From: Lachnospiraceae bacterium
GTDB lineage: Bacteria; Bacillota; Clostridia; Lachnospirales; Lachnospiraceae
Direction: 5' to 3'
DNA: 64,000 nucleotides
NCBI GenBank assembly: GCA_017473115.1
Contig: JAFUNC010000002.1
Span: 1 to 64,000, forward strand
The notes under the pieces are model-generated. The model was given only the letters and a program-made list of their open reading frames with translations. It was not told where the DNA came from and made no database searches. Within the stretch, counting starts at the first letter, position 1; each line of letters opens with the position of its first letter. A program made the translations under genes and the position numbers. Positions 1 to 64,000 of this stretch are shown here, piece after piece.

Positions 1-1
1 T

Positions 2-130
2 CCGGAAGGATTTTGGGATGAATTGTTGGTGCCGGGGAATTTAGAACCGATTTATTTGAAAGTGTGGGACCACTGGTACAGTGAGGCAACTTATTACGTA
101 AGAGAAGATGTAAGGGAGCAGGTACAGTAG
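2..130 (+). CDS. C-terminal end of a hypothetical protein (5' end outside window)
   Basis: One frame is open from the window edge and stops at TAG 128-130, giving the last 42 residues of a protein rich in Trp, Tyr and Glu. I do not recognise the family. It lies just upstream of two small unrelated membrane-protein genes and a hairpin, so it may belong to an accessory cluster, but the fragment is too short for a functional call. Confidence 0.45.
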   Translation, partial: PEGFWDELLVPGNLEPIYLKVWDHWYSEATYYVREDVREQVQ

Positions 131-230
131 GAACATAATATATGAAGAATATCTATATATACATGTGTGGGCCGGAATAGACTCATATAGTGAAGTTTAT
201 CAGCGAGTAGAGGAGCAATAAATTTAAATT

Positions 231-266
231 AAGGTCGTTGTTGTGTTTCGCTACAGAAACGACCTT
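231..266. terminator. Hairpin, terminator-like
   Basis: AAGGTCGTT (231-239) pairs perfectly with AACGACCTT (258-266). No T tract follows, so termination is uncertain. A hairpin of related sequence (AAGGTTGTTGC) follows the next gene. Confidence 0.4.
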
Positions 267-310
267 ATATTAGATGAGCAATGACGCGATAGAGAGCAGT
301 AGGTGATTCC

Positions 311-865
311 GTGAAGAAAAAACGAAAGAAGATTATTTCGGTAGGGATAGTTCTTTTGGTGATACTAGTTGTACTATTGATTATTTATGCGATGACTAAA
401 AGAATTGAAGAAAGTAAATGCATAACTTTTTATTTGCTAGAGGGCGGTAGTTTTTCGTCTGGTTGGACCTATGAATTAACTACTGATAATGTACTTGTTG
501 AGGTAGATAAAGAAATATATGATTGTTTTTATGACAGATACGATTATTGGGAGTTTCAACCGATAGTTGGAACTAGTGGGGAAGTAACCATTCATTTTAT
601 AGCACGGTATGAACTCCTTACAGTAGAAGAAGACTGTTTTTCGATTACATATTATGTGGACGAGAATGGAAATATTACTGAAATATCCAGTGAAAATAAA
701 CCGGATAAGGTAAATTTTGATGATGATATAATAGGCCTTGTTTGGTTGAAAACAGTGGATAGATTGCAAGTGTTTGTTATAAACTTTGTAATTACAATAT
801 ATGATATTATTTCTTTCATGATTGACAATAAATATCCATGGTTGTTTCAATTTCACTTTAGATAA
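311..865 (+). CDS. Membrane-anchored hypothetical protein
   Basis: A 184-residue protein with a basic N-terminus (KKKRKK), one hydrophobic segment at about residues 9-27 and an acidic extracellular-type domain rich in Tyr, Asp and Glu. It begins with GTG; AGGTG lies a few bases upstream as a weak ribosome binding site. The topology suggests a single-pass protein with its bulk outside the cell. I recognise no domain. Hairpins flank it on both sides (231-266 and 874-908), so it looks like an independent small unit in an accessory region. An immunity-type or surface protein is possible but unsupported. Confidence 0.6.
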   Translation: MKKKRKKIISVGIVLLVILVVLLIIYAMTKRIEESKCITFYLLEGGSFSSGWTYELTTDNVLVEVDKEIYDCFYDRYDYWEFQPIVGTSGEVTIHFIARYELLTVEEDCFSITYYVDENGNITEISSENKPDKVNFDDDIIGLVWLKTVDRLQVFVINFVITIYDIISFMIDNKYPWLFQFHFR

Positions 866-873
866 ATAGCATT

Positions 874-908
874 AAGGTTGTTGCTTTGGGGATCCGGGCA
901 ACAACCTT
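874..908. terminator. Strong hairpin after the membrane protein gene
   Basis: AAGGTTGTTGC (874-884) pairs perfectly over 11 bp with GCAACAACCTT (898-908) around a 13-base loop. It sits 9 bp after the stop codon. No T run follows, so this is either a weak terminator or a transcript-stabilising hairpin. Confidence 0.5.
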
Positions 909-1068
909 GTGATGGATATATAGTTGTTGTACTTCTGAGTGGTGTACGTTATCTATAATGTATTAATTTACAACGATTGTGATGGAGGTACAGTTATCTA
1001 TTTCGGTAAAAAATAGTCCTTTTGGTGATATTTGATATGACATATTATTCATTAAAGAGGTATACATA

Positions 1069-1488
1069 ATGGAGCATTTTTTGTATTCTGCATTTCTGAT
1101 TTTATACGTGACTATAATGTGCTATTGGGCTCAACTGTTTGCGTTAACTGTTATTATTGTTTCGACGATTTTCCTGGTAAAAAATGTTAAAAGAAAAAGT
1201 AAAAAGAAAATAGCCATATTCAGTTCACTGATAATTACAACTATTTTGTTGGTAGTATCATTTTATATGATATTTCCTACACATTTTCCTTATGTAGATA
1301 CGTGGATTTATGGTAAAACGCGAGAAGAAATTCAAGCGGTATACGGAGAACCGGATTATGATGAAAACGGGCTTTCTTATATAGTAGGACCACATATTAT
1401 GGAAAACCTATATTATTGCATAGAATTTGATAGAAGCGGTAGAGCCGTTGAAATTTATGAGACAACGACACCATGGCCCGGAGGGTGA
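1069..1488 (+). CDS. Small two-pass membrane protein, hypothetical
   Basis: A 139-residue protein with a ribosome binding site AAAGAGG (1054-1060) 8 bp before ATG. Two hydrophobic stretches (about residues 5-37 and 49-70, split by a basic KRKSKKK loop) precede a soluble tail of about 65 residues. The tail contains a YGKTREEIQAVYGEPDY segment, which resembles the SmpA/OmlA-type start helix and strand seen in small lipoproteins, but the match is by eye only. No function can be assigned. Neighbours are other short unrecognised genes and a DUF1016 nuclease gene. Confidence 0.55.
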   Translation: MEHFLYSAFLILYVTIMCYWAQLFALTVIIVSTIFLVKNVKRKSKKKIAIFSSLIITTILLVVSFYMIFPTHFPYVDTWIYGKTREEIQAVYGEPDYDENGLSYIVGPHIMENLYYCIEFDRSGRAVEIYETTTPWPGG

Positions 1489-2058
1489 AGATTTATTCGG
1501 TGAAGTAAGAAAGTAATTCTGGGAGAGTTCCGTTAGTAGGTGAAAGGTTACCTATGTGGGTATGTAAACCGGCGGAATAGTTGTTGTCGAATTTTGCGAT
1601 ATTTTGTGAAAGTTTAATAACGCTTTGTGCTTGCTTTTTTGAGTTGTGACATCTATAATTTTAATTATAAAAAAGTTATGGTTCTCTGTCTTTAGAGAAC
1701 ATGTCTATGAAAAAATCTAAATTCATTCAGTCTATTCAGTATCTTAAATTGTTAGATTCTTTTCTGTTGGGTGAAGTTGCCCAAATTCCTGAAAACGCAG
1801 AATTTATAGCAAAGAACATTATTAAAAGAAGTCTTTTGTTGTATAAAATTTAATATGATTTATGATGTGTTTATCGGCTACAAGTTTTTACGGATGACGT
1901 AATTAAGTTGCCTTTTTTATATGGATAAAAAGGGTGAAGATGCACATAAGATTCTAGGTATGATAATTATATATGGACTGCAAGATTGAAAATATAATAT
2001 ATAACTAAATTGTGAATATACAAATGGTGGATGGGAAGCAATGATTGGAGGGATATTA
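1489..2058. other. Non-coding stretch with small hairpins and one short ORF
   Basis: About 570 bp with no convincing full-length gene. It holds a short inverted repeat GTTCTCT...AGAGAAC (1681-1700) immediately before a 50-codon ORF (1701-1853, listed separately), and AT-rich sequence up to the DUF1016 gene. Confidence 0.5.
1701..1853 (+). pseudogene. Short ORF, probable gene remnant
   Basis: ATG 1701 to TAA 1851-1853 encodes 50 residues with protein-like composition (alternating Lys/Leu/Ile, motif LLGEVAQIPENAEFIAKN). There is no good ribosome binding site, and a hairpin ends exactly at the start codon. It looks like the C-terminal remnant of a larger gene or a very small hypothetical gene; I cannot tell which. 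Confidence 0.25.
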
Positions 2059-3117
2059 GTGGATAACAGAGAGGTTGGCTTTGTTGTGAATAATGAGTAC
2101 AAAGTATGGATAGAAGATATTAAAAACAGGATAAGGCAGAGTCAAATCAAAGCAGCAGTTAAAGTAAATTATGAATTGCTGGAATTATATTGGGGAATTG
2201 GAAAGGATATTGTTGCGAAACAGAAAAATTCGAAATGGGGTGATGCATTTCTGGCGACTATGAGTAAGGATTTGCAAAAAACATTTCCGGATATGTCCGG
2301 TTTTTCTGTACAAAATTTGAAAAGTATACGGTACTGGTATAAGTTTTATAATTCTGAGGAAAATGGCTTACAACCTGTAAGCCAAATGGAACTTATTGAA
2401 AATATGATAAAAAGCATCCCTTGGGGACATAACCAGCGAATTATGTATAAGTGTCATAGTGTACAGGAGGCATTGTTCTATGTACAGAAGACAATGGATA
2501 ATGGCTGGAGCAGGAATACATTAGAGCATCAAATTGATAGTGGATTATATAATCGTCAAGGTAAAGCAGTTAGTAATTTTCAGTTAAAACTTCCGGAAAA
2601 ACAATCTGATTTGGCGCAGCAGACATTAAAGGATCCGTATAACTTTGATTTTCTTACTTTGCGAGAAGAGTATGATGAAAAGGAATTGGAAGTAGCACTG
2701 CTTGATCAAATAACTCAATTTTTATTGGAATTAGGAACTGGGTTTGCATATTTGGGTAGACAGGTTCATTTGCATGTGGGAGAAAGTGACTTTTATATTG
2801 ATATACTTTTTTATCATGTTCAACTGCATTGTTATGTGGTGGTAGAGTTAAAAACAGAAAAATTTAGGCCGGAGTTTGCAGGTAAATTGAATTTTTATGT
2901 CACTGTGACTAATAAACAAATGAAATCAGAGCAAGATAATCCGACCATTGGTCTGTTAATATGCAAAGATAAAGATAATGTCGTTGCGGAATATGCATTG
3001 GATAATATTACACAGCCGATAGGAATTGCGGCTTATGAACTTACAAAAGTACTTCGCGAAGAGTTTAAGAGTAGTCTACCGACCGTAGAAGAAATTGAAA
3101 GTAAACTATCTGAGTAG
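2059..3117 (+). CDS. DUF1016 (YhcG-type) PDDEXK nuclease-domain protein
   Basis: A 352-residue protein with an N-terminal DUF1016 domain (about residues 10-150, containing the typical WGIGKDIV segment and a Gln-rich start) and a C-terminal PDDEXK-like nuclease domain (about 200-345). The nuclease core is visible as FYIDILFYH followed by YVVVELKTEKF, giving the D...ExK residues. The family is often found near restriction or other defence genes, but here it is alone and its target is unknown. Start: GTG 2059 sits 6 bp after GGAGGG; an ATG at 2041 would add six residues but has a poor ribosome binding site. It lies directly before the purL promoter. Confidence 0.85.
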   Translation: MDNREVGFVVNNEYKVWIEDIKNRIRQSQIKAAVKVNYELLELYWGIGKDIVAKQKNSKWGDAFLATMSKDLQKTFPDMSGFSVQNLKSIRYWYKFYNSEENGLQPVSQMELIENMIKSIPWGHNQRIMYKCHSVQEALFYVQKTMDNGWSRNTLEHQIDSGLYNRQGKAVSNFQLKLPEKQSDLAQQTLKDPYNFDFLTLREEYDEKELEVALLDQITQFLLELGTGFAYLGRQVHLHVGESDFYIDILFYHVQLHCYVVVELKTEKFRPEFAGKLNFYVTVTNKQMKSEQDNPTIGLLICKDKDNVVAEYALDNITQPIGIAAYELTKVLREEFKSSLPTVEEIESKLSE

Positions 3118-3168
3118 AATCAGGGATAGTGATTTCCACGTTATTTTCCATTTTTCTCTTTTTCGACA

Positions 3169-3197
3169 TTGAAAACTTGTCACAAACCATATATAAT
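3169..3197 (+). promoter_or_regulatory. Sigma-A type promoter of purL
   Basis: TTGAAA (3169-3174), a 17 bp spacer and TATAAT (3192-3197). It lies about 50 bp before the purL start codon. I see no riboswitch in the short leader. Confidence 0.75.
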
Positions 3198-3248
3198 GGG
3201 ATATGTGTGATTATGCACAAAGGATAGTTTGTTGGAGGATAAACCTAT

Positions 3249-6200
3249 ATGGGAAATGTAAAACGTATTTATGTTGAGAAGAAGGCTGACTTTGCGGTCA
3301 AAGCAAGTGAGTTAAAAGAAGACCTTAAGAATTACCTTGGTTTAAACAACGTAGAAGAGGTCAAAGTTTTTATACGTTATGACGTGGAAAATTTATCGGA
3401 GGAGATTTTTGACAGAGCATGCAAGACTGTATTTTCTGAGCCCCCTGTTGATAAACTTTTCTTAGAGACAATAGAAGTGCCTGCAAACGGCCGTGTATTC
3501 TCGGTAGAATACTTACCCGGACAGTACGACCAGCGTGCGGACTCTGCAGTGCAGTGTATCCAGTTCTTAAAAGAGGACGAAGAGCCTATTATTAAGACTG
3601 CCATTACATATTTAATCTGCGGTGAATTAAGCGACGCGGATTTCGACAGAATTAAAGCATATTGTATCAACCCTGTAGATTCCAGAGAAACAGGTATGGT
3701 AAAACCTGATACGTTGGTAACAGAGTTTGACGTGCCCGCAGACGTGGCAATTATGGATGATTTTATTACAATGTCAGATGCAGACTTGAAGGCATTATAT
3801 GACAGCCTTGGTCTTGCTATGACTTTTACGGATTTCTGCTTTATCCGCGACCATTTCAAGGAGGATGCAAAGCGTAATCCTTCCATGACAGAAATTAAGG
3901 TACTTGATACCTATTGGTCAGACCACTGCCGTCACACCACATTCTCTACAGAGTTAGAAGATGTAAAATTTGACGAAGGTTTTTATAAGCCTGTTTTGGA
4001 GAAAACATACAACAACTATCTTGAAACCAGAGAAGAAATTTTTGCCGGAAGAGACGACAAGTTCGTTTGTCTTATGGACCTTGCCCTTATGGCAATGCGT
4101 AAGCTTAAAAAAGACGGCAAATTGGAAGATATGGAGAAGTCTGATGAAATCAATGCCTGCTCTATCGTAGTGCCTTTGGAAGTGGACTACAACGACGGCA
4201 AGGGTGTGATTACCGAAGAATGGTTAATCAGTTTCAAGAACGAGACACATAACCATCCTACCGAAATTGAACCCTTCGGTGGTGCGGCAACCTGTCTTGG
4301 CGGTGCAATCCGTGATCCCTTATCAGGCCGTTCTTACGTATACCAGGCAATGCGTGTAACCGGTGCGGCAGATCCTACCGTGCCCATCGCAGAAACCATG
4401 CAGGGCAAACTTTCACAGAAGAAACTGGTAAAAGGTGCAGCAAGCGGTTATTCATCCTACGGTAACCAGATTGGTCTTGCAACCGGTCTTGTAAAAGAAA
4501 TTTATCATCCTAACTACGTTGCAAAACGTATGGAAATCGGTGCTGTTATGGGTGCATCACCCAGACGTAACGTTATTCGTGAAAATTCCGATCCCGGCGA
4601 TATCATCATCTTACTTGGTGGTCGTACAGGTCGTGACGGTTGTGGCGGTGCTACCGGTTCTTCCAAGGTACACACAGTATCCTCTATCGAGACCTGTGGT
4701 GCGGAAGTACAGAAGGGTAACCCTCCTACCGAGCGTAAAATCCAGAGATTGTTCCGTAGAGCGGAAGTCAGCAAGTTAATCAAGAAGTGTAACGACTTTG
4801 GTGCCGGCGGTGTTTCCGTAGCAATCGGTGAATTGGCTGACGGTCTTAGAGTAGAATTGGATAAGGTGCCTAAGAAGTATGAAGGTCTTGACGGTACAGA
4901 ATTGTCTATTTCCGAATCTCAGGAAAGAATGGCAGTCGTGGTTGACCCTAAGGATGTGGATGCATTCCTTGCATATGCTGCAGAAGAAAACTTAGAGGCA
5001 GTTTGCGTGGCAACCGTAACAGAAGAGAAGCGTCTTGTTCTTGTATGGAGAGGCAAGGAAATCGTTAACATTAAGCGTTCCTTCCTTGATACCAACGGTG
5101 CGCATCAGTCTACTAAGGTAGCGGTAGATATGCCGGATGAAAAGGACAATTATTTCAATAAAATTGCCTGCGATGCAGTAGCAGATGCAGTGGCAGAGAA
5201 TGATGTAAAAGCAGCATGGACGGAAAGCGTTCATGATTTGAATACCTGTTCCCAGAAGGGTCTTGTGGAAATGTTTGACTCTTCTATCGGAGCAGGCACC
5301 GTGCTTATGCCTTACGGCGGTAAGCATCAGTTGACAGAAACCCAGACTATGGTAGCAAAGGTTCCCGTTCTTGGCGGTAAGTCAGATGCAGTGACTATGA
5401 TGAGTTATGGCTTTAACCCTTATCTTTCAAGTTGGAGCCCTTACCATGGTGCGGTTTATGCAGTAACCGAATCTATGGCGAAGATTGTGGCAGCAGGCGG
5501 CGATTACAAGAAGATTCGTTTTACTTTCCAGGAATACTTCCGTCGTATGACAGAAGATCCTTACAGATGGAGCCAGCCTTTTGCAGCACTTTTAGGTGCA
5601 TATGATGCACAGATGGGTTACGGACTTCCTTCCATCGGCGGTAAGGACAGTATGTCCGGAACCTTCCAGGATATCGACGTACCTCCTACATTGGTTTCTT
5701 TCGCAGTAGATGTGGCTAAGACACAGGATGTAATTACTCCGGAACTTAAGAAAGCCGGCAATAAACTTGTGAAGTTCTCAATCGAGAAGGACGAATATGA
5801 CGTTCCGAAGTACGATAAGGTTATGGCACTTTACGATGCAATTCATGGTTATATGCAGGCTGGCATTGTAGAATCCGCATATGCGTTGGATGCTTATGGT
5901 TTGGTACCTGCAGTAAGTAAAATGGCCTTTGGTAACGGCCTGGGCGTTGCAATGGATGATGCATTGGAATTACCGGCATTGTTTGCAAATGAATTGGGCA
6001 ACATTGTTGTAGAAGTTGCACCCGAAAATGTAGCAAAGATTGCTTGTGACTATACATTGGTTGGTACTGTAACAGACGGAGACTTCTCTTACAAGGGAAC
6101 CGTAATTTCACATGCTGAAATGTTAGATTCCTTTAAGTCGAAATTGGAGAAGGTATTCCCCAGCCGTGTAACTTACGATGATACGAAGATTGATATTCCT

Positions 6201-7043
6201 GAGTACAATGCAAAGGATATCTACATCTGCAAGAATAAGGTAGCAAAACCTCACGTATTCATTCCGGTAATGCCCGGAACCAACTGCGAATATGACAGTA
6301 CCGCAGCATTTGAGCGTGCAGGAGCAACCGTAACAACAGGAATCTTTAGAAACTTAAGCGCAAGCGATATCAGAGAGTCTGTTGATATGTATGTAAAAGA
6401 AATTGCTAAGGCACAAATTATTATGTTCCCCGGCGGTTTCTCAGCAGGTGATGAGCCTGACGGTAGTGCGAAGTTCTTTGCAACTGCATTCCAGAACGAA
6501 GCATTAAAAGAAGCAGTTATGAAGTTATTAAACGAAAGAGACGGTTTGGCACTCGGTATCTGTAACGGTTTCCAGGCACTCATTAAGTTAGGTTTGGTAC
6601 CGTTCGGTGAGATTGTGGGACAGACAGAAGATTCACCTACATTGACTTTTAACACCATTAACCGTCACATCTCTAAGATGGCGTATACCAAGGTTGTTTC
6701 CAACAAGTCACCCTGGTTACAGTTGGCAGAGGTTGGTAAGACCTATACAAGCCCCGCTTCCCATGGTGAAGGACGTTTCGTAGCACCTAAGGAGTGGATT
6801 GAAAAGTTGGCTGCTAACGGACAGATTGCAACCCAGTATGCAGACCCGGACGGCAATGTAAGCATGGACGAAGAATACAACATCAACGGTTCTTACGCAT
6901 CCATCGAAGGTATTACATCACCTGACGGAAGATGCTTTGGTAAGATGGCACACGCAGAACGTCGCGGCGACGGTGTGGCTATCAACATCTACGGCGAACA
7001 GGATCTTAAGATCTTCGAATCCGGCGTAAAATACTTTATGTAA
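3249..7043 (+). CDS. purL: Phosphoribosylformylglycinamidine synthase, single-chain
   Basis: A 1264-residue enzyme making FGAM from FGAR, ATP and glutamine in de novo purine synthesis. It is the single-chain form with synthetase halves and a C-terminal class I glutaminase domain (about residues 1000-1264). Visible motifs: DHCRHTTF near residue 230, ETHNHPTEIEPFGGAAT, the nucleophile in GICNGFQ (Cys about 1105), and ASHGEGRF with the glutaminase His/Glu. The start has GGAGG 10 bp upstream. Its own promoter lies before it and a strong terminator after it, so it appears monocistronic. The length and layout match the Firmicutes clade of long PurL rather than the PurS/L/Q split form. Confidence 0.97.
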   Translation: MGNVKRIYVEKKADFAVKASELKEDLKNYLGLNNVEEVKVFIRYDVENLSEEIFDRACKTVFSEPPVDKLFLETIEVPANGRVFSVEYLPGQYDQRADSAVQCIQFLKEDEEPIIKTAITYLICGELSDADFDRIKAYCINPVDSRETGMVKPDTLVTEFDVPADVAIMDDFITMSDADLKALYDSLGLAMTFTDFCFIRDHFKEDAKRNPSMTEIKVLDTYWSDHCRHTTFSTELEDVKFDEGFYKPVLEKTYNNYLETREEIFAGRDDKFVCLMDLALMAMRKLKKDGKLEDMEKSDEINACSIVVPLEVDYNDGKGVITEEWLISFKNETHNHPTEIEPFGGAATCLGGAIRDPLSGRSYVYQAMRVTGAADPTVPIAETMQGKLSQKKLVKGAASGYSSYGNQIGLATGLVKEIYHPNYVAKRMEIGAVMGASPRRNVIRENSDPGDIIILLGGRTGRDGCGGATGSSKVHTVSSIETCGAEVQKGNPPTERKIQRLFRRAEVSKLIKKCNDFGAGGVSVAIGELADGLRVELDKVPKKYEGLDGTELSISESQERMAVVVDPKDVDAFLAYAAEENLEAVCVATVTEEKRLVLVWRGKEIVNIKRSFLDTNGAHQSTKVAVDMPDEKDNYFNKIACDAVADAVAENDVKAAWTESVHDLNTCSQKGLVEMFDSSIGAGTVLMPYGGKHQLTETQTMVAKVPVLGGKSDAVTMMSYGFNPYLSSWSPYHGAVYAVTESMAKIVAAGGDYKKIRFTFQEYFRRMTEDPYRWSQPFAALLGAYDAQMGYGLPSIGGKDSMSGTFQDIDVPPTLVSFAVDVAKTQDVITPELKKAGNKLVKFSIEKDEYDVPKYDKVMALYDAIHGYMQAGIVESAYALDAYGLVPAVSKMAFGNGLGVAMDDALELPALFANELGNIVVEVAPENVAKIACDYTLVGTVTDGDFSYKGTVISHAEMLDSFKSKLEKVFPSRVTYDDTKIDIPEYNAKDIYICKNKVAKPHVFIPVMPGTNCEYDSTAAFERAGATVTTGIFRNLSASDIRESVDMYVKEIAKAQIIMFPGGFSAGDEPDGSAKFFATAFQNEALKEAVMKLLNERDGLALGICNGFQALIKLGLVPFGEIVGQTEDSPTLTFNTINRHISKMAYTKVVSNKSPWLQLAEVGKTYTSPASHGEGRFVAPKEWIEKLAANGQIATQYADPDGNVSMDEEYNINGSYASIEGITSPDGRCFGKMAHAERRGDGVAINIYGEQDLKIFESGVKYFM

Positions 7044-7061
7044 TTTATTTAAGCATTATAA

Positions 7062-7096
7062 AAAGAATGGCGTACCGTAATGGTACGCCATTCTTT
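7062..7096. terminator. Bidirectional rho-independent terminator after purL
   Basis: AAAGAATGGCGTACC (7062-7076) pairs perfectly with the arm at 7082-7096 around a 5-base loop. T and A runs flank it on both strands. It sits between convergent purL and the transglutaminase gene. Confidence 0.9.
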
Positions 7097-7102
7097 TTTG
7101 TT

Positions 7103-7318
7103 TGTAATTCGTTTCGTTGGCTTGGTTCACTTAGATTGTATGGATTATTTTATATTCCAACAGAACACGCTCCCGCTCGTTCGACTGATGTAGCAGTACT
7201 AAACTCGCAGTGCATTACATTTCTGCTCGTTAAGTGCTGACACAGTCGAAAACGGTTCTTTATGGAATATAAAATATCCATACAATGTAGGTTATTAAAA
7301 CAACAAAACGAATTGTAA
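7103..7318. repeat. Nested-palindrome intergenic repeat, copy 1
   Basis: About 215 bp of nested inverted repeats. Outer arms are AATTCGTTTCGTTG (7106-7119) and its near complement (7301-7314). Middle arms are at 7135-7158 and 7264-7286, containing ATTATTTTATATTCC and its complement. A central imperfect hairpin runs 7192-7241. Related copies lie at 53109-53324 and 54483-54708. Middle and central parts are conserved between copies, while outer arms differ but keep pairing. This copy sits between two convergent genes. No ORF is present. Confidence 0.85.
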
Positions 7319-7343
7319 TGAATCAGTTTCCGTTTTCGAGTGA

Positions 7344-9851
7344 TTATTTCTTCTTTTTTAACTTTAATAATTGACAAACAGATTTCAAGGAAGATTGGAA
7401 TTGTCCGTATTCTTCTGCTGTCATTTTAGCAGGAGCGTAAAGTGATTTTTCTACCAATACAAATAAGTGATTGATTTCATCGGTTTGTTCCTGCGTTAAG
7501 TCTAAATGTGCCAGCGCGTCTTTCAGATGTGCACATAACTCATCCGGCAGGGGATTGGGGTTGTCAAAGGCTTTTTTAGCCCGTATTTTTTGACAAAGGC
7601 TTAAATAGTCTTCATACACGATTGCGGCGTAATTTGCGGCCTTTAAGAGTTTCTTGCGCCGATATACGCGGTACAGGCGGTTTCCTGCAAATATAAGTCC
7701 GATAACACCGATGACACAAGCCAGCATAATCAGGAACGGTGTCGCGGATGTTTTAAAGGTAAAAGTGAACATGGACAATTCGTTTTGCTCCAATTCGGTT
7801 TCGTCATAATTCGTCATGTTGTTAACGGGAAGTTCCATAGAGAACAAATTGTCAAACAAACCACCGAAATTGAAGTTGAGCGGTGTCTCATCCATAAAGT
7901 CGGGCGGTGTCATTTCGAAAGGAACGAATCCGTAACCTTCCAAATAGATTTCCACCCAGGCGTGAGCCTGTGCATCCGTAACATCTACGGTAAGGACACC
8001 TTCTTCTGTTACTTGAGTAGGACCCTGGTACCATTCGCTGTAAGGAGCATTTACGGCCTGACCTTCTGACATTACCGATAAGGGAATGCAGTAGCCTTCC
8101 ACATAGCGGGCAGGAATTCCCATGGTTCGTAATAACATGGTTCCGGAAGCGGCAAAGTGTGCGCACACGCCGCGCTTCTGTGCGGTTAAAAAGTATTCTA
8201 CAAAATCCCGTCGGTAGGGTGTGGTACCCGGCGACATGGTATAGTCAAAATCAGCCACAAAATGTTCGTAAACAGCCTGGGCAACGGCCAGACGATAGGC
8301 ATTGATATCTTCCGGGTCTACAGTGGCTTCCGTAAATTCGCCGCTGACAATGCCGGGGAATTCCTGTTCGGAACAGTATTGTTCCAGTGCGGGACGCAAA
8401 TCGTCCGGAATCTGCAGACAAAATTGGTTTACATAAAAATCATAATACTCCGGCAAATCATAAGCGCTTACCGTTTCATCATAATGTCCCATATAAGGGG
8501 TATAAGATACCATTACAGTCTGACTGTCGCTCATTACGCAGTCATCGGAAGAAGAATAGTAAGGATAAAACACCTCATTGCCGGCATCCACGTTGATGAT
8601 TTCCATTTTGCCGGCGGAATCGGTTGCCGGTTTGTATTGTGCATCATATTCAGCAATGACATCTGCTGTCATATACACGGCATTTTCGGAAGAAATCATA
8701 GCAGAAGAAGCAAGGACTTCTTCCGGAAGGGCAGTCATTGCATCCGGCCAGGTACTTAAGTAGGCATGCTCCATCCATTGATTACCGGCATAATGACTTC
8801 CCGTAAAACTTTTCAGGTATACGGTCTTATAAGAATAGGGTGCAAATGTTACGGTCAGGTCTGTTTCGAAGTCGGGGCGGATTGCACTGACGCCACCCAG
8901 TCGTCCGTGATTCAAACCGCCGGTGGAATCATAGCGATCCAATAATCCCGTGAAACCGCTCTGTACAAATGTTTTAACATACTCATCCGTTTTAGCTTTA
9001 ATCGCATTGGTGGGCTGTATGGGCACTTCGGCATAATAAGAATTATAAAAGCCAAAGCCCAGTAATACAGAAAGTAAAGCAGAGAACAGGAGAGTTTGTA
9101 AGGTACCCTTGGCCGTACTCTGATACGTATAAGTTGTGGTATTTTTACGCCGGAAACGTAAATATTCCGGGGTATGTTTTCCTTTTACCTGCATTTTAAA
9201 ATGCCTGCCGGCCTGCTGGATTCCTACGCAAATATATGCGGTTAACAACATCATAAGACAATAAAGAGGAGGTCTTTTTTCGATGTAGAAGGCGATTTCC
9301 AGGAACGGAAACGTAATCAGTATGGTTTCCAAAAGATTCATATATCCGGAAATGGTTACGTTTAAAAGAATTGCCAGAAAAGCACCGACTAAAATCATGG
9401 CAACGGTTACGGTCAGATAACGGTTTTCAATCAACTCCTGTGCTTCTCGCAGGGAAAGTAATTTGAAATAGTCGGAGTACTCTTCGTAAACAATGTTGGT
9501 AACGGCCTGAAAACCACTGTTTGCGTAAGGGTAGTAGCGCACCAGTTCGTACGTAAAGCCGAACAGCAGTGCAAAGTAACCGATATAAAAGACGATTTTA
9601 TTAATATAGAGGAAAGATGCCACAAGCGAGAGAATCAGGAATGCAAGGGTGACCGCCGTGGAGTTAAAAGGAATATCAAAGGCTTTTATCACGCCCACGA
9701 TGGAACCGTAGCACGCCAAAAACACCATCAGTCCGCGGAACAGACAGATGAGAAAACGGTTCAACCCGTCCTGATTGTGGATGGCACCCACATAGAGACC
9801 GGTTTGCGCCAGTTCTTTGGTTTTATTTCTTTTTTCAAAGAAAGGAAACAT
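7344..9851 (-). CDS. Membrane transglutaminase-like (TgpA-type) protein
   Basis: An 835-residue protein with a polytopic N-terminal region (about six membrane segments within residues 25-200), a large extracytoplasmic part with a transglutaminase-like domain, a late membrane segment near residue 700 and a cytoplasmic tail. The catalytic Cys is visible in RGVCAHFAASG (about residue 563), with the downstream HAWVEIYLEGYGFVPF segment giving the His; the Asp is likely nearby. It is the last gene of a moxR-DUF58-transglutaminase operon, a common bacterial triad thought to act on envelope proteins or peptides. Its ribosome binding site overlaps the stop of the DUF58 gene. The substrate is not known. 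Confidence 0.9.
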   Translation of the reverse strand: MFPFFEKRNKTKELAQTGLYVGAIHNQDGLNRFLICLFRGLMVFLACYGSIVGVIKAFDIPFNSTAVTLAFLILSLVASFLYINKIVFYIGYFALLFGFTYELVRYYPYANSGFQAVTNIVYEEYSDYFKLLSLREAQELIENRYLTVTVAMILVGAFLAILLNVTISGYMNLLETILITFPFLEIAFYIEKRPPLYCLMMLLTAYICVGIQQAGRHFKMQVKGKHTPEYLRFRRKNTTTYTYQSTAKGTLQTLLFSALLSVLLGFGFYNSYYAEVPIQPTNAIKAKTDEYVKTFVQSGFTGLLDRYDSTGGLNHGRLGGVSAIRPDFETDLTVTFAPYSYKTVYLKSFTGSHYAGNQWMEHAYLSTWPDAMTALPEEVLASSAMISSENAVYMTADVIAEYDAQYKPATDSAGKMEIINVDAGNEVFYPYYSSSDDCVMSDSQTVMVSYTPYMGHYDETVSAYDLPEYYDFYVNQFCLQIPDDLRPALEQYCSEQEFPGIVSGEFTEATVDPEDINAYRLAVAQAVYEHFVADFDYTMSPGTTPYRRDFVEYFLTAQKRGVCAHFAASGTMLLRTMGIPARYVEGYCIPLSVMSEGQAVNAPYSEWYQGPTQVTEEGVLTVDVTDAQAHAWVEIYLEGYGFVPFEMTPPDFMDETPLNFNFGGLFDNLFSMELPVNNMTNYDETELEQNELSMFTFTFKTSATPFLIMLACVIGVIGLIFAGNRLYRVYRRKKLLKAANYAAIVYEDYLSLCQKIRAKKAFDNPNPLPDELCAHLKDALAHLDLTQEQTDEINHLFVLVEKSLYAPAKMTAEEYGQFQSSLKSVCQLLKLKKKK

Positions 9852-9860
9852 GGCATACTC

Positions 9861-10889
9861 CTATCCGATAATGGTTTCGCTGTCCAGTCTTTTCAGACCG
9901 GTTCCGCAAATTTGCAGAATGACTGCGGATTTCTGGGCAGAGGCAAAGTAGGCTTCTTTGGCCTCATCAACGCCGTCATATAAAGGCATATAAAAGAAGT
10001 GAATCAACACTTCCGTAATTTGACTTTCTTCCGTAATTAAAAAATAAGAAAAATCACAGGCTGCTGCATTGTATAAGCAGACTTCAAACCGTTCTTCCCT
10101 TTTCCAGAGTTGCTCCATGACGGAGCGAAGTACAATGGCGGTATCCTGAATCTGTTCCCGGTTGCACTCCGGTAAAACCACAAGAGAAAGTATGGTGGTA
10201 TGCGCCATTTCTTTTACCAAAAGGTCATCCAGTTTCGCGGATAACTTCCAGTGAATGCGCTGTAAACGGTCGCCGGGACGATATTCGCGGATTTCTTTGA
10301 TGTCAGATGATAAATTGCCTTTGTGGTCGGATTCCGTAAACTCCTCCATACCGTCCGTTACCGGTGCGGTGGAAGGGATTTGAACGGAGCAGGTGGCAGG
10401 CAAAACCGGTACCTGTACCTTCTGTTCCAAAGGAATTTCTTTGGTTAGAAAATGTAAGTAGTCCGACACATAGAGCGCCCGGGCTTCCAAAGATAACATA
10501 CCGCAATAAGCGGTGTCTACCGGGATGCGGATGGTATTGGTCCGCCTTGGCAGGATGGGAAGCGATAATTTATGCGTCGTATTGTTCGGTTTATAGAAGT
10601 TCTGCAACGTAAAAGCAAATATGCAGGTAAACAGCGGAAAAAATGAATCGTTTCGGCATTCCAATACAATGGGGACGGTGTTGCCGTTCTCCACTGCGGA
10701 CACTTCGCTGTAAACCCGGACGGTACACTTGGACGTTGCCAGATGAAAAAGCCAAATGCTTAAGCAGGGCAGGATAATCAAAAGGAAAAGAAGCATCAAA
10801 AGAAAGGGCTGCTGAAAAATTACAATGCAGGCCCAGAGGATGAGAATCCCCAACAAATATCCGATTATTTGAAACCAATGCTTCTTCAA
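9861..10889 (-). CDS. DUF58 domain protein
   Basis: A 342-residue protein with two N-terminal membrane segments (about residues 8-45) and a DUF58 domain. The family signature is visible as EYRPGDRLQRIHWKLSAK around residues 205-222. It uses a TTG start with AAAGGGAAG 6 bp upstream. It lies between the MoxR ATPase and the transglutaminase protein on the same strand, with short gaps of 28 and 9 bp, so the three genes are almost certainly co-transcribed and probably act together at the membrane. DUF58 proteins often have a vWA-like fold, but the molecular role is unproven. Confidence 0.9.
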   Translation of the reverse strand: MKKHWFQIIGYLLGILILWACIVIFQQPFLLMLLFLLIILPCLSIWLFHLATSKCTVRVYSEVSAVENGNTVPIVLECRNDSFFPLFTCIFAFTLQNFYKPNNTTHKLSLPILPRRTNTIRIPVDTAYCGMLSLEARALYVSDYLHFLTKEIPLEQKVQVPVLPATCSVQIPSTAPVTDGMEEFTESDHKGNLSSDIKEIREYRPGDRLQRIHWKLSAKLDDLLVKEMAHTTILSLVVLPECNREQIQDTAIVLRSVMEQLWKREERFEVCLYNAAACDFSYFLITEESQITEVLIHFFYMPLYDGVDEAKEAYFASAQKSAVILQICGTGLKRLDSETIIG

Positions 10890-10917
10890 GGTATACTTCC
10901 CTTTCTGCTGTCAAAAA

Positions 10918-11862
10918 TTATTTATCCTTCGGGAGCGGTACGCTTTCAAAGGCCTGTTTTAAGGCATCGCTTACGGAAATACCGCCGGCTTTGGCTTTGG
11001 TGGATAAAATAACGCGGTGGTTGGCCACATATTCAAAGACATCGCGGAAATCTTCGGGCACAACATAATCACGCTCATTATAAAAGGCATGCGCCTTGGC
11101 CATTTTCATAAGGGCAATACTGCCGCGGGGACTTAAGCCCAAGGCAAAAAGATTCGGATTTCTGGTGGCTTCCGTTAAGGAAACGGCATATTCGTATAAA
11201 CCTTCGGAAACATGGATGTTTGCAACCGCATTCTGGAAGAAAAGCAGGTCGTCCTGTTCTACAGCCGAAGTTAAGTTACGGATAACGTCATGAGAATCTC
11301 CCTTTAGAATTTCAATGGCACTTTCGTGGTTGGGATAGCCCATGGAGAGTCTGATCATAAAACGGTCTAACTGGGAATCCGGTAACTTCTGGGTTCCGGA
11401 AGCGCCGATTGGATTCTGGGTTGCAATGACAAAAAACGGTTTGGGTAAATCTCTGGTAACACCGTCTACCGTAGCATGTCCTTCTTCCATTACTTCCAGA
11501 AGCGCAGACTGGGTTTTGGGCGATGTTCGGTTGATTTCATCCGCCAAAAACAGATTGGTATAAATGGCACCTTCGTGGAAACTAAAGTTTCCGGTGTTTT
11601 TATCGTACATATTAAAACCGGTCAAATCACTGGGGAGTACGTCCGGTGTAAACTGTACTCTTTTATAATCCAAAGCCAGAACCTTTGCCAATGCGGTAAC
11701 CAGGGTGGTTTTGCCAACGCCCGGAATGTCTTCCAGCAGAACGTGTCCGCCGGCAAGAAGCGCACAGATTACGGCATCAATGACATCATCCTTGCCGTGA
11801 ATGGCTTTGCGGATGGAATTTTTGATAACGGTGGTTTTGGAAATTTTATATACTTCAGGCAT
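10918..11862 (-). CDS. MoxR family AAA+ ATPase
   Basis: A 314-residue AAA+ ATPase. Walker A is GVGKTT (residues 48-53) and Walker B is LFLADE (DE at 108-109); sensor 1 follows as VIATQNP. MoxR ATPases act as chaperone-like ATPases, usually with DUF58 and vWA partners, and this is the first gene of such an operon. The start codon is preceded by AAAGGAAA. The roughly 200 bp between it and the divergent GGDEF/EAL gene must contain its promoter, but I could not fix convincing -35/-10 boxes on this strand. Confidence 0.95.
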   Translation of the reverse strand: MPEVYKISKTTVIKNSIRKAIHGKDDVIDAVICALLAGGHVLLEDIPGVGKTTLVTALAKVLALDYKRVQFTPDVLPSDLTGFNMYDKNTGNFSFHEGAIYTNLFLADEINRTSPKTQSALLEVMEEGHATVDGVTRDLPKPFFVIATQNPIGASGTQKLPDSQLDRFMIRLSMGYPNHESAIEILKGDSHDVIRNLTSAVEQDDLLFFQNAVANIHVSEGLYEYAVSLTEATRNPNLFALGLSPRGSIALMKMAKAHAFYNERDYVVPEDFRDVFEYVANHRVILSTKAKAGGISVSDALKQAFESVPLPKDK

Positions 11863-12002
11863 AATAGGTTTCCTTTCTTCACTTTTACAGATTTTACACT
11901 ATTGATATAATACTATTTTTTTCCTGTTTCTGCAATGTTAAACAGTAGTGTGAAGGGAATATTTTATGGCGGTTTCCGATATGGAAGAAAAATGTAAAAT
12001 GG

Positions 12003-12031
12003 TTGTTTGGTTTTACTTTCTGTGATATACT
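12003..12031 (+). promoter_or_regulatory. Promoter of the GGDEF/EAL-queH unit
   Basis: TTGTTT (12003-12008), a 17 bp spacer and TATACT (12026-12031), 32 bp before the start codon. Confidence 0.5.
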
Positions 12032-12063
12032 TTTAACAAGTATGCGCAGAAGGAGGCGGCAAG

Positions 12064-14442
12064 ATGAATTCCAATCGAAAAATCAATACGGTTACGGCTA
12101 AAATTTTGACCACCGGTCTTGTAATCCTTCTGGGATGTTTGCTGGCATGCGGTATTCATTTGTTTATTGTGGGTAAAATCTGTGAGCGGAATGCGGAAGA
12201 AAACCTGATGGGACATATGCAGGTGGCCCTGGAAGTGATTAACAGTGATGTTGAAACACAGAAGGAAGTGACGCAGGCCTGTGCAGATGCGATTACTTAT
12301 AATAAGTACAACAGAGATGTGGTTTCCATTATGTGGGAATATATGAAAGAGTATGAGGGGTATGAATTTTATCTTGCGACGCCTGAGGGGATTACCTATT
12401 ATGCCAATGGCGTAAAAGAGCGGGATGGTGCGTATGAAACCTTATCGACCATACATAATTATGAATATACCAACGGGTTTATCTGCATTACCCAGGAAGG
12501 GCATAATGTAAAAGGCGAACATATTTCCTATTGGGTAGGCATCCAACGTGTTGAACTGGATGGTTATGACGCGCCCTGCCTTTTAATGAGCAGAAGACAA
12601 AACCAGGATATTTTTGATGATGAGTGTTTTACGTATTTAAGCAATTTAGGTGTGTGCAGTATCATTACCAAAGAGGGTATGGTAGTGACGGCAGATGAGA
12701 ATTATGTGCGCGAGTTGGGACTGAGTCATGCCTATTTTGATGAATTGACGGAATACAGTAACGGAAGTGATCACAGCCATAACCAGATTAACAAAATGCA
12801 AATCTCCCTTTCCACCGCAACGGAAGGTGATATTGAATTTTATTCCGACGACGGAAGAAATGTTTTGGTGGCATACAAGGAAATAAGAGGAACCAGGGAC
12901 CGTTTTCTGACGGTTATGTTTCATGAAGATATTCTTTACGATATGGTACAACCTGTGCTGTTGCGCAGTTTTATACTTTGGGTGATTATCCTGGTGATTA
13001 TGATGCTGACAATCGGTTTCGTATGGTCTCAGGCAAGAAGTTCCCAGAAAAACGTAGAGCGTCTGGCATTCAGCGATGAAGTGACGGGCGGAAGGAATTT
13101 GAACTATTTCCGTCAGAAGGCGGCGGAAATCATCAATCAAAACAGAGAAACTCCGTTTTTGATTTATCGATTTGATATTTTAAATTTCCGATACATCAAT
13201 GAAGCATACGGACACAAGAAGGCGGACGCCGTACTAAAAGCCTGCGTCCAGGAGTTCGGACGGATTTATTCCCGAAACGAATTGTGTGTCCGCATTAATT
13301 CCGACCATTTTATGGCATTGGTTATCAATGATGCGGAACATAAAACCAAATATTCGGCGTATACGAAGGCGGTGGGTGAGTGCGCAAGACTGAACGAAGT
13401 GCGTTATCCGATCCGTTTACGTATGGGTATTTATCAGGTGCGTAAGGATGATTACGACATTGATATTATGATTGACCATGCCAATGCGGCAAGAAAATCA
13501 CTGACCGGAAATGAGAAGGTACTGGAAGCCGTTTATTCTGAAAAAATTGTATCCAACATGAAAAAGGTGGATGCGATTGAGTCCCAGATGCAGTCTGCCA
13601 TTATCAATGATGAATTTAAAATCTTTTTACAGCCTAAGTGGGATATCGTAAATGATTGTCTCGTTGGTGCGGAGGCACTGGTACGTTGGATTAAGAAAGA
13701 CGGTTCCATGGTGTATCCGTCAGATTTTATTCCTTTGTTTGAATCCAACGGTTTTATTGAAAAACTGGATTTTCACATGTTGGAGATGTTATGTAAACGA
13801 ATTCATGATATTGAAACAGAAGGAATCTATAAAATTGTCCCGATTTCAGTGAATCAGTCCCGTATTCTGATTAACAATCCGGACTATATCAAAAATGTGG
13901 AAAAAGTGATTTCCAGATACGAAACCAATGTGAAAAATTTGGAGATTGAGATTACGGAAACCGTGTTCTTTGACGAGAAGAGCAAGATGATTGAAGTGGT
14001 AAACCAGTTAAAAGCATTGGGCTTAAATCTTGCCATGGATGATTTCGGTTCCGGTTATTCGTCCCTGAATATTTTAAGGGATATTCCTTTCGATATTCTG
14101 AAAATTGACCGAGAATTCGTAAGTGAATCCGTTGCATCCCAGTCTTCCATTATAATTATGCAGAAGATTATTGAAATGGCGCAGGGATTGAATATTAAGG
14201 TCATCTGCGAAGGTGTAGAAACCAAAGAGCAGATTGACACTTTGCGGGAATTGGGTTGTACCATGGTGCAGGGTTATTATTACGACAAGCCGATTCCGAT
14301 GGATGATTTTCTGGAAAAATATTGCCGTACGGATGTGGTGTGTAAGGAAGAAAAACCGGAAGTTTCAGAAGAAGTTGTTGCGGAAGGTAATATTGAAACT
14401 TCGGAAGAAAAGGTTTCGGAAGAGAAGGCTGAGGAAGTATAG
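12064..14442 (+). CDS. Membrane GGDEF-EAL protein, probable c-di-GMP phosphodiesterase
   Basis: A 792-residue protein: membrane segment about 15-37, an extracytoplasmic sensor region about 40-295, a second membrane segment about 300-322, a GGDEF domain about 335-490 and an EAL domain about 500-760, then a Glu-rich tail. The GGDEF active-site motif is replaced by NSDHF, so cyclase activity is unlikely. The EAL domain keeps EALVRW, VNQSR, EITE, DDFGSGYSSL, LKID, CEGVE and VQGYY, so it should hydrolyse c-di-GMP. AGGAGG precedes the start. The gene ends two bases before queH and may be translationally linked to it. The signal sensed outside the cell is unknown. Confidence 0.9.
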   Translation: MNSNRKINTVTAKILTTGLVILLGCLLACGIHLFIVGKICERNAEENLMGHMQVALEVINSDVETQKEVTQACADAITYNKYNRDVVSIMWEYMKEYEGYEFYLATPEGITYYANGVKERDGAYETLSTIHNYEYTNGFICITQEGHNVKGEHISYWVGIQRVELDGYDAPCLLMSRRQNQDIFDDECFTYLSNLGVCSIITKEGMVVTADENYVRELGLSHAYFDELTEYSNGSDHSHNQINKMQISLSTATEGDIEFYSDDGRNVLVAYKEIRGTRDRFLTVMFHEDILYDMVQPVLLRSFILWVIILVIMMLTIGFVWSQARSSQKNVERLAFSDEVTGGRNLNYFRQKAAEIINQNRETPFLIYRFDILNFRYINEAYGHKKADAVLKACVQEFGRIYSRNELCVRINSDHFMALVINDAEHKTKYSAYTKAVGECARLNEVRYPIRLRMGIYQVRKDDYDIDIMIDHANAARKSLTGNEKVLEAVYSEKIVSNMKKVDAIESQMQSAIINDEFKIFLQPKWDIVNDCLVGAEALVRWIKKDGSMVYPSDFIPLFESNGFIEKLDFHMLEMLCKRIHDIETEGIYKIVPISVNQSRILINNPDYIKNVEKVISRYETNVKNLEIEITETVFFDEKSKMIEVVNQLKALGLNLAMDDFGSGYSSLNILRDIPFDILKIDREFVSESVASQSSIIIMQKIIEMAQGLNIKVICEGVETKEQIDTLRELGCTMVQGYYYDKPIPMDDFLEKYCRTDVVCKEEKPEVSEEVVAEGNIETSEEKVSEEKAEEV

Positions 14443-14444
14443 TT

Positions 14445-15074
14445 ATGAATTATCAGTCAGAACTTGAAAAAATACTTGCGAAAGACAGTGAACAGGGGAA
14501 AACGGTGTTGCTACACAGTTGTTGTGCGCCCTGCAGCAGTTATGTGCTGACCTATTTGCGACAATATTTTAGGGTGACGGTTTTTTATTTTAACCCCAAT
14601 ATTACTGCGGATACGGAGTATTATAAAAGGGTGGAGGAGCAGAAACGTCTGATTGCCCGTTTGAACGAAGATCGCGAGGGATATGCGATTGAGTGTATCG
14701 AGGGCGATTATGAGCCGGCAAGTTTTTTGGAACTCGTAAAAGGATACGAAGATTGTCCGGAAGGCGGAGAGCGGTGTAAGTTGTGTTTCCGCCAGCGTTT
14801 AGAGGCGACGGCTTTACTTGCAAAGGCACAGGAATTTGATTATTTTGCAACTACACTAACGGTGAGCCCCTTGAAAAATGCAACGGTTTTAAACGAATTG
14901 GGACTTGCTTTGGCAGAGGAATATGATGTATCTTATCTGGTGTCGGATTTTAAGAAGAAGGACGGATACAAGACAAGCATAGAGTTGTCAAAGAAATACG
15001 ATTTATATCGGCAGGATTACTGCGGCTGTGCTTTTTCCAAGGCGGAAAGAGAGCGGCAGAAAAAAGCAGATTAA
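14445..15074 (+). CDS. queH: Epoxyqueuosine reductase QueH
   Basis: A 209-residue protein of the QueH (formerly DUF208) family, which carries out the last step of tRNA queuosine synthesis, reducing epoxyqueuosine to queuosine, as an alternative to QueG. The iron-sulfur and catalytic Cys motifs are visible: HSCCAPC at residues 24-30, a CPEGGERCKLC segment in the middle and DYCGCAFS near the C-terminus. The start lies 2 bp after the stop of the GGDEF/EAL gene, so the two are co-transcribed, although no functional link is obvious. No other queuosine gene is in the window. Confidence 0.92.
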   Translation: MNYQSELEKILAKDSEQGKTVLLHSCCAPCSSYVLTYLRQYFRVTVFYFNPNITADTEYYKRVEEQKRLIARLNEDREGYAIECIEGDYEPASFLELVKGYEDCPEGGERCKLCFRQRLEATALLAKAQEFDYFATTLTVSPLKNATVLNELGLALAEEYDVSYLVSDFKKKDGYKTSIELSKKYDLYRQDYCGCAFSKAERERQKKAD

Positions 15075-15150
15075 GTATTATTGGGTGATTCGTTGCTTTT
15101 ATAAAATGTAAAAATGACCGCTGAGGCGGAAACGGAGGAATAGAGTAATA

Positions 15151-16917
15151 ATGAAGAAGTTTTTGGATTTATTGTCAAACGAAGTAGGCAATGCCTTTGA
15201 ACAGGCGGGCTATGAGAAGGAATTAGGAAGAGTTACCATCTCCAACAGACCGGACCTGTGCGAATACCAGTGTAATGGCGCGATGGCAGGGGCAAAGAAA
15301 TACAAAAAAGCACCTGTAATGATTGCGAATGAAGTGGCGGAATATTTAAAGAATTCGGAAGTATTTGAGAAAGCAGAAGTAGTACCGCCCGGATTCTTAA
15401 ACTTAAATGTAAGCGGTGAAATGATTCAGAAGTACTTAAATGAAATGGCTTCGGAAGCAAAGTTTGGTGTGGAAGCACCTGCACAGCCTAAGAAGATTAT
15501 GATTGATTACGGCGGACCTAACGTTGCAAAGCCTCTTCACGTAGGACATTTGCGTTCTGCGGTTATCGGTGAAAGTATTAAGCGTATTGCAAGATATATG
15601 GGACACGATGTGACCGGCGATATCCATTTGGGCGATTGGGGCTTACAGATGGGTCTTATCATTACCGAGTTAAAATTACGTCAGCCGGATTTGGTTTATT
15701 TTGATGAAAGTTTCGAAGGAGAGTATCCTGCGGAAGCACCTTTCACTATCTCGGAATTGGAAGAAATTTATCCTACCGCAAGCGGTAAGTCGAAAGAAGA
15801 TCCTGCATACAAGGAAGAAGCAATGCAGAACACTTTTAAACTTCAGAATGGTGTGAGAGGATATCGTGCCCTCTGGAAGCATATCTTAAATGTTTCTGTG
15901 ACAGACTTAAAGAAGAACTATGAGAACCTTAACGTGGAATTTGATTTGTGGAAAGGTGAATCTGATGTTCACGATGTGATTCCCGAAATGGTGGATTACA
16001 TGAAGAAGGAAGGTTATGCCCATGAGAGCGAAGGCGCTTTGGTTGTAGACGTTAAAGAAGAGACCGATACCAAAGAAATCCCGCCCTGTATGATTCTGAA
16101 ATCTGACGGCGCGGCGCTTTATAATACCACAGACCTTGCTACCATTATGGTGCGTATGAGAGAGTATAAGCCCGATGAAATCATTTATGTTGTAGATAAG
16201 CGTCAGGACTTGTATTTTGAGCAGGTATTCCGTTGTGCAAGAAAGACCAAATTGGTAGATGAGAATACATCATTGAAGTTCTTGGGATTCGGTACCATGA
16301 ACGGCAAGGACGGCAAGCCTTTTAAAACCCGTCAGGGCAGTGTTATGCGTCTGGAACACCTGATTGCGGATATTAACGAGGAAATGCTTAAAAAGATTCT
16401 TTCCGGCCGTGAAATGGAACGTTCCGAAGCAGAAGAGACCTCTAAGGTGATTGCATTGTCTGCCTTAAAATACGGCGATTTGTCAAACCAGGCAAGCAAG
16501 GACTATGTCTTTGATATTGACCGATTTACTTCTTTTGAAGGTGATACCGGCCCCTATTTGCTTTACACAGTAGTGCGTATTAAGTCTATTTTGAAGCGTT
16601 ATGCGGAGAATGGCGGTTCTCTTGAGAATCTTGTATGCAAGAATTACAGCAATACTTCCGAAAAGAACTTAATGATGCAGTTGGTATTGTTTAACAGCGT
16701 GATGGAAAGTGCTTATGAAGAAACTGCTCCTCATAAAATCTGTGCGTATCTTTACGATTTGGCCAATGCTTTTAACAGTTTTTATCATGAAACAAAGATT
16801 CTTTCCGAAGAAGATGAGGAGAAAAAAGCAGGTTGGATTGCACTTTTAAGCCTTACGAAGGACGTGGCAGAGAATTGTATGGATGTGCTTGGTTTCAGTG
16901 CACCTGAGAGAATGTAG
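15151..16917 (+). CDS. argS: Arginyl-tRNA synthetase
   Basis: A 588-residue class I aminoacyl-tRNA synthetase attaching arginine to tRNA-Arg. The HIGH-type motif reads HVGH starting at residue 130, preceded by GGPNVAKPL. The N-terminal additional domain (residues 1-110) and the C-terminal DALR anticodon-binding region (from about 460) are present. The start has GGAGGAATAGAG upstream. It lies about 75 bp after queH and before a tRNA pair. No T-box is seen in its short leader. Confidence 0.97.
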   Translation: MKKFLDLLSNEVGNAFEQAGYEKELGRVTISNRPDLCEYQCNGAMAGAKKYKKAPVMIANEVAEYLKNSEVFEKAEVVPPGFLNLNVSGEMIQKYLNEMASEAKFGVEAPAQPKKIMIDYGGPNVAKPLHVGHLRSAVIGESIKRIARYMGHDVTGDIHLGDWGLQMGLIITELKLRQPDLVYFDESFEGEYPAEAPFTISELEEIYPTASGKSKEDPAYKEEAMQNTFKLQNGVRGYRALWKHILNVSVTDLKKNYENLNVEFDLWKGESDVHDVIPEMVDYMKKEGYAHESEGALVVDVKEETDTKEIPPCMILKSDGAALYNTTDLATIMVRMREYKPDEIIYVVDKRQDLYFEQVFRCARKTKLVDENTSLKFLGFGTMNGKDGKPFKTRQGSVMRLEHLIADINEEMLKKILSGREMERSEAEETSKVIALSALKYGDLSNQASKDYVFDIDRFTSFEGDTGPYLLYTVVRIKSILKRYAENGGSLENLVCKNYSNTSEKNLMMQLVLFNSVMESAYEETAPHKICAYLYDLANAFNSFYHETKILSEEDEEKKAGWIALLSLTKDVAENCMDVLGFSAPERM

Positions 16918-16992
16918 GGCTTGTGTAAGCACATTAAAGTGGCGGATTATGAAACTTCGATCCGAGAAATGTAAATATTTTGAAAAAAGTGC

Positions 16993-17021
16993 TTGACACT
17001 TTCACGTGTTTTTTGTATATT
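16993..17021 (+). promoter_or_regulatory. Promoter of the tRNA-Val/tRNA-Met operon
   Basis: TTGACA (16993-16998), a 17 bp spacer and TATATT (17016-17021), about 25 bp before the first tRNA. Confidence 0.8.
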
Positions 17022-17046
17022 AATAAGGCAGTCGCAAAAAGGCTAT

Positions 17047-17119
17047 GGGATCTTAGCTCAGCTGGGAGAGCATCTGCCTTACAAGCAGAGGGTCACAGGT
17101 TCGAGCCCTGTAGGTCCCA
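17047..17119 (+). tRNA. tRNA-Val (anticodon TAC)
   Basis: A complete cloverleaf: acceptor GGGATCT pairs with AGGTCCC (one G-T), D arm GCTC/GAGC, anticodon loop CTTACAA, T loop TTCGAGC, discriminator A. CCA is not encoded. It is transcribed with the next tRNA. Confidence 0.95.
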
Positions 17120-17144
17120 CTCATACTTTTTGCGACTATCATAT

Positions 17145-17218
17145 GGCGAGATAGCTCAGTTGGCTAGAGCACACGGTTCATACCCGTGGTGTCGAGGGTT
17201 CGAATCCCCCTCTCGCTA
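17145..17218 (+). tRNA. tRNA-Met (anticodon CAT, elongator type)
   Basis: A complete cloverleaf: acceptor GGCGAGA with TCTCGCT, anticodon loop TTCATAC, T loop TTCGAAT, discriminator A, no encoded CCA. The anticodon stem CACGG/CCGTG lacks the three G-C pairs of initiators, so this is an elongator Met or, less likely, a tRNA-Ile2 with a modified C34. Confidence 0.92.
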
Positions 17219-17258
17219 CGACAAAAAAGAGAATCCATTTGGATTCTCTTTTTTGTCG
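17219..17258 (+). terminator. tRNA operon terminator
   Basis: An 18 bp perfect stem (17219-17236 with 17241-17258) around ATTT, with a TTTTTT run inside the 3' arm. It starts immediately after tRNA-Met. Confidence 0.85.
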
Positions 17259-17261
17259 TAC

Positions 17262-17425
17262 AGAAAGAATGTGAACCCGAGACACCAGGTCGTGGTGGAG
17301 AGAGCGCACGAGGTCCGGGGGTGCTGAACATCCGGTGGACGTTCGTTTAGCACCGACCGAAGTGAAATGAAGAACCTCGGTTTAGCGCTGACCGGAGCGG
17401 AGCGTAGACCCGAATCCCCCTCTCG
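17262..17425. other. GC-rich structured stretch ending in a tRNA-Met 3' fragment
   Basis: This stretch is much more GC-rich than the AT-rich DNA on either side. It contains a hairpin GGTGCT/GAAC...GTTC/AGCACC (320-329 with 341-354 of the 17 kb block) and ends with CGAATCCCCCTCTCG (17411-17425), identical to positions 17201-17215 inside the tRNA-Met gene. The duplicated tRNA 3' end suggests an old site-specific integration or recombination scar. Confidence 0.6.
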
Positions 17426-17443
17426 TATTTTATAAATCAATAA

Positions 17444-17459
17444 ATTTAGATATCTAAAT
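17444..17459. promoter_or_regulatory. Palindromic operator candidate upstream of fic
   Basis: A perfect 16 bp palindrome, ATTTAGATATCTAAAT, 8 bp before the -35 box of the Fic gene. It is a plausible binding site for the HTH domain encoded by that gene. Confidence 0.5.
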
Positions 17460-17467
17460 GCATAATA

Positions 17468-17496
17468 TTTACAAAACTAAATGGAAATGATATAAT
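17468..17496 (+). promoter_or_regulatory. Promoter of the Fic gene
   Basis: TTTACA (17468-17473), a 17 bp spacer and TATAAT (17491-17496), 28 bp before the start codon. Confidence 0.7.
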
Positions 17497-17524
17497 ATAT
17501 ACGTACGGAAAGGTGGTATATTAA

Positions 17525-18457
17525 ATGATTTCATATAAAAAATTATTTTTGATGATGGAAGAAAAGGAAATAACCAAGGAAAAACTGAAAAATGAGATTG
17601 GAATTTCCTCAGCAACCATGGCGAAACTTTCCAAAAATGAAGAAGTGTCAATGTCGACAATCCAGAGCTTGTGTCGTTTTTTTGATTGTCAACCGGGGGC
17701 GATTTTATCTTATGAAAAGGAAATAGATGAAAATTCTGTACTTTTTCGGCTGAGAGAAGAAAAGGATATGAAATTGAAGGGCGGTTTATATCATCAAACG
17801 CAAGTTAGATTGGCATATAACTCAAATCATATGGAAGGCAGCAGATTAACGGAAGACCAAACAAGAAGTATATACGAAACCCAAACAATCGGCGTTACGG
17901 AAGGATACGAGAAGATTGATGATATTATTGAGACTGTGAATCATTTCAGATGTTTTGATTATATTTTATCGGTGGCAGATAAGGAATTGTCAGAGGACAT
18001 CATAAAACGGATTCATTTGTTGTTAAAAAGCGGAACGACAGATAGTCAAAAAGAATGGTTTGCAGTCGGTGATTACAAAAAACGTCCCAATATGATTGGG
18101 GATATGGTGGAAACAACACACCCGTCCAAGGTTGCATCCGAAATGAAGCAGTTGTTAAAAAACTACAGAGAAAACAGTAATATTACATTTGAAGATATTA
18201 TTGATTTTCATTATAGACTTGAAAAGATACATCCTTTTCAAGATGGAAATGGTCGCGTCGGAAGATTAATTATGTTTAAAGAGTGTTTGAAATATAATAT
18301 TCCGCCATTTATTATTGAGGATGTATCAAAAGACTACTATAGAAGAGGCTTAAAAGAATACGCACAAGAAAAAGGGTATTTGACAGAAACCTGCAGAGCG
18401 GCACAAGATACTTACAAAAAGTTATTGGAATATTTTGAATATATTGTGATTAACTAA
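17525..18457 (+). CDS. Fic family protein with N-terminal HTH domain
   Basis: A 310-residue protein. Residues 1-65 form a Cro/C1-like helix-turn-helix domain, and residues 90-305 a Fic domain. The catalytic motif HPFQDGNGRVGR begins at His 236; Fic enzymes transfer AMP or other nucleotides to proteins. An inhibitory motif SNHMEG (residues 100-105, the S/TxxxE-G/N form) lies ahead of the core, so this is the self-inhibited class with its antitoxin-like helix built in. Codon use and AT content are those of an accessory gene. It sits behind a tRNA pair with a duplicated tRNA end, a typical entry point for transferred DNA. Substrate unknown. Confidence 0.93.
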   Translation: MISYKKLFLMMEEKEITKEKLKNEIGISSATMAKLSKNEEVSMSTIQSLCRFFDCQPGAILSYEKEIDENSVLFRLREEKDMKLKGGLYHQTQVRLAYNSNHMEGSRLTEDQTRSIYETQTIGVTEGYEKIDDIIETVNHFRCFDYILSVADKELSEDIIKRIHLLLKSGTTDSQKEWFAVGDYKKRPNMIGDMVETTHPSKVASEMKQLLKNYRENSNITFEDIIDFHYRLEKIHPFQDGNGRVGRLIMFKECLKYNIPPFIIEDVSKDYYRRGLKEYAQEKGYLTETCRAAQDTYKKLLEYFEYIVIN

Positions 18458-18472
18458 TTTTTTGTGTATAAT
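18444..18472 (+). promoter_or_regulatory. Possible promoter of the acyltransferase gene
   Basis: TTGTGA (18444-18449), 17 bp, TATAAT (18467-18472). It overlaps the end of the Fic gene. Confidence 0.4.
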
Positions 18473-18541
18473 TTTATTATCTATGGGCATTAAAACATTC
18501 GCGAATAAGACCATAGAAATCACCAAGATAGGAGGAAAAGT

Positions 18542-19843
18542 ATGCATTCTAAAAATACCAAGCATTTGGAATGGTTAAAACCGGATAATACGGCGAATTT
18601 CTGTACTATGGTTACCACCAAAAAATTTGCGCATATTTTTCGTCTGTCTGTGGAATTGGATGAGGAAATTGACCCAGTAGTGCTGAACAGCGCATTACAG
18701 GTGGTTTTAAAACGAATTCCGTCCTTTGCATTGAAACTTCGTTATGGTTTGTTCTGGAATTATATGGAACTTGCCAAGGATAAGCCGGAAGTGGAAGAGG
18801 ATGTGCGAAATCCTATGGCGCGGAGAAGTTGGAAGTTAAACAAACACTTCTTGTTCCGCGTCCGCTATTTCGGGAAAAGAATTTCGCTGGAAGTGTTTCA
18901 CGCCTTGGCAGATGGCACCGGCGGAATGACGTTTATGATGACGTTGGTAGCAGAATATCTTCGTCAGAAATATGGATATGAAATTGAAGAGAGCCGTTGG
19001 ATTCTCAATCCGGATGAAGAACCGAAACCGGAAGAATATGAAGATGTCTACAGTAAGGTAGCAAGACGTCAGAATTTTAAGCGCAAGAGCCCGAAGGCAT
19101 ATCAGGCGACAGGAAGCAAAGAGGCAGAAGGTTATTTAAATATTGTGACCGGACGCATGCCGGTGGAGGCTGTGAAAACGAAAGCAAAGGAGTACGACTG
19201 TACCGTAACCGCTTTTTTAACGGCCGTTCTGATGGATGCTTTTCAGGATATCCAGGAGAAGGAAAAGAAGCGTAAAATCCGTCAGATGCCCATTGTCATT
19301 AACATTCCCGTGGATTTGCGTAAATTTTATCCGTCAAAGACCGTAAGTAACTTTTTTGCAAATATTAACGTTGGTTTGGACCGGGCACTGGGGCATTATT
19401 CTTTTGCGGAAATCGTGGAACAGGTAAAGCACGGAATGGCTTTGAATATTACAGAGAAACGTGTGAACAACCTGATTGCAGGCAATATCGCAAGTTATCA
19501 GTATAAAGTGTATAAGGTAATACCGATGTTTATCAAAAAGCCTTTCGTGATTCTGGGCAATTATATGGGTGGTGAAATTAAATCCACCTGTACCATGTCG
19601 AATCTTGGGAAGGTGGTGTTGCCGCCGATAATGTCTGAATATGTAAAAGGTGTGCAGGCGGTGGCCGGTAAGAATTTCGGCCGCGTCACAAGTTGTATGG
19701 GGGTCAGTTACGCAGATACCATGTCGGTTACTTTTACCCGTAAAATCAAAGAGGCTGAAATTGAGCGACTTTTTTATACGAAACTTGTTGAAATGGGGAT
19801 ACCTGTTGAAATTGAAAGTAACCAGGCGAGAGAAGTTATGTAA
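18542..19843 (+). CDS. Condensation-domain-like (alcohol) acyltransferase
   Basis: A 433-residue protein of the CoA-dependent acyltransferase/condensation superfamily, usually annotated alcohol acetyltransferase. The catalytic region reads EVFHALADGTGG, matching the HxxxDG signature with the His acting as base. No carrier protein or adenylation domain is nearby, so it is stand-alone and probably transfers an acyl group from CoA to an alcohol or lipid. AGGAGG precedes the start. It is followed 49 bp later by a DUF6320 zinc-ribbon membrane protein; from memory this pair recurs in Lachnospiraceae, which would suggest a joint envelope-lipid role. Confidence 0.8.
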   Translation: MHSKNTKHLEWLKPDNTANFCTMVTTKKFAHIFRLSVELDEEIDPVVLNSALQVVLKRIPSFALKLRYGLFWNYMELAKDKPEVEEDVRNPMARRSWKLNKHFLFRVRYFGKRISLEVFHALADGTGGMTFMMTLVAEYLRQKYGYEIEESRWILNPDEEPKPEEYEDVYSKVARRQNFKRKSPKAYQATGSKEAEGYLNIVTGRMPVEAVKTKAKEYDCTVTAFLTAVLMDAFQDIQEKEKKRKIRQMPIVINIPVDLRKFYPSKTVSNFFANINVGLDRALGHYSFAEIVEQVKHGMALNITEKRVNNLIAGNIASYQYKVYKVIPMFIKKPFVILGNYMGGEIKSTCTMSNLGKVVLPPIMSEYVKGVQAVAGKNFGRVTSCMGVSYADTMSVTFTRKIKEAEIERLFYTKLVEMGIPVEIESNQAREVM

Positions 19844-19892
19844 ACCATACATCTGATAAGAAAAAGATGGATTTGATAAAAGGAGTAACGCT

Positions 19893-20606
19893 ATGTCTTA
19901 TTGCGTAAACTGCGGTGTGAAGTTAGCCGCATCCGAAGAAAAATGTCCTTTGTGTAATACGGTAGTTATGAATCCTAATGATACGGGAGAGAATATGAAA
20001 GAAGAAGCATATTCTCATCGTTATGAAGAATATCCGGGGCGTAAAATTAATTTGAAATATTTGACACAGATTATTCTGGCGGTGATTGCAGTAGGTGTCA
20101 TTGTACAGACCTTATGTGATTTTTTGATTTCTTTTAATCTGAGTTGGTCTTTGTATGGCATTGGTGCTTTTGGATTGTTGGTGTGTTTTGCATTACCGGC
20201 ATTAACAAAGATGAAATCGCCTTATATTGCCACGATGATTGATTTGGTAGCATTGGCATTGTATATTTTAATGATTGCCGTTATGACGGACGGGGAATTA
20301 TGGTATTATGAGTTTTTCCTTCCGTTACACGTTTTGACAAGCATTTATGTTTTTTGTATGGTTATTTTTCTACGGAAAAAAAGAAGAAATTATTTCCGCG
20401 CGGGCGGAATCAGTCTTCTGTTTGTATGTTTGCTTTTGATATTGATTGAGTTACTTTTGGATATTTTTATTGTGGGAAAAGTATACTTGATCTGGTCATT
20501 ATGCTGTGCCCCGTTATTACTTGCTATCGCGGTGCTTTTACTGGTAATTGCGGCAAGGCCAAAGTTGCGTGAAGAAATGAGCAGAAGGCTTTATATGAAT
20601 TACTAA
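19893..20606 (+). CDS. DUF6320 zinc-ribbon membrane protein
   Basis: A 237-residue protein. A zinc ribbon with two CxxC knuckles (CVNCG and CPLCN, residues 4-22) is followed by a charged linker and about six membrane helices from residue 52 to 225. The layout fits the DUF6320 family. The function is unknown. Its place directly after the condensation-like acyltransferase on the same strand, with an AGGAG ribosome binding site, suggests that the two act together. Confidence 0.75.
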   Translation: MSYCVNCGVKLAASEEKCPLCNTVVMNPNDTGENMKEEAYSHRYEEYPGRKINLKYLTQIILAVIAVGVIVQTLCDFLISFNLSWSLYGIGAFGLLVCFALPALTKMKSPYIATMIDLVALALYILMIAVMTDGELWYYEFFLPLHVLTSIYVFCMVIFLRKKRRNYFRAGGISLLFVCLLLILIELLLDIFIVGKVYLIWSLCCAPLLLAIAVLLLVIAARPKLREEMSRRLYMNY

Positions 20607-20668
20607 GGATTGGGAAAAGTCAGTAAAAAAGTTTGAGTTAGATAAAAAAGATTGGAAACATGATTCAT

Positions 20669-21757
20669 ATGAGTGATAAAAAAAGAGCATTAATTGCCAT
20701 GAGCGGTGGTGTAGATTCTTCCGTGGCGGTGTATTTGATGCAGAAAGCAGGATATGATTGTGTGGGTGCGACTATGCGATTGTATGAGACTGCGGATAAT
20801 CAGGAAGCGAATAGTGAAGAGGATGCAGTTTGCGGAAGCAGTAATGCGGTAAAAGATGCCGAGGCGGTAGCAAAGCATTTTGATATTCCTTTTAAGGCCT
20901 ATGATTACAGGGAAGATTTTAAGAACGAAGTCATCTGTCGTTTTATCAATACTTATATTGAGGGCGGAACGCCGAACCCTTGCGTGGAATGTAACCGTTA
21001 TATGAAGTTTGGCCGACTGATGGATAAAATGCGGGAAGAAGGCTGCGACTACGTGGTAACCGGTCATTATGCCAGAGTGGAGTATGATGCGGTTCGTGGT
21101 CAGTATGTGTTGAAAAAAGGGCGTGACGAAAGCAAAGACCAAAGTTATGTTTTATATAATTTAACCAAAGAGCAGTTGGCTCACTGTAAGTTCCCCTTAG
21201 GAGAATACGGCAAAGATGAAATCCGTGAGATTGCAGAAGAATTAGGGCTTTTGAATGCTAAAAAGAAGGACAGTCAGGACATCTGCTTTGTGCCGGATGG
21301 GGATTATGCTTCTTTTATTGAGGAATACACGGGAGAATCCTTTGAAGAAGGCAATTTTGTAAACCGCGAGGGGAAAGTTCTTGGGCGTCATAAAGGGATG
21401 ATCCGTTATACCATAGGACAGCGTAAGGGACTGGGACTTGCTTTGCAGGAACCTATGTATGTATATGAGAAGCGGATGGATACCAATGAGGTGGTGCTTT
21501 GCCGGAATGAAGAACTGTTCAGTTCTGTATTGGAAGCGGAAGATGTGAATTGGATAGTAGAACCAAAAGAAGGGCAAACTATCAAATGTAAGGTAAAGGC
21601 AAGATATAAACAGAAGGAAGCCGAGGCAGAAGTAGAATGTCTGGGAGAAGGAAGGGTTCGGGTGACATTTGCAGAACCCCAGCGAGGCATTACCACCGGA
21701 CAATCGGTAGTTTTTTATGAAGGGGACGTTGTACTCGGCGGCGGAAGAATTCTTTGA
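20669..21757 (+). CDS. mnmA: tRNA 2-thiouridylase MnmA
   Basis: A 362-residue PP-loop enzyme that thiolates U34 of tRNA-Lys, -Glu and -Gln. The ATP-binding loop SGGVDSS lies near residue 12. The catalytic Cys pair is visible in NPCVECNRYMKFG (about residue 111) and SQDICFVPDG (about 210). I chose ATG 20669 (MSDKKRALIAM) with GGAAA about 10 bp upstream; ATG 20660 would add three residues. It is followed by cysK, tcdA and ispF on the same strand; sulfur for thiolation ultimately comes from cysteine made by cysK. Confidence 0.95.
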   Translation: MSDKKRALIAMSGGVDSSVAVYLMQKAGYDCVGATMRLYETADNQEANSEEDAVCGSSNAVKDAEAVAKHFDIPFKAYDYREDFKNEVICRFINTYIEGGTPNPCVECNRYMKFGRLMDKMREEGCDYVVTGHYARVEYDAVRGQYVLKKGRDESKDQSYVLYNLTKEQLAHCKFPLGEYGKDEIREIAEELGLLNAKKKDSQDICFVPDGDYASFIEEYTGESFEEGNFVNREGKVLGRHKGMIRYTIGQRKGLGLALQEPMYVYEKRMDTNEVVLCRNEELFSSVLEAEDVNWIVEPKEGQTIKCKVKARYKQKEAEAEVECLGEGRVRVTFAEPQRGITTGQSVVFYEGDVVLGGGRIL

Positions 21758-21846
21758 TGTAATTTCGTTTGCAATGTGTGAGAATGCGGCCGAGAAACTC
21801 TTTTCGAAAAAAGAGATGAGAAGAATGTATAACGGAGTGAAAAAAT

Positions 21847-22788
21847 ATGAAAAATGTTGTAAAAAGTGCAATCGAATTAGTGGGGAATACTCCCCTGATG
21901 CAGATTGACAGGTATAAAACAGCAGCAGGAGTGGAAGATGTGACCCTGCTTGCAAAACTGGAGTATTTAAATCCTGCGGGAAGCGTCAAAGACAGAGCGG
22001 CTCTTTCTATGATTGAAGATGCGGAACAGCGAGGTATTTTAAAACCCGGAGCGACCATTATTGAGCCTACCAGCGGGAATACCGGTATTGGTTTGGCAGC
22101 AGTGGCGGCAATCAAAGGATACAAAACCATTTTAACATTACCTGATACTATGAGTGTGGAACGCAGAAACCTTTTGGGGGCTTACGGAGCACAACTGGTA
22201 CTTACCGAAGGTGCCAAGGGAATGGCAGGTGCCGTAGCCAAAGCGGAAGAATTAAAAGAATCCATTCCGGGAGCGGTAATTCTTGGGCAGTTTGACAATC
22301 AAGCCAATGCCGAGGCACACAGAAAAACTACAGGACCTGAAATTTGGGAACAGACGGAAGGAAAGATAGATATTTTTGTTGCAGGTGTCGGAACCGGCGG
22401 AACCATTACCGGTGTGGGTGAGTATCTGAAAGAGAAGAATCCGAATGTTAAAATTGTGGCAGTGGAACCTGCGGGAAGCCCGCTTTTATCCAAGGGCGAA
22501 GCCGGACCACACAAATTGCAGGGAATCGGAGCGAATTTTGTGCCTTCGTTGTTAAATACAAAAATCTATGATGAAATTATCTGCATTGAGAATGAAGATG
22601 CATTTGCAGAGGGCAAAAGACTGGCGGTAACGGAAGGTGTACTGGTTGGCATCACTTCCGGTGCGGCATTGAAGGCAGCAGGCATTCTGGCAGAGCGCGA
22701 AGAGAACAAGGGCAAGGTCATTGTGGCGTTGCTGCCGGATTCGGGAGACCGGTATTTATCCACGCCGATGTTCTCACAGGAATCGTGA
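21847..22788 (+). CDS. cysK: Cysteine synthase (O-acetylserine sulfhydrylase)
   Basis: A 313-residue PLP enzyme converting O-acetylserine and sulfide to cysteine. The PLP lysine is K48 in GSVKDRAAL; the substrate loop PTSGNTGIG and the phosphate-binding GVGTGGT are present. Its substrate is produced by CysE encoded about 4 kb downstream. It lies 11 bp before the ThiF-family gene. No T-box or CymR-type site is clear in the 89 bp leader. Confidence 0.95.
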
Positions 22789-22799
22789 GGTGATAACAA

Positions 22800-23546
22800 A
22801 TGAGCGAAAGATTTAGCCGTACCGAGATGCTTCTTGGAACGGAGGCAATGAATAAATTAGCAAATGTCCATGTGGCAGTTTTTGGCGTAGGCGGTGTGGG
22901 CGGATATACGGCAGAGGCTTTGGTCCGCAGCGGCATTGGCGAACTTACCTTGGTGGACAGTGATACGGTGGCTGAAAGTAATATAAACCGCCAGATTATT
23001 GCTACCACCAAAACCATCGGCCGATATAAAACCGAAGTAATGAAGGAGCGAGCATTGGAGATTAATCCGGAAATTGTGGTGAGGGAGCGCAGATGTTTCT
23101 TTTTACCGGATAATGCATCAGAATTTGATTTTACGGAGTATGATTACGTAGTGGATGCGGTGGATACGGTGACGGCCAAGTTGACGATTGCTGAGGCGGC
23201 AAACAAAGCAGGCGTTCCGATTATCAGTTGTATGGGAGCCGGAAATAAACTGAATCCGGGCGCATTTGAGATTACGGATTTGTATAAAACTTCCGTATGT
23301 CCCCTTGCAAAGGTAATGCGTCGTGAGTGTAAACTGCGGGGAATCAAGAAACTAAAAGTGTTGTATTCGAAAGAAGAAGCAATCAAGCCGTTTGCAAAGG
23401 ATACAGAATGCGACAGTGAAGGAACAAAGGTGGACATAAAACAAAACGGAGGACGTCGTACGACTCCCGGTTCGGTGGCTTTTGTACCTTCTGTGGCAGG
23501 ACTTATGATTGCCGGAGAAGTCATAAGGGATTTGACGGACATATAA
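22800..23546 (+). CDS. tcdA: tRNA threonylcarbamoyladenosine dehydratase (TcdA/CsdL)
   Basis: A 248-residue E1-like (ThiF fold) ATPase. The nucleotide-binding motif GVGGVGG lies at about residue 30, followed by LVDSDTVAESNINRQ with the conserved Asp and Arg. TcdA cyclises t6A37 in ANN-decoding tRNAs to ct6A. The length and the C-terminal region fit TcdA better than ThiF or MoeB, which have zinc-binding CxxC pairs that are absent here. It lies just after cysK and before ispF. Confidence 0.88.
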   Translation: MSERFSRTEMLLGTEAMNKLANVHVAVFGVGGVGGYTAEALVRSGIGELTLVDSDTVAESNINRQIIATTKTIGRYKTEVMKERALEINPEIVVRERRCFFLPDNASEFDFTEYDYVVDAVDTVTAKLTIAEAANKAGVPIISCMGAGNKLNPGAFEITDLYKTSVCPLAKVMRRECKLRGIKKLKVLYSKEEAIKPFAKDTECDSEGTKVDIKQNGGRRTTPGSVAFVPSVAGLMIAGEVIRDLTDI

Positions 23547-23620
23547 TATAATAATAGCAATGTGAAGTATTCCGAATGTGAAACATACAGTATGTATAAA
23601 TGCAAAAACAGGAGGCACGT

Positions 23621-24154
23621 ATGAGAATAGGAATGGGTTATGATGTACACCGTTTGGTGGAAGGAAGAGATTTGATTATTGGCGGGGTGAAGATTCCTCA
23701 TGAGAAGGGACTGCTCGGACATTCCGATGCGGATGTTTTGGTACATGCTGTTATGGATGCTTTGCTTGGAGCAGCGGCTTTGGGTGACATCGGTAAACAT
23801 TTCCCGGACACCGCAGAAGAATACAAAGGCGCAGACAGTATGAAACTGCTTGCCCGTGTAAAAGAGATATTGGATGAGAATTTATTTTTTATCGAAAATA
23901 TAGATGCAACAATTATTGCACAGGCACCTAAAATGCGTCCGCATATAGATACTATGCGTCAAAATATTGCAGATGTATTGGGGATTGATATTTCACAGGT
24001 GAATGTTAAGGCTACCACGGAAGAAGGATTAGGATTTACCGGAAGTAAGGAAGGAATCAGTTCACAGGCAATTTGTCTTTTATCTACACCGGAGCAGATG
24101 CCCGGAGTCACTTACGGTAATTGCGGAAGTTGCGGAGGCTGTAGCAAGGCATAA
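23621..24154 (+). CDS. ispF: 2-C-methyl-D-erythritol 2,4-cyclodiphosphate synthase
   Basis: A 177-residue MEP-pathway enzyme making the cyclic diphosphate on the way to isoprenoids. The N-terminal [12 protein letters not shown] and the zinc site [11 protein letters not shown] are clear, as is the late [11 protein letters not shown] segment. Start ATG 23621 has AGGAGG 5 bp upstream; an earlier in-frame ATG at 23600 lacks one. Unusual: after the normal end the chain continues about 20 residues to a Cys-rich tail, [11 protein letters not shown]. The stop overlaps the ATG of the GNAT gene by one base, so translation is probably coupled. Confidence 0.95.
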
Positions 24155-25332
24155 TGGACAAAGGTTTTCTGGCAGAGAAAGAAGTGCATAAGATTCGGCC
24201 TTTATGGGAAAAAGTGTTTGCAGAAGACAGTAAAGAATTTACGGAGTATTATTTTGCAAATAAGGCAGAGCGTAATCTTGTTTTTATAAGAACGGATGAT
24301 GAAAAGATTGTCAGTATGCTTCATCTGACTCCTTTTATAACAGGCCAAATGGAGCCGGTCTGTTACATAGTCGGAGTCGCGACGGAAGAAGCATATCGCA
24401 GACAAGGGCTGATGGCGGATTTGTTGAAAGAGGCCCTGCAGTTTATGTGGGAGGAAGGACAGCCTTTTACTTTTTTGATGCCGGCGAATCCGGCGTATTA
24501 TACGCCGTTTCAGTTTACGTACGTTTACGATAAGCCGGTGTGGAAGTTAAATGAGGCAGTTTTTCCGATGCATTATTTGGAAACTGCTGCAAAGTATGAA
24601 GCGGAGTTTCATCTTGTTATTAAGGGGAAAGGCAGTTTACAGATTAAGGTTGCCCAAGAGGAGCAAATGGCGTTACTTGCCGATTTTGCAAACGATATGC
24701 TGAAAGCAAATGCGGATTGTTATATGCTTCGCAATGCTAATTATTATAAACTGTTAAAAAAGGAACTGGTTGCGCAAAAAGGAAATTTGTTCTTTGTAGA
24801 ACTGGAAGGCAGAATAAAAGGAATTTTTGCCTATGTATGTGAAAAAGACCAGCCTGCTTTTCAGGAAGTAATCGTGGATGCAGATTTGGCTGATTGGCAG
24901 ATGGTAGATGTCAGCGAACACAAGCCGATGATTATGGCAAGAATTCTTCGTATTGAGGAATTTCTGTGCGGATTGTCTTGTATGGGTTCTGTGGATATTT
25001 TAATGGATGTAATAGATCCTGTTTTAACTCAAAACAGCGGGGTATATCATTTGTATGCAACGGAAGAGGGCGGTTTGCGTTGCAAAAAACGCCCCCAACG
25101 CACGAAGAAAGAGGCGGAAAACAGAGCGGATGCCCATAGTGATTATTTACAGTCTAATCGGGATGCGGCGGATTGCAGGGTGTTAATAGAAGATCTTACT
25201 GCCTTTGCTTTCGGATATAAAACTGCGGAAGAATGTTTTAATATTACAAATGAAAGTGCAAAGGAAGAGATTCTTGAATGCTTGAAGCAGATTCGTGTTT
25301 TAAAAAGTGTTTTTATCAACGAAATTATATAG
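24154..25332 (+). CDS. GNAT N-acetyltransferase, Eis-like
   Basis: A 392-residue protein with an N-terminal GNAT fold (about residues 1-150) and a long C-terminal half typical of the Eis/DUF4527-type two-domain acetyltransferases. The acetyl-CoA binding loop reads YRRQGLMADLL near residue 85, and MPANPAYYTPFQF fits the Eis core. The acceptor is unknown; family members acetylate aminoglycosides or protein amines. It overlaps the ispF stop by one base. A Lys/Arg-rich linker occupies about residues 310-325. Confidence 0.8.
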   Translation: MDKGFLAEKEVHKIRPLWEKVFAEDSKEFTEYYFANKAERNLVFIRTDDEKIVSMLHLTPFITGQMEPVCYIVGVATEEAYRRQGLMADLLKEALQFMWEEGQPFTFLMPANPAYYTPFQFTYVYDKPVWKLNEAVFPMHYLETAAKYEAEFHLVIKGKGSLQIKVAQEEQMALLADFANDMLKANADCYMLRNANYYKLLKKELVAQKGNLFFVELEGRIKGIFAYVCEKDQPAFQEVIVDADLADWQMVDVSEHKPMIMARILRIEEFLCGLSCMGSVDILMDVIDPVLTQNSGVYHLYATEEGGLRCKKRPQRTKKEAENRADAHSDYLQSNRDAADCRVLIEDLTAFAFGYKTAEECFNITNESAKEEILECLKQIRVLKSVFINEII

Positions 25333-25378
25333 TGTCGAAAAATGGCAGAAAAAAACAAGGTTTTTCTTGCGGTTTTTA

Positions 25379-25407
25379 TTGACAAAAAAACAAAAAACGC
25401 ATATTTT
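25379..25407 (+). promoter_or_regulatory. Promoter of the Cys T-box transcript
   Basis: TTGACA (25379-25384), a 17 bp spacer and TATTTT (25402-25407). It sits about 20 bp before the T-box start. Confidence 0.6.
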
Positions 25408-25426
25408 ATAAGAGGAATATGATAAC

Positions 25427-25659
25427 AGCGATGAACGAAGAGAGTACATCAAAGGAAGATAACAGAGAGAAGCGGTCACCGGCTGAAAGCCGCTTTTATG
25501 TATGAGTTTGATGGAAGTGCATTCGGGAGCTGATGCGGGGAAGGGAAGTATCCGTATCCGGGACGTACGTTATACGTAGTATGAAGAAAGAAACAATACT
25601 CTTTCGACATTAAGAGTGGAATAACGATGAACTCGTCTCTTTTTGAGACGGGTTCTTTT
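25427..25659 (+). promoter_or_regulatory. T-box riboswitch, specifier TGC (Cys)
   Basis: The hallmarks occur in order: the GAGAGTA motif near 25438, an AGAGAG plus GGCTGAAAGCC apical stem, a specifier region GGAAGTGCATTCGGGAGC with TGC at 25518-25520, a T-box-like AAGAGTGGAATAACG (25612-25626) and a terminator stem GAACTCGTCTC (25629-25639) with 25645-25655 followed by TTTT. Binding of uncharged tRNA-Cys would allow read-through into cysE-cysS. The T-box proper is somewhat diverged from the usual AGGGTGG form, and the start boundary is approximate. Confidence 0.87.
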
Positions 25660-25725
25660 CAATTTTAAGGAAAATTTAATTTTAAGAAAGTTGTAAACAG
25701 GTCCCTATAAGGAGTAAAATATTCA

Positions 25726-26400
25726 ATGGGCATCATAAGACGCATCAAAAACGAAATAGCCATTGTAAAAGAGCGTGACCCGGCAATCCATAATTCAATG
25801 GAAGTGTTGCTGTACCCCAGTTTTAAGGTTATGCTTCATTACAGACTGGCGCATAAATTTTATAACCGTAAAATGTATTTTCTTGCCCGTTACATTTCGC
25901 AACGTGCGGCAAGAAGGACCGGAATTGAAATTCACCCGGGTGCAACCATCGGCGAAGGACTTTTTATCGATCATGGGAACGGGGTAATTATCGGCGAGAC
26001 TACCATTATCGGAAACAATGTTACGTTGTATCAGGGCGTGACTTTGGGTGGTACCGGTAAGGAGCACGGGAAACGTCATCCGACGATTTGCGATAATGTA
26101 ATGATTAGTGCGGGAGCCAAAGTTTTAGGTTCGTTTACCGTAGGGGAGAATTCCAAAATCGGTGCCGGAAGCGTAGTATTGGAAGAGGTGCCGCCTAATT
26201 GTACGGTAGTAGGTGTTCCGGGCCGAATCGTTAAGCGGGATAACATAGCAATTCCCCGTGACACTATGGACCAGGTGCATTTGCCTGACCCCGTAAAAGA
26301 AGATATCAACCGGTTACAATCTGCCAATGTACAACTTTTGGAGAAGTTAGAGGCTTTGGAAGCGCAGATAGCGGAGTTAAAGAAGAACGTAAATGCATAG
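25726..26400 (+). CDS. cysE: Serine O-acetyltransferase
   Basis: A 224-residue enzyme acetylating serine with acetyl-CoA, the first step of cysteine synthesis. The left-handed beta-helix is visible as hexapeptide repeats from about residue 65, with the active-site stretch DHGNGVIIGE and the acetyl-CoA loop GTGKEHGKRHP. This is the short bacterial form without the long N-terminal domain, and it ends in a coiled-coil-like tail. It is the first gene after the Cys T-box, so it should be induced when tRNA-Cys is uncharged. Confidence 0.95.
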   Translation: MGIIRRIKNEIAIVKERDPAIHNSMEVLLYPSFKVMLHYRLAHKFYNRKMYFLARYISQRAARRTGIEIHPGATIGEGLFIDHGNGVIIGETTIIGNNVTLYQGVTLGGTGKEHGKRHPTICDNVMISAGAKVLGSFTVGENSKIGAGSVVLEEVPPNCTVVGVPGRIVKRDNIAIPRDTMDQVHLPDPVKEDINRLQSANVQLLEKLEALEAQIAELKKNVNA

Positions 26401-26472
26401 CGAAAAAATGTTTTAAATCATGCAATTAAAAAGAAGATATTTATAGTAAAACAAAGTAGTAGGAGAAGAAAC

Positions 26473-27882
26473 ATGAAGATTTACAACACATTAACCAAGA
26501 GAAAAGAAGAGTTCGTACCCATTGAAGAAGGTAAGGTGCGAATGTATGTATGCGGTCCTACCGTGTACAATTTGATTCACATCGGGAATGCACGTCCCAT
26601 GATTGTATTCGATACCGTAAGACGTTATATGGAATACAAGGGTTATGAAGTAAACTATGTATCCAATTTTACGGACGTGGATGATAAAATTATCAAGGCA
26701 GCCAATGCAGAAGGTGTGGATTCTACCGTGATTTCTGAGCGTTACATTGAAGAATGTAAGAAGGATATGAAAGCATTAAACGTAAAAGAAGCAACCACAC
26801 ATCCCAAGGCAACCGAAGAAATTGAAGGTATGCTTGAGATGATTGGTACCTTAATCAAGAAAAATCATGCTTATGTGGGCGGCGACGGTACGGTTTATTT
26901 TAAAACCAGAAGTTTTAAGGAATACGGTAAGTTGTCTCATAAGAACTTGGATGATTTACAGGGCGGTAACAGATCTTTGCTTGTAACCGGTGAAGATCAG
27001 AAAGAGGATCCCCTGGATTTCGTTCTCTGGAAACCGAAAAAAGAAGGCGAGCCTTATTGGTGCTCACCCTGGTGCAACGGTCGTCCCGGATGGCACATTG
27101 AATGTTCGGTTATGAGTAAAAAATATTTGGGCGAAGAAATTGATATTCATGCCGGCGGAGAGGATTTGGTATTCCCTCACCACGAAAACGAAATTGCACA
27201 AAGTGAGGCAGCAAACGGTAAGACTTTTGCCCGTTATTGGATGCACAATGCATTTTTGAATATCGATAATAAGAAGATGAGTAAGTCATTGGGTAACTTC
27301 TTTACCGTTCGCGATATTGCGGAAAAGTATGACTTACAGGTGCTTCGTTTCTTCATGCTTTCCGCGCATTACAGAAGCCAGTTAAACTTCAGCGCGGATC
27401 TTATGGAAGCAGCTAAGAACTCCTTGGAGCGTATTTTGAATGCAGCAGAGAGAATGCAGGGATTGCTTGCAAACGCACAGACCGGCGCTATGACAGATGC
27501 AGAGAAAGAATTGCTTGCAACCGCAAAGACTTTGATGGAAAAGTACGAAGCGGCTATGGAGGATGATTTTAATACTGCGGATGCGATTTCAGCAATTTTT
27601 GAATTGGTAAAATTTATGAATACCAATGCAAATGAAAACAACAGTAAAGAATATCTTGAGGCTTTAAATGCAATGTTTAAAACCATGACGGATGTTTGCG
27701 GTATCATTACCGAGAAAAAAGCAGAAATTTTAGATGCTGAAATTGAGCAGATGATTGCAGACCGTCAGGCAGCAAGAAAGGCTAAAGATTTTGCGAAAGC
27801 AGATGAAATCCGTAACCAACTTCTTGAAATGGGTATTGTTTTGGAAGACACAAGAGAAGGGGTTAAATGGAAACGTGCATAG
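26473..27882 (+). CDS. cysS: Cysteinyl-tRNA synthetase
   Basis: A 469-residue class I synthetase charging tRNA-Cys. The HIGH-type motif HIGN begins at residue 36 and KMSKS spans residues 268-272. Zinc ligands are visible in CGPTVYN, ECSVMS and HHENE. It lies 72 bp after cysE in the T-box controlled operon, so synthesis and charging of cysteine respond to the same tRNA. Its last codons overlap the start of mrnC. Confidence 0.97.
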   Translation: MKIYNTLTKRKEEFVPIEEGKVRMYVCGPTVYNLIHIGNARPMIVFDTVRRYMEYKGYEVNYVSNFTDVDDKIIKAANAEGVDSTVISERYIEECKKDMKALNVKEATTHPKATEEIEGMLEMIGTLIKKNHAYVGGDGTVYFKTRSFKEYGKLSHKNLDDLQGGNRSLLVTGEDQKEDPLDFVLWKPKKEGEPYWCSPWCNGRPGWHIECSVMSKKYLGEEIDIHAGGEDLVFPHHENEIAQSEAANGKTFARYWMHNAFLNIDNKKMSKSLGNFFTVRDIAEKYDLQVLRFFMLSAHYRSQLNFSADLMEAAKNSLERILNAAERMQGLLANAQTGAMTDAEKELLATAKTLMEKYEAAMEDDFNTADAISAIFELVKFMNTNANENNSKEYLEALNAMFKTMTDVCGIITEKKAEILDAEIEQMIADRQAARKAKDFAKADEIRNQLLEMGIVLEDTREGVKWKRA

Positions 27883-28300
27883 CGAGAAGTTGTTTTTGGA
27901 TAAGATAAAAGAAGAATTCGGTTTGGGGGATGTGGATATTAAAACATATTCTCCCCTGACCTTGGCATTTATCGGCGATTGCGTTTATGATTTGATTATC
28001 CGCAGTATCTTAGTAGGTGGCGGTAATCGTAATGTAAATGGTTTACATAAAGATAAAAGCAATCTGGTAAAAGCCGAAACCCAGGCACTGATGGCGGATA
28101 AGTTAAAGGAACATCTGACGGAGGAAGAAGCAGATGTATATAAAAGAGGACGAAATGCAAAAACCGTTTCTCATGCAAAGAATGCGGGCTTGGGACAGTA
28201 TCATAAGGCGACCGGTTTGGAAGCCCTGTTCGGATACTTGTATTTAAAAGGTGAAGAGGACAGAATTCTGGAATTGGTTAAACTGGTATTACCGCAATAA
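27875..28300 (+). CDS. mrnC: Mini-ribonuclease 3
   Basis: A 141-residue RNase III catalytic domain without a dsRNA-binding domain, matching Mini-III, which matures 23S rRNA ends in Firmicutes. Key features are YSPLTLAFIGDCVYDL with the catalytic Asp, the RGRNAK segment and the closing E-A-L-F-G-Y-L-Y motif. I chose GTG 27875, which overlaps the cysS stop and has AGAAGGGG about 12 bp upstream; the exact start is uncertain. The position between cysS and rlmB is conserved in Firmicutes. Confidence 0.9.
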   Translation: MHSEKLFLDKIKEEFGLGDVDIKTYSPLTLAFIGDCVYDLIIRSILVGGGNRNVNGLHKDKSNLVKAETQALMADKLKEHLTEEEADVYKRGRNAKTVSHAKNAGLGQYHKATGLEALFGYLYLKGEEDRILELVKLVLPQ

Positions 28301-28353
28301 AAATAAAATACCATACTGATTTCAGCGTATAGGACAAGAAAGAGAGTAGAACC

Positions 28354-29094
28354 ATGGGATATCATGAATTTACAATAGAAGGAAGAAATGCCGTAATGGA
28401 AGCATTTCGTTCGGGTAAATGCATAGACAAGTTATTTGTTCTGGATGGTTGTCAGGACGGACCTGTTTTAAGCATAAAAAGAGAGGCGAAAAAGCAGGAT
28501 ACACTAATACGTTATGTAAATAAAGAACGTTTGGATCAAATGTCGGAAACCGGTAAGCATCAGGGCGTGATTGCTTATGCGGCGGCTTACGATTATGCAG
28601 AAGTAGATGATATTATGCAGTCGGCGAAAGATAAGGGTGAGGATCCTTTTATTCTGCTTTTGGACAATATCGAAGATCCGCATAATCTGGGGGCTATGAT
28701 TCGTACGGCACATTTGGCCGGGGCTCACGGTGTGATTATTCCCAAAAACAGAGCGGTTGGTTTAACCGCAACCGTAGCGAGAACCTCCGCAGGTGCCTTA
28801 AATTATCTTCCGGTTGCCAAAGTAACCAATCTTGCCAAAACCATTGAAGATTTGAAAAAAGAAGGACTTTGGTTTGTTTGTGCGGATATGGGTGGCACGG
28901 TAATGTATGACCTTAATTTGAAAGGGCCTATCGGTCTCGTAATCGGCAGTGAAGGAGAAGGTGTGGGCAGACTTGTAAAAGAAAAGTGTGATTTGATTGC
29001 ATCCATCCCCATGAAAGGTCAGATAGATTCGTTAAATGCTTCGGTAGCAGCAGGTGTGCTTGCTTATGAAATTGTAAGACAACGGTTACAATAA
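28354..29094 (+). CDS. rlmB: 23S rRNA (guanosine-2'-O-)-methyltransferase RlmB-type
   Basis: A 246-residue SPOUT-class (TrmH family) methyltransferase. It has an N-terminal L30e-like substrate domain (about residues 1-75) and a knotted SAM domain with the family motifs NIEDPHNLGAMIRTA, IGLVIGSEGEGV and IPMKGQIDSLNASVA. It probably methylates 23S rRNA G2251. It lies in the conserved cysS-mrnC-rlmB-sigH order; the NYN-domain gene (yacP) that often follows rlmB is missing, with only 11 bp before sigH. Confidence 0.93.
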   Translation: MGYHEFTIEGRNAVMEAFRSGKCIDKLFVLDGCQDGPVLSIKREAKKQDTLIRYVNKERLDQMSETGKHQGVIAYAAAYDYAEVDDIMQSAKDKGEDPFILLLDNIEDPHNLGAMIRTAHLAGAHGVIIPKNRAVGLTATVARTSAGALNYLPVAKVTNLAKTIEDLKKEGLWFVCADMGGTVMYDLNLKGPIGLVIGSEGEGVGRLVKEKCDLIASIPMKGQIDSLNASVAAGVLAYEIVRQRLQ

Positions 29095-29105
29095 GAGGAG
29101 TAAGA

Positions 29106-29738
29106 ATGATAGAACGTTACGAAAATTGTACCGATGAGGAACTCATAGAACGGCTACGCGACGGTGAAGAGCAGATTATGGAGTATCTTCTGAATAAGTA
29201 TAAAAATTTGGTGCGCAGTAAAGCAAAGTCAATGTATATTCTTGGGGGAGATACCCAGGATTTGGTACAGGAAGGAATGATTGGACTTTTTAAGGCGGTC
29301 AGGGACTATGATGCCGGAAGAGATGCTTCTTTTTGTACGTTTGCGCAACTTTGTGTGTCCAGAAATATTTATTCTGCGGTTCAGAGATCAGGTCGCAAGA
29401 AACATGCACCGCTTAATTTTTACACATCCATTTACGGTCAGGACGGAGGAAGAGAAGGTGAGAACCAGTCGGAATCCGGGTTTTATCACGGAATGGAGTT
29501 GATGGCAGACGGAGAGGCATCTAATCCGGAAGAGATTATCATCGGTCAGGAAAATATGGAGCAGTTGCAGAAATATATTGAAACCGAGTTGAGTTCGTTT
29601 GAAAATCAGGTATTGGAACTTCATATTACCGGCATGGGATATGTGGAAATAGCCAAGGTGTTGGGCAGGGATGAAAAAGCAACCGATAATGCACTGCAGA
29701 GAATCCGTGCCAAATTGAAACGTTACAGGCAACAGTAG
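29106..29738 (+). CDS. sigH: Sporulation/stationary sigma factor SigH
   Basis: A 210-residue sigma-70 family factor. Region 2 includes DLVQEGMIGLFKAVRDYD (about residues 55-72) and region 4 includes YVEIAKVLGRDEKATDNALQRIRAKLK near the C-terminus. The sequence and its place after rlmB match SigH (Spo0H), which starts sporulation and stationary-phase expression, so the host is probably a spore former or descends from one. GAGGAG precedes the start. The middle carries a longer linker (about residues 105-140) than is usual. Confidence 0.92.
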   Translation: MIERYENCTDEELIERLRDGEEQIMEYLLNKYKNLVRSKAKSMYILGGDTQDLVQEGMIGLFKAVRDYDAGRDASFCTFAQLCVSRNIYSAVQRSGRKKHAPLNFYTSIYGQDGGREGENQSESGFYHGMELMADGEASNPEEIIIGQENMEQLQKYIETELSSFENQVLELHITGMGYVEIAKVLGRDEKATDNALQRIRAKLKRYRQQ

Positions 29739-29831
29739 AAGTGACAGGATAAAAATGTAGTTTTTACAAAAAATATTATGTAAACTTTTATAAAATTTAA
29801 TATTGAAAAATGTCACAGGAGGCGAAAAGCA

Positions 29832-30815
29832 ATGATTAGAGTAGGAATTTTGGGATACGGAAATTTAGGAAGAGGAATCGAGTGTGCGGTGAAAAATAAT
29901 TCCGATATGGAGTTAAAAGCCGTTTTTACACGAAGAAATCCGGCAGATGTGAAGATTCTTACAGAAGGTGTGGGTGTATATCACGTAGATGATATTCTTG
30001 CCCATAAAGATGAAATTGATGTTTTAATTCTCTGTGGAGGAAGTGCTACGGATTTACCGATGCAGACTCCCGAGTATGCAAAACATTTTACGGTAGTGGA
30101 CAGTTTCGATACCCATGCAAGAATTCCGGAACATTTTGCCAATGTAGATAAAAATGCGAAAGAAGGCGGAAATATTGCAGTGATTTCCTGCGGATGGGAC
30201 CCGGGAATGTTTTCATTGAACCGTTTGTATGCCAATGCAGTTTTACCTCAGGGAAATGATTATACATTTTGGGGCAAGGGCGTAAGCCAGGGACATTCTG
30301 ATGCAATCAGACGCGTGGAAGGTGTGAAAAACGGCAAGCAGTACACAATCCCCGTAGAAGAAGCATTAACTGCAGTCAGAAATGGTGAAAATCCGGAATT
30401 GACTACCAGACAGAAGCATTTAAGAGAATGTTTTGTTGTGGCAGAAGAGGGAGCCGATAAGGTTCGCATTGAACAAGAAATCAAGAATATGCCAAATTAT
30501 TTTGCGGATTATGATACAATTGTACATTTTATTACAGAGGAAGAATTGCAACGTGACCATGCGGGTATTCCTCATGGCGGTTTTGTGTTCCGTACGGGTA
30601 AGACCGGTTGGAATCAGGAAAACAGTCATGTGATTGAGTATAGTCTTAAGTTGGATTCCAATCCTGAATTTACGGCATCCGTAATTGCGGCATATGCAAG
30701 AGCGGCAGTTAAAATGAAAGAAGAAGGTATGTCAGGTTGCAAAACCGTGTTCGATATTGCACCTGCATATTTGACAAGTTTGACCGGAGATGAGATTAGA
30801 GCCCATCTTTTATAA
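29832..30815 (+). CDS. ddh: meso-Diaminopimelate dehydrogenase
   Basis: A 327-residue NADP-dependent enzyme that makes meso-DAP directly from tetrahydrodipicolinate and ammonia. The nucleotide-binding GYGNLGRG lies at residues 8-15, and the substrate region includes ISCGWDPGMFS and GKGVSQGHSDA. With dapA and dapB elsewhere in the window this gives a short route to meso-DAP for peptidoglycan and lysine. CAGGAGG lies before the start. A GTTTACATAA-type motif (reverse, 29776-29785) lies upstream, and a hairpin carrying a tRNA fragment follows. Confidence 0.95.
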   Translation: MIRVGILGYGNLGRGIECAVKNNSDMELKAVFTRRNPADVKILTEGVGVYHVDDILAHKDEIDVLILCGGSATDLPMQTPEYAKHFTVVDSFDTHARIPEHFANVDKNAKEGGNIAVISCGWDPGMFSLNRLYANAVLPQGNDYTFWGKGVSQGHSDAIRRVEGVKNGKQYTIPVEEALTAVRNGENPELTTRQKHLRECFVVAEEGADKVRIEQEIKNMPNYFADYDTIVHFITEEELQRDHAGIPHGGFVFRTGKTGWNQENSHVIEYSLKLDSNPEFTASVIAAYARAAVKMKEEGMSGCKTVFDIAPAYLTSLTGDEIRAHLL

Positions 30816-30826
30816 AAAGTAAAGAG

Positions 30827-30893
30827 ATCCCGAAAGCGGTGGTGAAAAAGGTAAGTCACGGGTCCGATTCCCGTTAGCAGCTGCTTTCGGGAT
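30827..30893. repeat. Hairpin carrying a tRNA-Thr 3' fragment
   Basis: Perfect 11 bp arms ATCCCGAAAGC (30827-30837) and GCTTTCGGGAT (30883-30893) enclose a 29-base stretch (30855-30883) identical to the 3' end of the tRNA-Thr gene 174 bp downstream (31029-31057). It follows ddh and probably served as its terminator before the tRNA piece entered the loop. Only the 3' part is present, so it is not a second tRNA. Confidence 0.8.
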
Positions 30894-30930
30894 TTGTGAA
30901 TATAAAACCGTGTAAAATTCTTTTTTATCA

Positions 30931-30959
30931 TTGACAAATTGATTGGCAGTGTGTTAATA
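30931..30959 (+). promoter_or_regulatory. Promoter of tRNA-Thr
   Basis: TTGACA (30931-30936), a 17 bp spacer and TTAATA (30954-30959), 24 bp before the tRNA. Confidence 0.7.
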
Positions 30960-30983
30960 TAGCACACGGTGACACAATCACTT

Positions 30984-31056
30984 GCTGCTATGGCTCAGTC
31001 GGTAGAGCGTCGCATTGGTAGTGCGGAGGTCACGGGTCCGATTCCCGTTAGCAGCT
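30984..31056 (+). tRNA. tRNA-Thr (anticodon GGT)
   Basis: Acceptor GCTGCTA pairs with TAGCAGC, D stem GCTC/GAGC, anticodon loop TTGGTAG, T loop TCCGATT, T stem ACGGG/CCCGT. The discriminator base is T and CCA is not encoded. The T loop begins TCC rather than the usual TTC, a small oddity. Confidence 0.9.
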
Positions 31057-31057
31057 G

Positions 31058-31087
31058 AAAAACACCCTTTTTAAGGGTGTTTTTTTT
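31058..31087 (+). terminator. tRNA-Thr terminator
   Basis: AAAAACACCCTT (31058-31069) pairs with AAGGGTGTTTTT (31073-31084) around TTT and continues as a T run. Confidence 0.9.
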
Positions 31088-31178
31088 ATTTTTACTTGAT
31101 TAGTTTTATAGATACGTGTTATTATAAGAAAAGTAATGTAAATTACTTAGGATAAGTGTAAACGAGGAGGATAAAGAA

Positions 31179-32537
31179 TTGTTTTGTACAGAATGTGGAA
31201 CTAAGTTAGATGATAATGCTGCTTTTTGCACCAATTGCGGACATAAACTTGCAGCAGAAGCAGTTGCTGAAGCTACTCCTGTAGCGACACCGGTAGCAGA
31301 ACCGGTACAATCAATGTATTCAGAACCTGCCCAGTCGGCAAGTCAGTCAATGTACTCAGAACCTGCCCAGTCGGCAAGTCAGTCAATGTACTCAGAACCT
31401 GCCCAGTCGGCAAGTCAATCAATGTATTCACAGCCTTCACAGTCAGCAGACCAGTCAATGTATTCGCAGCCGACCGGTCAGATGGCAGGTGCAGGTATGG
31501 CATATGGTGCTGCACAGGGTGCTTCTTATAACGGAAATGCACAGAATATGTATGGCGGACAGAATGCGTACGGTACACAGAATACATATGGGGCACAGAG
31601 TGATGTGAATACATCTTACGGATATAATAATACACCGCAGCCGCCCCAGAAGAAAAAAGGAAAAGGCTGCCTGATTGCAGCACTTATCGGTGGTGGTATT
31701 TTACTGTTAGGTATTATTATTATCATTGTTTTAATTATTGCCGGTGTATCTATGTTCAGTGCCGATGGCGGTGAGGATTATTCATATGATGATGATTACT
31801 CATATGAGTATTCATATGATGATTCGGATGACTACGATGATTCAGATGACTATGATGATTACGATGATTCAGATGTACCCAGTGAATTGGATGACTTGAT
31901 GGATGAATCAGACGATTATGATTATGAAGCAGTAACAGAGTATTATGATGTAGAAGATATTTACGGATATTGGGAAGGTACCTCTACTTTGGTAAGTGTA
32001 TCCGGTGCAGCAGAAATGCAGGAATACTTAGAAGGTTTAATCGGTCGTCCTTTGACGGATTCGGAGATTGCAGGAATTTATGGTGATTCTGCCGGAGAAG
32101 AATATTTCTGGATTGATATCTTTGAATATGAAGGTTGGGACGGTTTCTGGGATATGGACCTTGATATGGGTGACTATTTCATGGTAGAACCGTTAGATAC
32201 TTATGATGCAGTAACATATGATGATTTTGCAAACGATGATTATAGTGATGCTGTAATTGAATTGGATTCAAATAACTGTTTTGAAGTTCAGGTTATGGAA
32301 CGTGATCCTATCGGTGAATACGGATGTCAGTTCTTCGATGCATATGATTATGATGTGCAGGAAGATGAAGTAGCAAATGACGGTGCTTATGGTTTTACTA
32401 TCAGCGGTCAGGTTGTGGAAGGAAGCAATGGTCCTGAAATCAGAGGTCAGATTGTAATTATGTTCCAGTATGGAGATATGTCAGAGCCTTATGGTATGGC
32501 ATATGAATATACATTGACAGATTGCTACGTATACTAA
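31179..32537 (+). CDS. Zinc-ribbon membrane protein with repeats and acidic domain
   Basis: A 452-residue protein starting at TTG 31179, 8 bp after GAGGAGG. Residues 1-25 form a zinc ribbon (CTECG and CTNCG). A tandem repeat of 12-residue units (SMYSEPAQSASQ and variants) and a Gln/Asn/Tyr-rich linker follow, then one membrane helix (about residues 164-190) and an extracellular stretch of Asp/Tyr/Ser repeats before a folded C-terminal domain of about 180 residues. Zinc-ribbon-plus-membrane proteins are common in this group and of unknown role. The acidic DDYD stretch may bind cations. It appears monocistronic. Confidence 0.75.
   Translation: MFCTECGTKLDDNAAFCTNCGHKLAAEAVAEATPVATPVAEPVQSMYSEPAQSASQSMYSEPAQSASQSMYSEPAQSASQSMYSQPSQSADQSMYSQPTGQMAGAGMAYGAAQGASYNGNAQNMYGGQNAYGTQNTYGAQSDVNTSYGYNNTPQPPQKKKGKGCLIAALIGGGILLLGIIIIIVLIIAGVSMFSADGGEDYSYDDDYSYEYSYDDSDDYDDSDDYDDYDDSDVPSELDDLMDESDDYDYEAVTEYYDVEDIYGYWEGTSTLVSVSGAAEMQEYLEGLIGRPLTDSEIAGIYGDSAGEEYFWIDIFEYEGWDGFWDMDLDMGDYFMVEPLDTYDAVTYDDFANDDYSDAVIELDSNNCFEVQVMERDPIGEYGCQFFDAYDYDVQEDEVANDGAYGFTISGQVVEGSNGPEIRGQIVIMFQYGDMSEPYGMAYEYTLTDCYVY
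31311..31480 (+). repeat. Tandem 36-bp coding repeats
   Basis: Units start at 31311, 31347, 31383, 31419 and 31455; the first three are almost identical and the last two diverged. They encode the SMYSEPAQSASQ repeats. Unit number may vary between strains by slippage. Confidence 0.9.
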
Positions 32538-32561
32538 AATTCATTGTTTATAAAGAAGATT

Positions 32562-32599
32562 ACAAAGCGGCTCTTATATGAATCTAGGAGTCGCTTTGT
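32562..32599. terminator. Hairpin after the zinc-ribbon gene
   Basis: ACAAAGCGGCTC (32562-32573) pairs with GAGTCGCTTTGT (32588-32599) with one G-T pair. There is only a weak T tract, so it is a terminator-like hairpin. Confidence 0.5.
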
Positions 32600-32645
32600 C
32601 TACGTAAAAACAAGTAGTTTATAATATAATCACAGGAGGTATTTT

Positions 32646-33584
32646 ATGAAACCGGTCAATCCTAATGCGACCAAAGAAGCAGTTGCTTTATTGGAATATT
32701 TGTATCAAACGGTGGAGGACGGTAAAATTATTACCGGTCAGCATACTCAGACCAATCCGATGGAAGAAGTAGAATATATTTATGAAGTCACAGGTAAAAA
32801 GCCTAAATTACAGGGCTTTGAATTGTTAAGTTATTCCCCGAACATTAACTGGAATGATGCTGATGAAGCATGTTTAACAGAAATCAAAGAAAATCAAGGT
32901 ACTGTAGAAACGGCTATTCGTTGGGCGAAAGAGACGGAAGGCATTGTATCCATCTGTTTCCATTGGTATTCACCTGTCGGTGGCAGGGATAAAAGTTTTT
33001 ATCAAAAAAATACTGACTTTGATGCCCGTAAAATTCTGGAAGAAGGAACAGAAGAACGAAAGGCGTTTTACTCCGATATGGATGTGATTGCGGATATTTT
33101 AAAGAAGTTTCAGGACGAAAAAATTCCGGTTTTGTGGAGACCTTTTCATGAGGCAGACGGCGATTGGTTTTGGTGGGGGTCACGCGGACACGAAACGGGC
33201 AAGCAATTATATCGTATGATGTATGAATATTATGTTAACTGCAAGCATTTGGATAATCTTATCTGGGTATGGAATTCTCCTGCTCCGGAAGGCTATCCGG
33301 GGGATGAATATTGTGATGTTATTTCACGTGATGTGTACTTGGAAAAAGGTACCAGAACAGATTATGCCAAGGAATATGAGGAACTGCGTAAAATTACCTC
33401 GGCGCCTAAGGTTGCGGCATTGGGAGAAGTAGGTATGATTCCGGATATGAATATTTGGGAGAAGAGCAAGGTGCCCTGGTCTTATTATATGACGTGGTCC
33501 AAGGAATTCTGTATGACGGAAGAGTATAATAAAAAAGAAGTTGTAAGAACAATGTATTCTTCCAAGGATGCCATAACTTTATAG
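32646..33584 (+). CDS. Glycoside hydrolase family 26 (beta-mannanase type), no signal peptide
   Basis: A 312-residue GH26 protein. The acid/base Glu is visible in WRPFHEADGDWFWWG (about residue 179), and the nucleophile Glu in AALGEVGM (about residue 261). GH26 enzymes cleave beta-1,4-mannans or related beta-glucans. No signal peptide or membrane helix is present, so it should act in the cytoplasm on imported oligosaccharides, or it has a different intracellular substrate. CAGGAGG precedes the start. No mannan transporter or phosphorylase lies nearby. Confidence 0.88.
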   Translation: MKPVNPNATKEAVALLEYLYQTVEDGKIITGQHTQTNPMEEVEYIYEVTGKKPKLQGFELLSYSPNINWNDADEACLTEIKENQGTVETAIRWAKETEGIVSICFHWYSPVGGRDKSFYQKNTDFDARKILEEGTEERKAFYSDMDVIADILKKFQDEKIPVLWRPFHEADGDWFWWGSRGHETGKQLYRMMYEYYVNCKHLDNLIWVWNSPAPEGYPGDEYCDVISRDVYLEKGTRTDYAKEYEELRKITSAPKVAALGEVGMIPDMNIWEKSKVPWSYYMTWSKEFCMTEEYNKKEVVRTMYSSKDAITL

Positions 33585-33641
33585 GTAAAACAATTTGTCG
33601 CAGGATAACGCTAAAAATTTTTTATTTTAAGGATAAAAATA

Positions 33642-33670
33642 TTGTCAGTCGACGGAGGGTGCTTTATAAT
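33642..33670 (+). promoter_or_regulatory. Promoter of the SH3-domain gene
   Basis: TTGTCA (33642-33647), a 17 bp spacer and TATAAT (33665-33670). Confidence 0.7.
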
Positions 33671-33705
33671 AGTTATAGTGGTAATAGGGAAAGGTTTTAT
33701 TGCGT

Positions 33706-34221
33706 ATGAAGAAAAGTACCTTAAATGCAATTATGCAAGGTGTCATTATTGTATTGGTAATTGCTATTGTATTTGTAACAATTAAATTGATTATCCGGCC
33801 GGACGAGGTAGAAGTAGTTGAAATTCCAAGTGAGTCCGTATCAGAAGTGGAATCTGTATCGGAATCAGAACCGGAATCCGAGGCAGAGTTGGTAATTGAA
33901 CAGCGTGTGCGAATGACCAGTGACAATATTAATGTACGTAGCGGTCCGGGAACGGATTATGAGCGTTTGGGTTCTGCATATATCGGTTATGATTTTGAGT
34001 TTGTGGAACAACTTGAGGAATGGACCAAAATTGTTTACGACGGTAAAATGGCATATGTATACAGCGAGTATGTGGAAGTGATTCCCATGGTGTTGCAGGA
34101 AGACGGCAGTTACGCAGAATATGTAGATTTGGAGGAGAGTGCTGCTGAAGGCGAAAATGCATCGGAAGATGTAAGCGACAATGAAAATGCAGATGACGCG
34201 TCTGAAGAAAAGGAAGACTAA
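33706..34221 (+). CDS. Membrane-anchored bacterial SH3 domain protein
   Basis: A 171-residue protein with one N-terminal membrane helix (about residues 8-30), a Glu/Ser-rich linker and a bacterial SH3 domain (about residues 68-128, with the typical NVRSGPGTDYERLG start), ending in an acidic tail. Such domains bind peptidoglycan stem peptides or cross-bridges, so the protein probably sits at the outer face of the membrane near the wall. I chose ATG 33706; a TTG at 33700 would add two residues. A class A PBP gene lies next to it on the other strand. Confidence 0.82.
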   Translation: MKKSTLNAIMQGVIIVLVIAIVFVTIKLIIRPDEVEVVEIPSESVSEVESVSESEPESEAELVIEQRVRMTSDNINVRSGPGTDYERLGSAYIGYDFEFVEQLEEWTKIVYDGKMAYVYSEYVEVIPMVLQEDGSYAEYVDLEESAAEGENASEDVSDNENADDASEEKED

Positions 34222-34241
34222 AAAATAAGTGAAATTATAAT

Positions 34242-34280
34242 AAAAGAACAGAATTCGACCATTCGGGTTTTGTTCTTTTT
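34242..34280 (+). terminator. Terminator of the SH3-domain gene
   Basis: AAAAGAACA (34242-34250) pairs with TGTTCTTTT (34271-34279), with further pairing inside, followed by T-rich sequence. Confidence 0.75.
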
Positions 34281-34288
34281 ATTTTATC

Positions 34289-34328
34289 AAAAAAACACCC
34301 TTCAAACGTTTATATGGTTTGAAGGGTG
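34289..34328 (-). terminator. Terminator of the class A PBP gene
   Basis: CACCCTTCAAAC (34296-34307) pairs perfectly with GTTTGAAGGGTG (34317-34328). On the minus strand the stem is followed by TTTTTTT, so it ends the PBP transcript. Confidence 0.85.
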
Positions 34329-34346
34329 CCAATCATATTGTGTTAA

Positions 34347-36989
34347 TTATTGTTGTGACTCTGCAGCTGCAGCGGCGGCCTCCCGACGCTGGTGCAATTC
34401 CCAAGACTGTTGTTCGATTAAAGATTCATAATTGGGTAACAGATAAAATTCCACGGTGTGAGGACACATACGAGTGGAAGCACCGCTGGAAATTACATTT
34501 CCGTTGGCGTCTTTGATTTGTGAACCACTTTGAATTGACGGATGTTCAACCAAAGGTAATTCTGCAATCCCTTCAACCTTGAACGGACAGTTTTCACAGG
34601 CAACTAAGCCGCTGTATTCACATATGATACCGTTATAATGCACGTCACAGGCCTCTGTAGGTATTGTGCTTGGTGTAAACAGACCTGTGGTTAAAGTATT
34701 GTCACATAAGCCGGCAATCGGTAATTTACCGGAACGGCTACAAACGGTTGCAGTTACAATACCGTTAGGCATTGCAAATGCCTTATTAGGTAAATCTTCG
34801 TGGATTCTTGACATAACCGCACGCCATAAAGTTTTGGAAAGTGCTTTTTCGTCAGAACTGCGAAGTTTTGCATTATTGTCAAAACCGGTCCATACGGTAG
34901 CTGTGTAGTAAGGAGTATAGCCTGCAAACCAAACATCATTATAACCCTGTGTTGTACCTGTCTTACCGGCAATGGCCATACCGCCGAAATTAACGGAACC
35001 GCCGGTACCTACGGTAACAACGTCTACCATGGCACTGGTCAACATATATGCAGTAGTTTCCTGAATAACACGTCTGCTTTCGGGAACTGTCTTATCGATT
35101 AAAACATTTCCTTCTGCGTCTAAAATTTTGGTATACAATGTAGGTTCGAAATAAACACCGCCGTTAGCAATCGTGGCATAGGCTGCATTCAATTCCATAT
35201 TGGTTACACCGTAAGTCAAACCGCCGAGGGCAGTAGACTGGTTAATGTCGTGGAATACGCGGCCGTCATCTTTGACCTCATGCTCAACAATCGTTGTAAA
35301 ACCGAAACTTTGCAAGTAATCAAATGCAAGTTGAGGGGTAACCTGTGTGATAACTTTAACTGCTATGATATTTAAAGACTGTTCGATACCGTAACGGACG
35401 TTACAGATACCTCTGTATTTTTCGCCGTACCAGTTATTTACCGGTTTCCCGTTGTTGTAATTAAAAGGAGCATCCATATAAACATCGGTTAGGGATACGC
35501 CACAGGCATCAATGGCAGGAGCATAGGCTGCCAATATTTTAAAAGTAGAACCAGGCTGACGTGCTGTGTTGGTTGCACGATTTAAGGTACGGCTACCGGT
35601 TTTTACGCCACGACCGCCGACCATTGCGACTACATAACCTGTGCTTTGGTCCTGAACGGTGATGGATACCTGAGGCTGGATAACCAAACTGATGGTTTCG
35701 GCCCGGACATCATCGCCTTCTTCCATATGGGCGGCTTTGTAGGCTTCAATCGCTTCCATTGCCTCTTCTTCAGAACTGTATAACAAATCAAAGGAAGGAT
35801 TTTGCTCTTTATAATAAGCCTCATACATTTCAGTACTGTGATTTTCCAAATCGCCGTTTGCTTTTTCAATGGTAAGTGCGTAACTCAATAACCATTTGGC
35901 GTTGGCCGGATAATTTTCTTCATTGGTAAAAACTTCATTACAAATACCTTGAATCTGAGGGTCTTGGGTAGTAAAAATACTAAGTCCGCCACTGTACAGC
36001 ATTCGATTGGCCTGTATGGAATCATAACCGCAATATTCCTGCAAGTCTGCTACTACCTGTTCGGTTAATTCATCAACAAAGTAGGTATAAACTGCATTGG
36101 TTACGGTTTCGTTATTGACCTCCTGAATGCGGGCATACACATCATCTGCCAGGGCTTCATCATATTCTTCCTGTGTAATATAACCCTGTTCTTTCATATC
36201 ATTTAAGACTTTCAGACGACGGTCTGCATTGTCTTCCGGATGCGAGATAGGGTTGTACTTGGAAGGATTCTGTGTAATGGCTGCGATAACCGCACATTCG
36301 GAAAGATTCAACTGATATACGGGCTTATTAAAATAGCGCATGGAAGCAGCCTGTACACCTAATGTTCCCTGTCCTAAATTGATAGAGTTCATATATAACT
36401 CTAAAATCTCTTCCTTGGTTAATTTTTTCTCGATTTCAATGGCAAGATACTGTTCCTGAAGTTTACGTTTGATTTTAGCCATATCATCTTCTTCGCCAAC
36501 CCAGCCTTCGAATACGTTATTCTTAAGTAACTGCTGGGTAATGGTACTTGCACCCTGGGTTAATTCGCCGCTTTTTACTGCCTCAAAACCTGCACGAATA
36601 ATACCATAGATATCAATACCGTTATGTTCGTAAAATCGGGAATCTTCAATGGCTACAAAAGCGTCTGCCAAATTCTGAGGGATTTTATCCATCGTAACGT
36701 AACTACGGTTGGAATTCTCTGCAATCAGTTTTGTCATTTCATGACCTTCACTGTCGTAAACCACTGTTGCATATCCCTCGGGAACAACATCCAGAGTAGA
36801 AATGTCCGGGGCAGAGTTGATAATTCCTTTAAACATACCCAGACCGACACATGCAATCAATATGACAGCCGCCAGACTGCTGAAGGAGAGGATCTTTAAA
36901 AAGAATACCTTTCCCATCTTTTTCACTTTTATTTCTTTTGAGTTCAGGGCTTGTTGTTTTTTGCGTACGCCCTTCATACTATAATTCAT
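34347..36989 (-). CDS. Class A penicillin-binding protein (PBP1a type)
   Basis: An 880-residue bifunctional peptidoglycan synthase. A basic cytoplasmic start and one membrane helix (about residues 30-52) precede the GT51 glycosyltransferase domain (about 70-250, with EDSRFYEHNGID carrying the catalytic Glu) and the transpeptidase domain. The active-site Ser is S481 in GSTFK; SLN and KTGTT (the SxN and KTG motifs) follow. It polymerises and cross-links the wall, which probably uses the meso-DAP made by the dap/ddh genes here. The C-terminal tail contains several Cys residues, more than usual for a PBP, and a Gln/Ala-rich end. AGGA lies upstream of the start. Confidence 0.95.
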   Translation of the reverse strand: MNYSMKGVRKKQQALNSKEIKVKKMGKVFFLKILSFSSLAAVILIACVGLGMFKGIINSAPDISTLDVVPEGYATVVYDSEGHEMTKLIAENSNRSYVTMDKIPQNLADAFVAIEDSRFYEHNGIDIYGIIRAGFEAVKSGELTQGASTITQQLLKNNVFEGWVGEEDDMAKIKRKLQEQYLAIEIEKKLTKEEILELYMNSINLGQGTLGVQAASMRYFNKPVYQLNLSECAVIAAITQNPSKYNPISHPEDNADRRLKVLNDMKEQGYITQEEYDEALADDVYARIQEVNNETVTNAVYTYFVDELTEQVVADLQEYCGYDSIQANRMLYSGGLSIFTTQDPQIQGICNEVFTNEENYPANAKWLLSYALTIEKANGDLENHSTEMYEAYYKEQNPSFDLLYSSEEEAMEAIEAYKAAHMEEGDDVRAETISLVIQPQVSITVQDQSTGYVVAMVGGRGVKTGSRTLNRATNTARQPGSTFKILAAYAPAIDACGVSLTDVYMDAPFNYNNGKPVNNWYGEKYRGICNVRYGIEQSLNIIAVKVITQVTPQLAFDYLQSFGFTTIVEHEVKDDGRVFHDINQSTALGGLTYGVTNMELNAAYATIANGGVYFEPTLYTKILDAEGNVLIDKTVPESRRVIQETTAYMLTSAMVDVVTVGTGGSVNFGGMAIAGKTGTTQGYNDVWFAGYTPYYTATVWTGFDNNAKLRSSDEKALSKTLWRAVMSRIHEDLPNKAFAMPNGIVTATVCSRSGKLPIAGLCDNTLTTGLFTPSTIPTEACDVHYNGIICEYSGLVACENCPFKVEGIAELPLVEHPSIQSGSQIKDANGNVISSGASTRMCPHTVEFYLLPNYESLIEQQSWELHQRREAAAAAAESQQ

Positions 36990-37264
36990 ATTATTTTCCT
37001 AACCTTTCAGTTATTGGTGCATATGTATAAAAAGTTAATGCACATAATAATCCATAATACAAAACCATTATACCAAAAAAAGTATGGTAAATAAAGGTTT
37101 TTCTTATATTGTTCACACAAATAATGAGTTTATACCGAAAACATACTTTTTCTTTTGGTATAAACTGTGTTATACTGTAAAAAAGTATTCTTTCTTTTAT
37201 AATAATTTACAGGGTGGATAGCCGGAGAATTATTATTGAAATAAAAGAAAAGGAAATGGATTGT
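36990..37264. other. Divergent intergenic region between PBP and yigZ
   Basis: AT-rich sequence with repeated TATACC/GGTATA pieces (near 37070, 37130 and 37158) and a TATACT box (37171-37176) that may serve yigZ; its -35 is poor. No RNA element is recognised. Confidence 0.4.
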
Positions 37265-37897
37265 ATGAAAATACTTCTTGAGGCCGGAAGTGCAGAAATT
37301 GTAGAGAAAAAATCACGTTTTATTGCAACACTCTGTTCCGTGTCCACACCGGAAGAAGCCCAGGCTTTTATCGAACAGACGAAAAAGAAATATTGGGATG
37401 CAAAGCATAATTGTTCTGCTTATGTAATTGGCAAAGATGCGCAATATACCCGATGTAATGACGATGGGGAACCGGCGCAGACGGCAGGTTTGCCTATGTT
37501 GGAGGTGCTTTTACATTCTGAGGTGCGAAATGTGGCGGTTGTGGTGACACGCTATTTCGGGGGTACGTTGTTGGGAACCGGAGGCTTAATCAGGGCGTAT
37601 GGTCAGACGGTAAAAGAGGCTTTGGCCAATAGTCGCATCGGAGAGGAAGTGGAAGGTTTTCTTTTGACCATAGAAGCGGACTATTCCGATGTGGGAAAAA
37701 TACAATACCTTTTGGCACAGAAGAAGATTACAGTTGTGAATTCTGCTTATGCCCAGACGGTACTCTTTGAGTTACAGATGCAGAAAGACATGTTGCAGGG
37801 TATTATTGATGAACTGGTGGAGACTACTTGCGGCAGAGTGATGATAAAAGAGAAACAGGAATGTACTTTTTTGGCAGAAACTTTACCGAATGATTAG
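37265..37897 (+). CDS. yigZ: YigZ/IMPACT family protein
   Basis: A 210-residue protein of the YigZ (UPF0029/IMPACT) family. The N-terminal domain carries KSRFIA and the signature DDGEPAQTAGLPML (about residues 62-75), then RYFGGTLLGTGGLIRAY; a ferredoxin-like second domain follows. Bacterial members are thought to bind RNA or ribosome-related factors; the role is not settled. I chose ATG 37265, 9 bp after AAAAGGAA, because a GTG at 37214 would add 17 residues that do not belong to the family. Confidence 0.9.
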   Translation: MKILLEAGSAEIVEKKSRFIATLCSVSTPEEAQAFIEQTKKKYWDAKHNCSAYVIGKDAQYTRCNDDGEPAQTAGLPMLEVLLHSEVRNVAVVVTRYFGGTLLGTGGLIRAYGQTVKEALANSRIGEEVEGFLLTIEADYSDVGKIQYLLAQKKITVVNSAYAQTVLFELQMQKDMLQGIIDELVETTCGRVMIKEKQECTFLAETLPND

Positions 37898-37920
37898 ATG
37901 ATAAAAAAAGGGAGAGAACT

Positions 37921-38769
37921 ATGAGTTACGCAGATCAGATATTTATTAATATGTGCAAAGATATTTTGGAAAACGGAACCAGTACGGAAGGCGAAAAAGT
38001 AAGACCGAAGTGGGAGGATGGTACAAGTGCGTATACCATCAAAAAATTCGGTGTGGTAAACCGATATGATTTGTCCAAGGAGTTTCCTCTTATTACGTTG
38101 AGAAAAACTGCATTGAAAAGTGCCACGGATGAAATGTTATGGATTTGGCAGCAGAAATCCAATAATGTAAATGATTTGCATAGTCATATTTGGGATGAAT
38201 GGGCAGATGAAAACGGCTCCATCGGTAAGGCGTACGGATATCAGATGAGTGTCAAACATCAATATAAAGAAGGTATGATGGACCAGGTGGACCGAGTGAT
38301 TTATGATCTGAAAAACAATCCTTTCAGCCGCCGTATTATGACGAATATTTATGTACATCAGGATTTGCATGAAATGAATCTTTATCCTTGTGCGTACAGT
38401 ATGACTTTTAATGTGACCCAGAAACCGGGGGACGACAAACTGACATTGAACGGTATTTTGAATCAGCGTTCTCAGGATGTTTTGGCAGCCAATAACTGGA
38501 ATGTGGTACAATACTCCGTGCTTTTACATATGTTGGCACAGGTATGCGATATGAAGGTGGGAGAATTGGTGCATGTTATTGCAGATGCCCATATTTATGA
38601 CAGACATATTCCCATAATTAAAGAACTGATTGAGCGTCCCACTTATGATGCTCCGACCTTTTGGTTGAATCCTGAAATTAAGGATTTTTATCAGTTTACA
38701 AGACATGATGTTAAGGTTGAAAATTACGTAACCGGACCGCAAATTGAAAATATCCCCATTGCAATATAG
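37921..38769 (+). CDS. thyA: Thymidylate synthase
   Basis: A 282-residue enzyme making dTMP from dUMP with methylenetetrahydrofolate. The catalytic Cys is C157 in LYPCAYSMTF, where the usual PCH is PCA; the nucleotide-binding QRSQDVLAANNWN and the DAHIYDRH segment are present. It is paired with folA about 100 bp downstream, which regenerates tetrahydrofolate. AAGGGAGAG precedes the start. The change after the Cys may be a lineage feature and should not stop activity. Confidence 0.93.
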   Translation: MSYADQIFINMCKDILENGTSTEGEKVRPKWEDGTSAYTIKKFGVVNRYDLSKEFPLITLRKTALKSATDEMLWIWQQKSNNVNDLHSHIWDEWADENGSIGKAYGYQMSVKHQYKEGMMDQVDRVIYDLKNNPFSRRIMTNIYVHQDLHEMNLYPCAYSMTFNVTQKPGDDKLTLNGILNQRSQDVLAANNWNVVQYSVLLHMLAQVCDMKVGELVHVIADAHIYDRHIPIIKELIERPTYDAPTFWLNPEIKDFYQFTRHDVKVENYVTGPQIENIPIAI

Positions 38770-38812
38770 TTATGTAAACTACTGCGATGCGTATAGTTAG
38801 AATTATGTAAAC
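38770..38812. promoter_or_regulatory. Paired TTATGTAAAC motifs before folA
   Basis: Two exact copies of TTATGTAAAC (38770-38779 and 38803-38812), the reverse form of the GTTTACATAA motif seen before several aromatic pathway genes. The function is not known. Confidence 0.4.
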
Positions 38813-38868
38813 TAAATTACTTAAAAAATATATTTGGAGGAAAACCGTAATCAGCGGTATCAGGAAGA

Positions 38869-39357
38869 ATGAAATTAATTGTAGCAGTCGATGAAAATTG
38901 GGGAATCGGATACAAAAATCAGTTGTTGGTAAGAATTCCTTCCGATCAAAGATTTTTTAGGGAAACCACTACCGGAAATGTGGTAGTAATGGGAAGAAAA
39001 ACACTGGAATCCTTTCCCGGCGGAAAGCCGCTAAAAGATCGTGTAAATATTGTATTAACCAAAGAAAACCGTGAGAGTGTTTATGGAGAAGTTATCGTTC
39101 ACAGTGTCGAGGAAGCACTGGAAGAAATAAAGAAGTATTCCGAGGAAATTTTTATTATCGGAGGGGAAACGATTTATCGCCAGTTTCTTCCCTATTGTAA
39201 TGAAGCCTATGTAACAAAGATTGAGTATAAGTATGAAGCGGATGCACATTTTCCGAATTTGGACGAGGATGCCGAATGGAAGATGGTAGAAGAAAGCGAG
39301 GAGCAGACCTATTTTGACATTCCCTATACGTTTACAAAATATCGAAGGGTAAAATAA
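38869..39357 (+). CDS. folA: Dihydrofolate reductase
   Basis: A 162-residue enzyme reducing dihydrofolate to tetrahydrofolate with NADPH. It begins MKLIVAVDENWGIGYKNQ with the Trp of the active-site loop, followed by VVMGRKTLESFP and IIGGETIYRQFLP. It works with thyA just upstream, which consumes methylenetetrahydrofolate. AGGAAG lies close before the start. It is followed by a bidirectional terminator. Confidence 0.95.
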   Translation: MKLIVAVDENWGIGYKNQLLVRIPSDQRFFRETTTGNVVVMGRKTLESFPGGKPLKDRVNIVLTKENRESVYGEVIVHSVEEALEEIKKYSEEIFIIGGETIYRQFLPYCNEAYVTKIEYKYEADAHFPNLDEDAEWKMVEESEEQTYFDIPYTFTKYRRVK

Positions 39358-39404
39358 ACGTAATCAATAATTACCCTGTTCCGTTACTGTAAGAACTAAA
39401 TTTT

Positions 39405-39438
39405 AAGCCGTCCGAATTACTATACATTCGGACGGCTT
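39405..39438. terminator. Bidirectional terminator between folA and the GGDEF gene
   Basis: AAGCCGTCCGAAT (39405-39417) pairs perfectly with 39426-39438; T-rich and A-rich flanks lie between two convergent genes. Confidence 0.8.
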
Positions 39439-39448
39439 TCTGTTTGAT

Positions 39449-40543
39449 TTAATATACCACTTTGTTTCGCCCGCTGTTTTTACCTTCGTAAAGTTTCTGG
39501 TCAGCTTTGGAAATCGTGGATTCAATACCGATAATCTGTGAATATTCTTCCACACCGAAAGTCATTGTGATTTTAATGGCGTGGTCTTTAAATTGGAAGT
39601 TGTACTTTTCAATCTGTAATCGCAGAATTTCAAGCGTAGCATAGGCTTGCTGAATATTCATATTTTCAAAAGTAAATAAAAACTCTTCACCGCCCCAACG
39701 TGCTACCCGGCCTCGACCTTTTACAATGTTTTGAAAAAGTCCGGATAAGGTGGTCAGTATATAATCACCGGTATCATGTCCGTAGTTATCGTTAATTTTT
39801 TTGAAGAAATCCACATCGCCGATTGCAACGCAAAAAGGTGCGCCGACACGGTCGTTGTCATATACCAGTAATTCAAGATGTTCATTCATACTGCGTCGGT
39901 TGGGAAGGCCGGTTAAAGCATCCAAAGATGCCATCTCAATTAATTTCCGGTTAAACTGACGTAACTTTTCTTCTGCGAGATTAAACTTGGTGCAATAACA
40001 ATATGCAATAATACAAAGCATAATGCCATAAAAACAGGCATGTACGGTTTGGAACACAAATGAGAATAATTCACTTACTTCCCTATAAGAAGGTGACATA
40101 TGGGCAAAAATTACCAAAGCCACAAGCAGGGTGAACAGTAATTTCATATAGCGGATTTTCTGCGCCATTTTTATTTCCAAACTGTAAAAAATAATTAAAA
40201 GTGTAACCAAAAGATTCCATTGGAAATTCATCGTCCAACCAGCGACTAAGGTAAAGAAGCATGCGCTGGAAATGGTAACAATATGGAATAAACGCCGCGC
40301 CAGTTTGCTTTGATTATCATAAGAAACAACAAAACAGCCTGCCAATATACCGGAGCAAATCAGTGCGATGAATGCATAGGCATATTGATACAGGAACGCT
40401 AACGAAAGACCGACAAATATGTAATATACAACATATATTAAAGAAAGAACACGTAAAAGAACGACTAAGTCGCCGGCTTCTTTTTCGCCTGTATTAATGT
40501 CCTTGGTTATAAACTTATGCAGTTTACGAAGCAGACGTTTCAT
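39449..40543 (-). CDS. Membrane diguanylate cyclase (GGDEF)
   Basis: A 364-residue protein with about six membrane helices (residues 25-190) and a C-terminal GGDEF domain (about 205-364). The domain starts with DALTGLPNRRSMNEHL, and the active-site motif is intact as RWGGEEFLF, so it should make c-di-GMP. It thus opposes the EAL protein encoded at 12064-14442. The sensor part is a plain multi-helix membrane region without a recognised ligand domain. AAAGGAG precedes the start on the minus strand. Confidence 0.93.
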   Translation of the reverse strand: MKRLLRKLHKFITKDINTGEKEAGDLVVLLRVLSLIYVVYYIFVGLSLAFLYQYAYAFIALICSGILAGCFVVSYDNQSKLARRLFHIVTISSACFFTLVAGWTMNFQWNLLVTLLIIFYSLEIKMAQKIRYMKLLFTLLVALVIFAHMSPSYREVSELFSFVFQTVHACFYGIMLCIIAYCYCTKFNLAEEKLRQFNRKLIEMASLDALTGLPNRRSMNEHLELLVYDNDRVGAPFCVAIGDVDFFKKINDNYGHDTGDYILTTLSGLFQNIVKGRGRVARWGGEEFLFTFENMNIQQAYATLEILRLQIEKYNFQFKDHAIKITMTFGVEEYSQIIGIESTISKADQKLYEGKNSGRNKVVY

Positions 40544-40650
40544 AATGTACTCCTTTCTTTATTACATACAATCCAATCATACCACAATTTTTAACAATAT
40601 TCCACCTAAAAGAAGTTATGAAAAGTAAGAAGAAAGAAGAAACAGAAATA

Positions 40651-40678
40651 TTGACTTTTCGGGTAAGAAGAATATAAT
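40651..40678 (+). promoter_or_regulatory. Promoter of ilvE
   Basis: TTGACT (40651-40656), a 16 bp spacer and TATAAT (40673-40678). The leader of about 65 bases shows no T-box or leader peptide. Confidence 0.65.
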
Positions 40679-40745
40679 AAAAAAATAATGTAATGTATTA
40701 TATAAATTAACATATGAGCGCTTTTTGCACTCGAAGGGAGACAAA

Positions 40746-41813
40746 ATGAACATCAGATATGAATTAACACAGACACCCAAAGAAAAACCCGGAAAAGAGA
40801 ATCCTTTGACATTTGGTACAATTTTTACTGACCATATGTTTGTTATGGATTACAGTGTGGAAAAAGGCTGGAACGACGCAAGAATCGTACCTTATGCACC
40901 TATTTCGTTAGAACCTTCCGCTATGGTTTTCCACTATGGACAGGAAATGTTCGAGGGTATGAAAGCATATAAGTCAGAAGAAGGAAAGGTTTTACTTTTC
41001 AGACCTGACAAGAACATTGAAAGAGCAAACAATACAAACGAAAGAATTTGTATTCCTACTATTCCTGCGGAAGATTTTCTTCAGGCGATCAAGGAACTTG
41101 TAAAAGTAGATCAGGATTGGATTCCCACCAAGCCCGGAACATCTCTTTACATCAGACCTTTTATTATTGCAACAGATCCGTTCCTTGGTGTGCGTCCTTC
41201 TTCTACATATAAGTTTATCATCATCCTTTCACCGGTTGGTGCTTACTATCCTGAAGGACTTAACCCCGTTAAGATTTGGATTGAAGATGAGTATGTAAGA
41301 GCCGTTCGCGGCGGTTTGGGTGAAGCAAAGGCCGGTGCGAACTATGTAGCAAGTTTGAAGGCTCAGGTAAAGGCTCATGACGAAGGCTATTCTCAGGTTC
41401 TCTGGCTTGACGGTGTAGAAAGAAAGTATATCGAAGAAGTTGGTGCGATGAATATCTTCTTTAAGATTAACGGAACCGTAATCACACCTGCATTAAACGG
41501 CAGTATTTTACCCGGTGTAACCAGAAGAAGTTGTATCGAATTATGCCAGTCTTGGGGATATCCTGTAGAAGAAAGAAAGATTTCAGCAGACGAACTCTTT
41601 GACGCAGCGCAGAACGGTACTTTGGAAGAAGTTTGGGGTACCGGTACAGCAGCAGTAATCTCTCCCGTAGGTCACTTAAGAAAAGGTGATGAAGTGGTTC
41701 AGATTCAGGATGGCGGAATCGGTGAATTAAGCCAGAAACTTTATGATACCGTTACAGGTATCCAGTTAGGAAAAATCGAAGGTCCTGAGGGTTGGGTTGT
41801 TGTAGTAGAATAA
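40746..41813 (+). CDS. ilvE: Branched-chain amino acid aminotransferase
   Basis: A 355-residue fold-type IV PLP aminotransferase for the last step of Val, Leu and Ile synthesis. The N-terminal FGTIFTDHMFVMDY and the MFEGMKAY and EEVGAMNIFF segments match the BCAT-II form. ATG 40746 has AAGGGAG 6 bp upstream; a TTG at 40725 is in frame but overlaps the ribosome binding site. It stands alone between its promoter and a GAAA-loop terminator. Confidence 0.95.
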   Translation: MNIRYELTQTPKEKPGKENPLTFGTIFTDHMFVMDYSVEKGWNDARIVPYAPISLEPSAMVFHYGQEMFEGMKAYKSEEGKVLLFRPDKNIERANNTNERICIPTIPAEDFLQAIKELVKVDQDWIPTKPGTSLYIRPFIIATDPFLGVRPSSTYKFIIILSPVGAYYPEGLNPVKIWIEDEYVRAVRGGLGEAKAGANYVASLKAQVKAHDEGYSQVLWLDGVERKYIEEVGAMNIFFKINGTVITPALNGSILPGVTRRSCIELCQSWGYPVEERKISADELFDAAQNGTLEEVWGTGTAAVISPVGHLRKGDEVVQIQDGGIGELSQKLYDTVTGIQLGKIEGPEGWVVVVE

Positions 41814-41846
41814 AAATTTCACTAATATATTACATAATGAAATGAG

Positions 41847-41881
41847 AGACACAGATTGCGAAAGCGGTCTGTGTCTTTTTT
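41847..41881 (+). terminator. Terminator of ilvE with GNRA loop
   Basis: A 13 bp stem (41847-41859 with 41864-41876, two G-T pairs) closed by GAAA and followed by T residues. The 270 bp after it, up to the SSB-like gene, show nothing recognisable. Confidence 0.85.
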
Positions 41882-42151
41882 GATAAAAGATATGAAAAAA
41901 ATGTGAAATCATAAAAAATCGTGGGTATACACATTAAAAGTTCACAAAAAATTGTTACTATTGGGGGAGTATTTTTGAGAAGAATATTGTCATAGAATGT
42001 AAGAGACGGGTGGGACATTGTCGAAATAAGGAGTATTTTTGATGACAATGTTTTGGTATATCAGGTCATTTTGTGCACTTTTAAAACATATATTTATTAG
42101 TGCATGATAGAAAAAATTCTTTTGTAAAGAGACAAAGAAGGGAGAACTAAA

Positions 42152-42796
42152 ATGACAGATAAGGTAATTGAAAACAACCAAGTTGTGATTATGGGTGAAA
42201 TTGTAGGAGAGTTTGCTTACAGTCACTCGATTTACGGAGAGGGATTTTATATGGTAGATGTGCTGGTGACACGCTTAAGCGAATCTGCGGATATTATTCC
42301 TTTGATGGTATCAGAAAGATTACTGGATGTAACAAAAGATTACAGAGGCACCAAAATTATGGTGACGGGACAGTTCCGCTCATACAACAGACATGAGGAG
42401 CGAAAGAACAAACTGGTATTGTCTGTATTTGCCCGTGAAATTGAGTTTATCGAAGAAATCGGTGAGAGCAGTCAGACAAATCAAATCTTTTTGGATGGTT
42501 ATATTTGTAAGGAACCTATTTATCGTAAAACGCCTTTGGGCAGAGAAATTGCGGATCTTTTGTTGGCAGTGAACCGTCCTTACGGAAAATCAGACTACAT
42601 ACCCTGCATCTGCTGGGGAAGAAATGCCCGTTTTGCTTCCGGTTTTGAAGTGGGAACCAGATGTGCTATTTGGGGCAGAATTCAAAGCAGGGAATATGTT
42701 AAGAAAATCTCGGAAACGGAAGCCGAGAAAAGAGTTGCGTACGAAGTGTCGGTAGGTAAATTGGAACAATTGGAAAACGATGAGGTTATTTTATAA
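42152..42796 (+). CDS. SSB-like protein with two OB folds
   Basis: A 214-residue protein that reads as two tandem OB-fold halves: residues about 8-100 (VVIMGEIVGEF...MVTGQFRSY) and about 108-205 (IFLDGYICKEPIYRKTPLGREIADLLLAVNR). The second half carries the usual SSB signature. Canonical SSB has one OB fold and an acidic tail; this one lacks the acidic DDDIPF-type tail, so it is an accessory single-stranded DNA binding protein rather than the main SSB. GGGAG lies before the start. No replication genes are adjacent. Confidence 0.8.
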   Translation: MTDKVIENNQVVIMGEIVGEFAYSHSIYGEGFYMVDVLVTRLSESADIIPLMVSERLLDVTKDYRGTKIMVTGQFRSYNRHEERKNKLVLSVFAREIEFIEEIGESSQTNQIFLDGYICKEPIYRKTPLGREIADLLLAVNRPYGKSDYIPCICWGRNARFASGFEVGTRCAIWGRIQSREYVKKISETEAEKRVAYEVSVGKLEQLENDEVIL

Positions 42797-42848
42797 AAGT
42801 GTGTAACGTTTTTTTAACGAAGGCATACAATTAATATAGGTATTTTTA

Positions 42849-42889
42849 TAACACTGCGCGTTGACATAATCGATGCGTGGTGTTATGAT
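42849..42889 (+). promoter_or_regulatory. dapA promoter inside an inverted repeat
   Basis: TTGACA (42861-42866), a 17 bp spacer and TATGAT (42884-42889). Inverted arms TAACACTGCGC (42849-42859) and GCGTGGTGTTA (42875-42885) surround the -35 box and reach the -10, with two mismatches. This looks like an operator. Confidence 0.65.
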
Positions 42890-42947
42890 TATACGCAGAA
42901 AAATGTCTTTTATATAAGTATATCAGACGAGTCAGGAGGACACTAAT

Positions 42948-43832
42948 ATGTCAGTTTTTACCGGAGCAGGTGTAGCAATTATTACTCCCTTTAAAGAGAA
43001 CGGAGATGTAGATTACGAAAAATTTGCAGAGAATATAGAACTTCAGATTGCCGGCGGAACAGATGCTATTTTGGTTTGCGGAACTACAGGCGAAGCGTCT
43101 ACTTTATCACATGAAGAGCATTTGGATGTAGTTGGATTCTGTGTGAAGCAGGTAGCGGGAAGACTTCCGGTTATTGCAGGAACAGGTTCTAACTGTACTG
43201 CAACTGCTGTTTATTTATCCCAGGAGGCTGAAAAACTCGGTGCTGACGCAGTATTGGTAGTTTCCCCTTATTATAATAAGGCAACCCAGCAGGGCTTATA
43301 TGAGCATTTTAAGATGATTGCGGATTCCATTAAGATTCCGGTAATTCTTTACAATATTCCCGGAAGAACCGGCGTGAATATCCAGCCTAAGACCATCGTA
43401 AGACTTTGTAAGGATGTTGAAAACATTGTAGGTGTAAAAGATGCTACCGGTGATTTGTCACAGACAGCACATCTTCTTGCATTGGCAGACGGATGCGTGG
43501 ATGTTTACAGCGGTAACGACGATCAGATTGTTCCCATGCTTGCATTGGGCGGCAAAGGTGTACTTTCCGTATTATCCAATGTTGCACCCAGACAGACACA
43601 TGAAATCTGTGCGAAGTATTTCGAGGGTGATGTGGAAGGCTCACGCAGGATGCAGTTAGAGGCAATTCCTTTGATTGATGCATTATTCTGCGAAGTAAAT
43701 CCTATCCCTGTAAAGAAGGCTATGAATTTGCTTGGTAACAAGGGTGGCACCGTAAGACGTCCCTTGACAGAGATGGAACCTGAACATGCTAAGGTTTTGG
43801 AAGAGGAAATGAAGAAATACGGTTTAATCTAG
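42948..43832 (+). CDS. dapA: 4-Hydroxy-tetrahydrodipicolinate synthase
   Basis: A 294-residue TIM-barrel aldolase condensing pyruvate with aspartate semialdehyde, the first committed step to DAP and lysine. The CGTTGEAST motif, the tyrosine in LYNIPGRTGVN and the Schiff-base lysine in VGVKDATGDL are visible. CAGGAGG lies before the start. It is followed by a hairpin and then dapB, and its promoter carries an operator-like inverted repeat. Confidence 0.97.
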   Translation: MSVFTGAGVAIITPFKENGDVDYEKFAENIELQIAGGTDAILVCGTTGEASTLSHEEHLDVVGFCVKQVAGRLPVIAGTGSNCTATAVYLSQEAEKLGADAVLVVSPYYNKATQQGLYEHFKMIADSIKIPVILYNIPGRTGVNIQPKTIVRLCKDVENIVGVKDATGDLSQTAHLLALADGCVDVYSGNDDQIVPMLALGGKGVLSVLSNVAPRQTHEICAKYFEGDVEGSRRMQLEAIPLIDALFCEVNPIPVKKAMNLLGNKGGTVRRPLTEMEPEHAKVLEEEMKKYGLI

Positions 43833-43855
43833 GCCGGATTGATACAAGGATAAAC

Positions 43856-43883
43856 AAAAAGGCAGAGGGCTCTCTGCCTTTTT
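43856..43883 (+). terminator. Terminator between dapA and dapB
   Basis: AAAAAGGCAGAG (43856-43867) pairs perfectly with CTCTGCCTTTTT (43872-43883). With dapB only 26 bp downstream on the same strand it may be a partial terminator that sets the dapA:dapB ratio. Confidence 0.8.
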
Positions 43884-43909
43884 ATAAAATATAGTGAGGA
43901 GATAAAAGA

Positions 43910-44668
43910 ATGGTAAAAGTAATTATGCATGGTTGCAACGGTAAAATGGGACAGGTGATTACCAGACTGATTGCGCAGGAAAATGATATGGAAATTGTGG
44001 CCGGTATTGATCCTTTTGACGGGATAAAGAATACATATCCTGTATTTAAGACAATTTCAGACTGTGATGTAAAGGCGGATGTTATTATCGATTTTGCTTC
44101 TGCAACTGCAGTTAACGGACTTTTAGATTATTGTGCTAATACCCAGACCCCTGTGGTACTTTGTACAACCGGTCTTGATGAGGCGCAGATTCGTCTGGTA
44201 GAAGAGACTTCCAAGAAAGTGGCCGTTTTAAAATCAGCAAATATGTCTCTCGGAATCAATCTTTTATTGAAAATGTTAAAAACAGCAGCAGGAACTTTAG
44301 CACCTGCAGGCTATGATATCGAAGTAGTAGAAAAGCATCATAACTTAAAGAAAGATGCACCCAGCGGTACAGCACTTGCGCTGGCAGATTCCATCAATGA
44401 AGAATTGGATAACCGCTATGAATATGTATTTGACAGAAGTCAGAAGAGAGAAGCACGTTCACAGAATGAAATCGGTTTCGCGGTAGTGCGTGGCGGTACC
44501 ATTGTAGGTGATCATGATGTTATTTTTGCAGGTGAGGATGAAGTAATTACCTTCAGCCATACCGCATATTCTAAGGCTGTATTCGGCAAAGGTGCTGTAC
44601 AGGCTGCGAAGTTCCTGGCAGGTAAGGGTGCTGGACTATATAATATGCAGGATGTAATTGAAGGCTAA
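43910..44668 (+). CDS. dapB: 4-Hydroxy-tetrahydrodipicolinate reductase
   Basis: A 252-residue NAD(P)H-dependent reductase acting on the DapA product. The nucleotide-binding GCNGKMGQ lies at residues 8-15; the catalytic EVVEKHHNLKKDAPSGTAL region (about 144-162) is intact. Its product is the substrate of Ddh encoded about 14 kb upstream. GAGGAG precedes the start. It is followed by a terminator. Confidence 0.97.
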   Translation: MVKVIMHGCNGKMGQVITRLIAQENDMEIVAGIDPFDGIKNTYPVFKTISDCDVKADVIIDFASATAVNGLLDYCANTQTPVVLCTTGLDEAQIRLVEETSKKVAVLKSANMSLGINLLLKMLKTAAGTLAPAGYDIEVVEKHHNLKKDAPSGTALALADSINEELDNRYEYVFDRSQKREARSQNEIGFAVVRGGTIVGDHDVIFAGEDEVITFSHTAYSKAVFGKGAVQAAKFLAGKGAGLYNMQDVIEG

Positions 44669-44700
44669 TATTATAAAAGTTGCATTATAAATTGTAATTG

Positions 44701-44743
44701 AAAGACCATAAAATAAAGATTGCTTTGTTTTGTGGTCTTTTTT
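44701..44743 (+). terminator. Terminator of dapB
   Basis: AAAGACCATAAAA (44701-44713) pairs with TTTTGTGGTCTTT (44728-44740) with one mismatch, followed by T residues. Confidence 0.8.
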
Positions 44744-44751
44744 AATAAATT

Positions 44752-44770
44752 ATCGCCTGAAATAGGCGAT
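44752..44770. promoter_or_regulatory. Short inverted repeat, operator candidate
   Basis: ATCGCCT (44752-44758) and AGGCGAT (44764-44770) separated by 5 bp, about 70 bp before a gene with an HTH domain. It could be that regulator's own site. Confidence 0.35.
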
Positions 44771-44841
44771 TCTACCAACGGTCGATTGATGATAACCGCT
44801 GTATATGCTAACATTTTTGACAGGAGAAATGATAAATCACT

Positions 44842-46323
44842 ATGGAAAAAGAAAAAATAGGTGAATTTATATCCGAATTAAGAAAAGAACGTAAAATGAC
44901 GCAAAAGGAACTGGCGGATGAGTTAGGGCTTACAGATAAGGCGATTTCCAAATGGGAGAGAGGCTTAAGTTATCCGGACATTTCCATGTTGGAACCGATT
45001 GCAAATTTCTTTGATGTTTCGGTTATGGAATTATTAAAAGGTGAGCGCATAGACGCTGATGCTACCATTACGGTGCAGGAAGCGCAATTAATGATTAATG
45101 AATCACTGAGTATGTCTGAAGATACGCTTATCAGAAAGCAGAATAAACATAAACGGATTGTGTATATTCTCAGTGCTTTATTGATATGCTTTATTGCCGG
45201 TTTTTTTAATGTGTCATATCTTTTGTATACGGTAGCACTGGTGATGATTGCGCTGCCGGGGATTTCTTTTGCAAAGCGGAAAGCCTTTATTGATGTTCCG
45301 CATGACAGGGGAACCTTTAAACAATTATTCGGATTGTATTCTGTTGTAATATTGTTACATCAGTTAAATGAACGGATGGTAGAATTTCCGAATTATGGTG
45401 GTGAGTTGATTTATTATCGTCCCGCAGGAACATTGTTGATGGGTTTTTTCTTCTTTTTCCTTGGATATGAAGCGGTAAGAGGTTTACATAATGATAAGGA
45501 ATATTTGAAACGTATTCCTATCCATCGAATCGGTACGTTGTTGTGTACTTTCTATATCTGTAATTTCGCTTATATATTTATGACTTTGATGCGAGGAGAC
45601 CGATATCCTGCGGAAGTTTTGATAAAAGCGTTTATAGGTATTGTTTTGTTAAATGACCATATGTGGTTTTTGGTTGAATTATTGTTTTTGTATGCAGTAT
45701 TTTATATTGCTTTCCGTTTTTTTAAGAAAGAGTTTCTGCAATATGGTTGTATGCTTATTGTAATTCTATCCATCATTGTGGTAAGTTTTCTGGCCGGTCA
45801 TGATTTGAGAGGAAAAACAATATCCAACTGGTTGGAAGGGGAATGGTGGTATAATACAATTCTTCTGTTTTTTGCAGGAATGATAGTAGCACGATTTTAT
45901 GAAAAAAATGTTGGATTTTTAAAAAAATGGTTTTATCCTGTTTTGATTGTATCGATTGTTGGATTCTTAATTTTTTTTGATGGTACGGACTATGCGATGC
46001 TAAACTATGGATACTGGTCAGAAACTGTTATGACTATGGGGTATTTTGATAAGGCGGTTACGTTGGCGGTTCAATTCCCGATGATAGTATTTTTTACAGC
46101 GATAGTATTCCTGCTGATGATGAAGATAAAAGTCAATAATAAGGTGCTGGATTTTATGGGTGCAATCGGATTATGTGCCATAATGATGCAGAATACGATT
46201 TTATTGGTTTTTGAATATATGACATGGAATCAGAATATACACATTTATTGTGCGGGTGTTATAGCAGCAACGCTTGTTGTGGCAATTGGTATTTATAAAT
46301 TGTGGCAACTTGTGTTTGAATGA
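44842..46323 (+). CDS. XRE-family HTH fused to a membrane acyltransferase-3-like domain
   Basis: A 493-residue protein. Residues 1-68 are a clear Cro/C1-type HTH (MTQKELADELGLTDKAISKWERG), followed by a linker and about 11 membrane helices from residue 110 to the end. The membrane part resembles acyltransferase-3 (OafA-like) proteins and is paralogous to the first 350 residues of the protein at 47231-49216; shared pieces include WFLVE, GHD and GEWWYNT. A DNA-binding domain fused to a polytopic domain suggests a membrane-held regulator that senses a lipid or cell-wall intermediate. A small inverted repeat lies upstream. Confidence 0.8.
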   Translation: MEKEKIGEFISELRKERKMTQKELADELGLTDKAISKWERGLSYPDISMLEPIANFFDVSVMELLKGERIDADATITVQEAQLMINESLSMSEDTLIRKQNKHKRIVYILSALLICFIAGFFNVSYLLYTVALVMIALPGISFAKRKAFIDVPHDRGTFKQLFGLYSVVILLHQLNERMVEFPNYGGELIYYRPAGTLLMGFFFFFLGYEAVRGLHNDKEYLKRIPIHRIGTLLCTFYICNFAYIFMTLMRGDRYPAEVLIKAFIGIVLLNDHMWFLVELLFLYAVFYIAFRFFKKEFLQYGCMLIVILSIIVVSFLAGHDLRGKTISNWLEGEWWYNTILLFFAGMIVARFYEKNVGFLKKWFYPVLIVSIVGFLIFFDGTDYAMLNYGYWSETVMTMGYFDKAVTLAVQFPMIVFFTAIVFLLMMKIKVNNKVLDFMGAIGLCAIMMQNTILLVFEYMTWNQNIHIYCAGVIAATLVVAIGIYKLWQLVFE

Positions 46324-46336
46324 AGAGAACCTGTAT

Positions 46337-46385
46337 AACGAATCGCGGCAATAGATGTGAACCTACTTGCCCCGATTCGTTTTGT
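46337..46385 (+). terminator. Terminator after the HTH-membrane protein
   Basis: AACGAATCG-C-GGCAA (46337-46351) pairs with the arm at 46367-46381 apart from one C-C mismatch, followed by TTTTG. Confidence 0.7.
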
Positions 46386-46435
46386 ATTTTATAATAATAT
46401 GCGATGAAAATACTATATGAATAGGGAGATATAAG

Positions 46436-47212
46436 ATGGAATTCAGACCTTGTATTGATATACATAACGGAAAAGTAAAACAGATTGTGGGAAGCAGTTT
46501 AAAAGATGAAGGAAACTTGGCACAGGAAAATTTCGTGTCTGAAAAGAGTTCTGCTTATTATGCGAATTTGTATCGCGAGAACGGTTTAAAGGGCGGACAT
46601 ATCATTCTTTTAAATAAGATGGGCAGTGAATATTATGAAGCCACCAAACAGGCAGCAGTGGATGCACTACAGGCATTTTCGGGCGGTATGCAGGTCGGTG
46701 GCGGAATTCATGCCGGCAATGCTAAAGAGTATTTGGACGCAGGTGCTTCTCACGTTATAGTGACATCTTATTTATTTGATGGAGATATACTTTCAAGAGA
46801 AAAAATGCAGACCTTAAAAGATGCAGTAGGCCGTGAACATGTGGTATTTGATTTGAGCTGCCGCAAAACAGCAGAGGGATATCAAATCATGACCAATCGT
46901 TGGCAGACCGCAACTTCAGAGTATGTGACCATAGAACTTTTAAAAGAGTTGGAACAGTATTGCGATGAATTCCTCATTCACGCCGTAGATGTGGAAGGGA
47001 AAGCAGAAGGAATTGAGAAGGAACTGGTTGCTTTGCTGGGGATCTATGAAGGCAATGCCGTGACTTACGCCGGCGGAATTCATGCAATTGAAGATTTGGC
47101 TCTTCTAAAAGAATTGGGGAATGGACGTGTGCATGCGACGATTGGCAGCGCATTGGATCTTTTTGGAGGATATCTGCATTTTGATGAAATTGTAAAATTT
47201 TGTAACGGATAA
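46436..47212 (+). CDS. hisA: Phosphoribosylformimino-AICAR ribotide isomerase, eukaryotic type
   Basis: A 258-residue TIM barrel of the histidine pathway, catalysing the ProFAR to PRFAR isomerisation. It starts FRPCIDIHNGKVKQIVGSSL and contains the GGGIHAGNAKEYL and AVDVEGKAEGI segments typical of the yeast HIS6-like branch rather than the common bacterial HisA. No other his gene is in the window, so it is detached from any his operon. GGGAG lies upstream. It sits between two paralogous membrane acyltransferase genes, and the next gene starts 18 bp after its stop. Confidence 0.88.
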   Translation: MEFRPCIDIHNGKVKQIVGSSLKDEGNLAQENFVSEKSSAYYANLYRENGLKGGHIILLNKMGSEYYEATKQAAVDALQAFSGGMQVGGGIHAGNAKEYLDAGASHVIVTSYLFDGDILSREKMQTLKDAVGREHVVFDLSCRKTAEGYQIMTNRWQTATSEYVTIELLKELEQYCDEFLIHAVDVEGKAEGIEKELVALLGIYEGNAVTYAGGIHAIEDLALLKELGNGRVHATIGSALDLFGGYLHFDEIVKFCNG

Positions 47213-47230
47213 CCGTTGAGAGGAGCAGAT

Positions 47231-49216
47231 ATGAAGCCGGAATACTTATTGTTGTGCATTTTTCCTTTGATTTTACTTGCTTTTATGTTGATTAAAATGA
47301 AAGTTGCGCCAAAGGGAGAATTTCATGAAGACTTTCTTTCGTTGCAACAGAGTAAGGCAATCCAAGGTGCGGCGGCAATAGGTATCATTATTCATCATCT
47401 GACACAGCATATAACCCAATATGGAATGGAGTATAAAGGACCTATCAGTTACTTTATTTTTGCGGGGATATTTTTTACAAGTTTATTCTTTTTCTGTTCG
47501 GGTTTTGGACTAATGACCAGTCTGCAAAAGAAACCGAACTATCTGGATACTTTTTTGAAAAAAAGACTTTCGGCGGTTTTAATACCGTTCTTTGTTTCCA
47601 ATGTGCTCTATACCGTGGGAGTCGGTTTGTATTTCGGAACCGTGGGAAGCGTTACCGAAATGATAAAATGTTTGGTAGGAATCCGTTTGATTAATACCAA
47701 CACCTGGTTTTTGGTGGAAATTACAATTCTTTATCTTGCTTTTTATTTTATTTTTCGATTTATTAAAAAAACCGATAAAGCCATGGCGGCAATGAGTATA
47801 TTTGTAGTTGCATTGATCCTTTTTAGTCTCCTTCTCGGTCATGACACAAGTGAGACAGGCGGTCGCTGGTTTATGGGGGAATGGTGGTATAATACTACGC
47901 TTTTCTTCCTTGTGGGTATGTTTATGGCGAGGTACTACGATAAGGTGGTAGCCTTTTTAAAGAAACATTACAGATGGTTGTTGCCGGTGTCCATCGTTCT
48001 TTTTGGTGTTCTGTTTTATGGACAGATGATAATACTCTCCTTTTTCGGATACTATCAGGAATGGGAAGGACATCCGGGCTATGGCGCCAAAATCATTACA
48101 TTACTTTATCAGAACCTAAGTTGTGCAGTATGGTTGGTAATGATATTGCTGATTCTCATGAAGGTTAAACTTCAAAACGTTGTGCTATATCTTCTTGGCG
48201 AACTTAGTTTGGAACTCTACATTATTCATGAACTGGTTAAGGTATTTGTGACGTATAGTATTTATGTAAGTGATGTGCAGATTTTCCTTTGGGTAATAGT
48301 GGGCTCCTTTGGTTTTGGTTTTGCAGTACATGCGCTCAACAGTTTTCTGATTCAACTTTTTCTGGAGGAAGATCGACCGGTAGACGATGAATATATGACA
48401 CCGGAAATGCAGGTAAGACTAAAGGATAAGAAAAAACAGAAGAAAAAGATTGTTGCTTCCTTAATTACTGCCGGTGTTGTTATTGTTGCACTGGGAATCG
48501 GTGAATTATATATTCGATATGTGCGCCCGATTGTATATTACAAGGATGAATTGAAAACGTTTGCTTCCGCAGAAGTTGGCGATGAAGTATTTTTTGGTAT
48601 AATGGAAACGGACTATATCAAAGCAGGACTTGACAGAATGCAATGGTACGTTGCAGATAGACAGGGAGATAAACTGTTGCTGGTAAGTACCGAAGTTTTG
48701 GATGGAAGCTATTTTCATAATAAGATAGATGAACCGAATTATTGGGAACAATCGGCACTGCGGGTATATTTAAATCAGTTATATATGGACAGTACCAGTA
48801 AGTATGAAAAGGAACTGGTGCTTTTGACTACCGTGGAAACACAGGATAATCCGAAATACGGTACCGAAAGCGGACCGGTAAGCCAAGATTATATGTTTAT
48901 TTTATCGGCAGAAGAAGCAGAAATGTATTTTGCAACTGATGAAGAAAGAAGAATGAAACCGACCCCTGCTGCCGCAATGGATCATAAGGTTAATATAAAT
49001 ATCAGTAGCGGTTATAATTATGAAAAAAGAGATGGTTACAGTTGGTGGTGGGTTCGTACCGCAGGCGAGGAAGAACGCAAGATTGCTTTTGTGAATGCAG
49101 AGGGAACGATTGAATATGAGGGTCGTTACTGTACGGTGAGCAGTGGCGGAGTCAGACCGGCTATGTGGGTAAAATGTACTGCCGAAAAAGAGTGGTGGGA
49201 AATTTTAAGAGAATAA
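47231..49216 (+). CDS. Acyltransferase-3-like membrane protein with C-terminal DUF6273-like domain
   Basis: A 661-residue protein. The first 380 residues form about ten membrane helices of the acyltransferase-3 type, containing the His pair in IIIHHLTQH, and are paralogous to the membrane part of the protein at 44842-46323. A basic stretch and one more helix (about residues 410-430) lead to an extracytoplasmic domain resembling DUF6273 (NQLYMDS, MFILSAEEAEMYF, WWWVRTAG and the closing VRPAMW). It probably modifies a surface polymer or lipid. ATG 47231 follows AGAGGAG; a TTG at 47216 overlaps that site. Confidence 0.8.
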   Translation: MKPEYLLLCIFPLILLAFMLIKMKVAPKGEFHEDFLSLQQSKAIQGAAAIGIIIHHLTQHITQYGMEYKGPISYFIFAGIFFTSLFFFCSGFGLMTSLQKKPNYLDTFLKKRLSAVLIPFFVSNVLYTVGVGLYFGTVGSVTEMIKCLVGIRLINTNTWFLVEITILYLAFYFIFRFIKKTDKAMAAMSIFVVALILFSLLLGHDTSETGGRWFMGEWWYNTTLFFLVGMFMARYYDKVVAFLKKHYRWLLPVSIVLFGVLFYGQMIILSFFGYYQEWEGHPGYGAKIITLLYQNLSCAVWLVMILLILMKVKLQNVVLYLLGELSLELYIIHELVKVFVTYSIYVSDVQIFLWVIVGSFGFGFAVHALNSFLIQLFLEEDRPVDDEYMTPEMQVRLKDKKKQKKKIVASLITAGVVIVALGIGELYIRYVRPIVYYKDELKTFASAEVGDEVFFGIMETDYIKAGLDRMQWYVADRQGDKLLLVSTEVLDGSYFHNKIDEPNYWEQSALRVYLNQLYMDSTSKYEKELVLLTTVETQDNPKYGTESGPVSQDYMFILSAEEAEMYFATDEERRMKPTPAAAMDHKVNINISSGYNYEKRDGYSWWWVRTAGEEERKIAFVNAEGTIEYEGRYCTVSSGGVRPAMWVKCTAEKEWWEILRE

Positions 49217-49231
49217 ATTTAGGATACAATG

Positions 49232-49262
49232 AAAAAGGAACCTTTTACAAGGTTCCTTTTTT
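49232..49262 (+). terminator. Terminator after the acyltransferase gene
   Basis: AAAAAGGAACCTT (49232-49244) pairs with AAGGTTCCTTTTT (49249-49261) around TTAC. Confidence 0.9.
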
Positions 49263-49363
49263 GAATCTTAGCGTTAGAACGTAATGTTCGTTAATCTGTT
49301 AAAACAATACTGCTTTTTTCTAAATATATATTTAAGAATAGGCACATCGATAAAACTGATTAA

Positions 49364-49564
49364 TTATAACTTGGTTACGTTTACTGCCTGAGGTCCTTTT
49401 TCGCCGTTAACTACTTCGAATTCAACTGCAGCGCCTTCTTCCAAAGTCTTGAAGCCTTCCATGTTGAGTCCTGAGTAGTGTACGAATACATCATTTCCTG
49501 ATTCGTCAGAAATGAAACCGTAACCCTTCTGGTTGTTAAACCACTTAACTGTACCTTTGTTCAT
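49364..49564 (-). CDS. csp: Cold shock protein (CspA family)
   Basis: A 66-residue single OB-fold RNA chaperone. RNP1 (KGYGFI, residues 13-18) and RNP2 (VFVHY, 26-30) are intact. GGAGG precedes the start on the minus strand, and the leader between promoter and start is only about 45 bases, shorter than in classic cold-inducible cspA genes, so it may be constitutively expressed. Confidence 0.97.
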
Positions 49565-49616
49565 TGTAGATACCTCCGAAAAAATATAACTGATGTAAAT
49601 ATTTTACAACACAAAC

Positions 49617-49645
49617 AGCATAGCATAATGAACCAAAAATGTAAA
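49617..49645 (-). promoter_or_regulatory. Promoter of csp
   Basis: On the minus strand TTTACA (49645-49640), a 17 bp spacer and TATGCT (49622-49617). Confidence 0.65.
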
Positions 49646-49787
49646 GATATATTACAAGGTTTTGTTGATAAAATGTGAACGATGTGGTACGCTTTTTGAT
49701 GGATAAAAGAAGTAGAAAACGTAAGCGGAATCAGGAACATATTAATAACTGTTTTGCGTGAATATTATACATCGGAGATAAAAAGAA

Positions 49788-50855
49788 ATGAAAAGAATAG
49801 GCGATTTTTTTAAGGAATTTTTTATAGACGGATTGACAGGGATGGCACAGGGACTTTTTGCAACCCTGATTATCGGAACGATTATTGTACAGATTGGTTC
49901 CTGGATTCCGGGACAATTCGGCGGATATATTTTGTTGATGGGAAAAGTGGCTTGTGCATTGACCGGCGCGGGAATTGGTTGCGGGGTTGCCATTAAGTTT
50001 AAGGCAAGTCCGTTGGTGACATTATCTGCTGTGGTGACAGGTATGATTGGGGCTTTTGCTAATCAAATGCTTGCAGGAACCGTATTTGTGGACGGAGTGA
50101 TTCATTTTAGCGGACCGGGAGAACCGTTGGGGGCTTTTTTGGCTGCTGTTACAGGCATCTATATCGGTCGACTGATTTCGGGAAAGACTAAGTTGGATAT
50201 TATTTTGACTCCCTTCGTATGCATTTTAACCGGGGCTACGGTGGGGCTTCTTTTGGGACCGCCCATCAGTACTTTTATGAATAAAATCGGGGATTTAATT
50301 GCCATAGGAACACAGCAGGCACCATTTTTTATGGGAATTATAGTGTCTGTCTTAATGGGCATGGCATTGACTTTGCCTATCAGTTCTGCGGCACTGGGAG
50401 TTATTTTAAATCTGTCGGGGATTGCGGCAGGTGCGGCAACGGTAGGGTGTTGCGCGAATATGGTTGGATTTGCAGTAGCAAGTTATCAGGATAATAAATG
50501 GAATGGTTTGTTGGCCCAGGGACTTGGAACCAGTATGCTTCAGATGGGTAATATTGTGAAAAAACCTACCATCTGGTTGCCTGCAATTATTTCCAGTGCA
50601 ATTATGGGACCGATTTCTACTATGATATTTAAGTTCCAGAACAATGCGGTGGGCTCCGGCATGGGAACTGCAGGTTTGGTAGGGCCGATTAATGCATACA
50701 ACGTTATGGTAGAAACGGGACTTGACCCGGCATTGGCGATTCTGGAAGTGTTGTTGCTTTGCTTTATTTTACCGGGGCTTCTGGCATGGGGCGTGGCATC
50801 CGTAATGCGCAGATGGAAGTGGTTAAAGAAAGGTGATATGAAATTGTCGGCATAA
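49788..50855 (+). CDS. PTS_EIIC_2 family membrane protein (PfoR-like)
   Basis: A 355-residue Gly/Ala-rich protein with about nine membrane helices, matching the PTS_EIIC_2 family that includes PfoR. It has no IIA or IIB domain and none are encoded nearby, so a role as a sugar PTS permease is doubtful; PfoR-like proteins have been linked to regulation. GGAG lies before the start. It is followed by the aroF promoter and attenuator, with no obvious terminator in between. Confidence 0.8.
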   Translation: MKRIGDFFKEFFIDGLTGMAQGLFATLIIGTIIVQIGSWIPGQFGGYILLMGKVACALTGAGIGCGVAIKFKASPLVTLSAVVTGMIGAFANQMLAGTVFVDGVIHFSGPGEPLGAFLAAVTGIYIGRLISGKTKLDIILTPFVCILTGATVGLLLGPPISTFMNKIGDLIAIGTQQAPFFMGIIVSVLMGMALTLPISSAALGVILNLSGIAAGAATVGCCANMVGFAVASYQDNKWNGLLAQGLGTSMLQMGNIVKKPTIWLPAIISSAIMGPISTMIFKFQNNAVGSGMGTAGLVGPINAYNVMVETGLDPALAILEVLLLCFILPGLLAWGVASVMRRWKWLKKGDMKLSA

Positions 50856-50906
50856 GGGTATATGAACTTTACTGATTTAAAGTGATAAAAAAATAAAGAA
50901 AAACTA

Positions 50907-50934
50907 TTGACAATGAAAATCAGAGTGCTATAAT
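50907..50934 (+). promoter_or_regulatory. Promoter of the aro leader
   Basis: TTGACA (50907-50912), a 16 bp spacer and TATAAT (50929-50934), both perfect consensus boxes. Confidence 0.88.
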
Positions 50935-50964
50935 GTACACGAACAAACTTTGAAGGAGACGGAA

Positions 50965-51051
50965 ATGAGTAGATTTGTAAATTTCTTTTTTACATACTTT
51001 TACTTTTACTTTATTAAGCAAGTTAATAAGGTTTCTCTGTCGTGCAACTAA
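50965..51051 (+). CDS. Phe/Tyr-rich leader peptide of the aro operon
   Basis: A 28-residue ORF with AAGGAG 6 bp before ATG. Its core FVNFFFTYFYFYF (residues 4-16) has seven Phe and three Tyr within 13 residues. It ends at TAA 51049-51051, 25 bp before a terminator stem. The composition and position fit an attenuation leader: ribosomes stalled at Phe or Tyr codons would leave the downstream TTTCTCTG free to form an antiterminator. It lies between a consensus promoter and aroF. The peptide itself probably has no other function. Confidence 0.88.
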   Translation: MSRFVNFFFTYFYFYFIKQVNKVSLSCN

Positions 51052-51108
51052 CAAGGTTTTTATAAAAGTAAAGTAAACCGGTGTTTCGCAGAGAAATGCC
51101 GGTTTTTT
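51032..51108 (+). promoter_or_regulatory. Transcription attenuator (antiterminator/terminator) before aroF
   Basis: Terminator: AACCGGTGTTT (51076-51086) pairs with AAATGCCGGTT (51094-51104), then TTTT. Antiterminator: TTTCTCTG (51032-51039, inside the last leader codons) pairs perfectly with CAGAGAAA (51089-51096), which overlaps the terminator loop and 3' arm, so the two exclude each other. A further possible pairing of AAAGTAAA (51065-51072) with TTTACTTT in the leader could act as the protector stem. Confidence 0.85.
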
Positions 51109-51220
51109 GTATGATTGGATGAATCCAATCATACAACGCTCCGCGAGGATGCGCACCTCGCGGAAAGGAAAATACACTAGCGTGCCCGCTCGGGCGCAAA
51201 AGAGTTGCAAGCAACTCTTT
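51109..51220. repeat. Series of hairpins between attenuator and aroF
   Basis: Three perfect stems follow one another: GTATGATTGGAT (51109-51120) with 51123-51134; TCCGCGAGG (51140-51148) with CCTCGCGGA (51156-51164); AAAGAGTTGC (51199-51208) with 51211-51220. A short GCCCGCTCGGGC hairpin lies near 51184-51195. None has a T tract. They may protect the aroF mRNA 5' end after processing, or be insertion-derived. Confidence 0.7.
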
Positions 51221-51242
51221 ATATAGAAAAGGAGAACAAAAA

Positions 51243-52250
51243 ATGATTATCGTATTAAAATCAAACCCCAATCCCGAACAGTATGAGCAGTTAAAGAAAT
51301 GGTTAGAAGACAAAGGTCTTGATATCCACAAAACACAGGGTATCCATTCCACTATTTTAGGTCTTGTAGGCGATACTTCCAAGGTAGATATCGATCTGGT
51401 ATCCGCTATGGAAATCGTAGATACCGTTAAACGTATTCAGGAACCTTACAAGGCTGCAAATCGTAAGTTCCATCCTTTGGATACTGAAATTACCGTTGAG
51501 AATACCAAAATCGGTGCGGGACATTTTGCAATGATTGCAGGTCCTTGTTCTGTAGAAACAGAAGAGCAGATCATCGGTATTGCCAAAGCAGTAAAAGCAG
51601 CGGGTGCAACCATGCTTCGCGGCGGTGCATTTAAGCCCCGTACTTCACCCTATGCATTCCAGGGCTTGGGCGGCGATGGTATCAAACTTTTATTGGAAGC
51701 AAAGAAAGAGACAGGACTTCCTATTGTTACCGAAATTATGGACTTATCCCAGCTTGATTTGTTCGAAGAAGTAGACGTAATCCAGGTTGGCGCAAGAAAC
51801 ATGCAGAACTTCCAGTTGTTAAAAGAATTGGGTCATACCAAGAAGCCGATTCTTTTAAAGAGAGGTTTATCAAGCACCATTCAGGAATTATTGATGAGCG
51901 CGGAATACATTATGGCAGGCGGTAACGAAGACGTTATTCTTTGTGAAAGAGGTATCAGAACCTTCGAGACTGCAACCAGAAATACCCTTGACATTTCAGC
52001 AGTACCTGTTTTAAAAGAAAAGACACACTTACCGATTGTCATTGACCCTTCACATTCTACGGGTTATTCTAAATATGTAAAATCTATGTGCTATGCTTCT
52101 ACAGCAGCAGGCGCAGACGGTTTAATTATTGAAGTGCACAACGATCCTGCAAAGGCATGGTGCGATGGCCAGCAGTCTATTACACCTGCGGCATTTGAAG
52201 AAATCAATCGTGGTGTACAGTTGATTAGAGAGGACGTTTTAAAATTATGA
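51243..52250 (+). CDS. aroF: DAHP synthase, type I-beta
   Basis: A 335-residue enzyme joining phosphoenolpyruvate and erythrose 4-phosphate, the first step of the shikimate pathway. Residues 1-70 form the ferredoxin-like regulatory domain of the type I-beta form, which can mediate feedback inhibition by Tyr/Phe; the barrel follows with AGPCSVET, LRGGAFKPRTSPYAFQG and IDPSHSTG. AAGGAG lies 8 bp upstream. It is the first gene after the Phe/Tyr attenuator, and its stop overlaps the tyrA start by four bases (ATGA), so translation is coupled. Confidence 0.96.
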   Translation: MIIVLKSNPNPEQYEQLKKWLEDKGLDIHKTQGIHSTILGLVGDTSKVDIDLVSAMEIVDTVKRIQEPYKAANRKFHPLDTEITVENTKIGAGHFAMIAGPCSVETEEQIIGIAKAVKAAGATMLRGGAFKPRTSPYAFQGLGGDGIKLLLEAKKETGLPIVTEIMDLSQLDLFEEVDVIQVGARNMQNFQLLKELGHTKKPILLKRGLSSTIQELLMSAEYIMAGGNEDVILCERGIRTFETATRNTLDISAVPVLKEKTHLPIVIDPSHSTGYSKYVKSMCYASTAAGADGLIIEVHNDPAKAWCDGQQSITPAAFEEINRGVQLIREDVLKL

Positions 52251-53131
52251 TAAAAACAGTAGGAATCGTTGGTCTGGGTCTGATTGGAGGGTCCATGGCC
52301 AAGACGGTTCGTGAAACCACTACCTGTAAAATTTATGCCTGCAACCGAAGTAAAAATATTGTGGAACAGGCAATTGCCGAAGATGTCATCCACGGCGAAT
52401 TAAACGCAGATACCTTAAAAGAGTGCGATTTGCTGATTTTAAATTTGTATGCGCGAAGAAATATTGAGTATGTGAAAGATAATATTTCTTTTATAAAAAA
52501 GGGCGCGGTTTTGGTGGACAGTACCGGAATTAAAGGCAGTGTGTGCGAGGAACTTTCGGATTTCTGTGAGGAAAACGGCGTACACTTTATCGGTGGACAT
52601 CCGATGGCCGGCATTGAGAAGTCGGGGTATCAGTATTCGTTTTTTGGGTTATTCAATAACGCGACGATGATTCTTTGTAAGGATCACAATACGGATGAAG
52701 CATTGTTTGAGGAAACGAAAGAATTCTTTCTGAGACTAGGCTTTGGCAAGATCAGAGTTACCACGGCGGCAGAACATGATGCGGTGATTGCTTATACATC
52801 CCAGATGGCCCATTTGGTATCCAGCGCGTATATAAAAAGCCCTACCTGCGAGAAGAGATACGGTTTCTCGGCCGGTAGTTTTAAGGATTTGACCAGAGTT
52901 GCATACTTAAATGAAGATATGTGGACGGAACTGTTTGCAGAGAATCGTGAGCATTTGTTGGCAGAGTTGGATGTCTTCATCAAGAATGTTCAGGATTATC
53001 GTGAAGTTTTGGCGGCAGAGGATTATAATAGTTTACATAAAATGCTTGCTGAGGGACGTATTTGTAAAGAAAACGATAATCGACGCGAGGAAGAGTACAA
53101 GGCAGGGAATAATTCGTCTGTTTGTGGGTAG
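52247..53131 (+). CDS. tyrA: Prephenate dehydrogenase
   Basis: A 294-residue NAD-dependent enzyme converting prephenate to 4-hydroxyphenylpyruvate for Tyr. The nucleotide-binding GLGLIGGSMAK begins at residue 8; the catalytic His region HPMAGIEKSG and the late TRVA segment are present. There is no ACT domain. The last few codons (about the final seven residues, ending SSVCG) are encoded by the left outer arm of repeat copy 2, so the C-terminal tail appears to come from the repeat. It overlaps aroF by four bases. Confidence 0.94.
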   Translation: MIKTVGIVGLGLIGGSMAKTVRETTTCKIYACNRSKNIVEQAIAEDVIHGELNADTLKECDLLILNLYARRNIEYVKDNISFIKKGAVLVDSTGIKGSVCEELSDFCEENGVHFIGGHPMAGIEKSGYQYSFFGLFNNATMILCKDHNTDEALFEETKEFFLRLGFGKIRVTTAAEHDAVIAYTSQMAHLVSSAYIKSPTCEKRYGFSAGSFKDLTRVAYLNEDMWTELFAENREHLLAELDVFIKNVQDYREVLAAEDYNSLHKMLAEGRICKENDNRREEEYKAGNNSSVCG

Positions 53132-53324
53132 TTTGTGGTGGCTGTGCAGATTATTTTATATTCCGACAGAAGGCGCTCTCGCTCGATTGTGAATGTAGCG
53201 GCACTAAACTCGTGCTTCATTGTATTTGCACTCGTTAAGTGCCGACACTCACAAAACGGTTCTTTACGGAATAAAAATATCTACACAGCAATGCAGTATA
53301 ATAAAGGACAAACAGACGAATTGT
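53109..53324. repeat. Nested-palindrome intergenic repeat, copy 2
   Basis: Outer arms AATTCGTCTGTTTGT (53111-53125) and its perfect complement (53308-53322); middle arms 53141-53164 and 53268-53289; central hairpin CGGCACTAAACTCGTGC (53199-53215) with 53228-53244. It starts inside the end of tyrA and lies between tyrA and aroB. Confidence 0.88.
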
Positions 53325-53426
53325 TATTACGTGATAGAATTAGCAAGATGTAGATAGCGCAGAATAAAAAAGTTTACATAACATTACAAAATGGCGATAA
53401 ATAGATTGTTAAAAAGGACTAGGATT

Positions 53427-54476
53427 ATGAATCAGATTGTACAGGTAAAAACAAGCACAAAAGAGTACGAAGTTATTATTGGAAACGGACTTCACTATGG
53501 CGAAGAGATTGCTAAGGTAAAAAAGCCTTGTAAAGTAGTTGTAGTCAGCGATGATATTGTATTTTCATTGTATGGAGATAAATGCGTAAACGAGTTAAAA
53601 GAATGCGGATATGAAGTATTATCTTTCGTATTTCCCAATGGTGAGAAATCGAAGAATTTGAGCACGGCTGAACAGGTGCTTTCATATTGTGCGGAAAACG
53701 GTGTTTCAAAGTCTGACCTTTTGGTTGCATTGGGCGGTGGCGTAACCGGAGATTTGACCGGTTTTGTGGCATCGGTATTTTTACGGGGAATGGAGTATGT
53801 ACAGTGTCCCACAACGCTTTTAGCAGCCATTGATTCTTCCGTTGGCGGCAAGACTGCAGTGGATTTACCTCAGGGAAAGAATTTAGTGGGAGCATTTCAC
53901 CAGCCTTTGCGGGTAGTGTGCGATACGGATACTTTTAAAACCTTGCCGGCGGAGGTATTTTCCGATGGTATGGCAGAGGCTGTAAAATACGGTATGATTC
54001 GTGATTTGGAACTTTTTGAACAGTTTGAAAAGAAGGAATTCGATATTGCTGCCATGGTGCAAAGATGTGTGCAGATTAAGGCAAATATCGTAGGCGAAGA
54101 TGAATTTGATACCGGCGTGCGAAAACTTCTTAATTTCGGTCACACAGTCGGTCATTCCATCGAAAAATTAAGCAATTACGAAGTGCCTCACGGCAGTGCG
54201 GTGGCCATTGGTATGGTAGTGGTAACCAAGGCATATGAGAAGGCGAATGGATTGGACAATACTATGTCGGAGCGCCTGATTCAAACATTGAAGAATTACA
54301 ATCTGCCTATTTCCTGCGAATATACCCTTTTGGATTTGGCGGAGCAGGCAATTTCCGATAAAAAACGTGCCGGCAAAAAGATTAGTGTACTTTTGCCGGA
54401 GACTATCGGTAATTCCATTATCCAGGATATGACTATGGATGAATGGATTGCATACATTGTAAACAGCGGAGTTTAA
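53427..54476 (+). CDS. aroB: 3-Dehydroquinate synthase
   Basis: A 349-residue NAD- and metal-dependent enzyme making dehydroquinate from DAHP. NAD-binding GGGVTGDLTGF and the metal-site segments EAVKYGMI, NFGHTVGHSIE and HGSAVAIGM are all present. ATG 53427 lies just after AAAGGACTAGG; an ATG at 53391 would add 12 residues of non-family sequence. A GTTTACATAA motif (53372-53381) lies upstream. It is flanked on both sides by copies of the nested-palindrome repeat. Confidence 0.96.
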   Translation: MNQIVQVKTSTKEYEVIIGNGLHYGEEIAKVKKPCKVVVVSDDIVFSLYGDKCVNELKECGYEVLSFVFPNGEKSKNLSTAEQVLSYCAENGVSKSDLLVALGGGVTGDLTGFVASVFLRGMEYVQCPTTLLAAIDSSVGGKTAVDLPQGKNLVGAFHQPLRVVCDTDTFKTLPAEVFSDGMAEAVKYGMIRDLELFEQFEKKEFDIAAMVQRCVQIKANIVGEDEFDTGVRKLLNFGHTVGHSIEKLSNYEVPHGSAVAIGMVVVTKAYEKANGLDNTMSERLIQTLKNYNLPISCEYTLLDLAEQAISDKKRAGKKISVLLPETIGNSIIQDMTMDEWIAYIVNSGV

Positions 54477-54482
54477 TGTTAA

Positions 54483-54708
54483 GTCTCAATTTGCTTATTT
54501 GTATGGGCGTTATATAAATTGTCGCGTAGATTATTTTACATTCCAATAGGACACGCTCTCGCTCGATTGTGAATGTAACGGACACTAAACTCGTGCCACA
54601 TTACATTTGCACTCGTTAAGTGCCGACACTCACAAAAAGGTCCTTTATGGAATGAAAATATCTACGCAACATTACTTTTATGATAAATACAAATAAACAA
54701 ATTGAGAC
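54483..54708. repeat. Nested-palindrome intergenic repeat, copy 3
   Basis: Outer arms of 21 bp (54483-54503 with 54688-54708, one mismatch) start GTCTCAATTTG, unlike the other copies; middle arms 54524-54544 and 54649-54667; central hairpin about 54578-54627. It lies 7 bp after the aroB stop and before aroA. Confidence 0.88.
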
Positions 54709-54796
54709 AATGAGTGTAGTGGCACAGTTTTATATGTAAATAAAATGTCAAAGTATGAATTGGTTTTGCAAAAGATAGCGATAGAAAGGGATTAGC

Positions 54797-56077
54797 ATGG
54801 ATATTACATTATCACCTGCAAAAAAGTGTATAAGTGAAATAGAGGCCATATCGTCTAAATCTTACGTACATAGACTATTGATTGCGGCAGCGTTGTCCGA
54901 TAAAGCGTCTACTGTTAAGACTAATATTTTATCGGATGATATGAAGGCTACCATTGATTGCCTGAATGCAATGGGCGCGGATATTAAAGTAGAAGATAAA
55001 ATTATTTATGTAAACCCTATTGCGGGAATTTTATCAGGCGAAAAGTGTGAAAAAGCACATTTGAATCCCAATGAAAGCGGTTCGACGGCGAGATTTCTTT
55101 TGCCGGTAGCGTCGGTTTTATGCAAACAATTTACCATGGAGGGACATGGCAAGTTACCGCAGCGTCCTTTCGGTCCGGTGTGTGAGTGTATGCGAGCAAA
55201 CGGAGCTGTGATTTCAAGCGATTTTATCCCTTTGGAAGTGAGCGGGGAGTTAAGACCGGGAACATATGAATTGCCCGGAAATATTTCTTCGCAATATATT
55301 ACGGGATTGATGTATGCGTTGCCTATGTTACAAGGCGATAGCGATATTATGTTAACTACAGAACTGGAATCCAAGGCTTATATTGATATTACTTTGGATG
55401 TTTTAAATATGTTTGGTATTCGGGTGGAGCCTACTGAAAAAGGCTATCATATTCCCGGGAATCAGAAGTACATTGCGCCGGATAAAATGCAGGCTCAGGG
55501 AGACTGGTCCAATGCGGCGTTTTTCTTGTGTATGGGGGCTATTGCGGGAGAGATAACCGTAACGGAGATTGATGCATCTTCCCCCCAGGGCGATAAGGAA
55601 ATCTTAAATATATTGAAGAAATTCGGTGCTGAGGTTACAATAGAAGAGACTATGGTCACTGTAAGGCAGAAAGAATTAAAAGCAATTCGTGCAGAAGTAT
55701 CCGAGATTCCCGATTTGGTTCCGGTTATGTGTGTGGTAGCGGCCTTGGCAGAAGGTACTACCGTGTTCGAAAATGCAGGGCGACTTCGCATTAAGGAAAG
55801 TGACCGTATTGAAACTACTAAGGCGTTGTTACAGGCCCTTGGTGCGGATTTAAGAGCCGTAGAAGAAGACGGCAAGGTAAACTTATACATTGACGGAGTG
55901 AAGGAATATACCGGCGGTGAAGTGGACAGCGCGGGAGATCATCGTATTGCTATGTCGGCTGCGGTAGCGGCAGTGAAAGCGACAGCACCTGTCATAATCC
56001 GTGGTGCGGAAGCGGTAAATAAGTCTTATCCCGGATTCTTTGAGGATTATAAAAGGGTTTTAATATATGAAAGCTGA
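54797..56077 (+). CDS. aroA: EPSP synthase (3-phosphoshikimate 1-carboxyvinyltransferase)
   Basis: A 426-residue enzyme joining shikimate 3-phosphate and phosphoenolpyruvate. Key segments: SKSYVHRLLIAAAL with the phosphate-binding Lys, NESGSTARFLLPV, LPQRPFGPV, and RLRIKESDRIE near residue 335. The repeated half-barrel layout is complete. GAAAGGGA precedes the start. It follows repeat copy 3, and the next small ORF overlaps its last 11 bases. Residues of the glyphosate-sensitivity loop were not compared in detail, so the class is left open. Confidence 0.95.
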   Translation: MDITLSPAKKCISEIEAISSKSYVHRLLIAAALSDKASTVKTNILSDDMKATIDCLNAMGADIKVEDKIIYVNPIAGILSGEKCEKAHLNPNESGSTARFLLPVASVLCKQFTMEGHGKLPQRPFGPVCECMRANGAVISSDFIPLEVSGELRPGTYELPGNISSQYITGLMYALPMLQGDSDIMLTTELESKAYIDITLDVLNMFGIRVEPTEKGYHIPGNQKYIAPDKMQAQGDWSNAAFFLCMGAIAGEITVTEIDASSPQGDKEILNILKKFGAEVTIEETMVTVRQKELKAIRAEVSEIPDLVPVMCVVAALAEGTTVFENAGRLRIKESDRIETTKALLQALGADLRAVEEDGKVNLYIDGVKEYTGGEVDSAGDHRIAMSAAVAAVKATAPVIIRGAEAVNKSYPGFFEDYKRVLIYES

Positions 56078-56441
56078 AATTGCGAAACGAATAATACTTG
56101 ATAATTACAAAATAGAAAATAACAGTTTTATGTTTTTTCTTCATGAAAAGAATTATTTTTCTGAGGAGGCGTTTTGGGAGTTTTATGAAAGCATAACTGC
56201 GTTGACTTTATGTGGTGAAGAACAGTCAATGGAAATAGCGGAACAAATTACGCAAAATTATCAAAGATTATTGAAGTATATTGTTTTTCACTTTGATCCG
56301 GATGATGATTTCACTTTAGAGAATTTTCCGGGGAATTATGTTGATTACTTAGAAAGAATTGAATATGCGATAATGGCGTATTTTAGAGGAAATGCAAAAT
56401 TGTTGGATGATGATATTTTTGAGTTGCAGAAGCCGGAATAA
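56067..56441 (+). CDS. Small acidic hypothetical protein
   Basis: A 124-residue acidic protein overlapping the end of aroA by 11 bases. It has no signal or membrane helix; the sequence alternates helical segments with aromatic and acidic patches (FHFDPDDDF). I do not recognise the family; its size and acidity resemble immunity-type proteins, but no toxin gene is nearby. AAAGGG lies upstream. It is the last gene before the IS110 insertion region, so its original downstream neighbour may have been displaced. Confidence 0.55.
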   Translation: MKAEIAKRIILDNYKIENNSFMFFLHEKNYFSEEAFWEFYESITALTLCGEEQSMEIAEQITQNYQRLLKYIVFHFDPDDDFTLENFPGNYVDYLERIEYAIMAYFRGNAKLLDDDIFELQKPE

Positions 56442-56594
56442 CTTTTAAGTTTTGTTTGCAAAGGCAAATCTTGCTAATGTAAGTCAAGTACTTTTTGGTA
56501 GTTTTTGAGAAGAATTTTAGTTTCTAAAAATGGGTAACTTTAATAAACCTACCTATTGTAGATTTTTGAAAAATATATAATAATGTAATCAGAT

Positions 56595-57788
56595 TTACTG
56601 TTCGAGTTCCATTACTCTGGCATAGTAAATTCTAAGAAACTTGTTAACGGCAGCCATTTTGGCAACGTTATAAGGTTTTCCTTCCTGTTCCTTTTTGACC
56701 AGAAAAAGATACACAGGATCATCTTGAGGTTTAAGAAGTTTGAGCGCTTGCATAACCTCAAAACAGTATTTTCTGAGAGCCGCATTCCCACGTTTTGATA
56801 TGTGGCGATTGTGGCTTTCGAAATTTCCGGACTGATACGGTGGAGCATCGTTTCCTGCATAAGCGTTAAGTGCTTTGCCGCTGTGGAAACGTCTGACATT
56901 ACCTATTTCAGCCAGAATAAGAGGGCCAAGACGTTCTCCTACACCAGCCATACTGCGTAGTATTTTATATTCGGGCAATGTTTCAGCAATTGTTTGCATT
57001 TGTGCAATGATGCAGTCACATGAGCTTTGAGCTTCAATAACAAGACCAAGACATTGGTTTTGAGCTAGAATAGTATATTCGTTTTCGCCGTTTGTGGTTA
57101 TGCTTTGAAAAGCATGTTCATAAATGGCAAGTCCAAGGTGTGACGCATTACGGTTCCTAGCTTTTTTAACTAGCCTTGAATAACTATCAAGAAACTTTGA
57201 TTTACCCATTTTGCAGATGTAATCAAAGGACTTATATTTCTTGATAAACATTACGCTGAGACTTGTCTCAGGGTCCCTGCTTCTTAGAGGGAGAAAGGTT
57301 GAAATACCTGGCATGGTTTGGTCTAGCAGATTTACCAAGTGTACCTTGTTGATTGTAAGTGTAGACATACGCTGGCTGTATTGCCTGGATAAAAGTTTTA
57401 GATCTGCATACTTTTGGTCATCAACAGAATACGGAACTAACTGATAAGATTTTTCTAAAGCATAAGTTGCGATTCTGACAGCGTCTTTTTTGTCAGTTTT
57501 GCTACGACGCAATTCTGTATCACCGTATTTTTTCATTTGATACGGATTTACTAGGCAGACTTGAAAATGCTCGTCAGTAAGTTTCTTGAGAACTGGATAA
57601 TGGTAGTGTCCTGTGTACTCCATTAAAATAATAACAGGTTCATCCAGTTCATTTAGATAGTTAACAAGTGCATTCATTTCAGGGTGATTGTGTTTCATGT
57701 TGTAAGGTTTGATTCGTTGGCTACCATCTGAATTAAGTATGGCAACGGTACTCTTTGATTTTGAAACATCAATACCAACAGCAATCAT
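56595..57788 (-). CDS. IS110 family transposase (recombinase)
   Basis: A 397-residue DEDD-type serine recombinase. The N-terminal RuvC-like DEDD domain starts IAVGIDVSKS with the first Asp at residue 7, then MEYTGHYH with the Glu; the C-terminal domain carries SMAGVGERLGPLI and AYAGNDAPPYQSGNF with the likely catalytic Ser. ATG 57788 has AAAGGAGG 9 bp upstream on the minus strand; a further in-frame ATG at 57845 lies within the structured upstream region. The reading frame is intact, so the element may be active. Confidence 0.92.
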   Translation of the reverse strand: MIAVGIDVSKSKSTVAILNSDGSQRIKPYNMKHNHPEMNALVNYLNELDEPVIILMEYTGHYHYPVLKKLTDEHFQVCLVNPYQMKKYGDTELRRSKTDKKDAVRIATYALEKSYQLVPYSVDDQKYADLKLLSRQYSQRMSTLTINKVHLVNLLDQTMPGISTFLPLRSRDPETSLSVMFIKKYKSFDYICKMGKSKFLDSYSRLVKKARNRNASHLGLAIYEHAFQSITTNGENEYTILAQNQCLGLVIEAQSSCDCIIAQMQTIAETLPEYKILRSMAGVGERLGPLILAEIGNVRRFHSGKALNAYAGNDAPPYQSGNFESHNRHISKRGNAALRKYCFEVMQALKLLKPQDDPVYLFLVKKEQEGKPYNVAKMAAVNKFLRIYYARVMELEQ

Positions 57789-57846
57789 ATGGATACCTCC
57801 TTTAATTTGAAATGTTTTGATTGGATACAGCTCTTCAGAATCCATT

Positions 57847-57977
57847 CATATTCGTTGGTTAAACGGGAGCTATGTCCCAACTTGCTGAATCGAATGAAGA
57901 ATAATGAAGGCTGGCTAACACATTTTACTTCGGGCGTGGTGTCCCAATTTGAAATTCCGTAGGCCAATCACCTTCAT
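57847..57977 (-). ncRNA. Bridge-RNA candidate of the IS110 element
   Basis: Two consecutive hairpin domains upstream of the recombinase. Domain 1: ATGAAGG (57904-57910) with CCTTCAT (57971-57977). Domain 2: CATATTCG (57847-57854) with CGAATGA (57891-57897). Each encloses a large loop carrying TGTCCCAA (57940-57947 and 57873-57880), a repeated segment as expected if target- and donor-binding loops share a core. Limits and folding are by eye. Confidence 0.55.
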
Positions 57978-58050
57978 CATAAAATAAAAGAGCAAAGGGT
58001 TGTATACCCTTCACTCTATATATTACGAATTTGAATTTGGCGGAGATTAA

Positions 58051-58290
58051 AGTAGATAGTAAAATACCTACTTATGATTGCGGATGCTATATTAAACGGT
58101 AAATATATGTAGCTTCCAAAAAGAATTACCTACTGAAAATAGGACGGACTTAAGTTGGCAGGTAAAATATTTTATATTGTAGATTATTTTACCTACGCTT
58201 ACTAAATATTATTGCTTGAGTGGGTAAATTGTTTCGTAAGAGAACAAAAAATACCTACTATATGGATTGAGTTGATGTGTTAGTAGGTAT
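58051..58290. repeat. Diverged tandem array, about 62 bp period
   Basis: TACCTAC(T/G) occurs at 58065, 58127, 58190 and 58252, spaced 62, 63 and 62 bp, and in inverted form (AGTAGGTA) at 58282. Between copies a GGTAAA...GTAG block recurs at a similar phase. A related unit (GGGTAACTT...TACCTATTGTAG) lies at 56532-56561 on the other side of the IS110, so the IS probably sits inside the array. Confidence 0.6.
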
Positions 58291-58293
58291 ATC

Positions 58294-58420
58294 GCCATGC
58301 CGACAGATTCGCAAGACAAGCTTGCTCACTGTCGTGGCATTCGCCGTATGCATCTTCGCTCGAATGCGCCTGCCTGTGTGCGAGCACCCGGCAGTCACCT
58401 TCGGCGCATCTGCGCATGGC
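58294..58420. other. GC-rich two-domain foldback sequence
   Basis: GC-rich compared with the flanks. Domain 1: ATGCCGACAG (58297-58306) with CTGTCGTGGCAT (58329-58340), inner GCAAG/CTTGC (58311/58321). Domain 2: GCCGTATGC (58343-58351) with GCGCATGGC (58412-58420), inner ATGCGCC/GGCGCAT (58364/58403) and TGCC/GGCA (58371/58390). No protein is encoded. It may be a structured RNA or an insertion remnant. Confidence 0.5.
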
Positions 58421-58516
58421 TCATTACTACGCGCAAACTTTCAGTTTATCTAAAAACTATATTTTAATTTGACACCGTTAATCTTGCCATACGGCTTGAG
58501 TATAAATATTTTATTT

Positions 58517-58675
58517 AAAGGAGATTGCTGTTTGAGAAAGAACAACACCTTAGAGATTGTGGCATAACTGGGAGGTTATGAAAAACAATCAAATCGTAAC
58601 CTCCTAGTACTGAGCGAAGCGACACGAGCAAACTACTAATGTTTGCGAGTCGCAAGTCAACAATCATCAGGAGGT
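58517..58675 (+). promoter_or_regulatory. Candidate translational attenuator of the GNAT gene
   Basis: AAAGGAG (58517-58523) precedes TTG 58532, opening an 11-codon leader that stops at 58567. Arms GGAGGTTATG (58571-58580) and CGTAACCTCC (58595-58604) form a hairpin. The second arm's ACCTCCT (58599-58605) is also perfectly complementary to the GNAT Shine-Dalgarno AGGAGGT (58669-58675). A separate stem (58619-58633 with 58641-58653) lies in between. Confidence 0.5.
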
Positions 58676-58682
58676 AAAAGAA

Positions 58683-59309
58683 ATGAATAAAAATAACTAT
58701 ATCATCCGTTTGGAAACACCTGCAGACTATGCAGAAGTAGAAAATTTAGTAAGAGAATCTTTTTGGAATGTGTATCGCCCGGGATGCTACGAGCATTATT
58801 TGCTTCGTTGCCTGAGAAACGATAAAGATTTCGTTCCGGAACTTGATTTTGTGATGGAGAAGGACGGACGGATTATTGGTCAGAATGTTTTTGTGCGTGC
58901 AAGCATTCAGGCAGATGACGGCAGAGATATTCCTATTATGACCATGGGGCCTATTTGTATTGCAAATGACTTGAAGCGTCGGGGTTACGGTAAGATTCTT
59001 TTGGACTACACTATCGAAAAAGCCAAAGAAATGGGCGCAGGTGCGTTGTGTTTTGAAGGTAATATCGATTTTTACGGAAAGAGTGGTTTTACTTACGCAT
59101 CGGAATTCGGACTTCGCTATCGCGGATTGCCGGAAGATATAGACGCATCATTCTTCTTGTGCAAGGAACTGATTCCAGGGTATTTGGCAGGGATTACCGG
59201 CGAATACGGGCCGCCTGCAGGGTATCTTATTGATGAAGCCAAAGCCGAGGAGTTTGATAAGCAGTATCCGTACAAAGAGAAATTGAAATTGCCGGGGCAA
59301 CTTGTGTAA
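58683..59309 (+). CDS. GNAT family N-acetyltransferase
   Basis: A 208-residue GNAT protein resembling YhbS-type acetyltransferases. The acetyl-CoA loop appears as NDLKRRGYGKILLDY at about residues 98-112, and GKSGFTY follows the fourth strand; the C-terminal third is an extension with a PGYLAGITGEYGPPAGYL segment. The substrate is unknown. The ribosome binding site AGGAGGT is strong but can pair with an upstream ACCTCCT. It lies in the accessory block between aroA and aroC. Confidence 0.88.
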   Translation: MNKNNYIIRLETPADYAEVENLVRESFWNVYRPGCYEHYLLRCLRNDKDFVPELDFVMEKDGRIIGQNVFVRASIQADDGRDIPIMTMGPICIANDLKRRGYGKILLDYTIEKAKEMGAGALCFEGNIDFYGKSGFTYASEFGLRYRGLPEDIDASFFLCKELIPGYLAGITGEYGPPAGYLIDEAKAEEFDKQYPYKEKLKLPGQLV

Positions 59310-59325
59310 AACCTCCAAACATACA

Positions 59326-59350
59326 CCGGTGGGGCGATATGCCCCATCGG
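59326..59350. terminator. Hairpin after the GNAT gene
   Basis: CCGGTGGGGC (59326-59335) pairs fully (one G-T) with GCCCCATCGG (59341-59350) around GATAT. There is no T tract. Confidence 0.45.
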
Positions 59351-59443
59351 ATGTAAATTATGTATGTTAAATATGTGATTGGTTTAAAAGAGCGAATCTA
59401 TAAAAATAAATTAGTTAGATAAGATAGGTGAGGACTGCAGTAA

Positions 59444-59890
59444 ATGAAAAAGCAAATTAAAATTATAGGCATATTTTTATTCATGCTTACTATGCTTTGT
59501 GGTTGCTCGAAAATGACGCCGCAGACTGTGGATGGTGTGAAAGACTATCTGGTTCAAAACGGATATTATGATGAAAAATATTATTCAAGTGCTGAACTGG
59601 ATGGTGTCAGTGCTTGTGTTGATTTTTTAACAAATAAGTGGACATTGTTATTTTATGATTATGGTGATCGTAAGGAAGACTTTGAAACTATATATGAAGG
59701 TACGTTGGCAGAATTCACCGTAACAACAGAAGTAAAAAAAGGCAATTATACGATTTCGGAAGTCTATACAGACACAAATTATTCTTTATTTGTCCGGGTG
59801 GATAATACGTTGCTTCATGTAACCGGGCCAAAGGAAGATATGTATGAAATCAGGGATTTGGTAGAAGGTTTAGGATACTATAAAGAGTAG
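59444..59890 (+). CDS. Putative lipoprotein
   Basis: A 148-residue protein with a signal peptide ending in a lipobox, MLCGCSK (lipidated Cys at residue 21). The mature part is a small, mostly beta domain rich in Tyr and Thr without a recognised family. It should be anchored to the outer face of the membrane. GGTGAGG lies upstream. It stands directly before a DUF1801 gene, with 7 bp between stop and start, so the two are probably co-transcribed; no functional link is known. Confidence 0.78.
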   Translation: MKKQIKIIGIFLFMLTMLCGCSKMTPQTVDGVKDYLVQNGYYDEKYYSSAELDGVSACVDFLTNKWTLLFYDYGDRKEDFETIYEGTLAEFTVTTEVKKGNYTISEVYTDTNYSLFVRVDNTLLHVTGPKEDMYEIRDLVEGLGYYKE

Positions 59891-59897
59891 AGAATTG

Positions 59898-60245
59898 ATG
59901 GAGACAATTTATATGGATGTACAGGTAAAAGAATATATGGACAAATATCCGGAAGAAATTGTTGCTATGTACGCTCGGCTTAGAGACCTGATTTTTGAGA
60001 GCGTGACTTATGAGCCGGAAGAAAAGTTGTGGGCGAAGTTACCAAGCTTTTATGTTGGAGATAATTTTATCAGGCTGATTCCTTTTAAGGATCATATGAA
60101 TATTGAGGCGCAGGCGATTACGAAACATGCGAATGAATTGGCCGGATATAAAATTACCCCTAAGGGAATGTTGCAACTATACTTAAAGCAGGAAGTGCCT
60201 GCAGAGGTTTTAAAAAAGATATTTGCAGAAACTTTGAAAAAATAA
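59898..60245 (+). CDS. DUF1801 family protein
   Basis: A 115-residue cytoplasmic protein of the YdhG/DUF1801 type, with the PEEKLWAKLPSFYV segment and IRLIPFKDHMNIE. Members have a compact alpha/beta fold and no settled function. I chose ATG 59898; TTG 59895 is adjacent and an internal ATG at 59913 is also possible. It follows the lipoprotein gene closely. Downstream lie a GTTTACATAA motif and aroC. Confidence 0.8.
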   Translation: METIYMDVQVKEYMDKYPEEIVAMYARLRDLIFESVTYEPEEKLWAKLPSFYVGDNFIRLIPFKDHMNIEAQAITKHANELAGYKITPKGMLQLYLKQEVPAEVLKKIFAETLKK

Positions 60246-60304
60246 TATTTTAGATAAAATTTGAAAGGCATACAAGTTTACATAATGTATGAAAAGGTGA
60301 TGAG

Positions 60305-61375
60305 ATGTCATCCACATTCGGAAGCAAATTAAAAGTGCAGATTTTCGGTCAGTCTCATGCAAAGGGACTTGGCGTTGTAATGGACGGTATTCCTGCCGGC
60401 TTAAAAATTGATTTGGAGGAAGTGCAGAGATTTCTTGACCGTCGTGCCGGTGGTAAGAATGCATATTCTACTGCCAGAAAAGAAGCAGACACCCCCACGA
60501 TTTTAAGCGGATTAGTGGGAGATACCACCTGTGGTGCGCCCCTTTGTGCGATTTTCGAGAATGCAAATACCCGTTCCGGCGATTATGACAAATTGCAAGG
60601 GAATTTAAGACCGTCACATGCGGATTATGCGGCTTGGGTAAAATATAATGGTTTTCAGGATAAGAGTGGTGGCGGACAGTTTTCAGGCCGTTTGACTCTG
60701 CCTTTGTGTTTTGCGGGAGCGGTATGTATTCAGTTGTTAAGACAGCAGGGAATTAACGTATATTCGCATATTTTATCCATTGGAGAAATTCAGGATGAAA
60801 AGTATGATTTGGTTAACATAAATACTAAAATCTATGAACCGGGCGAGTTTCCGACATTGAGTTCGGAAGTAGGCGCGCAGATGGTTGATTTTATGACACA
60901 GGTTGCCAAAGAAGGCGATTCCGTGGGCGGTATTGTGGAATGTGCTTTTACGGGCATGCCCGTAGGCGTGGGTGAGCCGATTTATGATAATGTGGAGAGT
61001 TGCATTTCCCATGTGATGTTCGGTGTGCCTGCGGTAAAAGGTATCGAATTCGGCATGGGATTTGATGGTGTAAAACAGCGCGGAAGTCAGTGCAACGATG
61101 CCTTTTATTTGGACGGCGATACCGTGAAAACCAAGACGAACAATTCCGGCGGAATTCAGGGCGGTATTACCAATGGTATGCCTGTGGTATTCCGCGTGGC
61201 ATTAAAACCTACGCCGTCCATCTACAAGGTGCAGGATACGGTTAATTTCCGTGACAAAAAAGAAGTAAACTTCCAAATCGAAGGTCGCCACGATCCCTGC
61301 ATCGTGCCCAGAGCTTTGCCTTGTGTGGAGGCAGCTGCGGCTGTGGCGTTGTATGATTTGTTGTTGCAGAAGTAA
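60305..61375 (+). CDS. aroC: Chorismate synthase
   Basis: A 356-residue FMN-dependent lyase converting EPSP to chorismate. Conserved segments: FGQSHAKGLGVVMDGIPAG, DRRAGGKNAYSTARKE, RPSHADYA, the Gly-rich GGGQFSGRLTLP and RHDPCIVPRALP. The chain is slightly shorter than enterobacterial AroC but complete. AAAAGGTGATGAG precedes the start, with a GTTTACATAA motif 20 bp further up. It resumes the aromatic cluster after the accessory insert. Confidence 0.96.
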   Translation: MSSTFGSKLKVQIFGQSHAKGLGVVMDGIPAGLKIDLEEVQRFLDRRAGGKNAYSTARKEADTPTILSGLVGDTTCGAPLCAIFENANTRSGDYDKLQGNLRPSHADYAAWVKYNGFQDKSGGGQFSGRLTLPLCFAGAVCIQLLRQQGINVYSHILSIGEIQDEKYDLVNINTKIYEPGEFPTLSSEVGAQMVDFMTQVAKEGDSVGGIVECAFTGMPVGVGEPIYDNVESCISHVMFGVPAVKGIEFGMGFDGVKQRGSQCNDAFYLDGDTVKTKTNNSGGIQGGITNGMPVVFRVALKPTPSIYKVQDTVNFRDKKEVNFQIEGRHDPCIVPRALPCVEAAAAVALYDLLLQK

Positions 61376-61377
61376 AA

Positions 61378-61520
61378 GTTGACATAATGAATATATTTTA
61401 TGTTAACAACAATAAAGACAATGCTGAAAACAAGAGTTGACATAATGCGATAAATTTATGTCGACCACAAAAACGTAAAACAATAAGTGGAGTTTACATA
61501 ATTGTTATGTTATGTAAAAC
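61378..61520. promoter_or_regulatory. Three evenly spaced palindromes before rsmH
   Basis: Each unit is GTT(G/T)ACATAA, about 10 bp, then a near complement: 61378-61387/61398-61407, 61436-61445/61456-61465 and 61492-61501/61510-61519. Centres are 58 and about 56 bp apart. They look like sites for a dimeric regulator or an architectural protein. Confidence 0.55.
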
Positions 61521-61536
61521 AAAAAGGAAATATTAC

Positions 61537-62595
61537 ATGAATAATCAACAAAACGATGCGGTTCCCCACAAGAGAAGAGTACGCTATAAAGGCACCCATC
61601 CAAAAAAATTTCATGAAAAGTATAAAGAGGCCAATCCGGAGAAGTATGCCGATACCATTGAGAAGGTTATTGCAAAAGGCAGTACGCCTGCAGGAATGCA
61701 CATATCCATTATGGTAGATGAAATTTTGGATGTGTTAAAAATCCAACCGGGAGAACAAGGTTTGGATGCGACACTGGGTTACGGCGGGCACACCAAGGCA
61801 ATGTTACAGTGCCTGAACGGCAACGGTCATATGTATGCGTTGGATATTGATCCCATCGAAAGCGTAAAGACCAAGGTGCGTTTGGAAGCACAGGGCTTTG
61901 GGGAAGATATTTTAACCATAAAGCATATTAATTTTGCTAAAATTGATGAGGTGAGCAAAGAAGCCGGAAAATTTGATTTTGTATTAGCAGATTTGGGCGT
62001 ATCGTCTATGCAGATTGACAATCCGGAGAGAGGGTTTTCTTATAAGGTGGACGGACCTCTGGATTTGCGACTGAATCCGGAACAGGGCGAGTCGGCAGCT
62101 GAGCGTCTTAAAAATATTACCCGTGAAGAGTTTGTATATATGATGCAGGAAAACTCAGACGAACCTTATGCGGTTGAAATTGCTAAGGTTGTATTTGATG
62201 ATATGCGAAGAGGGAAATATATCGAGACAACAACTGACCTAAAGAAGGCCATTGAGAAGGCATTGGTATATGTTCCGGCAAAGGAGCGCACGGAGGCAGT
62301 GAAAAAATCCTGCGCAAGGGTTTTTCAGGCATTGCGCATTGATGTAAACAGCGAGTTTGAAGTGTTATATGAATTCTTGGAAAAACTTCCTGATGTATTA
62401 AATCCCGGTGCAAGAGTGGCCATTCTTACATTCCACTCCGGCGAGGACCGATTGGTGAAGAAATCTTTTAAGCAACTTGCTAAGGAAGGGATTTACAGTG
62501 AGGTTTCTGATGAGGTAATCAGACCCACAGTTGCGGAATGCACAAGAAATCCCAGAGCGAAATCAACCAAGCTTCGTTGGGCAATTCGGGCATAG
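61537..62595 (+). CDS. rsmH: 16S rRNA (cytosine-1402-N4)-methyltransferase, long form
   Basis: A 352-residue SAM-dependent methyltransferase modifying 16S rRNA C1402. The SAM motif GLDATLGYGGHT, DLGVSSMQID, FSYKVDGPLDLR and FHSGEDRLVKK are all clear. It carries an N-terminal basic extension of about 50 residues (KRRVRYKGTHPKKF) not found in standard RsmH of about 310 residues. ATG 61537 has AAAGGAAA upstream. RsmH genes normally sit in the division/cell wall cluster; this one is inside the aro cluster, so it may be a second copy. Confidence 0.93.
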   Translation: MNNQQNDAVPHKRRVRYKGTHPKKFHEKYKEANPEKYADTIEKVIAKGSTPAGMHISIMVDEILDVLKIQPGEQGLDATLGYGGHTKAMLQCLNGNGHMYALDIDPIESVKTKVRLEAQGFGEDILTIKHINFAKIDEVSKEAGKFDFVLADLGVSSMQIDNPERGFSYKVDGPLDLRLNPEQGESAAERLKNITREEFVYMMQENSDEPYAVEIAKVVFDDMRRGKYIETTTDLKKAIEKALVYVPAKERTEAVKKSCARVFQALRIDVNSEFEVLYEFLEKLPDVLNPGARVAILTFHSGEDRLVKKSFKQLAKEGIYSEVSDEVIRPTVAECTRNPRAKSTKLRWAIRA

Positions 62596-62628
62596 ATGAA
62601 GGTGCAATGTAAAAAATGTGATTAAATA

Positions 62629-62702
62629 GTTTACATAAAGCAAAAACAAACTCTAAAAAGCAAGTAACAACAAGTGTTTGTCAAATAATTGTGTTTACAT
62701 AA
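62629..62702 (+). promoter_or_regulatory. Two GTTTACATAA motifs before pheA
   Basis: Exact copies at 62629-62638 and 62693-62702, same orientation, 64 bp apart, in the pheA leader. No Phe-rich leader peptide or terminator is present there. Confidence 0.4.
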
Positions 62703-62730
62703 AACAAAAGCATAAAGCGAGGAGACAATA

Positions 62731-63867
62731 ATGGATTTAAGTGATGTAAGAGTAAAAATTGACGCGTTGGACGATCAATTGGTAGATTTGTTCAAAAAGC
62801 GCATGGACCTGGCGATGGACGTAGCGAAGGTAAAAAAAAGTGAGAATCTTCCCATTTTGAACACAGCAAGAGAGCGTGCGATTATCAATCGTCTCACCGA
62901 GAACGAAAACGACGATATGGCAGGCTATATTAAGATTCTCTATACCACTTTGTTTGACGTATCCAGGGCTTATCAGGCGGACTACCTTTATCAGACGTCT
63001 GAAATCGGCGATAAAATCAGAAAGGCTTTGGAAGAAACACCGAAGGTATTCCCTAAGCGTGCAACCGTAGCGTGCCAGGGTATCGAAGGTGCGAATTCCA
63101 TGTCAGCCTGCGAGAAGTTATTTGAGAGACCTTCCATCGTATATTTTAATTCTTTTGAAGGCGTATTTTCCGCGGTAGAACAGGGCCTTTGCCAGTATGG
63201 TATTTTACCTATTGAAAACAGCCTTCGCGGTTCGGTAATTGCCAACTATGACTTGATGAGCAAGCATCATTTTTATATTGTAAACAGTGTAAAAGTAAAG
63301 ATTAACCATTGCTTAATGGCAAAGCCCGGCACTAAGAAAAGTGATATCAAAGTGATTTATTCTCACGAGCAGGCTTTGGGACAGTGTAGTGAAATGCTTG
63401 CCAATATGGATGTCAAAGTAATTCCCTGCGAGAATACTGCGGTTGCTGCAAGAATGGTATCTGAGAGCGCAGACAATTCAGTGGCAGCACTTTCTTCCAA
63501 ACAGTGCGCAGAACTTTACCAGTTAGAGATTTTGGAAGAAAATACACAGAATAACGAAAACAATTACACCAAGTTTATTTGTATTTCCAAGAAACTGGAG
63601 ATTTATCCCGGAGCAAAGAAAATCAGTCTTATGATGACCTTGCCCCATAAGCCCGGTTCTTTGTATGAGATGATTGCTAAATTCTCTGCTTTGGGAATTA
63701 ATTTAACCAAGTTGGAGAGCAGACCGATTCCCAATAAGGATTTTGAGTTTATGTTCTATTTCGATTTGGATATATCGGTATACGATCAGGCGGTATTTAA
63801 TTTGTTTGCCCAGCTTGAACACGGTACGGAAGAATTTGAATTTATGGGATGCTATACGGAAGTGTAA
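62731..63867 (+). CDS. pheA: Bifunctional chorismate mutase/prephenate dehydratase (P-protein)
   Basis: A 378-residue enzyme: AroQ chorismate mutase at residues 1-85 (IDALDDQLVDLFKKRM), prephenate dehydratase at about 108-285 (GIEGANSMSACEKL, LPIENSLRGSV, VIYSHEQALGQCSE) and a C-terminal ACT domain at about 297-370 (PHKPGSLYEMIAKF, ESRPIPNKDFEFMFYFD) for Phe feedback. It leads from chorismate to phenylpyruvate. GAGGAG precedes the start. It lies between rsmH and aroE. Confidence 0.96.
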   Translation: MDLSDVRVKIDALDDQLVDLFKKRMDLAMDVAKVKKSENLPILNTARERAIINRLTENENDDMAGYIKILYTTLFDVSRAYQADYLYQTSEIGDKIRKALEETPKVFPKRATVACQGIEGANSMSACEKLFERPSIVYFNSFEGVFSAVEQGLCQYGILPIENSLRGSVIANYDLMSKHHFYIVNSVKVKINHCLMAKPGTKKSDIKVIYSHEQALGQCSEMLANMDVKVIPCENTAVAARMVSESADNSVAALSSKQCAELYQLEILEENTQNNENNYTKFICISKKLEIYPGAKKISLMMTLPHKPGSLYEMIAKFSALGINLTKLESRPIPNKDFEFMFYFDLDISVYDQAVFNLFAQLEHGTEEFEFMGCYTEV

Positions 63868-63925
63868 TATATAGGTATTATGCGAAAGTATAAAATCGGA
63901 TTTTTAAGGAGTATTATACGCCAAT

Positions 63926-64000
63926 ATGAAATACGGACTTTTGGGAGAAAAATTAAAACATAGTTTTTCACCGCAGATACACAATGCGTTTGGCATTGAT
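63926..64000 (+). CDS. aroE: Shikimate dehydrogenase (N-terminal part, runs off window)
   Basis: The first 25 residues, MKYGLLGEKLKHSFSPQIH and on, match the start of AroE, where SxS binds shikimate (here SFS). It reduces dehydroshikimate to shikimate with NADPH. AAGGAG lies about 14 bp upstream, rather far. The gene continues beyond the window. It belongs to the same aromatic cluster. Confidence 0.88.
   Translation, partial: MKYGLLGEKLKHSFSPQIHNAFGID

Follow-up and report, generated by a model that had tools for sequence, protein, structure and literature searches.

The window, which here means the whole 64,000-nucleotide stretch of Lachnospiraceae DNA that was analyzed, contains three nested palindromes, located at 7103-7318, 53109-53324 and 54483-54708 as reported in a preliminary description of the sequence. 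The first copy lies between a purL-like gene (3249-7043, plus strand) and a minus-strand gene (7344-9851). The second overlaps the end of a tyrA-like frame and precedes an aroB-like gene, and the third lies between the aroB-like gene and an aroA-like gene (these four gene names come from reading the translations by eye). In the first copy, a core (7154-7268) is enclosed by a left arm (7105-7153), made of an outer arm, a spacer and a middle arm, and by a right arm (7269-7316) that is complementary to the left arm for the most part. The cores of the second and third copies occupy positions 53160-53272 and 54540-54653. Each core contains a short side hairpin with a GNRA loop, and in all three copies the strand that carries it is the minus strand; in the first copy it lies at 7168-7179 and reads CGAGC-GGGA-GCG, with GGGA as its loop. 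The middle arm and central hairpin that had been described as common to the three copies correspond to our repeat families D2 and D3.

Folding of the first copy gave -85.5 kcal/mol, compared with -41.45 ± 4.05 for its shuffles (z = -10.9; none of the 200 shuffles was as good). The shuffle test covered this copy only, and the second and third copies were folded with their flanks and without shuffles.

Some other features of the window were recorded along the way. The last residues of the tyrA-like frame (52247-53131), AGNNSSVCG, come from the second palindrome, and relatives free of the element end otherwise. The 10-mer GTTTACATAA, which is not part of the palindrome, occurs 15 times on both strands (0.29 expected; none of 100 shuffles reaches 15), for instance at 8427, 28041, 38770, 38803, 53372, 62629 and 62693, and several of these places are just before genes. 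The 3' end of a tRNA gene at 30984-31056 (positions 31029-31057) is repeated exactly 174 bases upstream (30855-30883); this repeat resembles a piece of the tRNA, or else an attachment site left from the past.

Size and range of the family

The three palindromes are real, but they belong to a much bigger family than the three copies first presented. DNA similarity finds 28 places in the genome of the window (2.23 Mb, 85% complete; hereafter G000). The first alignment comprised 27 of these, a degenerate copy (L041) being left out. The preliminary description had suggested collecting genomic copies with a covariance model; R1, a covariance model of the core with 27 sequences and 36 pairs, gives 45 matches in G000, and the core of the first copy scores 126.2 bits. 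Within the genus, 27 of the 31 genomes (G000 included) have R1 matches, between 1 and 58 each, and four have none. Within the family Lachnospiraceae, matches occur in 65 of 150 genomes, G000 included, with at most 25 candidates scored per genome. From the class we drew 391 genomes, 16 of which are, by an ordering on kinship, members of the same family; nine had matches, all in that family. None of the 375 class genomes outside the family had R1 matches, at a sensitivity reduced by scoring only nine candidates per genome (nine of the 45 in G000 itself).

An exact-pattern scan of named genomes returned at least 118 stretches. Among the 80 scan matches listed, all were Lachnospiraceae or had names such as Butyrivibrio, Agathobacter, Eubacterium, Clostridium or uncultured Clostridiales, and it is from these names that we take the family to be Lachnospiraceae. 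One 146-base query, taken from the second copy, matched none of 50,697 phage and 72,556 plasmid records. The element had no match above any family cut-off in Rfam 15, which was applied to the window at the gathering threshold and to the second copy, 20 related loci, part of locus L072 and eight short-hairpin loci at E-value thresholds. The only hits were to microRNA hairpin models, and these scored far under their cut-off (MIR2646, 13.6 and 27.2 bits versus 245). The Clostridiales-1 RNA (RF01699) is a structured RNA of related bacteria that lies near copies at L072 and L080 (below cut-off) and L210 (above cut-off), but it is outside the element and does not match the core.

A shorter version of the central hairpin, CACTTARYGAG-loop-CGARYTTAGTG, was also observed, singly or in tandem (L220, 2653-2739; L174, 6104-6226; L242, 3158-3281; L227, 3079-3154; L195, 4138-4168; L240, 739-768; L210, 4896-4925). 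Several of these hairpins are near a TATAAT-like box or immediately precede a gene, and the one at L240 is placed between a T-box leader and a gene that resembles valS by eye. The core may have originated from this short form, or the two may be separate motifs.

Pairing in the cores and in the arms

The core, about 115 bases long, is predicted to fold on one strand as a three-way junction, in which a stem at the base meets a long stem, interrupted by a bulge and the fixed GA/GA mismatch, and the short side hairpin (CGAGC-loop-GCG on the minus strand of the window). All 27 aligned copies of G000 have a GNRA side loop (GAGA in 16, GCGA and GGAA in three each, GGGA and GAAA in two each, GCAA in one). 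Three model-fitted alignments yielded 206 distinct cores, 200 of which have a four-base loop, and 197 of those loops are GNRA; in an earlier loop count, the second position was never T. The GA/GA double mismatch is kept in 26 of the 27 G000 copies, and the pairs adjoining it change together.

A statistical test of covariation, another step proposed in the preliminary description, gave a clear result for the core: double changes were present in 27 of the 36 pairs and none of 500 shuffles reached the score, in an alignment that was fitted to the structure and is hence biased towards it. Across 51 distinct rows from G000 and its sister species G001, 94.8% of the core cells were paired versus 82.4% in shuffles. 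As a control, sliding the pairing partners in the rows of these two genomes abolished the covariation. The count of further pair types in the core was not exceptional, since 46 of the 500 shuffles reached it. Canonical core pairs show G.U in 76 unique contexts and A.C in 35 (80 versus 36 before merging shared copies), a count that sets aside non-canonical pairs and misaligned columns. Over all 36 pairs the two are equal (203 G.U, 191 A.C), mainly owing to a single column that is C.A in 117 of the 206 cores; this column suits the opposite strand better than the GNRA strand. As far as the letters can tell, the folded strand could be either RNA or single-stranded DNA. Stable DNA hairpins might have a similar class of loop.

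One explanation is that the elements are functional non-coding RNAs. The GNRA strand would be transcribed from each copy and serve the cell, selection on the RNA would keep arms and core paired, and ordinary recombination would homogenize the cores. The near-invariant GNRA loop, the GA/GA motif, the excess of G.U in canonical core pairs and the strong covariation are all in its favor. However, copies lie antisense to both neighboring genes about as often as sense (67 versus 56; the remaining pairs of neighbors face the element in 34 cases and face away in 23). These figures cover the 180 copies, of 202, that have two neighbors, taken as open frames of at least 70 codons, and reveal no clear preference of the element's direction relative to genes; 41 of the 202 copies overlap an open frame of that length, real or not. 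Further points against this explanation are that copy number varies from 0 to 58 inside one genus, that no shared promoter is visible by eye beside the core in the alignment, and that the arms, as described below, have no G.U excess. We consider a functional RNA to be an improbable account.

The outer arms had been described as specific to each copy and complementary within it. They do differ among copies and pair within each, but they are not unrelated, as part of them have RATTYG/CRAATY in common. RATTYG is present in the outer 5' arm of 14 of 29 G000 copies (1.8 expected from shuffles), CRAATY in the outer 3' arm of 11 (2.3 expected), and both in 10. To some extent at least, the outer arms of G000 appear to be divergent forms of one terminus; between the arms of different genera we saw by eye no obvious shared end. 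The expectation that all copies of a simple MITE would end alike holds in part, the termini here being related but diverged. Shared and diverged termini are also what an ordinary MITE of a DDE-type transposon would have, with the arms as terminal inverted repeats that diverged with age and the core as the inside of the element.

The arms change in matched pairs, as had been claimed. At 18 orthologous loci of four species (G000, G001 and two further genomes of the genus, G172 and G178), we followed 727 Watson-Crick pairs of the reference copy. Both sides had changed to another Watson-Crick pair in 27 of them, compared with 7.07 ± 2.17 (maximum 15) in 2000 permutations of the 3' letters. In total, 38 pairs had changed at both of their positions and 71 at a single position. 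A previous count had drawn on 24 comparisons, some of them at the same locus, and had required pairing in both copies; it found 29 compensated and 69 single-sided changes, with 359 further positions not paired alike in the two copies. The single-sided changes included 16 to G.U, 19 to A.C and 25 to another mismatch, and 26 of the 29 compensated changes were transitions. Matched changes sometimes cluster, for instance three at L021/L058. The arms are constrained to pair and hardly constrained in sequence.

Isolated mismatches in the arms of 202 copies comprise 37 G.U and 34 A.C, where isolated means flanked by three pairs on each side, and arms of fewer than 20 aligned bases were skipped; because such mismatches are few, the power of this comparison is limited. 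Since the two are equal, the arms prefer wobble pairs on neither strand. An apparent bias towards the opposite strand in unfiltered counts (179 G.U versus 300 A.C) was discarded, as it disappeared once only isolated mismatches within the helix were counted.

Equality of G.U and A.C is predicted by rewriting of one arm from the other at the DNA level and not by RNA selection on one strand. Template switching, a mechanism known from replication studies, can use one side of a stem to rewrite its partner and thereby introduce matched changes at once. PMC8794818 describes such mutations for RNA genes; here we invoke them, by analogy, for the arms of mobile palindromes. This strand-symmetric process would keep the arms complementary with or without selection for the hairpin. 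A point against it is that transitions, which make up most of the compensated changes, are also expected from selection passing through wobble pairs. The preliminary description had suggested selection for a long foldback. For the core this idea agrees with the GNRA loop, the GA/GA motif with its compensated flanks and the surplus of G.U over A.C in canonical pairs, but not for the arms, with their even counts, which a strand-symmetric DNA mechanism fits better than selection for a foldback RNA.

Cores and arms at orthologous sites

We assigned orthologous sites between G000 and G001 by flank matches (aroB is 92% identical between them) and compared 29 G000 copies with 22 of the 58 G001 copies found by the model, 36 being left out. 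For 12 G000 copies the orthologous site in G001 is also filled. The core at these sites does not follow the locus: its nearest relative in G001 is the ortholog at only two of the 12 (L019 and L021). The core of the ortholog is 0.70-0.83 identical at 11 sites and 0.92 at one; that of the best other G000 copy is 0.82-0.98 identical, which is higher at 11 sites and equal at one. The arms mostly follow the locus. Using 40, 50, 60 or 75 bases per side (the last includes some flank), their nearest G001 relative is the ortholog in 10, 11, 10 and 12 of the 12, and this ortholog outranks the best other G000 copy in 9, 9, 10 and 10. The exceptions in this second comparison are L018 and L019 at every width and L014 and L021 at some widths. 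The window contains two examples: the second copy has an outer arm in common with its G001 ortholog, and the third has arms that are 0.97 to 1.00 identical to those of its ortholog, depending on the width compared, and a core that is 0.78 identical.

Eleven G000 copies, including the first copy of the window, form one core cluster that has no member among the 22 G001 copies (best identity 0.83). For cluster members L028, L030 and L034, the G001 core at the same site is 0.77, 0.72 and 0.73 identical; at L019 it is 0.83 identical, which is the nearest that G001 has. Other members occupy sites that lack the element elsewhere, namely L026 (in G001, G172 and G178) and L022 (in G172). At L023, the element is missing from G178, G172 has an arm-like remnant, and G001 has a different hairpin, as judged by eye. 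At L018, G001 and G172 share a core (0.96) from which the G000 core differs, so the change of core probably happened in G000; the arms there also differ more. Some sites keep their core: L021 (0.92), L025 with G172 (1.00), L172 with G172 (0.96), G178 with G172 (0.96), L051 with G178 (0.93) and L165 with G172 (0.91).

A similar picture is seen within one other genome, G106, from which 14 copies were fetched. Among the 13 that are distinct, the median core identity is 0.97 (minimum 0.87). Their arms have a median identity of 0.56 (maximum 0.70), and pairing is kept within each copy. We looked in G106 for identical cores inserted into pre-existing empty palindromes and found no support among three core-less, arm-like places. 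By eye, two of these (L142 and L144) look like deletion relics and one (L143) lies in a coding-looking run.

The ordinary-MITE explanation is difficult to reconcile with these comparisons, because the core and arms of an old element should age together, whereas here the arms follow the locus at 10-12 of 12 sites and the cores at two, and because the arms change in matched pairs. It has in its favor, besides the diverged termini, the mostly intergenic dispersal, the outward-only pairs described below and one clean element-free junction with a possible ATAA duplication, at a degenerate copy. Overall we regard it as doubtful.

We lean, with slightly better than even confidence, towards the view that the elements are one Lachnospiraceae family of non-autonomous mobile palindromes in which the arms are corrected arm-to-arm at the DNA level and the core spreads. 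A core variant would spread by insertion at new sites, and would also replace resident cores by gene conversion within the common part, halted where the arms are unlike. Such conversion appears to be the plainest account of the core exchange. A different possibility is that the core homes onto hairpins: moved as a single-stranded structured nucleic acid by a putative enzyme, it could replace the resident core, and a palindrome-making form of replication would restore the arms locus by locus. The arms would then serve as the address of a site and the core as its exchangeable passenger. We give this version rather little credence.

Cuts by SbcCD were considered as a trigger for the conversion and set aside. 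SbcD is above its family cut-off in eight of the 31 genus genomes and is missing from the three copy-richest (58, 45 and 36 copies); of G012 and G178, each with 18 copies, only the former has it. Only partial SbcD matches were found in G000, G001, G172 and G178, which are incomplete genomes, and SbcCD cutting is an unlikely trigger in these four.

Dispersal, mobility and known systems

Element-free sites in relatives, which the preliminary description had proposed to look for, were found at both flanks of aroB, at L026, at L022 and at a degenerate copy in G000 (G000:C1:35055). Both aroB flanks, the sites of the second and third copies of the window, lack the element in G172 and G178. At the degenerate copy, G172 has a clean element-free junction with a possible 4-base duplication, ATAA, seen at this one site. 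The G001 ortholog of that copy (L346, G001:C10:15000-15800) has an extra palindromic insert beside its GNRA hairpin, and its arms differ from the G000 arms by matched changes.

Copies at most 1200 bases apart are mostly divergent (37 of 41 pairs), with four in the same direction and none convergent. Two genomes (G067 and G036) contribute 23 of the 37 divergent pairs, which are not independent; the other 14 obey the same rule. In ten spacers between paired copies, the longest open stretch ranges from 10 to 223 codons, and by these lengths we noticed no recurrent frames between divergent copies. The two outward-pointing copies of a pair could be the two ends of a mobile unit, and the single-stranded core could be the recognition mark for a putative enzyme.

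Genome G067 provided further observations by eye. Its loci L107-L119 have two arm types (AAAAATCTC and CGAAACTC) upon similar cores, and the outer ends of its pairs are near GTATACTT, as though each pair had moved as a unit. At L108 (G067:C3:158983-162729), two same-direction copies surround regulator-like and ImmA/IrrE-like frames (also named by eye) that are flanked by long inverted repeats, possibly a cargo-bearing form.

Y1_Tnp was not found in G000 (45 copies, 85% complete), G172 (36 copies, 97%) or G178 (18 copies, 74%), and was found once in G001 (58 copies). No reverse transcriptase was found in G000, G001 or G172, and G178 had one match below cut-off. Among the 31 genus genomes, copy number showed no significant link to Y1 (p = 0.37), reverse transcriptase (p = 0.13) or SbcD (p = 0.54). 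Given that G000 and G172 yielded no Y1 transposase and no reverse transcriptase, movement of the REP type or of the retro type (as for elements derived from retrons or group II introns) is unlikely in these two genomes. As no enzyme was found, the case for mobility rests on the dispersal and the element-free sites.

The elements are of a known kind, the dispersed bacterial palindromic element. Like bacterial MITEs and interspersed palindromic repeats of the BOX, RUP, ERIC and NEMIS/Correia class, they are short, mostly intergenic, multi-copy and bounded by inverted repeats, and they are present or absent at orthologous sites. Unlike that class, they have locus-specific arms with matched changes, cores that differ between orthologous sites, no evident fixed terminus and no known parent transposon. 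They also resemble the REP/BIME elements associated with RAYT transposases, whose hairpins occur in inverted pairs and whose sub-families, according to PMC3733652, have alternative complementary stem residues and frequent GT pairing in the stems. If the elements were REP-type, a Y1 (RAYT/IS200-like) transposase would move them as single-stranded hairpins, and the mismatched hairpins in inverted pairs do recall the REP dimers of that source. However, they are several times longer (about 215 bases versus 20-40 for REPs), their arms show no GT excess, and Y1 was not found in three copy-rich genomes and shows no significant link with copy number, which makes this origin very unlikely. Perfect palindromes in Nematomorpha mitochondria are likewise long inverted repeats kept in related genomes; in the available part of PMC6649704, they are protein-coding, are not described as mobile and have no conserved core, unlike the elements here.

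Among the literature matches listed, the candidates in PMC8040213 aside, none describes this family, and the available part of PMC2267715 does not name Lachnospiraceae. Nor does any of the listed matches report a strand-marked core combined with arms that mostly follow the locus and change in matched pairs, with cores that seem to be exchanged and with outward-only pairs.

Compensation in stems is normally taken as proof of selection on RNA, and here an RNA-like core and unmarked arms stand side by side. With many loci and species and with element-free sites, the family can be used to test mutation by template switching against selection as the source of stem compensation. If cores are exchanged between loci under unlike arms, as they seem to be, this would be an uncommon kind of concerted evolution for bacteria. 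The outward-only pairs suggest a putative mobilizing system in a major family of gut bacteria. The elements can also serve for studying how palindromes are made and maintained in genomes.
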